Assembly (NCBI GenBank): GCA_007118495.1
Contig: SKRM01000032.1
Span: forward strand, 98,223 to 134,174
Length of the DNA: 35,952 nt
From: Bacteroidales bacterium
GTDB taxonomy: Bacteria > Bacteroidota > Bacteroidia > Bacteroidales > UBA7960
Direction of reading: 5' to 3'
Shown: piece by piece, positions 1 through 35,952 of the stretch
How the letters are laid out: the number at the start of each line of letters is the position of its first letter
Numbering within the stretch: position 1 is the first letter of the stretch
The notes under the pieces: generated by a model
Database searches by the model: none
What the model saw: only the letters and a program-made list of their open reading frames with translations
What the model was told of the DNA's origin: nothing
Position numbers and translations under genes: made by a program

Positions 1-153
1 GATGCCATTAAAGAACAATACGATATTGAGATTGACCGTAAAAAGATTATGGTTGACGGTGATGCCATCAAAGAAGTTGGTACTTTTACCGCCAAAATCA
101 ATCTACACAAAGAGGTACGCTTTGACCTGAAGTTTGAAGTAGTTGCAGAATAA
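1..153 (+). CDS. rplI: 50S ribosomal protein L9, C-terminal fragment
   Basis: Open frame from the window edge to TAA at 151-153, giving the last 50 residues. The fragment has the typical L9 C-terminal pattern: an Ile-Asp-Arg-Lys-Lys-Ile segment, an Ile-Lys-x-x-Gly segment and a Leu-His-Lys-Glu-Val segment. L9 binds 23S rRNA through its N-terminal domain, which lies outside the window. A strong intrinsic terminator follows 24 bases after the stop, so this is probably the last gene of a ribosomal operon (rpsF-rpsR-rplI is the usual order, not visible here). Confidence 0.85.
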   Translation, partial: DAIKEQYDIEIDRKKIMVDGDAIKEVGTFTAKINLHKEVRFDLKFEVVAE

Positions 154-176
154 GATTTTATTCTACAAAACGTATA

Positions 177-207
177 ACCTGCCTCCATCACGGGGCAGGT
201 TTTTTTT
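177..207 (+). terminator. Intrinsic terminator after rplI
   Basis: Seven-base perfect stem ACCTGCC (177-183) / GGCAGGT (194-200) with a ten-base loop, followed by a run of eight T (200-207). It lies 24 bases after the rplI stop on the same strand and separates the ribosomal gene from the methyltransferase gene. Confidence 0.9.
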
Positions 208-220
208 GTAATTTCGACAT

Positions 221-1015
221 ATGGGAATCGGATCGAACAAAATCAAATACATACAATCGCTGAAACTGAAAAAATTTCGCGACAGGCATCAGGTGTTTGT
301 TGCCGAAGGTGACAAAATTGTCAGAGAATTACTGCAAAGTACATTTCAGATAAAATTACTTTGCGCTCTTCATCAGTGGATTGACCATTCGCGGGAGATC
401 ATTCCTGAAAAAACAGAAGTGATTGCTGTCAGCACCGCCGAGCTGGAACGCATCAGCACCCTTAAAACTCCCAATCAGGTGCTTGCAGTGGTTGAAAAAC
501 CCTCTGAAGAATGGTCAGATGATTTGTTCAGGCAGGGACCCGTACTGGCACTGGATGACCTGCGCGATCCGGGTAATCTTGGAACCATTATCCGAACAGC
601 TGATTGGTTTGGTATTCGCCATATATTCTGTTCTCCCTCAACAACTGACCTTTACAGCCCTAAAGTTATTCAAGCCACCATGGGTTCGTTTCTCAGGGTA
701 AGGCTCCATTATACACCCCTGCCTGCATTGATTTCAGGTGTGCAGCACATCATACCTATATATGGGGCATCACTTGACGGCAGGTCTATGTATGAATATA
801 CCCCTGAAATACCTGCCATGCTTGTCATTGGCAACGAATCAGCTGGTATTGGCAAGGAAGTGTCAAGTTTCATCAGGCAGCAGGTCAAGATCCCATCGGC
901 TTTAATGCAGAGAAGTGAAGGACTCAATGGAACCGGCACTGCCGAATCGCTGAATGCCGCTGTAGCCGCAGGAATTCTGATGGCATGGTTGCATGGGGCC
1001 TCCCAAAAACACTGA
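221..1015 (+). CDS. TrmH/SpoU-family RNA 2'-O-methyltransferase
   Basis: 264-residue SPOUT-class methyltransferase that would use S-adenosylmethionine to methylate a ribose 2'-OH of rRNA or tRNA. The N-terminal ~95 residues resemble the substrate-binding domain (L30e-like) of this family. Motif 1 is at residues 116-128 (Asp-Pro-Gly-Asn-Leu-Gly-Thr-Ile-Ile-Arg-Thr-Ala-Asp). Motif 2 (Ile-Gly-Asn-Glu-Ser-Ala-Gly-Ile) and motif 3 (Ser-Leu-Asn-Ala-Ala-Val-Ala-Ala-Gly-Ile) follow near residues 200 and 246; together they form the trefoil-knot cofactor site. The start ATG lies just after a near-consensus Bacteroidota -7 element (TAATTTCG, 209-216), so transcription may begin very close to the start codon. 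The target nucleotide cannot be told from sequence. A second, shorter member of the family lies at 19076-19618. Confidence 0.85.
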   Translation: MGIGSNKIKYIQSLKLKKFRDRHQVFVAEGDKIVRELLQSTFQIKLLCALHQWIDHSREIIPEKTEVIAVSTAELERISTLKTPNQVLAVVEKPSEEWSDDLFRQGPVLALDDLRDPGNLGTIIRTADWFGIRHIFCSPSTTDLYSPKVIQATMGSFLRVRLHYTPLPALISGVQHIIPIYGASLDGRSMYEYTPEIPAMLVIGNESAGIGKEVSSFIRQQVKIPSALMQRSEGLNGTGTAESLNAAVAAGILMAWLHGASQKH

Positions 1016-1036
1016 ACATTTACACCTTCAAATTGT

Positions 1037-1044
1037 TACCTTTG
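1037..1044 (+). promoter_or_regulatory. Bacteroidota -7 element before the NqrM-like gene
   Basis: TACCTTTG matches TAnnTTTG exactly. No clear -33 TTTG lies at the right distance upstream. It would start transcription near 1051, giving the downstream gene its own promoter with a leader of about 95 bases to ATG 1145, or about 30 bases to the alternative ATG 1082. Confidence 0.45.
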
Positions 1045-1144
1045 CATACGCCTGAAAAGGAAGTTCCTTTCTCAGCTTAAAATGATCAGTCAGGGAGATA
1101 TTCCCTGCTCGCATAATGTTTCACATAAGTCAACAACTATTGTA

Positions 1145-1357
1145 ATGGAAGTTATTATCCTTGCAGTCATACTCGTCGGATTGGCCATAGGTGGCATCGC
1201 CATCAAAATGTTTGTAAAACCGGGAGCCACGTTTACCAAATCATGCACCAGCAGTTATGACCCTGATACAGGTAAACCCAGACCCTGTGGATGTGCTTCA
1301 GGCATACCCGATGACTGCGAAAGTAATGAAACTGACAATACCAAATCAGAGGCTTAA
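1145..1357 (+). CDS. Small cysteine-rich membrane protein, NqrM-like (putative)
   Basis: 70-residue protein with one N-terminal membrane helix (about residues 3-23) followed by a short soluble tail with four cysteines at residues 34, 48, 50 and 58 (pattern Ser-Cys, 13 residues, Cys-Gly-Cys, 7 residues, Cys). From memory, NqrM (DUF539), a maturation factor of the Na+-NQR, has the same layout: one helix, then Gly-Ser-Cys near residue 33, then Cys-x-Cys-x-x-Pro-Cys. NqrM is thought to help build the iron centre between NqrD and NqrE. A full nqrABCDEF operon and an apbE gene lie within 12 kb. The ATG at 1145 is preferred because it puts the helix at the N-terminus, as in the family; an in-frame ATG at 1082 would add 21 polar residues. 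The stop shares its bases with the convergent mlaF stop (TTAA, 1354-1357). Real gene likely; NqrM assignment is inference. Confidence 0.6.
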   Translation: MEVIILAVILVGLAIGGIAIKMFVKPGATFTKSCTSSYDPDTGKPRPCGCASGIPDDCESNETDNTKSEA

Positions 1358-2121
1358 CGAACAAGCTCCCGTACGTGTTCATTTTTCAAAACAGAAAAGA
1401 AAGCGCTGACCGCCGGATGTTTTGAATGCATGGCTTCTTTGAGCGGACCTTCAAATGCAACCTGGCCCTGGTCAAGAAAAACAATGCGGTTGGCAACCCT
1501 TAATATACTTGGCACCTCGTGGGTTACCAGCACGATCGACATACCCAGTTGATTCTTCAGATTCAGAATTAATTGATCGAGTGATTCAAGAGAGACCGGG
1601 TCAAGTCCTGCACCTGGTTCATCACAGAATAGCAGCGGCGGATCCATGGCAATGGCTCTGGCCAGTGCTGCACGCTTAAGCATGCCTCCGCTTAGCTGCG
1701 AGGGATATAGATGGTAGGCATGTGCCATATTAACCAGGCCAAGTTTCATGTATACAATATCACTGATGAGTTCAGGCGGAAGCTTTGTATGCTGGCTAAG
1801 TGGCAAGGCAACATTTTCGGCAACAGTAAGTGAGCCCAGCAGAGCCCCGCTCTGGTAAAGAACCCCCATCTTGTGGTATAATTCAACTTGTTCAACCTCC
1901 CTTAACTGAGCCAGATCCTTTCCCAGAATGGAAATTCGCCCCCCCATGATGGGGTATAGCCCCAGTAAATGTTTCAGTAGGGTAGTCTTGCCAGAGCCAC
2001 TCCCTCCGAGAATAACCGTAACTTCGCCCTGATAGGCAGAAAAGGAGACACCCGACAAGACAGTAAGGCTGTCAAAGGCAGCATACAGGTCATTTACCTC
2101 AATGATTTTCTCCTTTTTCAT
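1354..2121 (-). CDS. mlaF: MlaF-like ABC transporter ATP-binding protein
   Basis: 255-residue ATPase of the MlaFEDB/MCE lipid transport class. It shows Walker A at residues 39-47 (Gly-Gly-Ser-Gly-Ser-Gly-Lys-Thr-Thr), the ABC signature Leu-Ser-Gly-Gly-Met at 143-147, Walker B and the catalytic Glu in Leu-Leu-Phe-Cys-Asp-Glu-Pro (163-169), and a switch His in Val-Thr-His. It would act on the cytoplasmic face of the inner membrane and power phospholipid movement through the neighbouring MlaE permease. It is the last gene of a four-gene minus-strand operon (MlaD, lipoprotein, MlaE, MlaF) and starts 6 bases after the mlaE stop. Its stop overlaps that of the convergent NqrM-like gene. Confidence 0.88.
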   Translation of the reverse strand: MKKEKIIEVNDLYAAFDSLTVLSGVSFSAYQGEVTVILGGSGSGKTTLLKHLLGLYPIMGGRISILGKDLAQLREVEQVELYHKMGVLYQSGALLGSLTVAENVALPLSQHTKLPPELISDIVYMKLGLVNMAHAYHLYPSQLSGGMLKRAALARAIAMDPPLLFCDEPGAGLDPVSLESLDQLILNLKNQLGMSIVLVTHEVPSILRVANRIVFLDQGQVAFEGPLKEAMHSKHPAVSAFFSVLKNEHVRELVR

Positions 2122-2127
2122 ATACTA

Positions 2128-3267
2128 TCAGTAAAAAACTATTCCTAAAATACTGTCTGCAAGAATGACCAGGGTAATGGACACCACCACAGCCACGGTA
2201 GTAACACGCCCCACACCCTCAGCTCCCCTTTCAACCCTGAGGCCATAAAAACTACCTGTAAGCACAATCAATGCCGCATAGACCTGGCTTTTAATCAAGG
2301 CTGTAAATAGATCTTTATTGCGCATTATGTCACCCATGCGGTTCATGAATATTTCTGGTGTAATATCCAGATAAAGATTAGCGGCTAACCCACCACCAGT
2401 CATACCAGCCACATTGGCAAGTACGATTAAAAAGGGCATGGTCAGCATACATGCGTAAAGCTTTGGTACAATTACAAAACGATTGGGATTCAGACCCATG
2501 GTTTTTAATGCATCAAGCTCGGCAGTGACTTTCATGGTCGCTATTTCGGCAGCTATGGCCGAACCGCTTCTGCCTGCTATCAATATAGCCGTAATCAGTG
2601 GTCCCATCTGGCTCATAATGGATATGACCACCAGGTCGACCACAAAAATATTGGCGCCAAAACTTTTCAATTGGCCCGATGACTGCAATGCGATAACAAA
2701 GCCAATAACAAAGGATAAAAACACCACAATGGGTACTGCATTCACTCCAATAAGCACAGACTGGTTTACTACTTCTCCTTTGCGCCGGGCTGAAGAACGA
2801 AACAGATCGGCAAAACTCCAGTAAAAAATGTTGGAAGCCAATAGCAAAAAACCAAAAATATACGACGAAAAAAAGTGGTGAACAACTTCGCCGGTGCGTT
2901 CCAAAAAACCACCCTGAACAGTTAATCTTTCGGGGAGTTGGTCTTTTGTTGTAAATAACAGCATTTTCTCTTCAACAGACACCGGGGTATTGACCAGTTC
3001 TACACTTATCCTTCGACGGGCCATGGTTCGTTGTACGTGGTACAAAGCCATCACCCCTGCACTATCAATCTGTTTGATGTCAGCCAGGCTTATCTGCACA
3101 TGGCGAAGCTTTCTGCCACGTATAATTCTGGGGACAAGTAATGTAAAATTGCCAGCTTCTTCAAAGTTAAGCCGCCCTTCAGGAGAAATAACCCGGCCCT
3201 CAACACGCAGCTTTAATTGCTCGCCAAGAGAGAACAACACATCCTGATCGGTTTTCTTTTTAGCCAT
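2128..3267 (-). CDS. mlaE: MlaE-family lipid ABC permease with N-terminal STAS domain
   Basis: 379 residues. The first ~110 form a STAS-like domain with the signature Ile-Asp-Ser-Ala-Gly-Val near residue 67; the rest is an MlaE permease with about five or six membrane helices and the family's conserved segment around Gly-Arg-Ser-Gly-Ser-Ala-Ile-Ala-Ala-Glu. In E. coli the STAS subunit is a separate protein (MlaB); here it is fused, a known variant. The protein would form the inner-membrane channel between MlaF and MlaD. The gene follows the lipoprotein gene after 9 bases. Confidence 0.88.
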   Translation of the reverse strand: MAKKKTDQDVLFSLGEQLKLRVEGRVISPEGRLNFEEAGNFTLLVPRIIRGRKLRHVQISLADIKQIDSAGVMALYHVQRTMARRRISVELVNTPVSVEEKMLLFTTKDQLPERLTVQGGFLERTGEVVHHFFSSYIFGFLLLASNIFYWSFADLFRSSARRKGEVVNQSVLIGVNAVPIVVFLSFVIGFVIALQSSGQLKSFGANIFVVDLVVISIMSQMGPLITAILIAGRSGSAIAAEIATMKVTAELDALKTMGLNPNRFVIVPKLYACMLTMPFLIVLANVAGMTGGGLAANLYLDITPEIFMNRMGDIMRNKDLFTALIKSQVYAALIVLTGSFYGLRVERGAEGVGRVTTVAVVVSITLVILADSILGIVFY

Positions 3268-3276
3268 ATCACTTCC

Positions 3277-3888
3277 TTAATTTGCAAGGGGTAGCCTGCC
3301 TGACAATTCTCTGTGGAATGCATGAAGCTCTTCGGCAAATATGCGGCTGATAACAGACGCAAATTCATTGAGATCATACCCTGAAAGTGGTTCATCCCTG
3401 TCGGCATTATGAGATAAGACCACGTCACCTCCGTTTTCAGAGATACGAAATACCACTTGCAGTCGGGCAAGAGGTGTAGTGCTGCGCATGTCCAGTTCAA
3501 GATGAACAATCTCTGTCTCAAGCAAATACTTTGAGGGTAATGCATATCTGCCATGGGTAATTTCTTCAAACATCCGGTTTTTGTCAAGAAAATCCATCAG
3601 CATGCCTGTAAACAACAGTGAGGGTCTGACTGCCCACTCATTGTACGAGAGATACCTTATCTGGTGAGAGTTTTCTCTAAGTGCCATTTGATGTGAAGAA
3701 AATGCAGGAGCTACCTTCACATCGGCCACTTCGCAAATTCCACCAAGCGTATGCAAGCCTTCTGATAATGTCGTGACTTCTGTGGCAGGATATTCAAGCA
3801 AATAATACTGATTGACCACTACCTGCCCTGTGCGACAAGCGACCAGAGCCATGAAGGATACTACGACAAGAATAAATTTACTGCGCAT
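3277..3888 (-). CDS. PqiC-like ABC transport auxiliary lipoprotein
   Basis: 203 residues with a signal peptide and lipobox Leu-Val-Ala-Cys (lipidated Cys18). The mature part begins with a Tyr-Tyr-Leu-Leu segment and contains Trp-Ala-Val-Arg-Pro with predicted alpha/beta pattern, as in the ABC-type transport auxiliary lipoprotein family (PqiC, LetC-like). Such proteins accompany MCE transporters and are thought to sit at the outer membrane as the end of the lipid path. It lies between mlaD (26 bases upstream) and mlaE (9 bases downstream) on the same strand, which supports the assignment more than the weak primary sequence similarity does. Confidence 0.72.
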   Translation of the reverse strand: MRSKFILVVVSFMALVACRTGQVVVNQYYLLEYPATEVTTLSEGLHTLGGICEVADVKVAPAFSSHQMALRENSHQIRYLSYNEWAVRPSLLFTGMLMDFLDKNRMFEEITHGRYALPSKYLLETEIVHLELDMRSTTPLARLQVVFRISENGGDVVLSHNADRDEPLSGYDLNEFASVISRIFAEELHAFHRELSGRLPLAN

Positions 3889-3914
3889 ATGTTGGGTTTT
3901 TTGGGGTGGGTTCC

Positions 3915-4913
3915 TTATTTAAATATTTTGTCAGGGGTATCCTGAATACGTGGTGATCTCACAAGGACAGAGGGGTTGCTGCTGATTTTCCGTGAGGCGT
4001 CATGGAGATTCTGTAAAGTATATTGAAGCAACATCAGGTTTTCTGTCAATGTTTCACTGCCTCTGTCAACATCCTCTCCGATTCTAAGCAATAATGCCTG
4101 GGTTTCCTGGGTGGCATTTGCCAGTTCGGCAATTAGCTCGTTCAGGTTTGTCTCCTTTAGTGTGAGCGAAATATCCCTGAAATTACCCAATATCTGACTT
4201 AAAGTATCACCCTGCATGATTTCATTAAATTTTGATATGGCCAAAAACAATTCATCAGATGTTTTGTCAAGGTCGCCGGTAAATTGGGTAATGGCCACGA
4301 GAGCCTCTCTGATATCCTGCCTGTTCTCTTCCACAACCTCATCAAGTCTGTGCACTGTTTCACCCGACTGCCGTGCAAATGCTGAAATATCTTCAGCTGT
4401 CTGTGAAAAAGCGCGCATATTTGAAGGTTCAGTAAACTGCTGAATGTTATTCAACACTTGCTCCAGTTTGAAATAAATCACCTCTGCCTTGCCCGTAATG
4501 TCCTCTGCAAAAGATGACCCTTGTTTGATAAACCCTCCGGGCTTGAGAAAATCAGCCTCCTGGGTACCTCCCCTGATCTCAATTGTTCTGAGCCCTGTAA
4601 TACCCATTGCGACGATATCAGCAACTGCATCTTCCTTTACGGGAGTGCCCTGCTGGAGAGACAGGCCGATATTCACCGTATTCACATCTTCAGGTGAGAT
4701 TTCAATACTTGATATGGATCCAACATTTATCCCAATATATTTAACAGGGCTGCCCACCTCAAGACCACTAACTGAAACATCAGTGTATGAAACAAAGTAA
4801 TGGTCTTTTCTCTCAAAAAGTCTTTGGGCCGTAAAATACCCTATCAGTATGAGCAAAAAGCCTGAACTAACGGTTATAAATATGCCCAGGCGAATCTTTT
4901 GGGCTCTTTTCAT
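3915..4913 (-). CDS. mlaD: MlaD-like MCE domain protein
   Basis: 332 residues: a short cytoplasmic N-terminus, one membrane helix (about residues 9-28), then an MCE domain (about 38-115) with the family pattern Gly-Leu-x-x-Gly-Ser-Pro-Val-x-Tyr-x-Gly-x-x-Val-Gly, and a long helical C-terminal region (about 140-310) rich in coiled-coil-like heptads. MCE proteins form hexameric rings in the periplasm that pass phospholipids between membranes. It is the first gene of the mla operon. No exact TAnnTTTG element was found in the 105-base gap upstream (one near match lies in 4950-4960). Confidence 0.87.
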   Translation of the reverse strand: MKRAQKIRLGIFITVSSGFLLILIGYFTAQRLFERKDHYFVSYTDVSVSGLEVGSPVKYIGINVGSISSIEISPEDVNTVNIGLSLQQGTPVKEDAVADIVAMGITGLRTIEIRGGTQEADFLKPGGFIKQGSSFAEDITGKAEVIYFKLEQVLNNIQQFTEPSNMRAFSQTAEDISAFARQSGETVHRLDEVVEENRQDIREALVAITQFTGDLDKTSDELFLAISKFNEIMQGDTLSQILGNFRDISLTLKETNLNELIAELANATQETQALLLRIGEDVDRGSETLTENLMLLQYTLQNLHDASRKISSNPSVLVRSPRIQDTPDKIFK

Positions 4914-5018
4914 GACTTGGAAATGGTTTAGGGTACAAATACATATACCCCTAATATAGGAAATATTTTGAACCCCTGCAATTACCGCTTATATAAAAAG
5001 GAACCGTATGCTTGCCGT

Positions 5019-6029
5019 TTACTGAAGATCGTGCCGTGAAATCAGCTCCAGACCAGATGTGGAATAATAACTAAACCCCCCATTATCAGCATAAATGAAA
5101 TAGGCCTCCAGGTCATCTCTGGCCTCAACAAATGTTATTGATCGTTCCAGACCCATCACCATAAATGCGGTGGCATAGGCATCAGCATCCATCCCATTGC
5201 CGGCAAAAACAGAAACGCTCATCAGGCTGTGGCCCACCGGATATCCGGTCTGGGGATCAATGGTATGAGACAAACGTTGACCATCAGCTTCGTAATACTT
5301 TCTGTAATCGCCTGAGGTTGCAAGGCCGGTATTTTCTATTTCCACAAGATAATCCCACTGTTGGGGTGCATCATCCCGCTCAGCAGGTATTTCAAGGCCA
5401 ATACGCCATTTCCTTTTATCGGGACGATTCCCGCGCACAACAAGGTCGCCGCCAATTTCAACCATATAGGCTTCTATCCCCTTTGACTCCAGGAAATTAC
5501 CAACAACATCGGCCGCATAGCCTTTGGCAATGGCATTAAAATCGAGTTGGACCCTTTCATCTTCCTTAACCACCGCCCCATCCTCAAGCCGGATTTTTTC
5601 ATACCCGACAAACCCAAGCAGGCTATCTATCTTCTGTCTGGTCATATCAAGTCTTTCAGCGAAACCAAAGCCCCAGGCACTTACAAGCGGGAACACGGTA
5701 GGGTCAAAAGCACCATCGGTTTCATTTGATATCTCCATGGCCCGGTTGAAAACCACCCTGAAGTAATCGTCCACATGCACTTCTTCATTTCGGTTGATCC
5801 TTGAGAGTAGTGACTGGGGGTCATAAAACGACAATGAACTGTTAAAGTCATTGAAAAGGCTATCAATTGACTCCTCAAGTATCCTGCCTTCATCATCAAA
5901 ATAAATAATGGAGTAATATGTTCCGAAAACAACACCCCTGATGGTAATCATCTGCGCACCCCGGTCGCGGTCAGCGCAAGAGGCAAAAACAAGTAAAACA
6001 ACGACTATGCTAATAAGGAGTTTTCTCAT
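5019..6029 (-). CDS. apbE: FAD:protein FMN transferase, lipoprotein
   Basis: 336 residues from the ATG at 6029, giving a signal peptide with lipobox Phe-Ala-Ser-Cys, so an exported lipoprotein. A longer frame reaches 6149, but it would overlap the upstream cation transporter and bury the signal peptide; it is rejected. ApbE moves FMN from FAD to a threonine of target proteins. Family features seen: the segment with Asp-Phe-Asn-Ala-Ile-Ala-Lys-Gly-Tyr, Gly-Gly-Asp-Leu-Val-Val-Arg-Gly, the segment with Thr-Ser-Gly-Asp-Tyr-Arg and His-Thr-Ile-Asp-Pro, and the Mg-site region with Asp-Ala-Asp-Ala-Tyr-Ala-Thr-Ala. NqrB and NqrC, encoded just upstream on the same strand, are its classical substrates. 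It follows the CDF gene by 52 bases and is probably co-transcribed with it. Confidence 0.92.
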   Translation of the reverse strand: MRKLLISIVVVLLVFASCADRDRGAQMITIRGVVFGTYYSIIYFDDEGRILEESIDSLFNDFNSSLSFYDPQSLLSRINRNEEVHVDDYFRVVFNRAMEISNETDGAFDPTVFPLVSAWGFGFAERLDMTRQKIDSLLGFVGYEKIRLEDGAVVKEDERVQLDFNAIAKGYAADVVGNFLESKGIEAYMVEIGGDLVVRGNRPDKRKWRIGLEIPAERDDAPQQWDYLVEIENTGLATSGDYRKYYEADGQRLSHTIDPQTGYPVGHSLMSVSVFAGNGMDADAYATAFMVMGLERSITFVEARDDLEAYFIYADNGGFSYYSTSGLELISRHDLQ

Positions 6030-6081
6030 GGCTAATCTTATGTGTTTAATGGGGCACGCTGATGGTAACCCATGCATTGGG

Positions 6082-6969
6082 TTAAAGTGGCTCTGTATGG
6101 ACAGAAATATGGGTTCCCTCTCCAAATTTGTCTCTGAATTTTTCTTCAAGGCGTACCGTTATATCGTGCGCCTCCCTGATATTTAAGTCATGCTGCACCT
6201 GTATATGCATATCAATGGCAATACTGCTTCCGATTTTTCGTGTTTTAAGGGCATGGGGGTTATGCACCCCTTCAACTTCTCTCGCCAGTTGTAATATCTC
6301 TTTTTCTTTTTTTGAGGGCAGTGAAGTTTCTATGAGTTCCATAACCGCCTCATGGATAATTTTCATTGCTACCCTGAATATGAACACACTTACCACAATG
6401 GCGGCAAGAGGATCAAGGATCACCCAATTGGTTCCAAGAAAAATAGCACCCCCAATTCCAAATAAGGTGCCCAGTGAAGAGTACACATCACTGCGGTGAT
6501 GCCATGCATTGGCAATCAGCACAGGGCTATCAATCCGCTTACCATTGCGTATCGTATACCTGAACAGCCATTCTTTGATTATAATAGAGAATATGGCAGC
6601 ATAAAGCGCTACCATTCCCGGTTGTCTTAAAGGATCATCTCCATAGTGTCCGACAATTTTTTTGATACCTGAATACAGTATCCCGGCTCCGACAAGTAAC
6701 AACACACCTCCTACAAACCCTGCTGCCAGGGTTTCCACTTTGCCGTGTCCGTATTTGTGATTGCCGTCAATTGGCCTGGAGGCAACCCTGAAGCTTCCGG
6801 CAACGACCAGGTCTGTCAGGATATCACTGACAGAGTGGATGGCGTCGGCCACCATAGCAGCACTTCGTCCTAATATTCCAGCAATTAATTTTAAAAGGGT
6901 CAGGGCAAGGTTTGAGAAAAACCCTATCCAGATAACCCTGTTTGCTCTTCTGAAACGATCTTTTTTCAT
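6082..6969 (-). CDS. Cation diffusion facilitator family transporter
   Basis: 295 residues from ATG 6969; the frame extends five codons to a TTG, but that lies in the nqrF terminator. Six membrane helices are followed by a C-terminal cytoplasmic metal-binding domain. Helix 2 carries the metal-site pattern His45-x3-Asp49-x3-Asp53 within Ala-Asp-Ala-Ile-His-Ser; helix 5 carries His-His-Arg-Ser-Asp. A Gly-His-Gly-Lys-Val-Glu motif follows helix 2. CDF proteins exchange divalent cations (Zn, Fe, Mn or Co) for protons; the metal cannot be told here. A TAACTTTG element on the minus strand (7010-7017) overlaps the nqrF stop and could give this gene its own promoter. Confidence 0.9.
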   Translation of the reverse strand: MKKDRFRRANRVIWIGFFSNLALTLLKLIAGILGRSAAMVADAIHSVSDILTDLVVAGSFRVASRPIDGNHKYGHGKVETLAAGFVGGVLLLVGAGILYSGIKKIVGHYGDDPLRQPGMVALYAAIFSIIIKEWLFRYTIRNGKRIDSPVLIANAWHHRSDVYSSLGTLFGIGGAIFLGTNWVILDPLAAIVVSVFIFRVAMKIIHEAVMELIETSLPSKKEKEILQLAREVEGVHNPHALKTRKIGSSIAIDMHIQVQHDLNIREAHDITVRLEEKFRDKFGEGTHISVHTEPL

Positions 6970-6982
6970 GGGCAGGTCATAC

Positions 6983-7008
6983 AAAAAAAGCCCTGTATAA
7001 ACAGGGCT
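6983..7008 (-). terminator. Intrinsic terminator after nqrF
   Basis: Eight-base perfect stem (6989-6996 with 7001-7008) with a four-base loop. Read on the minus strand it is followed by seven T (6983-6989). It begins seven bases after the nqrF stop and so closes the nqr operon. Confidence 0.88.
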
Positions 7009-7014
7009 GCAAAG

Positions 7015-8274
7015 TTAACCTCCAAAATCGTCAAGATCAATATTTTCTTCAGGAACGCCAAGATTATCCAACATATTAAGAACTGACTCATTCATGATGG
7101 GAGGCCCGCAGAGGTAGTATTCAACTTCTTCAGGCTCCTTATGCTTGCTCAGATAATTGTCAAGTACAACCTGATGGATAAAGCCTGTATAGCCATTCCA
7201 GTTGTCTTCAGGCAATGGCTCAGACAGTGCTATATTGAATTTGAAATTAGGAAACTCTCTTTCGATCTTTCTGAAATCTTCTTCATAAAAGATTTCACGT
7301 TTCGATCTTGCACCATACCAGTAGCTTACCTTACGGTCTGTTTTCAGGGTGTGAAAAAGATGGAAAATATGTGAACGCAGTGGAGCCATTCCTGCACCTC
7401 CCCCGATATATACCATTTCCCTGTCTGTTTCTTTGATGAAGAAATCACCATAGGGGCCTGAAACAGTCACCTTATCGCCAGGCTTAAGGGCAAACACATA
7501 TGAAGAGCAGATACCTGGATTAACCTTCATAAATTTGTTTTTCTTGCTGTCCCATGGCGGTGTGGCAATGCGTATGTTCAGTTTGACAATATTTCCTTCG
7601 GCTGGATGGTTTGCCATTGAGTAGGCCCTGAAAATGGGTTCAGAGTTGACCATTTTAAGATCCCACATATTCAATTTGTCCCAGTCATCGCGGAATTTGT
7701 CCTCAACCTCAATATCCTTGAAATCAACCTCGCAGGCAGGTACATCAATCTGTATATAACCTCCAGATTGGAAATCAAGATCTTCACCTTCAGGCAGTTT
7801 AACCACAAACTCTTTGATAAAGGTAGCCACGTTACGGTTCGAGACCACTTCGCATTCCCATTTCTTAATACCAAATATTTCTTTGGGTACGTGGATATCA
7901 AGATCTTGCCTGACTTTCACCTGACAGCTCAGCCGCCATTTATCCTGTATTTCCTTGCGGGTAAAGTACCCAACCTCAGTGGGAAGAATATCTCCGGCTC
8001 CATCCATAACCTGACACTTGCACATGGCGCATGTTCCACCTCCACCACAGGCACTGGGCAGGTAAATCGATTCTCTTGACAGGGTGGTTAGCAGCGTGTC
8101 GCCTGAGTCTACCTCAATCTCTTTGTCATTGTTGATGGTGATCTTTACCGGTCCGCTGGGAACAAGCTTTGCACGTGCGTAAAGCAGCACCGCTACCAGC
8201 ATCAGCATCACCGCCAGAAACATGACCACGCTGAGGGTTATGATCCAAAGGTTTCCAACTTCCAATAGTATCAT
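7015..8274 (-). CDS. nqrF: Na+-NQR subunit F (NADH-oxidising, 2Fe-2S and FAD)
   Basis: 419 residues. An N-terminal membrane helix (about 8-32) is followed by a plant-type ferredoxin domain with cluster cysteines 76, 82, 85 and 117, then a ferredoxin-reductase module with the FAD motif Arg-Ala-Tyr-Ser-Met-Ala and an NADH-binding glycine motif (Tyr-Ile-Gly-Gly-Gly-Ala-Gly-Met-Ala-Pro-Leu-Arg). NqrF takes electrons from NADH and passes them into the membrane subunits. The C-terminus Asp-Asp-Phe-Gly-Gly is typical. It is the last gene of the operon, 22 bases after nqrE, and is followed by a terminator. Confidence 0.97.
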   Translation of the reverse strand: MILLEVGNLWIITLSVVMFLAVMLMLVAVLLYARAKLVPSGPVKITINNDKEIEVDSGDTLLTTLSRESIYLPSACGGGGTCAMCKCQVMDGAGDILPTEVGYFTRKEIQDKWRLSCQVKVRQDLDIHVPKEIFGIKKWECEVVSNRNVATFIKEFVVKLPEGEDLDFQSGGYIQIDVPACEVDFKDIEVEDKFRDDWDKLNMWDLKMVNSEPIFRAYSMANHPAEGNIVKLNIRIATPPWDSKKNKFMKVNPGICSSYVFALKPGDKVTVSGPYGDFFIKETDREMVYIGGGAGMAPLRSHIFHLFHTLKTDRKVSYWYGARSKREIFYEEDFRKIEREFPNFKFNIALSEPLPEDNWNGYTGFIHQVVLDNYLSKHKEPEEVEYYLCGPPIMNESVLNMLDNLGVPEENIDLDDFGG

Positions 8275-8296
8275 GACAGTATCTTTTCAAATGTGT

Positions 8297-8914
8297 TTAT
8301 AATTCAATGCCCATGAAGCTCATGAATGCAATACCCATGAGACCGGTAAGTATAAAAGTGATTCCCAGTCCACGCAGGGGCGCAGGAACATTGGAATACC
8401 TGATTTTTTCACGGATGGCAGCTATTCCGACAATTGCCAGGAAAAAACCAACGCCACTGCCAAGGCCAAATGAAGCAGCTTCGGCAATATTGGCATAATT
8501 TCTCTCCTGCATAAACAGTGATCCGCCAAGAATTGCACAGTTTACTGCAATAAGGGGCAAAAAGATTCCCAATGAGTTGTACAGTGTGGGGCTCACTTTC
8601 TCTATGATCATTTCAACCAGCTGGACCATAGCTGCGATAATGGCGATAAACATGATAAAGGTCAAAAAGCTCAGATCAACCGATGCAAACTGTGGTCCAA
8701 TCCATGCGAGTGCACCCCTGCCAAGCACAAAGTTTTCAAGCAGGTAATTGATCGGAACTGTCATTCCCAAAACAAAGATGACGGCAAAACCCAGCCCGAC
8801 ACTTGTGTTGACTGTCCTTGAAACAGCCAGATAGGAGCACATACCCAGAAAATAGGCGAACACCATGTTGTCAATGAAGACCGACTTTACAAATATGCTG
8901 ATGTATTCTTCCAT
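8297..8914 (-). CDS. nqrE: Na+-NQR subunit E
   Basis: 205-residue membrane protein with six predicted helices, paralogous to NqrD with inverted topology. It contains the conserved segment Asn-Cys-Ala-Ile-Leu-Gly-Gly, whose cysteine is one ligand of the iron centre between NqrD and NqrE. Start Met-Glu-Glu-Tyr matches family members. It lies 31 bases after nqrD and 22 before nqrF. Confidence 0.96.
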
Positions 8915-8945
8915 TTCTTTTCGTTTTTAATGTATTGTCACCTGG

Positions 8946-9605
8946 TTAGCTGATATCAATAAGATCTCTGTCTCTGTACCGATGAATCCAAATAATAATT
9001 CCAACTGTAATAAGTGCCATTGGGGGAAGTATCATAAACCCATTGTTCTCATATCCAAGCTCGTACAGAATGTTGGGTATAACCTGGTATCCCATCAGGG
9101 TACCAGATCCGAGCAACTCCCTGAAAAACCCGACGGCCAGAAGTACCCACGCATATCCTGCAGCATTTCCGACACCATCCAGAAATGAAGGCCAGGGTTT
9201 GTTGCTTAAGGCAAAAGCTTCGAGACGACCCATAATAATACAATTGGTAATAATCAGCCCCACAAAAACTGACAACTGCCTGCTCACGTCATAGACAAAG
9301 GCCTTTAGCACCTGGTCAACAAGAATTACAAGAGACGCAATTACGGTAAGCATCACAATGATCCTAATGCGGGGTGGAATGGTTTTGCGAAGCAGTGAAA
9401 TGATCACATTGGCAAACCCCATCACAACAACCACCGAAATAGCCATTACAAGAGATGTCCTTAACTGAACCGTGATGGCAAGCACTGAACAAATACCCAA
9501 AACCTGCACAGTGATAGGGTTATCTTTGCCCATTGGGTTTGCCAACAACTTCATGCTCTTTGGTGAGAACAATGCTTCTTTCTTTTGGTTTGTGTTATCA
9601 CTCAT
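8946..9605 (-). CDS. nqrD: Na+-NQR subunit D
   Basis: 219-residue, six-helix membrane subunit with the conserved Ile-Thr-Asn-Cys-Ile-Ile-Met-Gly-Arg segment, matching the NqrE half-site for the iron centre, and the Gly-Asn-Ala-Ala-Gly-Tyr region. Its start overlaps the nqrC stop by four bases, so translation is probably coupled. Confidence 0.96.
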   Translation of the reverse strand: MSDNTNQKKEALFSPKSMKLLANPMGKDNPITVQVLGICSVLAITVQLRTSLVMAISVVVVMGFANVIISLLRKTIPPRIRIIVMLTVIASLVILVDQVLKAFVYDVSRQLSVFVGLIITNCIIMGRLEAFALSNKPWPSFLDGVGNAAGYAWVLLAVGFFRELLGSGTLMGYQVIPNILYELGYENNGFMILPPMALITVGIIIWIHRYRDRDLIDIS

Positions 9606-10294
9606 GATGTTTTCATTTTTTCAAAGTACGACTTGTAAACCTCCAACCCATCTCTCAGCATATTGGTCACTCCATTTGAGGTAATGGTTCCACCACTGAT
9701 GCCATCAACTGCGTGGTCATCTCCTTCGGGAGCTCTTCCCTTTACAACCCTGACAGGCCTGAAGTTACCCTGTTGATCAAATATCCGTTTACCGGCAAAC
9801 TGCTCCTGAAAAGGAGCGTCAGATATTTCTGCCCCCAGACCAGGTGTTTCACTGGCGTGGTCAAAATTTGCTCCGGCAATGGTGGCAAGATCAGATTTCA
9901 ATCCCACATATCCCCAAATAGGTCCCCACAGTCCATTACCCCTGAGCGGAAGGATGTACAAGGTTTCGCCATCCAGCTCGGCAATATATACAGGCAACTG
10001 CCGTTCAGAAACCTCCTTACGGTTTTCGTCCTGGAGTTCAACTTCAAAAGCATCACCCTCAACCTCTTCACCCAAATGATTCACAATCTTGGTGGTAGTA
10101 ATATATCTGTTAAAAAGAGTCTCAGCCTCAGCACGTGATGCAGGGATATTGATGGCAGCCAAAATGTTCTGCATCTTCTCTATGCGCATGTTGCGCTCCT
10201 GCAAAGGCCTGAGCAAGGTAGCAGCACTGGCCAGAACCAGCGCCACAATAATCACCATGGCAGAGGCATAAAGAAACACATATCGGTTAGTCAT
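9602..10294 (-). CDS. nqrC: Na+-NQR subunit C, covalent FMN carrier
   Basis: 230 residues: one N-terminal membrane helix (about 7-27) and a periplasmic FMN-binding domain. The flavinylation motif is Asp-Gly-Ile-Ser-Gly-Gly-Thr (Thr203), with Gly where most family members have Ala. The Gly-Leu-Trp-Gly-Pro-Ile-Trp-Gly segment (about 121-128) is conserved in NqrC. ApbE (5019-6029) is the expected enzyme that attaches FMN to Thr203. Confidence 0.95.
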   Translation of the reverse strand: MTNRYVFLYASAMVIIVALVLASAATLLRPLQERNMRIEKMQNILAAINIPASRAEAETLFNRYITTTKIVNHLGEEVEGDAFEVELQDENRKEVSERQLPVYIAELDGETLYILPLRGNGLWGPIWGYVGLKSDLATIAGANFDHASETPGLGAEISDAPFQEQFAGKRIFDQQGNFRPVRVVKGRAPEGDDHAVDGISGGTITSNGVTNMLRDGLEVYKSYFEKMKTS

Positions 10295-10315
10295 TGCTAT
10301 AAGGTTTTTTCTTGT

Positions 10316-11488
10316 TTATGATAGTTTAACCTGTGCATTTTTAAGCCGGCGCAAGCGGCGTTTCGCATTGGCCTGCACCACGTAGTGGTCAATCAGGGGG
10401 GCGAACACGTTCATGAACAAAATAGCCAGCATCATCCCTTCAGGATATGCAGGGTTAACAACCCTGATCAGAACCGTAATAACGCCAATCAAAAATCCAT
10501 AGATATATTTACCTGTTCCTGTTTGGGAGGCAGTTACAGGGTCAGTGGCCATGAATACCGCACCGAAAGCAAACCCGCCGAGGATAAGGTGATAATAGGC
10601 GGGAATCTCCATAAAGGGATTCGTTGCGAACAGGTTAAACAGTAATCCTGTAAATAAGCCGCCTGCAACAACAGTAAGCATGATACGAAGACTACCAACC
10701 CCTGTGGCAACGAGAACCAGAGCCCCCAGTAAAACCGCCACCGTCGAAGTTTCACCAATTGATCCGGGAATATTACCCAGAAACATTTCCATGGCTGAAG
10801 GCAGGTATTGTAATTCGCCGCTTGCCAACAATGCAAGGGGGGTTGCTCCTGAGAAACCGTCCACCAGAGCCTGACCTTCCTGCACCTGTGTATATATCCA
10901 GACTTCACCAGATAAATACGATGGGTAGGCAAAAAATAAAAATGCCCTTGCCAGCAGAGCCGGATTCAGAATATTCATGCCAGTGCCTCCAAAGACCTCC
11001 TTGCCAATGATAACGGCAAATATAGTAGCCAGGGCCACCATCCATAATGGGGTAGTAACGGGAATAACAAGCGGAATAAGCAAACCTGAAACAAGGAAGC
11101 CCTCATTTACCTCGTGGTCACGTATGGTGGCAAAAATAAACTCAACGGCCAAACCTGATGCATAACTCACTACAATCAGGGGCAGTACCCTAATAAGACC
11201 AAAAAGGAACTGATCGATTAAGTCAACCTCAAGCCCAATGGCGTTGTAATGCTGATAGCCCACATTCCACATTCCGAATAACATCACCGGCATCAGGGCG
11301 ATCACCACATGAAACATGGTACGCTTCATGTCTATGGCATCACGGATATGGCTACCTCTTTTTGTCACATTGCCACCCACAAAAAGGAAGGTCTCAAAGG
11401 CTTCAAAAGTGCGGTAAAACTTTTCAAGTCTGCCCCCCTTCTCAAACTGTGGCTTAATCTTTTCCAGTAAATTGTGTAACGCTTTCAA
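10316..11488 (-). CDS. nqrB: Na+-NQR subunit B, quinone and Na+ path subunit
   Basis: 390-residue membrane protein, ten or so helices. The covalent FMN site is Asp-Gly-Phe-Ser-Gly-Ala-Thr-Pro-Leu-Ala with Thr216 as acceptor. NqrB also holds riboflavin and the quinone site and forms the main ion path. The N-terminus has the family's Asp-Ala-Ile-Asp-Met-Lys-Arg-Thr-Met segment. It follows nqrA by 44 bases and precedes nqrC by 21. Confidence 0.97.
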   Translation of the reverse strand: MKALHNLLEKIKPQFEKGGRLEKFYRTFEAFETFLFVGGNVTKRGSHIRDAIDMKRTMFHVVIALMPVMLFGMWNVGYQHYNAIGLEVDLIDQFLFGLIRVLPLIVVSYASGLAVEFIFATIRDHEVNEGFLVSGLLIPLVIPVTTPLWMVALATIFAVIIGKEVFGGTGMNILNPALLARAFLFFAYPSYLSGEVWIYTQVQEGQALVDGFSGATPLALLASGELQYLPSAMEMFLGNIPGSIGETSTVAVLLGALVLVATGVGSLRIMLTVVAGGLFTGLLFNLFATNPFMEIPAYYHLILGGFAFGAVFMATDPVTASQTGTGKYIYGFLIGVITVLIRVVNPAYPEGMMLAILFMNVFAPLIDHYVVQANAKRRLRRLKNAQVKLS

Positions 11489-11532
11489 TGCTATGGATTT
11501 TAAAAGGTTTCTCTATAGTATGATCACAATGG

Positions 11533-12894
11533 TCAGGCAAACTCTTTTTGAATGGCATCAAGCCCTTCCCTGACAATGGTCTGAATCTCAATTTTTGAAG
11601 GACAGATATATTCACACAAGGCAAGGTCTTCAGGAGCAACTTCATAAATTCCCAGTTTTTCCATCATATCAATATCATTGATCATGATTGATTTAATCAG
11701 CTGCATGGGAAGAATGTCCATAGGAAGTACCTTTTCATACAATCCGGTAATTACAAAAGGCCGCTCACCACTACGGATATTTGTATTTAACCGATATTTC
11801 TTCCATGGCATCATGAAAGAGAAAAAAGTTCTTGAAACACTGAATTTATCAAGAGAAGGTACCAGCCAACCCAAAAGTTCAGGTTTGTCTCCCTCTGGGA
11901 TGACGGTTAACTGATCATCATAGAATCCCAGAAACCCGTCCTTATTGATTTTTTCACCCGTCAGCACATCGCCGCTGATGAAACGCGGAGTAACCCCCTG
12001 TTCAACACGTATGTTTTTGTTAGTAAATGGTGAAATCCTTGTTCCCGCAAGCACCTTGTAATACCTCGGATTTAGCACCTCTGGTCCGGTAAGGGCAACA
12101 ATCCGCTGGGGATAATAAATGCCGTCTCTGAATAATCTGCCCAGATTGACAACATCCTGAATATCCAGACACCAAACCACTTCACCTTTATTCAGGGGCT
12201 TGATGTGGTGTATCTGAATGCCAACATTACCTGCCGGGTGGGGACCTTTGAACCGGTGCAGTTTAACACCACTGACCTGGGTAAATGCTTTGGAAATGGT
12301 CTTTTCTGTATGAACACTCAGGTGAACATCTCCATCGGTCAGCTTTGACAGAACACCCAGACCCAAATTAAACAGATCTTCCTGGCCATTGATGACAAAA
12401 TCAAGATCAGGAGCCAGCGGGGCACTCTTGAAAGCAGTAATAAAAATATCACGGGGGACATCTTTATGGTTGGCAATCACAGCATAGGGACGCTGTCTGA
12501 TGGCTGGCCACAGACCACTTTTTAATATTTTTTCTATCAGTTTTTCTCTGGTCATCGAGCCAATGTCTTCTTTGCCGAATTGAACGTATTCATCCTCAGC
12601 ATCAGCCTTGATCCTTACCTCTAGTATGCGTCTTTTGGCGCCTCTGATCAGCTGGGTATATGTTCCGCTAACAGGTGAGGTAAAAATGACATCTTCGTTG
12701 TACTTGTCATAAAACAAAGGCGTGCCGGCTTTAACCCTTGCCCCTTCTTCAACCAGCATTTTCGGAAACAAGCCATGATAATCCGGAGGCTTAACCGCAT
12801 ATTCATCTGCTCTTGGAGGGGTTTGCAATATTTTTTCAGCTTCCCCGGCCAGGGGAATGTCTAAACCTCGTTTGATCCTGATCACTTTTGACAT
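11533..12894 (-). CDS. nqrA: Na+-NQR subunit A
   Basis: 453 residues, soluble cytoplasmic subunit and first gene of the operon. The N-terminus (Lys-Arg-Gly-Leu-Asp-Ile-Pro-Leu-Ala-Gly) is characteristic, as is the C-terminal part with Cys-Glu-Tyr-Ile-Cys-Pro-Ser-Lys. Its family shares the Rnf RnfC-like fold but lacks its Fe-S motifs. The operon order A-B-C-D-E-F is the standard one. A -7 element lies 36 bases upstream of the start. Confidence 0.96.
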   Translation of the reverse strand: MSKVIRIKRGLDIPLAGEAEKILQTPPRADEYAVKPPDYHGLFPKMLVEEGARVKAGTPLFYDKYNEDVIFTSPVSGTYTQLIRGAKRRILEVRIKADAEDEYVQFGKEDIGSMTREKLIEKILKSGLWPAIRQRPYAVIANHKDVPRDIFITAFKSAPLAPDLDFVINGQEDLFNLGLGVLSKLTDGDVHLSVHTEKTISKAFTQVSGVKLHRFKGPHPAGNVGIQIHHIKPLNKGEVVWCLDIQDVVNLGRLFRDGIYYPQRIVALTGPEVLNPRYYKVLAGTRISPFTNKNIRVEQGVTPRFISGDVLTGEKINKDGFLGFYDDQLTVIPEGDKPELLGWLVPSLDKFSVSRTFFSFMMPWKKYRLNTNIRSGERPFVITGLYEKVLPMDILPMQLIKSIMINDIDMMEKLGIYEVAPEDLALCEYICPSKIEIQTIVREGLDAIQKEFA

Positions 12895-12929
12895 CTTGAA
12901 TAGGATATTTGTAAAACGAACCTTCTACA

Positions 12930-12937
12930 CAAAAATA
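12930..12937 (-). promoter_or_regulatory. Bacteroidota -7 element for nqrA
   Basis: On the minus strand the bases read TATTTTTG, an exact TAnnTTTG match, about 36 bases upstream of the nqrA start. No clear -33 TTTG at the usual 17-20 base spacing. The 96-base gap is shared with the divergent T9SS plug gene. Confidence 0.5.
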
Positions 12938-12990
12938 TGGATATTTTTCAATGCCCTGCCATGATTTTGTTTTAAATTAGCTTCAGCTAA

Positions 12991-14346
12991 ATGCGTTACA
13001 CTAACAACCAAACAGTAAACCATATGCATTGTCGTTTTATTTCTTCAATACAGTCCGCAAATTTAGTAAAAAGTATACGCTTTACCACAATCATCATTCT
13101 AATCCTGTCCGTAAACACGGCAAAAAGTAATGACGATTTTTTTCTTTACGGCGATTTCATTCATAAAAACAACATCCGCAGCGTTTTGTTTAACCAAACA
13201 GATTTTGAATTATCAGATCCCCTGATCCGGCTAAACTCCAATGACAGATTGCGTTTACGCTTTGATGATATGGACGGCGGATATAAAAATTACTACTACA
13301 CCATCATTCATTGTGATGCAAACTGGCAACCCTCAGAGATACAGCAATATGAATACATTGAGGGCTTTTATGAAGACCATATCCGGACATATTACAGCTC
13401 CATAAACACCCGGATACCCTACACCCATTATCAACTTGAGTTTCCGGATAACAACATGAGACCTTCCAAATCAGGAAACTACATTCTTAAGGTATTTCTT
13501 GAAGGTGACAGAAACCAGGTAGTACTTACAAGGCGCTTCATGGTATTGGATCAACGGCTGATGATTGACGGCCATGCACAGCAAGCTAATTTAGTCAGAT
13601 ACCGAAACCAGATGCAACAGCTCATGTTTACATTGCATACAGAAAACTACCATATTTCAAATCCCTACCGCGACTTGCGTATCGTAATTACCCAGAATGG
13701 AAGATGGGATAATGCCATAACAGGAGTACAACCAAGATCGGTTCAGGGCACCCGGCTGGTATATGACCATGAGGAAGAAACCTTGTTTGAAGGAGGCAAT
13801 GAATTCAGGCGCTTCGATATCAGAAGCCTTAGACAGCTCTCAGAGCGTGTTGAAGACATCCAGTCGGGCAGGAGACACTGGGATGTGTTTCTGCTTCCTG
13901 ACCGGGTAAGGGCATATGAAAGCTATATTACTGACAATGATATTAATGGAAGGTTTCAGATCATGACTGTTGACGGCAGAAACCATATGCTCGAAAGCGA
14001 TTATGCCTGGGTACACTTTCGCCTGCCCATGCCAGAGCCCTTTGAAAACGGGCATGTGTATGTAATGGGCGCGTTAACCAACTGGCACTTTACAGATGAG
14101 AACCGGATGAATTACAACTACGGAGAAAAGACCTATGAATTGAGTCTTTTTCTAAAACAGGGCTATTACAACTATATATATGCATTTTTGGAGAATGACA
14201 CGCCACCGGCTGAACTCAGACCCATTGAAGGGGCTCATTCATATACTGAGAATGACTACACCATTTACGTTTATCACAGAGCACCAGGGGAGCTTTATGA
14301 TCGCCTGGTCGGAGTAAGGCAGCTCAATACTTCTGTTACCAGATAA
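12991..14346 (+). CDS. Type IX secretion plug-domain protein (DUF5103-like)
   Basis: 451 residues; an in-frame Met at 13024 is an equally good start. A hydrophobic stretch before Ser-Val-Asn-Thr-Ala-Lys-Ser forms a signal peptide. The N-terminal half has the pattern of the Bacteroidota DUF5103 family, called the T9SS plug protein: Tyr-Gly-Asp-Phe..., Arg-Leu-Arg-Phe-Asp-Asp-Met, Tyr-Tyr-Tyr-Thr-Ile-Ile-His-Cys-Asp-Ala-Asn-Trp. The C-terminal ~110 residues look like an early-set/carbohydrate-binding beta fold (Val-Met-Gly-Ala-Leu-Thr-Asn-Trp). The plug protein is thought to close the SprA translocon from the periplasm. Divergent from nqrA, convergent with thiS. Confidence 0.8.
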   Translation: MRYTNNQTVNHMHCRFISSIQSANLVKSIRFTTIIILILSVNTAKSNDDFFLYGDFIHKNNIRSVLFNQTDFELSDPLIRLNSNDRLRLRFDDMDGGYKNYYYTIIHCDANWQPSEIQQYEYIEGFYEDHIRTYYSSINTRIPYTHYQLEFPDNNMRPSKSGNYILKVFLEGDRNQVVLTRRFMVLDQRLMIDGHAQQANLVRYRNQMQQLMFTLHTENYHISNPYRDLRIVITQNGRWDNAITGVQPRSVQGTRLVYDHEEETLFEGGNEFRRFDIRSLRQLSERVEDIQSGRRHWDVFLLPDRVRAYESYITDNDINGRFQIMTVDGRNHMLESDYAWVHFRLPMPEPFENGHVYVMGALTNWHFTDENRMNYNYGEKTYELSLFLKQGYYNYIYAFLENDTPPAELRPIEGAHSYTENDYTIYVYHRAPGELYDRLVGVRQLNTSVTR

Positions 14347-14380
14347 AGGCCAGAAATCAGGCAATACGGGGTGCAGAAAA

Positions 14381-14587
14381 TCAGCCCCCGCTTATCAGGT
14401 GGATAACCTGAACGGTATCACCATCGTTGATCGTATGCTGGGCATAGCTGGATGGCTTAACTGTTTTGTCATTGACACGGACAACCAGAAATTTAAAGGT
14501 AAAATTCTTGATATCAAGCAGTTCTTTAACTGTTAGCTTTTCTTTTCCCTCTATGTTCTCAGACCTGTTGTTTAATGTGATTTGCAT
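14381..14587 (-). CDS. thiS: Sulfur carrier protein ThiS
   Basis: 68-residue ubiquitin-like protein ending in Gly-Gly, the C-terminus that is adenylated and thiocarboxylated to carry sulfur for the thiazole ring of thiamin. Typical features are Met-Gln-Ile-Thr-Leu-Asn at the start and Asp-Gly-Asp-Thr-Val-Gln-Val-Ile near the end. No other thiamin gene is seen in the window. It follows the membrane-anchored unknown gene by 25 bases, probably as one transcript. MoaD-like function is a less likely alternative. Confidence 0.85.
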   Translation of the reverse strand: MQITLNNRSENIEGKEKLTVKELLDIKNFTFKFLVVRVNDKTVKPSSYAQHTINDGDTVQVIHLISGG

Positions 14588-14612
14588 TATTCAAGTACTA
14601 TAATTTTAGTAT

Positions 14613-15128
14613 TCAGAAACTTTTTCTGGCCTCTTGTTTCAAAAACTCCATGGCCTTCTGGGTTAATTGTCTGCCCAGGTCTTTTTCCAGCAGTTTCTGG
14701 CTGAACGCAGTGGCCGATTCCTCTTCATTTGTCTCAGCCCCAAGCGCATTGATTTGCCCGATAACTTCTTCATATGCCCTGACGATCAGTTCCCAGGCCT
14801 GAGGTGATACATAGATTTGCTGGGACAAATTATGGGCGTATTCATCGCGGATATTCCTGATCAATTGTTGTTGCAGCTCCCGGGCAGTCAACTCTGGCCG
14901 GTGAACACGCACAATCAGGTTGTTGGCTGAGATCCGGTCAAGAAACAGCGCAAGTCTTTCATACGCCTGTAGCCTGAGCGGAAGTGAGATCCGCATCCGA
15001 TCGGCCATCAGATTGGCCTGTCTGCGCTTGTTTTCTTGCTGAAAAAACTCCTTCAGCAAATACCAGGCCGTGAGGAAAACCACCAATGAGGGGACGGTAT
15101 ACCTCAAAATGTAAAACAGTTCTCCCAT
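14613..15128 (-). CDS. Conserved Bacteroidota membrane-anchored protein of unknown function
   Basis: 171 residues: one N-terminal membrane helix (about 8-26), then a charged, mainly helical cytoplasmic region. It resembles a small conserved Bacteroidota family without known function (possibly the one named DUF7935; from memory). The helical body has repeated Leu-x-Leu-Arg-Leu-Gln-Ala-Tyr-Glu-Arg and Ala-Arg-Glu-Leu-Gln-Gln-Gln-Leu patterns and two conserved-looking stretches rich in Glu/Arg. A -7 element sits just upstream (15148-15155, minus), and thiS follows. No enzyme motif was seen. Confidence 0.7.
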   Translation of the reverse strand: MGELFYILRYTVPSLVVFLTAWYLLKEFFQQENKRRQANLMADRMRISLPLRLQAYERLALFLDRISANNLIVRVHRPELTARELQQQLIRNIRDEYAHNLSQQIYVSPQAWELIVRAYEEVIGQINALGAETNEEESATAFSQKLLEKDLGRQLTQKAMEFLKQEARKSF

Positions 15129-15147
15129 ATTCAGATTTATTTATTTA

Positions 15148-15155
15148 CAAAGATA
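15148..15155 (-). promoter_or_regulatory. Bacteroidota -7 element for the unknown-thiS transcript
   Basis: On the minus strand TATCTTTG matches TAnnTTTG, 20 bases upstream of the start at 15128. It lies back to back with the plus-strand aspC promoter; the only CAAA (15167-15170) is 11 bases away, too close for a normal -33 box. Confidence 0.45.
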
Positions 15156-15161
15156 ATCCCT

Positions 15162-15192
15162 TTTGGCAAACCGGTTTATTTTGCTAAATTTG
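15162..15192 (+). promoter_or_regulatory. Bacteroidota promoter for aspC-hldA-pdxH
   Basis: TTTG at 15162-15165, a 19-base spacer, and TAAATTTG at 15185-15192: a full match to the Bacteroidota -33/-7 consensus. The start site would be near 15199, about 70 bases before the aspC ATG. Confidence 0.75.
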
Positions 15193-15267
15193 CCGCATTA
15201 CAAACGCATAAATATCGTAGAATCAAAAACTTATTAACTCATTGTCCAACTTTTTTTATATAAAGCT

Positions 15268-16461
15268 ATGATACATTTATCTGACAGAATAAACCGCTTG
15301 TCTGAATCCGAGACCCTTGCCATGTCAAGAAAAAGTCGCGAACTAAAGGCTGAAGGCCACGACGTGATCAACCTGAGCGTTGGCGAGCCCGACTTTTTCA
15401 CTCCAGACAACATCAAGCTGGCTGCAAAGAAAGCCGTTGATGAGAATTATTCGTTTTATACCCCTGTAAATGGTTACCAGGATCTGCGCGAAGCCATCTG
15501 CCGCAAACTAGAGCGAGACAACAAGCTTTCATACAAACCTGAGCAGATCGTTGTCAGCACAGGGGCTAAGCAATCAATTGCCAATGTCGTATTGTGCATG
15601 GTAAACCCAGGCGAAGAAGTCATCGTACCCACACCCTACTGGGTAAGCTACCGTGAAATAGTAAAGATGGCCGAAGGAACGCCGGTGTATATCAAAGCAG
15701 GAATCGAAAACAATTTTAAGATCACTCCTGCACAACTTGAAGAGGCCATTACCGAAAAAACCAAAATGTTTATGTTCTCCAGCCCGTGTAACCCAACTGG
15801 CTCGGTATATTCCCGTGAAGAGCTCAAGGCTTTGGCTGAGGTTTTTGCAAAACATCCTAACGTATACATTCTGGCCGACGAAATTTACGAACATATCAAT
15901 TTTAGCGGACAGCATGAAAGTATTGCCCAGTTTCCCGAAATTAAAGACAGGGTACTCTTGATCAATGGCGTTTCAAAAGGTTTTGCCATGACCGGATGGC
16001 GTGTTGGCTACCTGGCCGCCCAAACAGAAATCGCCAAGGCGTGCAACAAGCTACAGGGACAATTCACATCAGGAACCTGCTCCATTGCCCAACGTGCAAC
16101 CATTGAAGCCATGGAAACTGATCCTTCAGCAACCAGAGATATGCTTGGGAAATTCATGGAAAGACGTGACCTGGTGCTAAATCTGCTAAAAGAAGTACCC
16201 GGTACAGAAACAAATGTTCCACAAGGCGCATTTTACCTGTTTATCAATGTGAAGTCATATTTTGGAAAATCAGATGGAGCTCAAACCATAAATGATGCCA
16301 ATGATTTTTGCATGTACTTGCTCAACAAGGCACATATTGCCCTTGTTCCCGGTGGTGCCTTTGGCGATGATGATTGCGTGCGTCTTTCATACGCTACCTC
16401 CAATGATTTACTCGTTGAGGCTGTTGACAGGATGAAAAACGCTCTTGCCGCGCTAAAATAA
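15268..16461 (+). CDS. aspC: Aspartate aminotransferase (PLP, class I)
   Basis: 397 residues, the usual size for the Ib subgroup of aspartate aminotransferases. The PLP lysine is Lys237 in Ser-Lys-Gly-Phe-Ala-Met-Thr-Gly-Trp-Arg; other pocket residues are Asn175 (Asn-Pro-Thr-Gly), Asp204 and Tyr207. The N-terminal Leu-Ser-Val-Gly-Glu-Pro-Asp-Phe segment is typical. It would interconvert aspartate plus 2-oxoglutarate with oxaloacetate plus glutamate in the cytosol. First gene of a likely operon with hldA (27 bases downstream) and pdxH, behind a well-formed promoter. Confidence 0.93.
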   Translation: MIHLSDRINRLSESETLAMSRKSRELKAEGHDVINLSVGEPDFFTPDNIKLAAKKAVDENYSFYTPVNGYQDLREAICRKLERDNKLSYKPEQIVVSTGAKQSIANVVLCMVNPGEEVIVPTPYWVSYREIVKMAEGTPVYIKAGIENNFKITPAQLEEAITEKTKMFMFSSPCNPTGSVYSREELKALAEVFAKHPNVYILADEIYEHINFSGQHESIAQFPEIKDRVLLINGVSKGFAMTGWRVGYLAAQTEIAKACNKLQGQFTSGTCSIAQRATIEAMETDPSATRDMLGKFMERRDLVLNLLKEVPGTETNVPQGAFYLFINVKSYFGKSDGAQTINDANDFCMYLLNKAHIALVPGGAFGDDDCVRLSYATSNDLLVEAVDRMKNALAALK

Positions 16462-16488
16462 TTATCCGGGTCAGGTCGTTTCTAATTC

Positions 16489-17508
16489 ATGACAAACAAG
16501 GATACCATTTACGAGCTTTTTAGTTCATTTGAGGGGAAAAGGTTGTTAATTATCGGTGATGTGATGATTGACAGCTACCTCAGGGGAAATGTAGAACGTG
16601 TTTCCCCTGAGGCTCCTGTCCCCATTGTCTCATTAAAAAACAGGGAAAACCGGCTGGGAGGTGCCGCCAATGTTGCACTGAATATCCAGAATATGGGCGG
16701 TGTTCCGGTTTTGTGTTCAGTAATCGGACAAGATGATTATGGACAACAGTTTATTGAACTCCTGAACCAACACGGTTTGGGAAGCGAAGGCATATTTAGC
16801 TGCAAAGACAGAGTTACCACTGTAAAATTCAGGGTGTTTGGCAACAATGTTCAAATACTCAGAATTGACGAAGAGTTGGCAAAAAATCTTTCTGCCAGCA
16901 AAAGCAGACAACTTCTTGATCGGATTGCACTATTTTTAGAGCAGGAAAAATTTGATGTAATCGTCTTTGAAGATTATGACAAGGGCATCATTACACCGGG
17001 ACTCATTGATTCAGTAATGAAGTTGTCAGAGGTATATAATATACCTGTAGTGGTAGATCCAAAAAAAAAGAACTTTTCCCAATATCGCGGTGTACATCTT
17101 TTCAAACCCAACCTTAAAGAGCTTAGAGAAGGTCTGCAGCTGAATGGTGAGCTGGCAGACCCTGATCAGGTACGCAAAGCTGTGCTATCATTGCAGGATA
17201 AACTCAAGGTGGGAACAGTTCTGGCTACATTATCTGAGAAAGGAATTTATTATAGCGAAAAAGACATCGATGACTCAAGAAAAGCCGGACACATCCCGGC
17301 TTGTGTAAGAGACGTTGCAGATGTGTCAGGGGCCGGTGATACGGTTATCGCTCTCGCAGCCCTTTGCGTAGCTGCTGGCGCCCCTGTTGAGCTCATGGCC
17401 AGGATATGTAACCTGGCAGGCGGCCTCGTATGTGAACTTGTTGGCGTTGTTCCTGTTGATAGAGATAAACTGCTTTACGAAGCACAGAAAAAGTTTTGTC
17501 AGGAATAA
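16489..17508 (+). CDS. hldA: D-glycero-beta-D-manno-heptose-7-phosphate kinase (RfaE domain I)
   Basis: 339-residue PfkB/ribokinase-family sugar kinase. It has the N-terminal family signature (Gly-Gly-Ala-Ala-Asn-Val-Ala-Leu-Asn, from residue 57) and the C-terminal active-site motif Ser-Gly-Ala-Gly-Asp-Thr with catalytic Asp284. It resembles the kinase domain of E. coli HldE and the Bacteroidota proteins annotated as ADP-heptose synthase, but the nucleotidyltransferase domain is absent, so that step must be encoded elsewhere. It would phosphorylate heptose-7-phosphate for LPS core synthesis. 27 bases after aspC and 19 before pdxH. Confidence 0.82.
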   Translation: MTNKDTIYELFSSFEGKRLLIIGDVMIDSYLRGNVERVSPEAPVPIVSLKNRENRLGGAANVALNIQNMGGVPVLCSVIGQDDYGQQFIELLNQHGLGSEGIFSCKDRVTTVKFRVFGNNVQILRIDEELAKNLSASKSRQLLDRIALFLEQEKFDVIVFEDYDKGIITPGLIDSVMKLSEVYNIPVVVDPKKKNFSQYRGVHLFKPNLKELREGLQLNGELADPDQVRKAVLSLQDKLKVGTVLATLSEKGIYYSEKDIDDSRKAGHIPACVRDVADVSGAGDTVIALAALCVAAGAPVELMARICNLAGGLVCELVGVVPVDRDKLLYEAQKKFCQE

Positions 17509-17527
17509 ACAACATCCCTTAGTTATC

Positions 17528-18172
17528 ATGACACATAAAGACCTTCGTTCACTCCGCAAGGACTACCAAATGGATGGGCTGCATGAATCAAATGCCTCGT
17601 CTGACCCCCTCAAACTTTTCGGACAATGGCTCGATCAGGCAATTGCCGCAGGCCTTTCCGAACCCAATGCCATGACATTGGCCACAGTAGATGCAGATGG
17701 CAAACCAACTGCCAGAATTGTATTGCTCAAAGAAATATTACACGGAGATTTTTTGTTTTACACCAATTATGAAAGTGACAAAGCCCGTGATATAGAGGCA
17801 AATCCCCACGCTTCACTTGTTTTTCTCTGGCTTGAACAACAAAGACAAGTGAGGGTAAACGGGCTGGTTGAAAAAGTAAGTGCCCGCACATCTGATGCCT
17901 ATTTTGCAGTCAGACCCCGGGCAAGCCAGGCTGGCGCCATTGTTTCACCCCAGAGCCGCGTAATACCAAACAGAGAAAGCCTTGAAGATGCTTACACAGA
18001 TTTTCTGGAAAAAGCAAAAGGACTGGAACTCCAAAGGCCAGATCATTGGGGTGGTTATGCCCTCACTCCTCACAAAATAGAGTTTTGGCAGGGACGGGAA
18101 AGCCGGCTGCACGATCGGTTGCTTTATACCAGAGAAGGTAAGTTATGGACCAGAATAAGGCTGGCACCTTAA
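17528..18172 (+). CDS. pdxH: Pyridoxamine 5'-phosphate oxidase
   Basis: 214 residues from ATG 17528, matching the family's usual 210-220; a longer frame from 17387 lies inside hldA and is not used. PdxH oxidises pyridoxine or pyridoxamine 5'-phosphate to PLP with FMN and O2. Characteristic segments: Met-Thr-Leu-Ala-Thr-Val-Asp, Ala-Arg-Ile-Val-Leu-Leu-Lys, Phe-Tyr-Thr-Asn-Tyr-Glu-Ser, Gln-Ser-Arg-Val-Ile, and the C-terminal Trp-Gln-Gly-Arg-Glu-Ser-Arg-Leu-His-Asp-Arg plus Arg-Leu-Ala-Pro. In the same transcript as the PLP-dependent AspC. O2 use suggests at least some exposure to oxygen. Confidence 0.95.
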   Translation: MTHKDLRSLRKDYQMDGLHESNASSDPLKLFGQWLDQAIAAGLSEPNAMTLATVDADGKPTARIVLLKEILHGDFLFYTNYESDKARDIEANPHASLVFLWLEQQRQVRVNGLVEKVSARTSDAYFAVRPRASQAGAIVSPQSRVIPNRESLEDAYTDFLEKAKGLELQRPDHWGGYALTPHKIEFWQGRESRLHDRLLYTREGKLWTRIRLAP

Positions 18173-18245
18173 TGAAGGCATTTCAATGTAAAATAAGGAT
18201 GCTTTTTTTTCGTTGAATTAACTAGTCATCATAACAGAAACATAC

Positions 18246-19001
18246 ATGAGAAAATACAAGTGGCAATTGATCAGTTTCATGATGGTGCTCGGCATCCTTT
18301 GCACAAGTATTCTTGAAGTTTCAGCACAGGGGCGCAGATTTCGCTTTATCAACCGCCCTGACTACGACTACCGCCCTTATCATTTTGGTTTTTCACTGGG
18401 AGCCAATGTGGTGAATTTTGCTGTGAGGGAAAACCAGGAATTTACTGACTTCAGATATATTCTGCCTGAGCCGGCCTTTGGGTTTAATATCGGCATCGTC
18501 TCTAACCTGAAACTCACAGAGCATCTTGATTTGCGATTTATTCCCACCCTTGTATTTGCAGATGACAGGTATATTGAATATTATACCGGCGCTTTCAATG
18601 ACGGTCCGGCACATAACCATCATCGCTTTGCCGAAAATGATCCGGGCGTGACCCAGCTTGATCTTCCCTTGCATGTAAAATATAAATCGGTCAGGATGCC
18701 CAACACCAGAGCCTATGTTATTGGGGGTTTAAAATACAGCTATGATTTTGCCTCTACTGAGAAGGGCTCAACCAGTGGTGCTCAGGATGTTTTGTTCGTC
18801 AAAATTGGCAAGAATGACATTCACTATGAACTGGGTGTGGGCTTTGACCATTATTTTTACTATTTCAAATTCTCCACCGAGATCAAGGCTTCATTTGGTC
18901 TTATGAACCTGGTTCGTATGGGAGATGAAGGAGCAAGGTATTTTGATTCAATCGACAGGGTCAATTCCAGAAGCATCTTAATCTCCTTCTTGTTCGAGTA
19001 G
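18246..19001 (+). CDS. porT: PorT-like outer-membrane beta-barrel (type IX secretion)
   Basis: 251 residues with a signal peptide ending near Ala-Gln (residues 27-28) and alternating aromatic/polar strands of a small beta barrel. The pattern Tyr-His-Phe-Gly-Phe-Ser-Leu-Gly-Ala-Asn near the start and Ala-Tyr-Val-Ile-Gly-Gly-Leu-Lys-Tyr-Ser-Tyr-Asp-Phe-Ala-Ser in the middle fits the PorT family needed for type IX secretion in Porphyromonas and gliding bacteria. P. gingivalis PorT is of similar length. It could be a more general porin-like outer membrane protein; the family match rests on my recall of PorT sequences. Confidence 0.72.
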   Translation: MRKYKWQLISFMMVLGILCTSILEVSAQGRRFRFINRPDYDYRPYHFGFSLGANVVNFAVRENQEFTDFRYILPEPAFGFNIGIVSNLKLTEHLDLRFIPTLVFADDRYIEYYTGAFNDGPAHNHHRFAENDPGVTQLDLPLHVKYKSVRMPNTRAYVIGGLKYSYDFASTEKGSTSGAQDVLFVKIGKNDIHYELGVGFDHYFYYFKFSTEIKASFGLMNLVRMGDEGARYFDSIDRVNSRSILISFLFE

Positions 19002-19075
19002 ATTTTCCCGGTTAAATTTCAACCAATCAATAGCACCAAATCATGGCACAGGCACAGCACTGCCTGAGAGGTTGC

Positions 19076-19618
19076 TCAATCAATGAGCTTGGAGTAAAAG
19101 TCCCAAACCACCACACCGGCAGTTACCGCCACATTCAATGAGTGCTTGGTGCCAAACTGAGGAATCTCAATACTTTTGTCACACAAAGACAAGACATCAT
19201 CGCCCACCCCTTTTACTTCGTTGCCAAAAACCAGCGCATATTTTTTCGCAGATTCGGGCCGGAATGTTTTCAGGTCAATACTATGGGTAGTTTGTTCAAC
19301 CGCAATGGTCTCGTATCCCTGACCCTTCAGACGCCTGATGGCATCTGTGGTATCCGCCTCGTACATCCATTCAACTGTTTCGGTGGCACCAAGGGCTGTT
19401 TTATGTATTTCACGGTGTGGAGGGGTAGCTGTGACGCCACAGAGAATGATTTTTTCAAGGATAAATGCATCGGCAGTCCTGAATACCGATCCGGTATTCA
19501 TCATGCTTCTGATATTATCCAGTACGATGACCAGGGGAAATTTTCCAGCCCCTTTGAAGTCTTCAGGGGTTTTTCGGCCCAACTCTTCCATTGAAAGTTT
19601 TCTCATCTGCATAGTCAT
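19076..19618 (-). CDS. TrmH-family RNA 2'-O-methyltransferase, short form
   Basis: 180-residue SPOUT domain without the N-terminal substrate-binding domain of the 221-1015 protein. Motif 1 is Asp-Asn-Ile-Arg-Ser-Met-Met-Asn-Thr-Gly-Ser-Val-Phe-Arg-Thr-Ala-Asp, motif 2 Val-Phe-Gly-Asn-Glu-Val-Lys-Gly-Val, motif 3 Ser-Leu-Asn-Val-Ala-Val-Thr-Ala-Gly. Short TrmH-like enzymes of this type modify tRNA, but the target is unknown. The gene starts three bases after the Sir2 gene stop, so they form one transcript; an internal Met at 19606 is an alternative start. Confidence 0.87.
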   Translation of the reverse strand: MTMQMRKLSMEELGRKTPEDFKGAGKFPLVIVLDNIRSMMNTGSVFRTADAFILEKIILCGVTATPPHREIHKTALGATETVEWMYEADTTDAIRRLKGQGYETIAVEQTTHSIDLKTFRPESAKKYALVFGNEVKGVGDDVLSLCDKSIEIPQFGTKHSLNVAVTAGVVVWDFYSKLID

Positions 19619-19621
19619 GGT

Positions 19622-20314
19622 TTAGTCAAGTAATTCTTTCAGCAGCGTCCCCACTCCTTCAGTCGCTTTCGCTTTAATAAACCGCAGCGTGGTAATATGG
19701 CCCATATCAAAATGCCCGGGGTCGATCAGGTATATAGGTGTGCCAGGCAGCACATAATTTATCAGCCCCGCTGCGGGATATACATTGAGAGACGTCCCGA
19801 TAACAACCAGTATATCTGCCGTTTCGGTAAGCTGTGCAGCAGCAGGGATCATATCAACAGGCTCACCGAACCATACGATATGTGGTCTGAGTTGATATCC
19901 CTTTTCACAGGTATCTCCCACTTTAAGCTCCCATCCATCAAGGGTGTAAACCAATGACTCATCAACCGAACTCCTGACTTTTTTAAGTTCACCATGAAGA
20001 TGCATAACATGGGTTGACCCGGCACGTTCATGCAGATCGTCCACATTTTGGGTGATGATCCGCACATCGTATTTCTTTTCCAGTTCAACCAGAGCATAGT
20101 GAGCAGCGTTTGGCGATACCTCATACAATTGCTTTCGCCTTTGGTTGTAAAACCTCAACACCAACTCCATGTTTCGTTCCCAGGCTTCAGGGGTAGCTAC
20201 GTCCATGACGTCATGATCTTCCCACAACCCACCGCTGTCACGAAATGTCCTGATTCCACTTTCAGCGCTAACACCGGCACCCGTTAAAACCACGATACGC
20301 TTTTTTATGTCCAT
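19622..20314 (-). CDS. cobB: Sir2-family NAD-dependent protein deacylase
   Basis: 230 residues. NAD site: Gly-Ala-Gly-Val-Ser-Ala-Glu-Ser-Gly-Ile (12-21), Thr-Phe-Arg-Asp, Gln-Asn-Val-Asp-Asp-Leu-His (89-95), catalytic His107 in His-Leu-His-Gly-Glu-Leu, and Val-Ile-Gly-Thr-Ser-Leu-Asn-Val-Tyr-Pro. Tyr56 and Arg59 (Phe-Tyr-Asn-Gln-Arg) form the pair used by CobB/SIRT5-type enzymes to bind succinyl or malonyl lysine. The four zinc-binding cysteines common in sirtuins are missing: the region 110-142 has a single Cys136. It would deacylate cytosolic metabolic enzymes. Operonic with the downstream TrmH gene. Confidence 0.9.
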   Translation of the reverse strand: MDIKKRIVVLTGAGVSAESGIRTFRDSGGLWEDHDVMDVATPEAWERNMELVLRFYNQRRKQLYEVSPNAAHYALVELEKKYDVRIITQNVDDLHERAGSTHVMHLHGELKKVRSSVDESLVYTLDGWELKVGDTCEKGYQLRPHIVWFGEPVDMIPAAAQLTETADILVVIGTSLNVYPAAGLINYVLPGTPIYLIDPGHFDMGHITTLRFIKAKATEGVGTLLKELLD

Positions 20315-20583
20315 TTTTACTATTTAAAAATTCTATAATACTATGAATCAATAATATATTAAACCATCCATTTTTATATACGGTAAAATTAAGAAAAGGC
20401 TTCAGAAGCTACCTGCATATATGGCAGAAATATGCACGAATTATATAAAATGAATGAAAGGGGAAATTTTTATTTAATTTAATTAAAAACAAGGATGCAT
20501 GCTCCTGTTTTCCTGATAATTATATTGTTATATGAATATGCGCCATGCGTCGAAAAAAACATTAGATTTGTTGACCATCTTTA

Positions 20584-20591
20584 TATATTTG
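20584..20591 (+). promoter_or_regulatory. Candidate -7 element for the octaheme cytochrome operon
   Basis: TATATTTG matches TAnnTTTG; a second element, TAGATTTG, lies at 20563-20570. Neither has a clear TTTG 17-20 bases upstream. Transcription from 20584 would start near 20598 and give a leader of about 110 bases that contains the inverted repeat. Confidence 0.4.
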
Positions 20592-20622
20592 CATATATTC
20601 CTAAAATATATCTATATAGATT

Positions 20623-20660
20623 ATTGGCGTGTCTGATTGCAACAAATACAACACGCCAAT
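20623..20660. promoter_or_regulatory. 10-base perfect inverted repeat, candidate operator or leader hairpin
   Basis: Arms ATTGGCGTGT (20623-20632) and ACACGCCAAT (20651-20660) are exact reverse complements, separated by 18 bases. The arms are GC-rich islands in an AT-rich gap, 50 bases before the operon start and downstream of the candidate -7 element. No T-run follows, so it is not a simple terminator. It could bind a dimeric regulator or fold in the leader RNA. Confidence 0.55.
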
Positions 20661-20709
20661 CTATGCCTTGGTCAATATTTTTCTTTAACATCAATGACCT
20701 GTTGAAAAT

Positions 20710-22269
20710 ATGAAGAACATCGCCACGTTTTTTTTATCTGTCATCCTTCCCTTGCTTATTATTACCGTGGTATTGCGCGATGCCAGCAGAGAAAATAAAA
20801 AACTCGAAGAGTTGAGAGCTGAATTCAGCATCAAACATATCCCTTCGGTTGATCACAGCAAACATCCTGATTTGCAGCGTGATTTTGACAATCCACACGA
20901 AATTACAGCCACTTGCATTTCATGCCACACAGAGCGGGCTGACGAAGTTTTAGCCAATGCCCACTGGAATTGGGAAAGAGAAGCCTATATTGAAGGCCGG
21001 GGGGTAACTTACCTGGGGAAAAAGAACCTGATCAATAATTTCTGCACCGGAATCCTCTCAAACGAGGCAACTTGTAACCGTTGCCACATAGGATACGGCT
21101 GGACAGACAATACTTTTGATCATGCAAATCCCTATAATGTTGACTGCCTCATATGCCACGATAACAGTGGCCTGTATGACAAGGCCAGGGGTGGAGCCGG
21201 CTATCCTCCTCCCGGACTGGATTTTCAGACCATAGTACAACAAGTTGGACTTCCGCAAAAAGACAATTGCGGATACTGTCACTTTTACGGTGGAGGAGGT
21301 AATAATGTCAAGCACGGTGACCTTGAAAATGCGTTGCTCACCGCATCAAGAGATGTTGATGTCCATATGTCTGCCGATGGAGCCAACCTGAATTGCCAGG
21401 ACTGCCATCAAACCACCAACCACCAGATGCTTGGGCGTTATTATGGTGTATCCAGTGACAACACCCAAAGAGCAACTTGTGAAGATTGCCACGGTACGTT
21501 TCCCCATATTGACCACAAGCTCAACGAGCATACAATCAAGGTGGGCTGCCAGACATGCCATATTCCGGTGTATGCAAAGGTAAACCCCACCAAAATGCAT
21601 TGGGACTGGTCAACTGCAACTGATCGAATAGACGGTGAGCCTTACGAAATTATTGACACCCTTGGTAACCTGCTTTATACCTCAATCAAAGGCGATTTTC
21701 ACTGGGTACAGAATGCCGTGCCCGATTATATCTGGTTTAATGGTACGGCCGATCACCATCTGATATCTGATATCCTCGAACCCAACGACACCATATTATA
21801 TATCAACACCCTTTTTGGCGAAGCCAATGATCCGCTATCAAGAATTTATCCAGTTAAGATTCATACAGGCAGGCAGCCTTATGACACTGAAAACCGCACC
21901 ATTATACAGGCCAAGCTTTGGGATGCACAACCAGGTGAGGGAGCCCTGTGGATTGACCTTGATTGGGATGAAGCACTGCAGGCAGGAATGGACTATGTGG
22001 GTTTGCCGTTTTCGGGCAGCTATGACTTTATTGAATCGAAAATGTTTCTGATGGTTAACCACATGGTCTCTCCTGCTGATCAAGCACTTCAATGCGAAGA
22101 TTGTCATTCTCGCACCGGTGGCAGACTGGCAGGAATTGAAGGGGTATACATCCCTGCCCAGACAACCTATGCAGGCATTGATTACTTTGGCATGCTCATG
22201 TTATTTCTGGCTTTTACAGGTATTTGCATCCACGCCATTATTCGCTATCTGTCATGGAGGAAAAATTAA
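20710..22269 (+). CDS. Octaheme c-type cytochrome, tetrathionate reductase family
   Basis: 519 residues with eight CxxCH haem sites starting at Cys69, 122, 146, 187, 229, 257, 280 and 462. The order and linkers match the octaheme tetrathionate reductase (OTR) family: Cys-Asn-Arg-Cys-His-Ile-Gly-Tyr-Gly-Trp, Asn-Val-Asp-Cys-Leu-Ile-Cys-His-Asp, Cys-Gln-Thr-Cys-His-Ile-Pro-Val-Tyr-Ala-Lys, and Pro-Thr-Lys-Met-His-Trp-Asp-Trp. Lys158, just after haem 3, may be the lysine ligand of the active haem, by analogy with Shewanella OTR. An N-terminal hydrophobic segment (about 4-21) is either a signal or an anchor; a second helix is present near the C-terminus (about 492-512). OTR reduces tetrathionate, nitrite and hydroxylamine in vitro; the natural substrate is unclear. 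First gene of the operon; next to a cytochrome b that could link it to the quinone pool. Confidence 0.9.
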   Translation: MKNIATFFLSVILPLLIITVVLRDASRENKKLEELRAEFSIKHIPSVDHSKHPDLQRDFDNPHEITATCISCHTERADEVLANAHWNWEREAYIEGRGVTYLGKKNLINNFCTGILSNEATCNRCHIGYGWTDNTFDHANPYNVDCLICHDNSGLYDKARGGAGYPPPGLDFQTIVQQVGLPQKDNCGYCHFYGGGGNNVKHGDLENALLTASRDVDVHMSADGANLNCQDCHQTTNHQMLGRYYGVSSDNTQRATCEDCHGTFPHIDHKLNEHTIKVGCQTCHIPVYAKVNPTKMHWDWSTATDRIDGEPYEIIDTLGNLLYTSIKGDFHWVQNAVPDYIWFNGTADHHLISDILEPNDTILYINTLFGEANDPLSRIYPVKIHTGRQPYDTENRTIIQAKLWDAQPGEGALWIDLDWDEALQAGMDYVGLPFSGSYDFIESKMFLMVNHMVSPADQALQCEDCHSRTGGRLAGIEGVYIPAQTTYAGIDYFGMLMLFLAFTGICIHAIIRYLSWRKN

Positions 22270-22283
22270 AAGACCAACATCCA

Positions 22284-22958
22284 ATGAAAAACACCCGGCG
22301 CGTATACCTTTATCCCAGGTTTGAAAGATTCTGGCACTGGACACAGGCCTTTCTCATTTTATTTTTAGCCCTTACAGGTTTTGAGATCCATGGCTCTTAT
22401 GGTATTTTCGGGTTTGAGAACGCCGTGCATCTGCATAATAATGCGGCTCTGATTCTCATCGTCCTGATCATATTTACCATCTTTTGGCATTTAACCACCG
22501 GTGAGTGGAGGCAATACATGCCCACCACCAAAAACCTGAAAGCCCAGCTTGAATATTACCTTACAGGAATATTCAGAAATGCCCCACATCCCACCAGGAA
22601 AACCTCACTGAGTAAGCTCAATCCCATGCAGCGGCTGGTATATCTGGGCTTGAAGATACTGTTCATTCCGATCATGGTGTTTTCCGGACTGGTGTATATG
22701 TTTTACCGCTATCCCATAAATGGTGAGATCAAGTCGCTCGGAATCAATGACCTGACACCCATTGCATATATCCACACCCTGGGGGCATATATCCTCCTTG
22801 CCTTTGTATTGGTGCATGTTTACCTGATAACCACAGGACATACATTAAGCTCAAACCTGATGGCCATGATCACAGGCTGGGAAGATCTTGAAGAGGAAGA
22901 GGCGGATATGCTTACAGGAGAGCAGCCAGAACAAAATAAAAAAGACAAAAAACCATGA
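22284..22958 (+). CDS. Cytochrome b, cytochrome b561/thiosulfate-reductase-type membrane subunit
   Basis: 224 residues from ATG 22284; ATG 22254 (10 codons longer, overlapping the octaheme stop) is an alternative. Four or five membrane helices with histidines placed for two b haems: Trp-His-Trp near the start, His-Leu-His before helix 2, Phe-Trp-His at its end, and Tyr-Ile-His...Val-His-Val-Tyr in the last helix. It fits the di-haem cytochrome b family that passes electrons between quinones and periplasmic enzymes. The C-terminal tail is acidic then lysine-rich. The stop overlaps the next start by four bases (ATGA, 22955-22958), so translation is coupled. Direction of electron flow is not determined. 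Confidence 0.85.
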   Translation: MKNTRRVYLYPRFERFWHWTQAFLILFLALTGFEIHGSYGIFGFENAVHLHNNAALILIVLIIFTIFWHLTTGEWRQYMPTTKNLKAQLEYYLTGIFRNAPHPTRKTSLSKLNPMQRLVYLGLKILFIPIMVFSGLVYMFYRYPINGEIKSLGINDLTPIAYIHTLGAYILLAFVLVHVYLITTGHTLSSNLMAMITGWEDLEEEEADMLTGEQPEQNKKDKKP

Positions 22959-24013
22959 CAAGACATTCTATCACCCGGGTTATCGGAACATTGCTGATTG
23001 TCATGTTGTCAGCCTGTGGCTCTGACAAAAATGCCACACTGCCAACTGAAGCAGAATCAGCCTTATTGCTATCTTATCTTGAAAACAATGGCGACATTTT
23101 AAACGGACCGGGTCTGCCATCACTGATCAATGCAGAAGATGTCCACAGGCTTTTACACGGAACCAATATCCATATTATTGACCTGAGAGAGACCGATGCA
23201 TTCAATGCTGGTCATATTCCACACAGTGTCAATGTTCTTCCGTCAGAGGTTTTGTACCATTTTGAAAATGTAATAGACCCCTCATCATTCGATTATATTG
23301 TTTTGGTTTGCCCCGATGCCATGCTTAGCGGATACGTCAATGCTGTCATGCTGTTTCTTGGCTATGACAATGTATATGCACTCCGTTATGGCCTAAGCAG
23401 CTGGGATATGGAGATTGCAAAAGACTACTGGCTTGCTGCCATGAGCAGCCACCTTGAAAACAAGCTTGTAACCACATTCAATCCAAAAAACAAACCCGGA
23501 CCCCTCCCCGCCCTAGCCACAGGTGAGACCAACGGGTACCGCATTCTGCGAAAGCGTGCCGAAGAGATTCTGAACATAGATCCCGCTCTCCTGGATATTG
23601 ATCTGGATAGTTTACTGCATTACCCGGACAATTTTTACCTGGTGAACTATTGGCCGGTTGGGTTGTACGAACAGGGACACCTGCCGGGAGCCATACAGTA
23701 TACGCCAAAATTATCACTGCGCAGTGACCAGGACATCAACACACTACCTGTAGACCAACCCATCGCCATATACTGCTTTACAGGGCATCACAGCAGCTAT
23801 GTCACAGCCTTTTTAAGACTACTTGGCTACGAGGCGGTCAACTTTTCTTATGGAGCCAATGCCTTTATTCACCATACCATGCTAACCACACAGGTTGAGA
23901 GCAGGACATTTACTGAAGACCACGTACACCATTATCCCCTGTCGGGCAGGGATGAAGTTGCTCTTCCTGAGCAAAGACAGGATGAGTCGCTGCCCATTGG
24001 CGGTGGATGCTAA
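22955..24013 (+). CDS. Double-rhodanese lipoprotein with C-terminal Gly-Gly-Cys tail
   Basis: 352 residues: signal peptide with lipobox Leu-Ser-Ala-Cys (Cys21), so periplasmic and lipid-anchored. Two rhodanese-like domains follow. Domain 1 (about 58-160) has Ile-Asp-Leu-Arg and Gly-His-Ile-Pro; its active-site loop has Cys119 (Val-Cys-Pro-Asp-Ala). Domain 2 (about 205-308) has Gly-His-Leu-Pro-Gly-Ala and Cys274 in Tyr-Cys-Phe-Thr-Gly-His-His-Ser, close to a standard rhodanese loop. The protein ends Pro-Ile-Gly-Gly-Gly-Cys (Cys352). Rhodaneses carry sulfane sulfur as a persulfide on cysteine. The tail is shared with the two other rhodanese proteins of the operon. A flexible His-rich and acidic linker (about 322-346) precedes the tail. 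Translationally coupled to the cytochrome b gene. Confidence 0.85.
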   Translation: MTRHSITRVIGTLLIVMLSACGSDKNATLPTEAESALLLSYLENNGDILNGPGLPSLINAEDVHRLLHGTNIHIIDLRETDAFNAGHIPHSVNVLPSEVLYHFENVIDPSSFDYIVLVCPDAMLSGYVNAVMLFLGYDNVYALRYGLSSWDMEIAKDYWLAAMSSHLENKLVTTFNPKNKPGPLPALATGETNGYRILRKRAEEILNIDPALLDIDLDSLLHYPDNFYLVNYWPVGLYEQGHLPGAIQYTPKLSLRSDQDINTLPVDQPIAIYCFTGHHSSYVTAFLRLLGYEAVNFSYGANAFIHHTMLTTQVESRTFTEDHVHHYPLSGRDEVALPEQRQDESLPIGGGC

Positions 24014-24026
24014 AATCAGATGCGTC

Positions 24027-24542
24027 ATGGATAAAACAACAACTACGTACATGAATCCATATCTGGCCGGCTTTTTGTTGGGCCTGGTATTGCTGGCGGC
24101 TTTTGTCATATCCGGCAGGGGTCTTGGAGCCAGCGGCGCTGCAAAAGACCTGCTGGTAACAACAGTCGGATCTGTGGCACCTGACTATGCAGAAAAATCA
24201 ACTTTTTATGCAGAGTATTTTACGCCTGGAAGCCCCATGAAAAGCTGGCTGGTATTTCTTCTTGCCGGTGTTATTGTGGGAAGTTTTTTCAGTGGTGCGA
24301 TCTCGGGCAGACTTGGCTTCAAGACTGAACACGGCCCAAAGATTACTCCGGGAACAAGACTTGTTTTTTCCCTTGCAGGCGGATTGCTCTTTGGCCTTGG
24401 AGCCCAATTCGGAAGAGGCTGTACAAGCGGTGCAGCACTAAGTGGAATGGCCGTGCTTTCAACAGGTGGCATACTTACCATGATGGTCATTTTTGGCACA
24501 GGCTATCTCGTTGCCTACTTTTTCAGAAAATTATGGATTTAA
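24027..24542 (+). CDS. YeeE/YedE sulfur transporter, first half
   Basis: 171 residues from ATG 24027 (longer in-frame starts run back into the preceding gene and are not used). Four or so membrane helices with the family motif Phe-Gly-Arg-Gly-Cys-Thr-Ser-Gly (Cys132). YeeE/YedE proteins import thiosulfate or other sulfur compounds; conserved cysteines line the pore of the thiosulfate transporter TsuA. In TsuA both halves are one chain; here the second half is the next gene, 16 bases on. The split looks natural because each half has its own start and no shared frame is broken. The fourth gene of the operon. Confidence 0.83.
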   Translation: MDKTTTTYMNPYLAGFLLGLVLLAAFVISGRGLGASGAAKDLLVTTVGSVAPDYAEKSTFYAEYFTPGSPMKSWLVFLLAGVIVGSFFSGAISGRLGFKTEHGPKITPGTRLVFSLAGGLLFGLGAQFGRGCTSGAALSGMAVLSTGGILTMMVIFGTGYLVAYFFRKLWI

Positions 24543-24558
24543 CTTAAACCCAAGTGCC

Positions 24559-25782
24559 ATGGCACCATTCATACCACAAGGACTGATCAACCCTGAGCTT
24601 AATCTTTTTTTCGCCCTGATACTGGGCATAGGGTTTGGCTATGTACTCGAACAAGCTGGTTTTTCATCCTCACGCAAACTGGCAGGCGTTTTTTATGGCT
24701 ATGATTTTGTTGTTTTAAGGGTTTTTTTTACAGCCGGTGTTACGGCCATGACAGGTCTGCTTTTCATGAGCTATCTGGGCTGGATTGACATGGGCCTTAT
24801 CTATATAAACCCAACCTATCTGTATTCAGCCCTTACAGGAGGGGTCATCATGGGGTTTGGATTTATCCTGGGAGGCTTTTGCCCCGGGACAAGTTTTGTG
24901 GGGGCCGTCATTGGCAAGATTGATGCCATGGTATTCATTGTGGGGATGTTTCTTGGTATTTTCATATTCGGACATTTTTACAATCAGTTTGAACCTCTTT
25001 ATACCGGTAGCTTTCTGGGCAACCCGTTTATTTACGAAACCCTTGGAATATCCAGGGCATGGTTTGCCTTTATGTTGGTTATGGTAGCACTGATTGCCTT
25101 TGCCTTTACCCAGATGATTGAAGACAGGGTCAACAAGACAGATGCCAGGGTAATTCAGCAGCGACCATCAACCATGTTGCCCTCTATGCTGCTCATTGCG
25201 CTCATGTTCATTTACCTTTTCCTGCCGGTGGAAAGACCCAGCAATCTGAGAGAAATGCCTCCTGATGAGCTCATTGAAAAAATTCACAACGGAAAGGCTT
25301 TTGTCTCAACCCACCGCGTTATACACCAGCTTAAAAACCACCACGACAAAATGGTGCTCATTGACACCAGAGACAGAGCAGCGTATGAAAGATTCACCCT
25401 CCCGGGTGCCATCCACATGCCTCCCGGTGACATTCTGGCCCGTAGGTGGAAAGCCTTTTTCAAAAGGGATGGACGTCCAAAAGTTTTTTTCAGTCATGGA
25501 TCTGATGAGGCCATGGTGGCATGGATGACTGCCGCCAGGGCAGGATATGATAATGTGTTTCTTATGGATGGCGGACTCAATGCCATGTTTGAAGAACTGT
25601 TCATCAGAGAACTGCCTGATACAACCGCCTACGATTTGCAAAAAAGGTCAACAGCCCGATTTCTTCGTGATGCAAGAACCTTTTTTCTCGAAGGAGGTGC
25701 AGCTGCCAGCACAAGAGAAAACAGACCTGTGCTTATTGCTCCGGAACAGTCAGAAGTTATTCCTGTAATTGGAGGTTGTTAA
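24559..25782 (+). CDS. YeeE/YedE second half fused to a rhodanese domain, with Gly-Gly-Cys tail
   Basis: 407 residues from ATG 24559. Residues 1-190 hold membrane helices of a YeeE/YedE half with Gly-Gly-Phe-Cys-Pro-Gly-Thr-Ser (Cys108). Another helix (about 206-222) leads to a rhodanese-like domain (about 232-350) with Ile-Asp-Thr-Arg-Asp, Leu-Pro-Gly-Ala-Ile-His and Gly-Gly-Leu. In its active-site loop (Val-Phe-Phe-Ser-His-Gly-Ser-Asp) the usual cysteine is Ser312. The only two cysteines in the protein are Cys108 and the last residue, Cys407, in the tail Pro-Val-Ile-Gly-Gly-Cys. A ~55-residue linker joins domain and tail. The arrangement suggests a transporter that hands sulfur to, or receives it from, its own tail cysteine; this is inference. 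Which side of the membrane the domain lies on is unknown. Confidence 0.85.
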   Translation: MAPFIPQGLINPELNLFFALILGIGFGYVLEQAGFSSSRKLAGVFYGYDFVVLRVFFTAGVTAMTGLLFMSYLGWIDMGLIYINPTYLYSALTGGVIMGFGFILGGFCPGTSFVGAVIGKIDAMVFIVGMFLGIFIFGHFYNQFEPLYTGSFLGNPFIYETLGISRAWFAFMLVMVALIAFAFTQMIEDRVNKTDARVIQQRPSTMLPSMLLIALMFIYLFLPVERPSNLREMPPDELIEKIHNGKAFVSTHRVIHQLKNHHDKMVLIDTRDRAAYERFTLPGAIHMPPGDILARRWKAFFKRDGRPKVFFSHGSDEAMVAWMTAARAGYDNVFLMDGGLNAMFEELFIRELPDTTAYDLQKRSTARFLRDARTFFLEGGAAASTRENRPVLIAPEQSEVIPVIGGC

Positions 25783-25798
25783 CAAAAAATATACAACG

Positions 25799-26401
25799 AT
25801 GAATAATCAGCAATTAAATGCGGGCGCACTTATCTTTTTTGGAGTATTCATACTTCCACTTGTTTTTAACTGGCTAACCTGTGAATGTTACAAAACAAGC
25901 AACAGGCAGGTGGTACAGAAAATCAGCGAAACCGGCTATATCAACTATGAGGAACTGCAAACATTGCTCAACAACAATGAAACAAAGGGGTTTTTAATAC
26001 TCGATGTCAGGCCACACCATATCTATAAAGAAGGGCATCTGCATGGAGCTGTCAATGTCCCGTTTACTGAACTGCGAGAAAAACAACACAGAAAAACCCT
26101 AAAAACCAGTAACCCTATTATCATTTATTCAGATGAGCAAAAGCTGTCAGTGGCAGCCCAGGTTATGCTTTTGGGTCAGGGCTATGATGGGGTTTTTGTT
26201 ATTCCGGGGGGTTATGAGTCTATCAGAGCCTTTGCAATTGATAATTTTGTCCCCGCCAGGGCTTTTTACAATGAAGACAAGGCCATGTTTGATTACCCCC
26301 GATTCATGAAGCTTGATCCGGTACAGGCAGAAAGAAAAGCCCCGGGCATATTTGCTATACCCGGGGCTGAAGATATAACCCCTGTTCCGGGGGGTTGTTA
26401 A
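25799..26401 (+). CDS. Membrane-anchored rhodanese-like protein with Gly-Gly-Cys tail
   Basis: 200 residues from ATG 25799; an upstream in-frame Met at 25769 overlaps the previous gene. One N-terminal helix (about 8-26) is followed at once by Cys28-Glu-Cys30, then a single rhodanese-like domain (about 46-148) with Leu-Asp-Val-Arg, Glu-Gly-His-Leu-His-Gly-Ala and Pro-Gly-Gly-Tyr. The active-site loop Ile-Tyr-Ser-Asp-Glu has Ser111 where rhodaneses have cysteine. The chain ends Pro-Val-Pro-Gly-Gly-Cys (Cys200). It is the last gene of the operon; its stop lies 6 bases from the convergent S9 peptidase stop. Confidence 0.83.
   Translation: MNNQQLNAGALIFFGVFILPLVFNWLTCECYKTSNRQVVQKISETGYINYEELQTLLNNNETKGFLILDVRPHHIYKEGHLHGAVNVPFTELREKQHRKTLKTSNPIIIYSDEQKLSVAAQVMLLGQGYDGVFVIPGGYESIRAFAIDNFVPARAFYNEDKAMFDYPRFMKLDPVQAERKAPGIFAIPGAEDITPVPGGC
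26339..26367. repeat. 8-base inverted repeat inside the end of the last rhodanese gene
   Basis: GCCCCGGG (26339-26346) and CCCGGGGC (26360-26367) are exact reverse complements with a 13-base spacer, 34 bases before the stop. The hairpin would be very stable. With only 6 bases between the convergent stops, it may serve to slow or end transcription from either side, but no T-run is present. Confidence 0.45.
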
Positions 26402-26407
26402 TACCGT

Positions 26408-29209
26408 TTAGTCAACCAATTCATATCCGTGTACCCGTCCTTTGTCAAGGGCAGGAATTCCTTTCTCCATCCATACCGGAGCAGGCTTGCCTTTCAGGTA
26501 ATGATCAAAGAACTGATACATTCTGATGTCCAAATCTACGCGGTTTGGCCAACGGGTCAGGTTGTGGGCTTCATCATTGTAAACCAGCATCCAAACTGGC
26601 TTTGATAAACGCCTGAGTGCCACAAAGTATTCGATTCCCTGTTCCCATGGAACAGCACCATCATCATCATTATGCATCATAAGCAGAGGAGTCTCTACCT
26701 TGTCGGCAAAGAAGATAGGCGAATTTTCGATGTAACGAAGCGGTCTTTCCCAAAGTGTACCACCAATACGGCTTTGGGTCTGCTCATACTGAAACTGCCT
26801 GTTCAAACCTGTCTGCCAGCGTATTCCACCATAAGCGCTAACCATATTGCTCACTGGTGCTCCAGCCATGGCTGCCGCATACATATTGGTACGGGTAATC
26901 AGGAAGGCGATCTGATAACCACCCCAACTCTGTCCTTGAAGACCCATGTTGTCTCTGTCAATGAAAGGATACCTTTCAACCATGGCTTTTGTACCGCTAA
27001 CAATGGCATCATAGGCACTTTCGCCGGGGAAGCCTTCGCGATAGGTAATATCCGGAACAAACACAATATACCCATTGCTTACACAGTAAGACCTGTTAAT
27101 TGTTGACCTGCTGGGTGCGGGAATATAGTGGTTATGCAAGGTTTGTGATTGACGTTCATAGAAATACACCAACATGGGGTACTTTTTGTTTTCATCAAAA
27201 TCTTCGGGGAGGTACAGCAAGCCCTGAAGGGGTTCATTGTGGTTAAAGCTTTGCCATTCAACCAGTTTTACAGTGCCCCAATAAAACTCAGACTGCTGTG
27301 GATTGGCTTCAGAAAGGCGGGTTGCACCTGAAAAATCAAGGGCGCTGGTCCACAAATCAGGAAACACAGTAAATGTGCTTCTTCTCCAGATAAAACGGTC
27401 AGCATCTTTTGCCTTGGCCAGGGCAGAAATAGCAGCATCTTCCATAATGATCTGGTTCAGGCTTCCACGATGCAGCCTGTAGTATCCGCTCTGCTTGTTA
27501 AACTCATGGAATGCAGAAAAATACTGGGGTTGCGACAGATCAATAAAACTATCTTCTCTGTCGAGATTTTGCAAACGTAAGCGGATGGTGTTGTTCCGGC
27601 CATACGACTTGGTAAGATTCTCAGCAGCCTGACGCCCCCTTGGATCTACCTTCCAAACATCATACCGGTCATAGATCAGCACAAATTCATCATTGGTGGT
27701 CCAGCCAGCCAGACCGTAGGGACCTGCCAACCTTGGGGAATCATTGTCCTCATTATATAAGGGAACATCAATATCAGCAGTGAGGTTCACAAAAGTTCCC
27801 CTGCTAACAGAATAAGCGCTCCAGTCTTCAGCTTCAGGATCATACATGATCACATAATTACCACCAGGCGACATGCTCACGCTTCCCTGGGCTGCTTCAA
27901 GCAACATGGTACGTTTTCCATCATTCACATTGACCAGGTAGACGTCACGTGTACCTCCACCGGTCCATTGCCTTTCAATCATATATGGATTGGAGTCAAA
28001 CCCTAATCCAATCTCAAAATTGTTTTCAGGGCCAAAGCTAATCCCCGGAATATCGTCATCAGCCAGTTGGACCATCTTGTCTTGACGAATATCATATACC
28101 GCCAGAAATGTACGCCTTCTTTCACGGTTCACCTGAACCAATTGCTGTGACTGTAGCATAGGGTCAATCCAGTTCCAGACATCAACAGAATATTTCTCTT
28201 CTTTCAAGAGGGTGTCTTTCGGCTCGGGTTCAGGAATTTCGGCAGTTCCGAAAAACAGACGGCGACCATCTTCTGAAAAATAAGGGCGCTGATTGTCACT
28301 GGGGCTGAGTCCCGCAGGCATACCAGACTTATTCACATCTGCTGCAAGTGTAAGCCTTCCGCGGCGACGCTCCCAGAGATACAATGCATAAACCTTTTCA
28401 TCGATTGTGTCACCCGAATGTACCCAGGCCAGATAATCTCCGTTACGGTGTGTGTTAAGCTGCTTGTAATCACCTTCACCACTATCAACAACAGTCTTTT
28501 CAAACCGGTTAAGATCAAAAGCAAGAACCTGCCTGGTTGTCAGGGTGTCATTTTCTTTTTTCTCAGTAACAGCTGCCACCAGGCTGCCGTTAGGTGCAAA
28601 TACAAATTGTTCCACGTCATCCATAATATGGCGTGCGCCCGTTAATGGATTATATACGAAGAGTTGTTTGTTTTTCAGTGGTTTTTCTTCTTCACCATTA
28701 TCTGAGCCATTTTCTTCCTTTTCTGGTGCCTTTACCCTGGCATTATCAATGACATAGGCAACCCAGTCAGATGCATCATCGGGCAGCTGATAGGAAGTTA
28801 CTGAGGGGAGTTTCTCCAGACGGCCAGTCTCAAAAACGAAAAAGCCAATGGAGTCGACAGGCATCTGATTGCGGCGAAGCCCGTCAACACGGCCCTGCCT
28901 GTCAACGGCAAATTCAGGTTTGATATGAAATACTGCAAATTTCCCGCCGGGAGAAATGGCTGAGCGATAACCGCGGGGAATGATATGTTCCCTGCCGCTT
29001 GGTATGTGCTTAATGATCAGATTACCATCCCCGTATTCCTGAGGATTTACCTGAAACATAGCCCAGTTACCGTCGGGGGATATCTCTATACCAGACAGCG
29101 TTTTCCAGCCTGGATAGTCATCCTGGGTCAGGCGTCTTTTGGCCTGACCGGTCACCAATTCCGGTAACAGTAGTAAAACAATGATTAAAAGTCCGAGACG
29201 CATCTTCAT
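26408..29209 (-). CDS. S9-family serine peptidase (prolyl oligopeptidase-like), exported
   Basis: 933 residues with a signal peptide ending near Val-Thr-Gly-Gln-Ala. The first ~650 residues form a WD-like beta-propeller of the TolB/DPP type; the last ~250 form the alpha/beta-hydrolase domain. The nucleophile is Ser761 in Gly-Gln-Ser-Trp-Gly-Gly-Tyr; the acid is in Asn-Asp-Asp-Asp-Gly-Ala-Val-Pro; the histidine is His882 in Glu-Ala-His-Asn. The family cleaves peptides, often after proline or at the dipeptide level. An acidic Lys/Glu-rich insertion lies near residues 155-175. No type IX sorting domain is seen at the C-terminus, so it is probably periplasmic or surface-retained by other means. 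95 bases downstream of the TPR gene. Confidence 0.9.
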   Translation of the reverse strand: MKMRLGLLIIVLLLLPELVTGQAKRRLTQDDYPGWKTLSGIEISPDGNWAMFQVNPQEYGDGNLIIKHIPSGREHIIPRGYRSAISPGGKFAVFHIKPEFAVDRQGRVDGLRRNQMPVDSIGFFVFETGRLEKLPSVTSYQLPDDASDWVAYVIDNARVKAPEKEENGSDNGEEEKPLKNKQLFVYNPLTGARHIMDDVEQFVFAPNGSLVAAVTEKKENDTLTTRQVLAFDLNRFEKTVVDSGEGDYKQLNTHRNGDYLAWVHSGDTIDEKVYALYLWERRRGRLTLAADVNKSGMPAGLSPSDNQRPYFSEDGRRLFFGTAEIPEPEPKDTLLKEEKYSVDVWNWIDPMLQSQQLVQVNRERRRTFLAVYDIRQDKMVQLADDDIPGISFGPENNFEIGLGFDSNPYMIERQWTGGGTRDVYLVNVNDGKRTMLLEAAQGSVSMSPGGNYVIMYDPEAEDWSAYSVSRGTFVNLTADIDVPLYNEDNDSPRLAGPYGLAGWTTNDEFVLIYDRYDVWKVDPRGRQAAENLTKSYGRNNTIRLRLQNLDREDSFIDLSQPQYFSAFHEFNKQSGYYRLHRGSLNQIIMEDAAISALAKAKDADRFIWRRSTFTVFPDLWTSALDFSGATRLSEANPQQSEFYWGTVKLVEWQSFNHNEPLQGLLYLPEDFDENKKYPMLVYFYERQSQTLHNHYIPAPSRSTINRSYCVSNGYIVFVPDITYREGFPGESAYDAIVSGTKAMVERYPFIDRDNMGLQGQSWGGYQIAFLITRTNMYAAAMAGAPVSNMVSAYGGIRWQTGLNRQFQYEQTQSRIGGTLWERPLRYIENSPIFFADKVETPLLMMHNDDDGAVPWEQGIEYFVALRRLSKPVWMLVYNDEAHNLTRWPNRVDLDIRMYQFFDHYLKGKPAPVWMEKGIPALDKGRVHGYELVD

Positions 29210-29304
29210 GTGTTGTATGGTTTAAGGTTAAAACGCCCCTAAATTAAACAAATTTTAAAGATGCAAAAAGTCTGTATGCCTTTCAGGATATACAAAACAA
29301 GGGG

Positions 29305-30045
29305 TTAAAAATCATCGAGACTTACGTCGTCGTCAAGGGTAGCTTTTTCATCGGCATCATCATCATCTTTGTCGCCAGTATCCTCATCGAACATCTCTTG
29401 AAATTTTTGGAAAAAATCTTTATCCAGCGACAAGGCCTTCCGCACATCTTTCAACGCCTCCTTTTTCATATTGCCTGAAAAGGCGGCATCAGCCCTGGCT
29501 ATATGTCCCAGCACTTCTTTTCCATCAAGTTTGATGGCGATGTTCAGATACTCCATTGATTTTTTATACTCCTTCATATAAAGAGCAGTCGCGCCTTTGC
29601 CAAGCCAGGCACAGCCACAGGTTTTATCTATATCTGCTGATAGTTCAAAACACTCCCTGGCATTCATATAATCTTCAAGCACAAGGTAGAGCCCCCCCAG
29701 ATCGCACCAGGCTTCACCATTTGCGGGATCCAGCTCAGTTACCTTTAACAGGTCAGCAAGCGCTTTATCATACTGCTCATCTGCACCATAGGCAAGTGCC
29801 CTGGTGTGGTAAGCCAATATATTTTTTCCCTCAGATTTAATCAGTTCAGACAGGTCAGCAATGGCACCATCCAGGTCAGCTGACCTAAATGAGGTACAAG
29901 CCCTGCCATAAAGAGCTTCCCCTTTTTCGCCGGCTTCTAAAACAAGCTGAAACTGCTCTAAAGCACTGTCATAATCTCTTTTATAAAAGGCTTTCCAGGC
30001 TTTTTCAATGGCAGGATTTTTATCAGAAATTGATTTTTTTGACAT
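29305..30045 (-). CDS. Tetratricopeptide repeat protein
   Basis: 246 residues from ATG 30045 (an upstream in-frame Met at 30075 would add ten basic residues and lies before the -7 element). About six TPR-like helical pairs run from residue 10 to 205, with typical Ala-Tyr...Ala-Leu...Asp-Leu patterns such as Ala-Leu-Ala-Asp-Leu-Leu-Lys-Val-Thr-Glu-Leu-Asp-Pro. The C-terminus is strongly acidic (Asp/Glu tract from about 215). No signal peptide, so probably cytoplasmic; a scaffold role is likely but the partner is unknown. Confidence 0.8.
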   Translation of the reverse strand: MSKKSISDKNPAIEKAWKAFYKRDYDSALEQFQLVLEAGEKGEALYGRACTSFRSADLDGAIADLSELIKSEGKNILAYHTRALAYGADEQYDKALADLLKVTELDPANGEAWCDLGGLYLVLEDYMNARECFELSADIDKTCGCAWLGKGATALYMKEYKKSMEYLNIAIKLDGKEVLGHIARADAAFSGNMKKEALKDVRKALSLDKDFFQKFQEMFDEDTGDKDDDDADEKATLDDDVSLDDF

Positions 30046-30072
30046 ATGTACGGTAAAATGTATTCTCCGCTT

Positions 30073-30080
30073 CAAATGTA
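30073..30080 (-). promoter_or_regulatory. Bacteroidota -7 element for the TPR gene
   Basis: The minus strand reads TACATTTG, an exact TAnnTTTG match, 28 bases upstream of the TPR start. No clear -33 element. Confidence 0.45.
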
Positions 30081-30169
30081 CATGATATTTTTTTTTATTC
30101 GAAGCCGATCCAACATTTTATGTCAGGCATCAACAAAACAGTGTCAGACTGAACGAACAATTATTATCT

Positions 30170-30177
30170 TAATTTTG
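30170..30177 (+). promoter_or_regulatory. Bacteroidota -7 element for sucA
   Basis: TAATTTTG matches TAnnTTTG, 49 bases upstream of the sucA ATG. No TTTG at the usual spacing upstream. With the minus-strand element at 30073-30080 it divides this 180-base gap between two divergent genes. Confidence 0.45.
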
Positions 30178-30225
30178 TACTACTATAATTAAAATAATCC
30201 CTTGGGGTGTGAATGCCTTAATACT

Positions 30226-33021
30226 ATGGAAAAAGATAATTTATCATATCTGGGCAATTTAGAAGGTAGCCAACTTGAGTCTATGTACCAGGATTACCTG
30301 AATGACAGGAATAGTGTTGATTCCGGCTGGCAAAAGTTTTTCGACGGTTTTGAGTTTGCCCGTATCCGTTATCCCTCACCCGAGGGCGCCTCAGAAAGCG
30401 AAACCAAGCTCTTTCGAAATGAGTTCAACGTCATAAATCTCATTCATGCTTACCGTGAACGAGGCCATTTATTTACCAAAACAAACCCTGTTAGAACCCG
30501 CAGAAAGTATTTTCCTTCTCTTGACCACCAAAACTTTTCATTGAATGACAGTGATCTGGATACCAGTTTTCAGGCGGGGACAGAGCTTGGAATAGGGAAA
30601 GCAAAGCTGAGGAGTATCGTAACCCATCTTCAGCAGACATACTGCCAGAGTATTGGTGCGGAATTCATGTATATCCGATCTCCTGAAATAGTTCAGTGGC
30701 TTAAAGAGCGTATGGAAGGTTCCAAGAATACGCCTGCTTTTGATCAGGCAAAAAAGAAGCAGATACTTGGAAAGCTCATTGAAGCAGTAGAATTTGAACA
30801 CTTTGTACGGAAAAGGTTTCCCGGACAAAAGCGCTTTTCTCTTGAAGGTTGCGAAACCCTTATTCCTGCCCTGGACGCTGCCATTGATAGGGGAGCAGGT
30901 CTGGGAATACTTGAATATGTTATTGGCATGGCCCACAGGGGAAGACTTAATGTCCTGGGGAATATCCTGAAAAAACCATACCGCCAAATTTTCAGCGAGT
31001 TTGAAGGCAAGGAGTATGCCGAAGAAACCCTTCTTGGTGATGTCAAATACCATTTGGGATGTACCCTTGAAACCACCACCCGGAGCAACCACCTTATCAA
31101 CCTGAGTATTGCACCCAATCCAAGTCATTTGGAAGCGGTAGACCCTGTGGTTGAAGGTATTGCCAGAGCTAAAGCTGACATCAAGCACGACAGAAATTAC
31201 CTAAAAGTGGCACCTGTTCTCATTCATGGTGACGCTTCAGTGGCAGCCCAGGGTGTTGTTTACGAAGTTTTACAAATGTCGCAATTGCAAGGTTATAAAA
31301 CCGGAGGTACCATTCACCTGGTTATTAACAACCAGCTCGGATTTACCACCAACTACCTTGACGGCAGGTCGAGCACTTATTGTACAGATGTGGCCAAAAC
31401 CATACAGGCTCCCATCTTCCATGTAAACGGTGACGATGTAGAAGCCGTGGTATATACCATTGAGTTGGCCATGGAGTTCAGACAAAAATTTCAACGAGAC
31501 GTTTTCATTGACCTGCTTTCATACAGAAAATATGGGCATAACGAAAGTGACGAACCCAGATTTACCCAGCCTGTTTTATATAAAATTATTGAAAAGCATC
31601 CTGATCCGGCAAGTATTTACATTGAAAAACTACTCAAACAGAAAATGGTTTCCAATGATGAAGTCGCCAAATTAAAAAGTGACTTTCAGCAGATCATGGA
31701 TGCCGAACTGGAAGAAGGCCGGAAAATTGAGAAGGGTAATATTGATCCATTTCTGGAGAATACCTGGAAGGGAATTCCCAAAGCCAAAGCAGATGATTTA
31801 ATGACATCTGTTGATACTGGCGTTGATGCCGTAACTCTGCAAGCGCTGGGCGAAAAAATCACAAGCCTTCCTGAAGGGAAGAATTTTTTCAGGAAAACCA
31901 TCAGGCTTATGCAGGAAAGGCAAAAAATGATACGCGACAATGGCCCCATTGATTGGGCCATGGGAGAGACCCTGGCATATGCCAGTCTGCTTCACGAAGG
32001 GTTTTCAGTAAGGATCTCCGGACAGGATGTTGAAAGGGGAACTTTCAGTCACAGGCATGCCGTGCTTAAAATTGAAGATTCTGAAGAGGAATATGTCCCT
32101 TTGCAGCAATTAGGTGAGGGTCAGGCCGCATTTGAGATCTACAACTCGCTTTTGTCAGAATATGGGGTTCTTGGTTTTGAATACGGATATGCCATGGCTG
32201 GTCCACAAAAGCTGGTCATTTGGGAAGCACAATTCGGTGATTTCAACAATGGAGCGCAGATTGTTATTGATCAGTTCATTACCAGTGCCGAAGAAAAGTG
32301 GAAAGTGATGAACGGATTGGTCATGTACCTCCCACATGGCTACGAAGGGCAAGGACCTGAGCACTCAAGTGCAAGAATGGAAAGATTCCTGGCCATGTGC
32401 GCTGAAAATAACATTCAGGTGGCCAATTGCACCACACCAGCCAACTTATTTCACCTGCTTCGCAGGCAAATGAAAAGGAATTTCCGTAAGCCACTGATCG
32501 TTTTTACTCCCAAAAGCCTGCTCAGACATCCGGAATGTGTTTCAAGCATAGACGACCTGAGCAAGGGACATTTCCATACAGTGATTGATGATGCAGTTGC
32601 AGATGCTGCAAAAGTTGACCGTGTGGTGTTATGCAGCGGTAAAATATATTATGATCTCCATGAGGAAAGGGTACAAAAGGGCATCAAAAACACAGCTATA
32701 ATAAGATTGGAGCAGCTCTACCCCCTCCCCCAGCGCGAAATCGGGCTTTTGCTGAAAAAATACAAAAACGCCAATCGATGGGTGTGGGTTCAGGAAGAGC
32801 CTCAAAATATGGGAGCATGGCCTTTTATTCTGATGAATTTCAAAGGGGTTAGCATGAGCGTCATTGCCCGCCCCCCAAGCGCAAGCCCGGCAAGTGGATC
32901 CAGTAAGTTCCACCAGATGCAACAACGCAAGATAGTTGAGAAAGCATTTGAGGAATGCGACTGTGAAAATGTATGCAAAGAATGTAAACAGTTATGTATA
33001 AGCCATTTGGTTGAAGCATAA
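30226..33021 (+). CDS. sucA: 2-oxoglutarate dehydrogenase E1 component
   Basis: 931 residues from ATG 30226 (an upstream TTG is not used); the E. coli protein has about the same length. E1 decarboxylates 2-oxoglutarate with thiamin diphosphate and passes the succinyl group to lipoyl-E2. The N-terminal Tyr-Leu-Gly-Asn...Leu-Glu-Ser-Met-Tyr-Gln-Asp-Tyr segment is E2/E3-binding. ThDP-site segments include His-Gly-Asp-Ala-Ser-Val-Ala-Ala-Gln-Gly and Asn-Asn-Gln-Leu-Gly-Phe-Thr-Thr; also Tyr-Arg-Lys-Tyr-Gly-His-Asn-Glu and Ser-Gly-Gln-Asp-Val-Glu-Arg-Gly-Thr-Phe-Ser-His. The C-terminus is odd: five cysteines (911, 913, 917, 920, 924) lie within 14 residues. sucB begins 15 bases after the stop. Confidence 0.95.
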   Translation: MEKDNLSYLGNLEGSQLESMYQDYLNDRNSVDSGWQKFFDGFEFARIRYPSPEGASESETKLFRNEFNVINLIHAYRERGHLFTKTNPVRTRRKYFPSLDHQNFSLNDSDLDTSFQAGTELGIGKAKLRSIVTHLQQTYCQSIGAEFMYIRSPEIVQWLKERMEGSKNTPAFDQAKKKQILGKLIEAVEFEHFVRKRFPGQKRFSLEGCETLIPALDAAIDRGAGLGILEYVIGMAHRGRLNVLGNILKKPYRQIFSEFEGKEYAEETLLGDVKYHLGCTLETTTRSNHLINLSIAPNPSHLEAVDPVVEGIARAKADIKHDRNYLKVAPVLIHGDASVAAQGVVYEVLQMSQLQGYKTGGTIHLVINNQLGFTTNYLDGRSSTYCTDVAKTIQAPIFHVNGDDVEAVVYTIELAMEFRQKFQRDVFIDLLSYRKYGHNESDEPRFTQPVLYKIIEKHPDPASIYIEKLLKQKMVSNDEVAKLKSDFQQIMDAELEEGRKIEKGNIDPFLENTWKGIPKAKADDLMTSVDTGVDAVTLQALGEKITSLPEGKNFFRKTIRLMQERQKMIRDNGPIDWAMGETLAYASLLHEGFSVRISGQDVERGTFSHRHAVLKIEDSEEEYVPLQQLGEGQAAFEIYNSLLSEYGVLGFEYGYAMAGPQKLVIWEAQFGDFNNGAQIVIDQFITSAEEKWKVMNGLVMYLPHGYEGQGPEHSSARMERFLAMCAENNIQVANCTTPANLFHLLRRQMKRNFRKPLIVFTPKSLLRHPECVSSIDDLSKGHFHTVIDDAVADAAKVDRVVLCSGKIYYDLHEERVQKGIKNTAIIRLEQLYPLPQREIGLLLKKYKNANRWVWVQEEPQNMGAWPFILMNFKGVSMSVIARPPSASPASGSSKFHQMQQRKIVEKAFEECDCENVCKECKQLCISHLVEA

Positions 33022-33036
33022 AAAACAAAACCCATC

Positions 33037-34362
33037 ATGACAGTTGATATTAGAGTACCTGAAGCAGGCGAATCAATTACACAGGTTGAACTGGCCAGAT
33101 GGCTGGTTGAAGATGGTCAATACGTTGAGAAAGACCAGGAAATAGCAGAAATAGATTCAGATAAGGCAACCCTCACCATCAGTGCAGAAGCTGCCGGTAA
33201 GATCAGCCTGTTGATGGAAGAAGGAACCACCACTGAACCTGGAAAAATCATTGGACGAATTGACTCGAAGGCTGAGGCTAAGGAGAAAACCAGCGAAAAG
33301 CCCGGGGATGAAGCAGAAGAGAAAGCTGAGGAGAAAGCTGAGGAGAAAGCTGAGGAAAAAGCTGAGGAAAAAGCTGAGGAAAAAGCTGAGGAAAAGACTG
33401 AGGAGACAGCTGAGGGAAAGGGAAGTAAACAAGAGTTTACATTCACACCCCAGGCCCAACGCTTATTGGATGATGAGGCAATTGAGCTTGACTGGGACAA
33501 CATCCGTCCTGATGGCAAGCGGATTACCAAGAAAGACATCCTTGCCGCCATTGCCAGTGCATCGAAAAAAACCTCAACACCTTCAGGAAAAACTCCACCT
33601 GTAGATATTCAGCCATCAGCGTGGGGGGGAAACCGGGATGTATCGCGCCAGAAAATGTCAACCCTCAGAAAAAAAATTGCAGAACGTCTGGTAGCAGTTA
33701 AAAATCAGACCGCCATGCTTACCACCTTCAATGAGGTGGACATGACAGCCGTGATGGAACTTCGCAAGAAACACCAGAAGGCATTTACCGAGAAATATGG
33801 CTTCAAACTGGGCTTCATGTCATTTTTTGTAAAAGCGGTGGCAGAAAGTATTCCATTTTACCCCCAGGTTAATGGCTTTATTGATGGCAATCAAATTGTT
33901 ATTCCCAACTATGCCGATGTGGGTATTGCCGTGAGCACACCAAAAGGGTTGATGGTACCTGTAATTCGCAACGCCGAGAAATTATCGGTTCCTGAATTGG
34001 AAGCGACCATCAGTGAACTCGCCAACAAGGCCAGAGATAATAAGATCACCATTGACGAACTTACAGGAGGCACCATTTCTATTACCAATGGAGGCGTATT
34101 TGGTTCTATGCTGTCAACACCTATCATCAATCCGCCACAAAGCGCCATACTGGGGATGCATAATATCGTGGAAAGACCGGTTGCCATTAACGGCAAAGTG
34201 GAGATTCGCCCCATCATGTACCTGGCACTCTCATACGACCACAGGGTTATTGATGGAAAGGAGTCGGTCAGTTTTCTTGTAAAAGTCAAGGAGTTCATTG
34301 AAAACCCCTCGAACTTGCTGCTTCATGGAAGAGAAGCCGGAGAAGTGATTTTGGGGTTATAG
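33037..34362 (+). CDS. sucB: 2-oxoglutarate dehydrogenase E2, dihydrolipoyl succinyltransferase
   Basis: 441 residues. A lipoyl domain (about 2-77) carries the lipoyl lysine Lys43 in Asp-Ser-Asp-Lys-Ala. A linker with a tandem Ala-Glu-Glu-Lys repeat (93-128) follows, then an E1/E3-binding peripheral domain (about 132-172, ending [10 protein letters not shown]) and the acyltransferase core with active-site His402 and Asp406 in Asp-His-Arg-Val-Ile-Asp-Gly. It moves the succinyl group from lipoamide to CoA. The E3 gene is not in the window. Confidence 0.95.
33313..33420 (+). repeat. 12-base tandem repeat coding an Ala-Glu-Glu-Lys array in sucB
   Basis: Nine in-frame units of 12 bases, consensus GCTGAGGAGAAA or GCTGAGGAAAAA, with the outer units diverged and the five central ones nearly identical. 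It codes a charged helical linker between the lipoyl and E3-binding domains. Near-identity of the central units points to recent slippage or unequal crossover, so length may differ between strains. Confidence 0.9.
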
Positions 34363-34396
34363 TTTATCTGAAACCAGCAAATTAAGGTAATATACA

Positions 34397-34924
34397 ATGG
34401 CACTCATTAAGTCAATCAGGGGATTTTACCCCACATTCGGCGCCAACTGCTATCTGGCTGAAAACGCCACCATTATTGGTGATGTAATCATGGGCGATCA
34501 TTGCAGTGTATGGTTTAATGCTGTCATTCGCGGTGATGTTCATCATATTCGTATTGGTCACCATGTGAATGTGCAAGACGGAGCCATTATACATTGCACC
34601 TATGAGACAGCACCCACAAACATTGGAAACAACGTAAGCATCGCACATAATGCTATTGTGCACGGATGCACCATTGAAGACAATGTGCTGGTGGGCATGA
34701 ACTCAGTAATAATGGACAATGCCGTTGTGGGAAAGAATTCGGTGATTGCCGCCGGAGCTGTGGTTTTGGAAAACACAGTCATTGAACCCGGCAGTGTATA
34801 TGCAGGTATTCCTGCCAAAAAAGTCAAGGACATCAGCCAGGAGCTTACCGCCGGACTACTGGAAAGGATTTCACGGAACTACATCAAGTACGCAGAGTGG
34901 TACAGAAATGAAGAAACAAAATAA
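34397..34924 (+). CDS. Gamma-carbonic-anhydrase-family (left-handed beta-helix) protein
   Basis: 175 residues of hexapeptide repeats forming a left-handed beta helix, then a C-terminal alpha helix. Metal-site histidines are His66 (Ile-Ile-His), His84 and His89 (Ile-Ala-His...Val-His-Gly). The family includes CamH, YrdA, CaiE and PaaY; many members have weak or no carbonic anhydrase activity, and the catalytic Glu residues of archaeal Cam are not evident here. It follows sucB by 34 bases on the same strand and likely shares its transcript. A role in handling CO2 from the 2-oxoglutarate step is a guess from position only. Confidence 0.87.
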   Translation: MALIKSIRGFYPTFGANCYLAENATIIGDVIMGDHCSVWFNAVIRGDVHHIRIGHHVNVQDGAIIHCTYETAPTNIGNNVSIAHNAIVHGCTIEDNVLVGMNSVIMDNAVVGKNSVIAAGAVVLENTVIEPGSVYAGIPAKKVKDISQELTAGLLERISRNYIKYAEWYRNEETK

Positions 34925-34967
34925 GCACCTGTGTTACATTTGGAGCACAAATGCAATACAGGTGCTT
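34923..34967. terminator. Long hairpin between convergent genes, probable bidirectional terminator
   Basis: Two 20-base arms (34923-34942 and 34948-34967) pair with one A-C mismatch and one G-T wobble, with a five-base loop. The stem begins inside the stop codon of the gamma-CA gene and fills most of the 67-base gap to the convergent ompH gene. No long T-run follows on either strand, so it may work as a hairpin roadblock or 3'-end protector rather than a classical terminator. Confidence 0.7.
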
Positions 34968-34991
34968 GCTATCCCTTTATTACTTCAATAA

Positions 34992-35504
34992 TTATATACC
35001 CAGCTCGGCTCTGACCAGGGGCATGATGTTCTCGCCGCCTTCCCAGAAGAGCAATGATCCACCGCTGGTGTCAAATATATAAGTAAAGCCGTTTTCGCGA
35101 CCAACCTTTTCAATGGCGTTCCTGGCCTTTTCAATGATGGGGTTTAGCAAACGACTTTCCTGCTCCATGATATCCTGCTGTGCTGATTCCTGGAATTCCA
35201 TGATGCGTTCCTGCAGGCTTTGCAGTTCGCGCTCCCTTGACTGGCGAACCAGTGTTGAAAAGGTTTCTTGTTTTTCAAGATAGTCCTGGTATTTTGACTG
35301 AAACTCCTGTTGCATGGCAACAAAGGTTTCTTCCAGATCTTGTGCGTATCTTTCCAGTTGGACAGTGGCTTCCTCGCGCCCCGGCATCATACGGAGGAGT
35401 TCATTGGTATTGATATGTCCGAATTTTGCCTGAGCCTGGGCCGAAAAAGAGGCGGTTCCCAGCAGGACAAGCATCATCAGGGCAACATTGCGAAGATTTT
35501 TCAT
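34992..35504 (-). CDS. OmpH/Skp-family periplasmic chaperone
   Basis: 170 residues: signal peptide ending Ser-Ala-Gln-Ala-Gln-Ala, then a short Gly-His-Ile-Asn-Thr-Asn-Glu-Leu-Leu start strand, a long charged coiled coil (about 45-125) forming the tentacle, and a closing strand region with Gly-Phe-Thr-Tyr-Ile-Phe-Asp. Skp trimers hold unfolded outer membrane proteins in the periplasm. Bacteroidota usually carry two or more such genes near bamA; none is seen here. Confidence 0.88.
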   Translation of the reverse strand: MKNLRNVALMMLVLLGTASFSAQAQAKFGHINTNELLRMMPGREEATVQLERYAQDLEETFVAMQQEFQSKYQDYLEKQETFSTLVRQSRERELQSLQERIMEFQESAQQDIMEQESRLLNPIIEKARNAIEKVGRENGFTYIFDTSGGSLLFWEGGENIMPLVRAELGI

Positions 35505-35543
35505 TACTATTTTGCTTAAAGATTAATATTTTATTTTGGCGCA

Positions 35544-35551
35544 CAAATTTA
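35544..35551 (-). promoter_or_regulatory. Bacteroidota -7 element for ompH
   Basis: The minus strand reads TAAATTTG, an exact TAnnTTTG match, 40 bases upstream of the ompH start. A minus-strand TTTG lies only 11 bases further up (35563-35566), closer than usual. Confidence 0.45.
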
Positions 35552-35663
35552 ATCAATCTAAACAAACTTACTGCATTTTTAACAGCATTTATGAAGTATG
35601 GCTGTTTAGCCCATTGACACTGAAACTTATATTTGCCTTGTTTTCATAAATTCAGAAAAAAGT

Positions 35664-35692
35664 TTTGGGAAAATAAAAAAAACGTATATTTG
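35664..35692 (+). promoter_or_regulatory. Bacteroidota promoter for tRNA-Gly
   Basis: TTTG at 35664-35667 and TATATTTG at 35685-35692, with a 17-base spacer. It lies 20 bases before the tRNA-Gly 5' end. Confidence 0.65.
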
Positions 35693-35712
35693 CAACCGCA
35701 ATGGCACCATAA

Positions 35713-35785
<73 letters not shown>

Positions 35786-35792
35786 CAAGTTT

Positions 35793-35817
35793 AACCTCTG
35801 AGAAGAGGTTTTTTTTT
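35793..35817 (+). terminator. Intrinsic terminator after tRNA-Gly
   Basis: Seven-base stem AACCTCT (35793-35799) / AGAGGTT (35804-35810) with a GAGA loop, then a run of T to 35817. It separates the two tRNA genes into different transcripts. Confidence 0.88.
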
Positions 35818-35841
35818 ACCACATCGTTACGTTCTTTCTTA

Positions 35842-35849
35842 TAACTTTG
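35842..35849 (+). promoter_or_regulatory. Bacteroidota -7 element for tRNA-Leu
   Basis: TAACTTTG matches TAnnTTTG, 15 bases before the tRNA-Leu 5' end and after the tRNA-Gly terminator. No clear TTTG at -33. Confidence 0.5.
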
Positions 35850-35864
35850 TAAGCGCGAAAGTAC

Positions 35865-35949
35865 GCCCGGATGGTGGAATTGGTAGACACCCAGGACTTA
35901 AAATCCTGTGGCCATTGCGGCCGTGCCGGTTCGAGCCCGGCTCCGGGTA
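35865..35949 (+). tRNA. tRNA-Leu (anticodon TAA)
   Basis: 85 bases, with a long variable arm typical of class II tRNA. The acceptor stem GCCCGGA pairs with TCCGGGT (first pair G-U), discriminator A. The anticodon loop CTTAAAA gives anticodon UAA, reading UUA and UUG. The T-arm has GGTTCGAGCCC. The 3' CCA is not encoded. Confidence 0.96.
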
Positions 35950-35952
35950 CTG

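Follow-up and report, generated by a model that had tools for sequence, protein, structure and literature searches.

Sud is a rhodanese-like protein that supplies polysulfide reductase, and a Cys in its loop bears polysulfide. In the passages cited here, Sud of Wolinella succinogenes is reported as a periplasmic sulfurtransferase bearing a polysulfide chain (PMC3397948). The cited passages on SoxY describe a C-terminal Gly-Gly-Cys swinging arm, which bears sulfur intermediates between periplasmic enzymes (PMC6067878, PMC5336275). The handing of sulfur from SoxYZ to the YeeE-like protein SoxT has been proposed, and YeeE/TsuA and the split PmpA/PmpB are described in the same excerpted source as two half-transporters with one conserved Cys each (PMC11582611). 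The window analyzed here, the whole stretch of 35,952 nucleotides, contains an operon encoding a split YeeE, three rhodanese proteins and an octaheme cytochrome (Table 1).

Table 1. Genes of the window operon and the positions of their C-terminal tails (numbering of the window).
Feature	Position	Strand	Profile matches	Tail
Octaheme c-type cytochrome, tetrathionate reductase family, 519 aa; eight CxxCH	20710..22269	+	NCBIfam TIGR04315, 548.9 bits (cut-off 375)	
Membrane cytochrome b (b561 / thiosulfate reductase cytochrome b like)	22284..22958	+	PF01292, 94.2 bits	Cys tail absent
Double-rhodanese lipoprotein, 352 aa	22955..24013	+	PF00581, two stretches, 89.9 bits	PIGGGC, 23993-24010
YeeE half (yeeN), membrane protein, 171 aa	24027..24542	+	PF04143, 67.2 bits	none
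Other YeeE half (yeeC) fused to rhodanese domain	24559..25782 (or start 24493)	+	PF04143, 50.8 bits; PF00581, 47.8 bits	PVIGGC, 25762-25779
N-terminally anchored rhodanese, 200 aa	25799..26401	+	PF00581, 53.5 bits	PVPGGC, 26381-26398

The lipoprotein, the fusion and the anchored rhodanese end in ...ESLPIGGGC-TAA, ...SEVIPVIGGC-TAA and ...EDITPVPGGC-TAA, respectively. Both the DNA and the translations thus bear out the preliminary description, which had reported these endings, each followed by TAA. The rhodanese-free membrane proteins, which it had described as tailless, do end differently, the cytochrome b in ...KDKKP and the first YeeE half in ...FFRKLWI. The residues ahead of GGC agree little among the window tails (17-22 % over 18 residues). 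All three tailed proteins exceed the PF00581 gathering score of 22.2; Pfam gives only the rhodanese and Sulf_transp domains in the tailed proteins and YeeE halves of the window, and no SoxY domain. A lipobox-like LSAC21 was read from the sequence of the lipoprotein, and the anchored rhodanese has two more Cys, C28 and C30, directly after its hydrophobic segment. In alignments, the yeeN half carries the conserved motif GRGC and the yeeC half of the fusion GGFCPGT. The first YeeE half scores below the TsuA equivalog cut-offs (NF052577, 31.5 vs 400; NF041049, 19.9 vs 645), and the cytochrome b scores 101.5 bits with the PRK15006 model, below its cut-off of 204.

Alignment of the loop columns shows that both loop Cys are kept in the window lipoprotein (CPDAML, CFTGHHS), whereas the catalytic Cys is replaced by Ser in the fusion (FFSHGS) and in the anchored rhodanese (IYSDEQ). 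The loop Cys expected of an active sulfurtransferase is therefore present in the lipoprotein and absent from the two other proteins. Among the 105 clusters of single rhodaneses fused or adjacent to YeeE, 101 show a replacement, mostly by Ser, Ala or Gly; the catalytic position was taken as the column that a profile of these proteins, and not a structural superposition, aligns with the loop Cys in the second domain of the lipoprotein. Three tailed proteins still have Cys at this position (loci L209, L222 and L223), and double-rhodanese proteins retain the loop Cys. The predicted model of the rhodanese part of the fusion matches rhodanese-like PDB chains, e.g. 6mxv, 2kl3 and YgaP. A weak profile match was obtained to 1qxn ('sulfide dehydrogenase', E 9e-4), which we take to be Sud of Wolinella succinogenes. 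The linker ahead of the tail, previously described as flexible, is predicted to be disordered, with a pLDDT of about 27-36 for the tails and about 30 for that of the anchored protein; this fits a swinging arm. At these values the models are no guide to docking of a tail in its own protein's pocket, and that of the anchored protein has a low overall confidence (59.6).

The ending is rare in the window genome. The GGC-plus-stop DNA pattern occurs at 41 sites in 2.63 Mb, and among the 38 sites read (30 loci and 8 stretches) the three window rhodaneses are the only GGC-ending ORFs of at least 40 aa. The three unread sites end in TGG, so that no stop is present there. Two other rhodanese proteins found in this genome (299 and 129 aa) are without the GGC tail.

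Genome searches for homologues covered the phylum of the window. The genomes were even draws, with several loci sharing one genus, and 35 of 60 octaheme matches above the cut-off and a selection of 70 places (the 30 best fusions and 40 others) were opened; genes were labelled with self-made profiles and single reference proteins, 'cyt8h' denoting eight CxxCH. Cys is the last or second-last residue in 101 of the 105 clusters of YeeE-fused or YeeE-adjacent single rhodaneses (last in 92, penultimate in 9), clustered at 90 % identity over the last 150 residues. The tail is thus kept in homologues from at least two classes of the phylum, and it withstands the refuting condition named in the preliminary description, a missing tail or varied C-termini in homologues. 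None of 36 control rhodaneses has a terminal Cys tail; these were the best-scoring matches of 61 genomes and hence rich in ordinary rhodaneses. Chance or local coincidence, which had already been considered unlikely, is rejected by the genome count, the clusters and the controls together, and the controls also reject the tail as a general rhodanese feature. From the motif P[IV]xGGC described as common to these proteins, only GGC or EGC is kept more widely, the P[IV]x part being mainly a trait of the genus of the window. The endings read are GGC, GGCx or EGC, and the GGCGG ending of SoxY was not found among them; in another class, a KKKKEGC version stands beside Phs-like molybdo-enzymes. In 22 aligned fusions, the rhodanese half is fully invariant only at two Gly and the terminal Cys, and the aligned sets keep both YeeE Cys motifs. 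The tail is dispensable in single members: it is missing from two anchored rhodaneses (L236, L118) and from a fusion and a lipoprotein (L248/L249). When distant homologues were sought on plasmids, the two matches obtained, one of which was opened, covered only the transporter half.

Beyond the window, the lipoprotein profile matched at 42 places, and none of the 29 double-rhodanese homologues read ends in GGC. One of them ends in APGCE at a contig end (L048/L078), and the double rhodanese of L060 adjoins a YeeE operon yet has no tail. Among the first 51 loci, 12 double rhodaneses lie within or close to such operons of other genera: four end in GGC, two carry a different near-terminal Cys and six carry no Cys there.

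The tails are found almost always where the YeeE pair and an octaheme cytochrome or a Phs-like enzyme co-occur. A tailed protein is encoded at 24 of 25 loci with YeeE and the octaheme gene, the exception ending in GGLCS (L151), at 46 of 48 loci with YeeE and a molybdo-enzyme, and at the one locus with both enzymes (L008). L207 was not counted as an octaheme locus, its eight-CxxCH gene giving no TIGR04315 match. The remaining two molybdo-enzyme loci (L210, L221) have broken frames, with a KKKKKEGC or KKKKREGC stretch just downstream, in the same frame beyond a TGA in L210 and in a different frame in L221. At two further YeeE loci (L122, L192), both on short contigs, the terminal Cys is present without a redox enzyme in the visible stretch. 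At octaheme loci without YeeE, no rhodanese was found in the fetched stretch (0/12). The tail is thus coupled to YeeE and to a redox enzyme, while the octaheme cytochrome as its only partner is rejected by the 46 loci with a molybdo-enzyme instead. Genome G892, of the genus of the window, has no octaheme match and has lost two of the three tails; since one is kept, the octaheme cytochrome cannot be the sole user. The Phs-like operons also encode NrfC-like and NrfD-like subunits, and the three of their enzymes that were tested score below the PhsA equivalog cut-off of 694 (NF012032; L007 491.3, L207 508.2, L208 525.4 bits). The positive-inside count points to a periplasmic rhodanese for 40 of 58 stand-alone proteins and against it for 11, the other 7 being neutral.

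Tails of unlike proteins from the same operon share an identity of 0.54, compared to 0.13 between genomes (0/100,000 permutations), in 18 loci, one per genus where known, among which related genera are not independent; L004 and L006 were left out as near copies of L003 and L005. In contrast, the domains of the same operon have diverged. The shared tail sequence suggests that unlike proteins dock at one site.

We consider it rather probable that the tailed proteins are extracytoplasmic, SoxY-like sulfur-carrier thiol arms on a rhodanese scaffold beside a split YeeE. The conserved tail Cys probably serves as a shared arm passing sulfur between the membrane channel and the respiratory enzyme. The rhodanese-fold module would be held at the membrane beside the PmpAB-like channel, and the C-terminal Cys, at the end of a disordered linker about 30 residues long, would be the working thiol of the fusion and of the anchored rhodanese. 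Sulfane sulfur would be bound by the arm, in persulfide or thiosulfonate form, and delivered to the operon's redox enzyme, the octaheme cytochrome here and the Phs-like molybdo-enzyme elsewhere, and/or to the YeeE channel, while the lipoprotein with its intact rhodanese loops would help to load or unload it. The conserved terminal Cys, the loss of the loop Cys, the coupling to YeeE and a redox enzyme and the agreement of tails within operons are read from the sequences; we infer sulfur carrying, persulfide chemistry, docking sites and a direction of transfer. The swinging thiol arms of the preliminary description are thus retained as conserved, predicted-disordered Cys tails with putative carrying roles and partners, and without the octaheme cytochrome as their only partner. 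That description did not include the loss of the catalytic Cys in two of the three window proteins, the match of tails within operons or the link to Phs-like molybdo-enzymes. The literature searched lists no description of terminal-Cys arms on such proteins.

Alternatively, the tail Cys, which an operon may carry on as many as three proteins at the end of a long linker, could be an assembly tether that joins rhodanese, YeeE and redox enzyme by a disulfide or other covalent bond and carries no sulfur. The coupling to two membrane complexes and a single docking site, suggested by the shared upstream sequence, would suit a tether, but a tether explains neither the loss of the loop Cys nor why a fold that handles sulfur stands next to a transporter half that keeps its Cys motif, and we regard it as unlikely. 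In one class, the tail type follows the redox partner: fusions end in GGC in 30 of 30 cases, GGC or GGCx is found in 24 of 25 with the octaheme gene in view, and 34 of 38 molybdo-enzyme-type loci have [E/D]GC tails. This would be expected if the Cys entered the active site as a ligand or latch on heme iron or Mo, regulating the enzyme in response to sulfur. The tail type is, however, confounded with the protein type (fusion or stand-alone), and a latch does not need up to three different carriers, which makes this quite unlikely.

The recurrence of one tail among unlike proteins of a single genome might also reflect a sorting or processing signal for one enzyme, by C-terminal anchoring or lipidation. 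The window carriers already possess a membrane part or lipobox, only three GGC-ending ORFs were found in their genome, the C-terminus is predicted as disordered coil, and the upstream residues vary from genus to genus; such a signal is very unlikely. Gene conversion could partly account for matching tails, as in L007, where two tails are DNA-identical over about 20 codons. Most matching tails differ in codons (L002, L003, L005, L008, L077), tails agree where domains of the same operon have diverged, and the terminal Cys is near-invariant over the 105 clusters; duplication or conversion with no selected function is therefore highly improbable.

More tentatively, sulfur-carrier arms of this kind may represent a rhodanese fold turned from an enzyme into a membrane-held arm base, with the nucleophile shifted from the active-site loop to the final residue. 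Several arms per operon would have evolved the same tip, giving all of them access to a single catalytic site, that of the octaheme cytochrome or of the molybdo-enzyme, and would pass sulfur on to the split YeeE channel, so that sulfur respiration and uptake would be covalently channelled. If true, this would be a clear example of an enzyme fold that lost its active site, with the nucleophile reappearing on a tail. The terminal Cys can be altered by one codon, which makes the sulfur-arm idea directly testable, and a GC right before the stop codon, next to a split YeeE, is an easy annotation marker for a sulfur system found here in two or more classes of the phylum.

Like the Gly-Gly-Cys arm of SoxY, the tails have a C-terminal Cys, and their carrying role is proposed by analogy. 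Unlike in SoxY, the carriers have a rhodanese fold and are membrane-anchored or channel-fused, the Cys is the very last or second-last residue instead of lying within GGCGG, up to three arms occur per operon, and the partners are octaheme or molybdo-enzymes. Unlike Sud, the window fusion and anchored protein are devoid of the loop Cys and have a tail Cys added. The window redox enzyme belongs by score to the octaheme tetrathionate reductase family, whose members at 12 loci have neither YeeE nor a rhodanese in the vicinity, and the PhsA/PsrA-type enzyme is the partner in the alternative version of the operon. As in PmpA/PmpB, the window YeeE consists of two PF04143 halves, each with a conserved Cys; unlike in PmpA/PmpB, one half is fused to a tailed rhodanese, or a tailed rhodanese follows.

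The preliminary description had reported a shared GGC tail at the stop codon of the three rhodanese proteins of the window, and reading of the sequence confirmed it, each tail being followed directly by TAA (Table). The three endings agree chiefly in Pro-x-x-GGC, and the 18 residues preceding them are 17–22% identical. The GGC-plus-stop DNA pattern occurs at 41 sites in the genome of the window; among the 38 sites that were read, only the three of the window end open reading frames of at least 40 amino acids, and the 3 remaining sites end TGG. The tail is absent from both further rhodanese proteins found in this genome. A protein with a repeated linker (12 protein letters, not reproduced here) is encoded at 33037–34362 of the window; it presumably resembles a dihydrolipoyl succinyltransferase.

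Same-strand gene run of the window with the C-termini of the rhodanese proteins
Order	Product	Profile match	C-terminus	Stop
1	Octaheme cytochrome	TIGR04315, 548.9 bits (cut-off 375)
2	Membrane cytochrome b
3	Double-rhodanese lipoprotein		PIGGGC	TAA
4	Half-YeeE
5	Other YeeE half fused to rhodanese (fusion)		PVIGGC	TAA
6	Anchored rhodanese		PVPGGC	TAA

Eight loci from named records (L001–L008; record titles Bacteroidia, Bacteroidetes, Bacteroidales, Chlorobiota and Ignavibacteria) encode a split YeeE together with between one and three rhodaneses, which either come after it or form a fusion with it. Their 19 rhodaneses end in GGC or GGCD in 18 cases; all 16 from L001–L007 end in GGC, and in L008 two end in GGCD and the lipoprotein in EVCD. 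The wider survey drew on octaheme matches above the cut-off (60 matches in 55 of 395 phylum genomes, with the regions around 35 opened), on half-YeeE matches (class-level search, 6 of 395 genomes) and on fusion-profile matches in the class of genome G302 (105 of 245 genomes), for which the 30 best full-length fusions and 40 regions chosen among matches other than full-length fusions were used. Single-rhodanese proteins fused to the second YeeE half (yeeC), or within 1.5 kb of it, formed 105 clusters after collapse at 90% identity. Homologues lacking the tail or ending variably would speak for coincidence; cysteine is the last residue in 92 clusters and the penultimate one in nine, thus in 101 of 105, and is missing from the final four residues in four. 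Among these four, L118 genuinely lacks the tail. The tail-less L122 protein (294 aa) is another rhodanese with the catalytic cysteine present, and in L210 and L221 the reading frame is disrupted, its tail sequence persisting downstream. In L210 (5974–6579, minus strand) an in-frame TGA directly precedes an otherwise intact KKKKKEGC tail; it may be a mutation, an assembly error or a readthrough site. A scan of 3,958 open reading frames of at least 60 aa in the surveyed loci gave seven without a rhodanese label that end in [G/E]GC, followed by at most one residue; each of the seven turned out to be one of these rhodaneses again, in the overlapping loci L081–L086.

The control proteins do not carry the tail. 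GC or GCx ends none of 36 rhodanese reading frames from 30 loci of 61 phylum genomes. The lipoprotein profile retrieved double-rhodanese homologues, of which 29 were read; none ends in GGC, and one (L048/L078) ends in APGCE at a contig end. A double-rhodanese lipoprotein is widespread in the phylum (L049–L076); its neighbour is often a protein some 450 aa long with a VDGKLP-x-W stretch at its end.

In the lineage of the window, a profile search of 59 relatives gave matches in 36. Counted as distinct proteins read, the three of the window included, the tail is kept in 18 of 20 fusions, 17 of 18 double rhodaneses and 28 of 29 single rhodaneses, one of the 28 being a lipoprotein truncated by a contig edge. 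In L236 the anchored protein alone lacks the tail. The tail is gone from the fusion and the lipoprotein in L248 (genome G892) and in the near-identical L249, a second cluster of genome G888; the anchored protein of both keeps PTPVIGGC. These losses are a single evolutionary case and are informative. Neither locus contains an octaheme gene, and TIGR04315 has no match in G892 (96% complete); G888 has a TIGR04315 match on another contig and a second, fully tailed fusion matched by the profile. This operon version in the genus of the window is a natural test of tail dependence. Double rhodaneses behave differently from single ones. At least one loop cysteine is retained in all 12 from the first 51 loci; GGC ends four (window, L005, L006, L007), two have another cysteine near the end and six have none. 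The tail-less ones include some in or beside YeeE operons (L077, L119, L120); in the family of the window nearly all carry the tail.

Tails agree within operons. Eighteen loci were compared, limited to one per genus wherever the genus is known. Over the five residues preceding xGC, identity between unlike proteins was 54% in the same operon (38 pairs) versus 13% in different loci (997 pairs), and a within-operon score as high as the observed one did not arise in 100,000 re-deals. The domain alignment score was lower within loci (58) than between them (99). Agreement is extreme in L256, where three proteins end in GGGGGGC, and in L258, where three end in KKKKQAAAGGCE. Matching tails use different codons in L002, L003, L005, L008 and L077; two L007 tails are identical at the DNA level.

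The expected co-occurrence with YeeE and the octaheme cytochrome held in 24 of 25 loci having both, the exception (L151) ending in GGLCS, but the cytochrome is not the sole partner: 46 of the 48 YeeE loci that have a molybdo-enzyme or its NrfD-like subunit also encode a tailed protein. L207 was assigned to the latter group because the only TIGR04315 match of its genome is on another contig. The octaheme cytochrome of L001 (552 bits) is replaced in L002–L007 by a molybdo-enzyme with NrfC-like and NrfD-like subunits (L004 starts inside the NrfD-like gene), and L008 has both enzymes (octaheme 525 bits). The one surveyed YeeE locus with both is tailed. Of four YeeE loci with neither enzyme in view, two short contigs have a terminal cysteine (L122 RKGC, L192 REVC) and L227 and L228 have none. 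In 12 octaheme loci without YeeE, no rhodanese was detected by profile in the 6.5–14 kb fetched, and seven also lack a cytochrome b match; such TIGR04315 cytochromes perhaps have a different role inside one family. These 12 loci are L123–L129, L133, L152, L154, L156 and L157. In the class of G302, all 30 fusions read end in GGC, 22 of them in K[RK][VI]xGGC, and a rhodanese ends in [E/D]GC, typically KKKKEGC, in 34 of 38 molybdo-type loci. Both tail types are present in two genomes read at both operons, G062 (L147, L207) and G014 (L150, L225). Tail type in this class varies with the operon, protein type and partner being confounded in this comparison.

The rhodanese loop cysteine is mostly lost. 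The catalytic position, aligned by profile to the loop cysteine of the lipoprotein, holds another residue in 101 of 105 clusters, mostly Ser, Ala or Gly; cysteine is kept in three tailed proteins (L209, L222, L223) and the tail-less L122 protein. Serine is found in the window fusion (FFSHGS) and anchored protein (IYSDEQ), the latter having two extra cysteines directly after its hydrophobic segment; the lipoprotein retains both loop cysteines (CPDAML, CFTGHHS). In the rhodanese half of 22 aligned fusions, full invariance is limited to G329, G405 and C407, the terminal residue. The first 51 loci contain 52 single rhodaneses, and in 33 of them the matched rhodanese region has no cysteine other than in the last six residues. 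In the anchored rhodanese of L005–L007 (e.g. L007, 7260–7901) the loop lacks the usual cysteine and carries a CGAC pair slightly further along (YYSDQCGAC), which may be a second redox site.

In the AlphaFold model the core of the fusion's rhodanese part (pLDDT 79–91) resembles rhodanese-like PDB chains; the tails of this model and of the weaker one for the anchored protein are disordered (pLDDT about 27–36). A 17-residue hydrophobic segment (mean hydropathy above 1.6) is present in 57 of 58 stand-alone tailed rhodaneses, with Lys/Arg more numerous before than after it in 40, equal in 7 and fewer in 11. A twin-Arg-like motif, identified with a loose pattern, occurs within the first 60 residues of all 43 molybdo-enzymes, and c-type heme is attached outside the cytoplasm. 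Because of these features, the arm is likely to be extracytoplasmic.

A tail of this kind on rhodaneses is not described in the titles and abstract openings of the matches listed, mainly open-access literature. SoxY carries sulfur on the cysteine of a C-terminal GGCGG arm (PMC6067878, PMC5336275), sulfur transfer from SoxY to the YeeE-like SoxT along channel cysteines is proposed (PMC11582611), and PmpB and PmpA correspond to the two YeeE halves, with one cysteine each at positions that the TsuA transporter needs (PMC11582611). By analogy with SoxY/SoxT and PmpAB/TsuA, we propose that the conserved terminal cysteine of the tailed rhodaneses would act as a sulfur carrier on a mobile arm. They may work like SoxY, yet fall outside SoxY membership, and they share the rhodanese fold, yet depart from rhodaneses at the active site.
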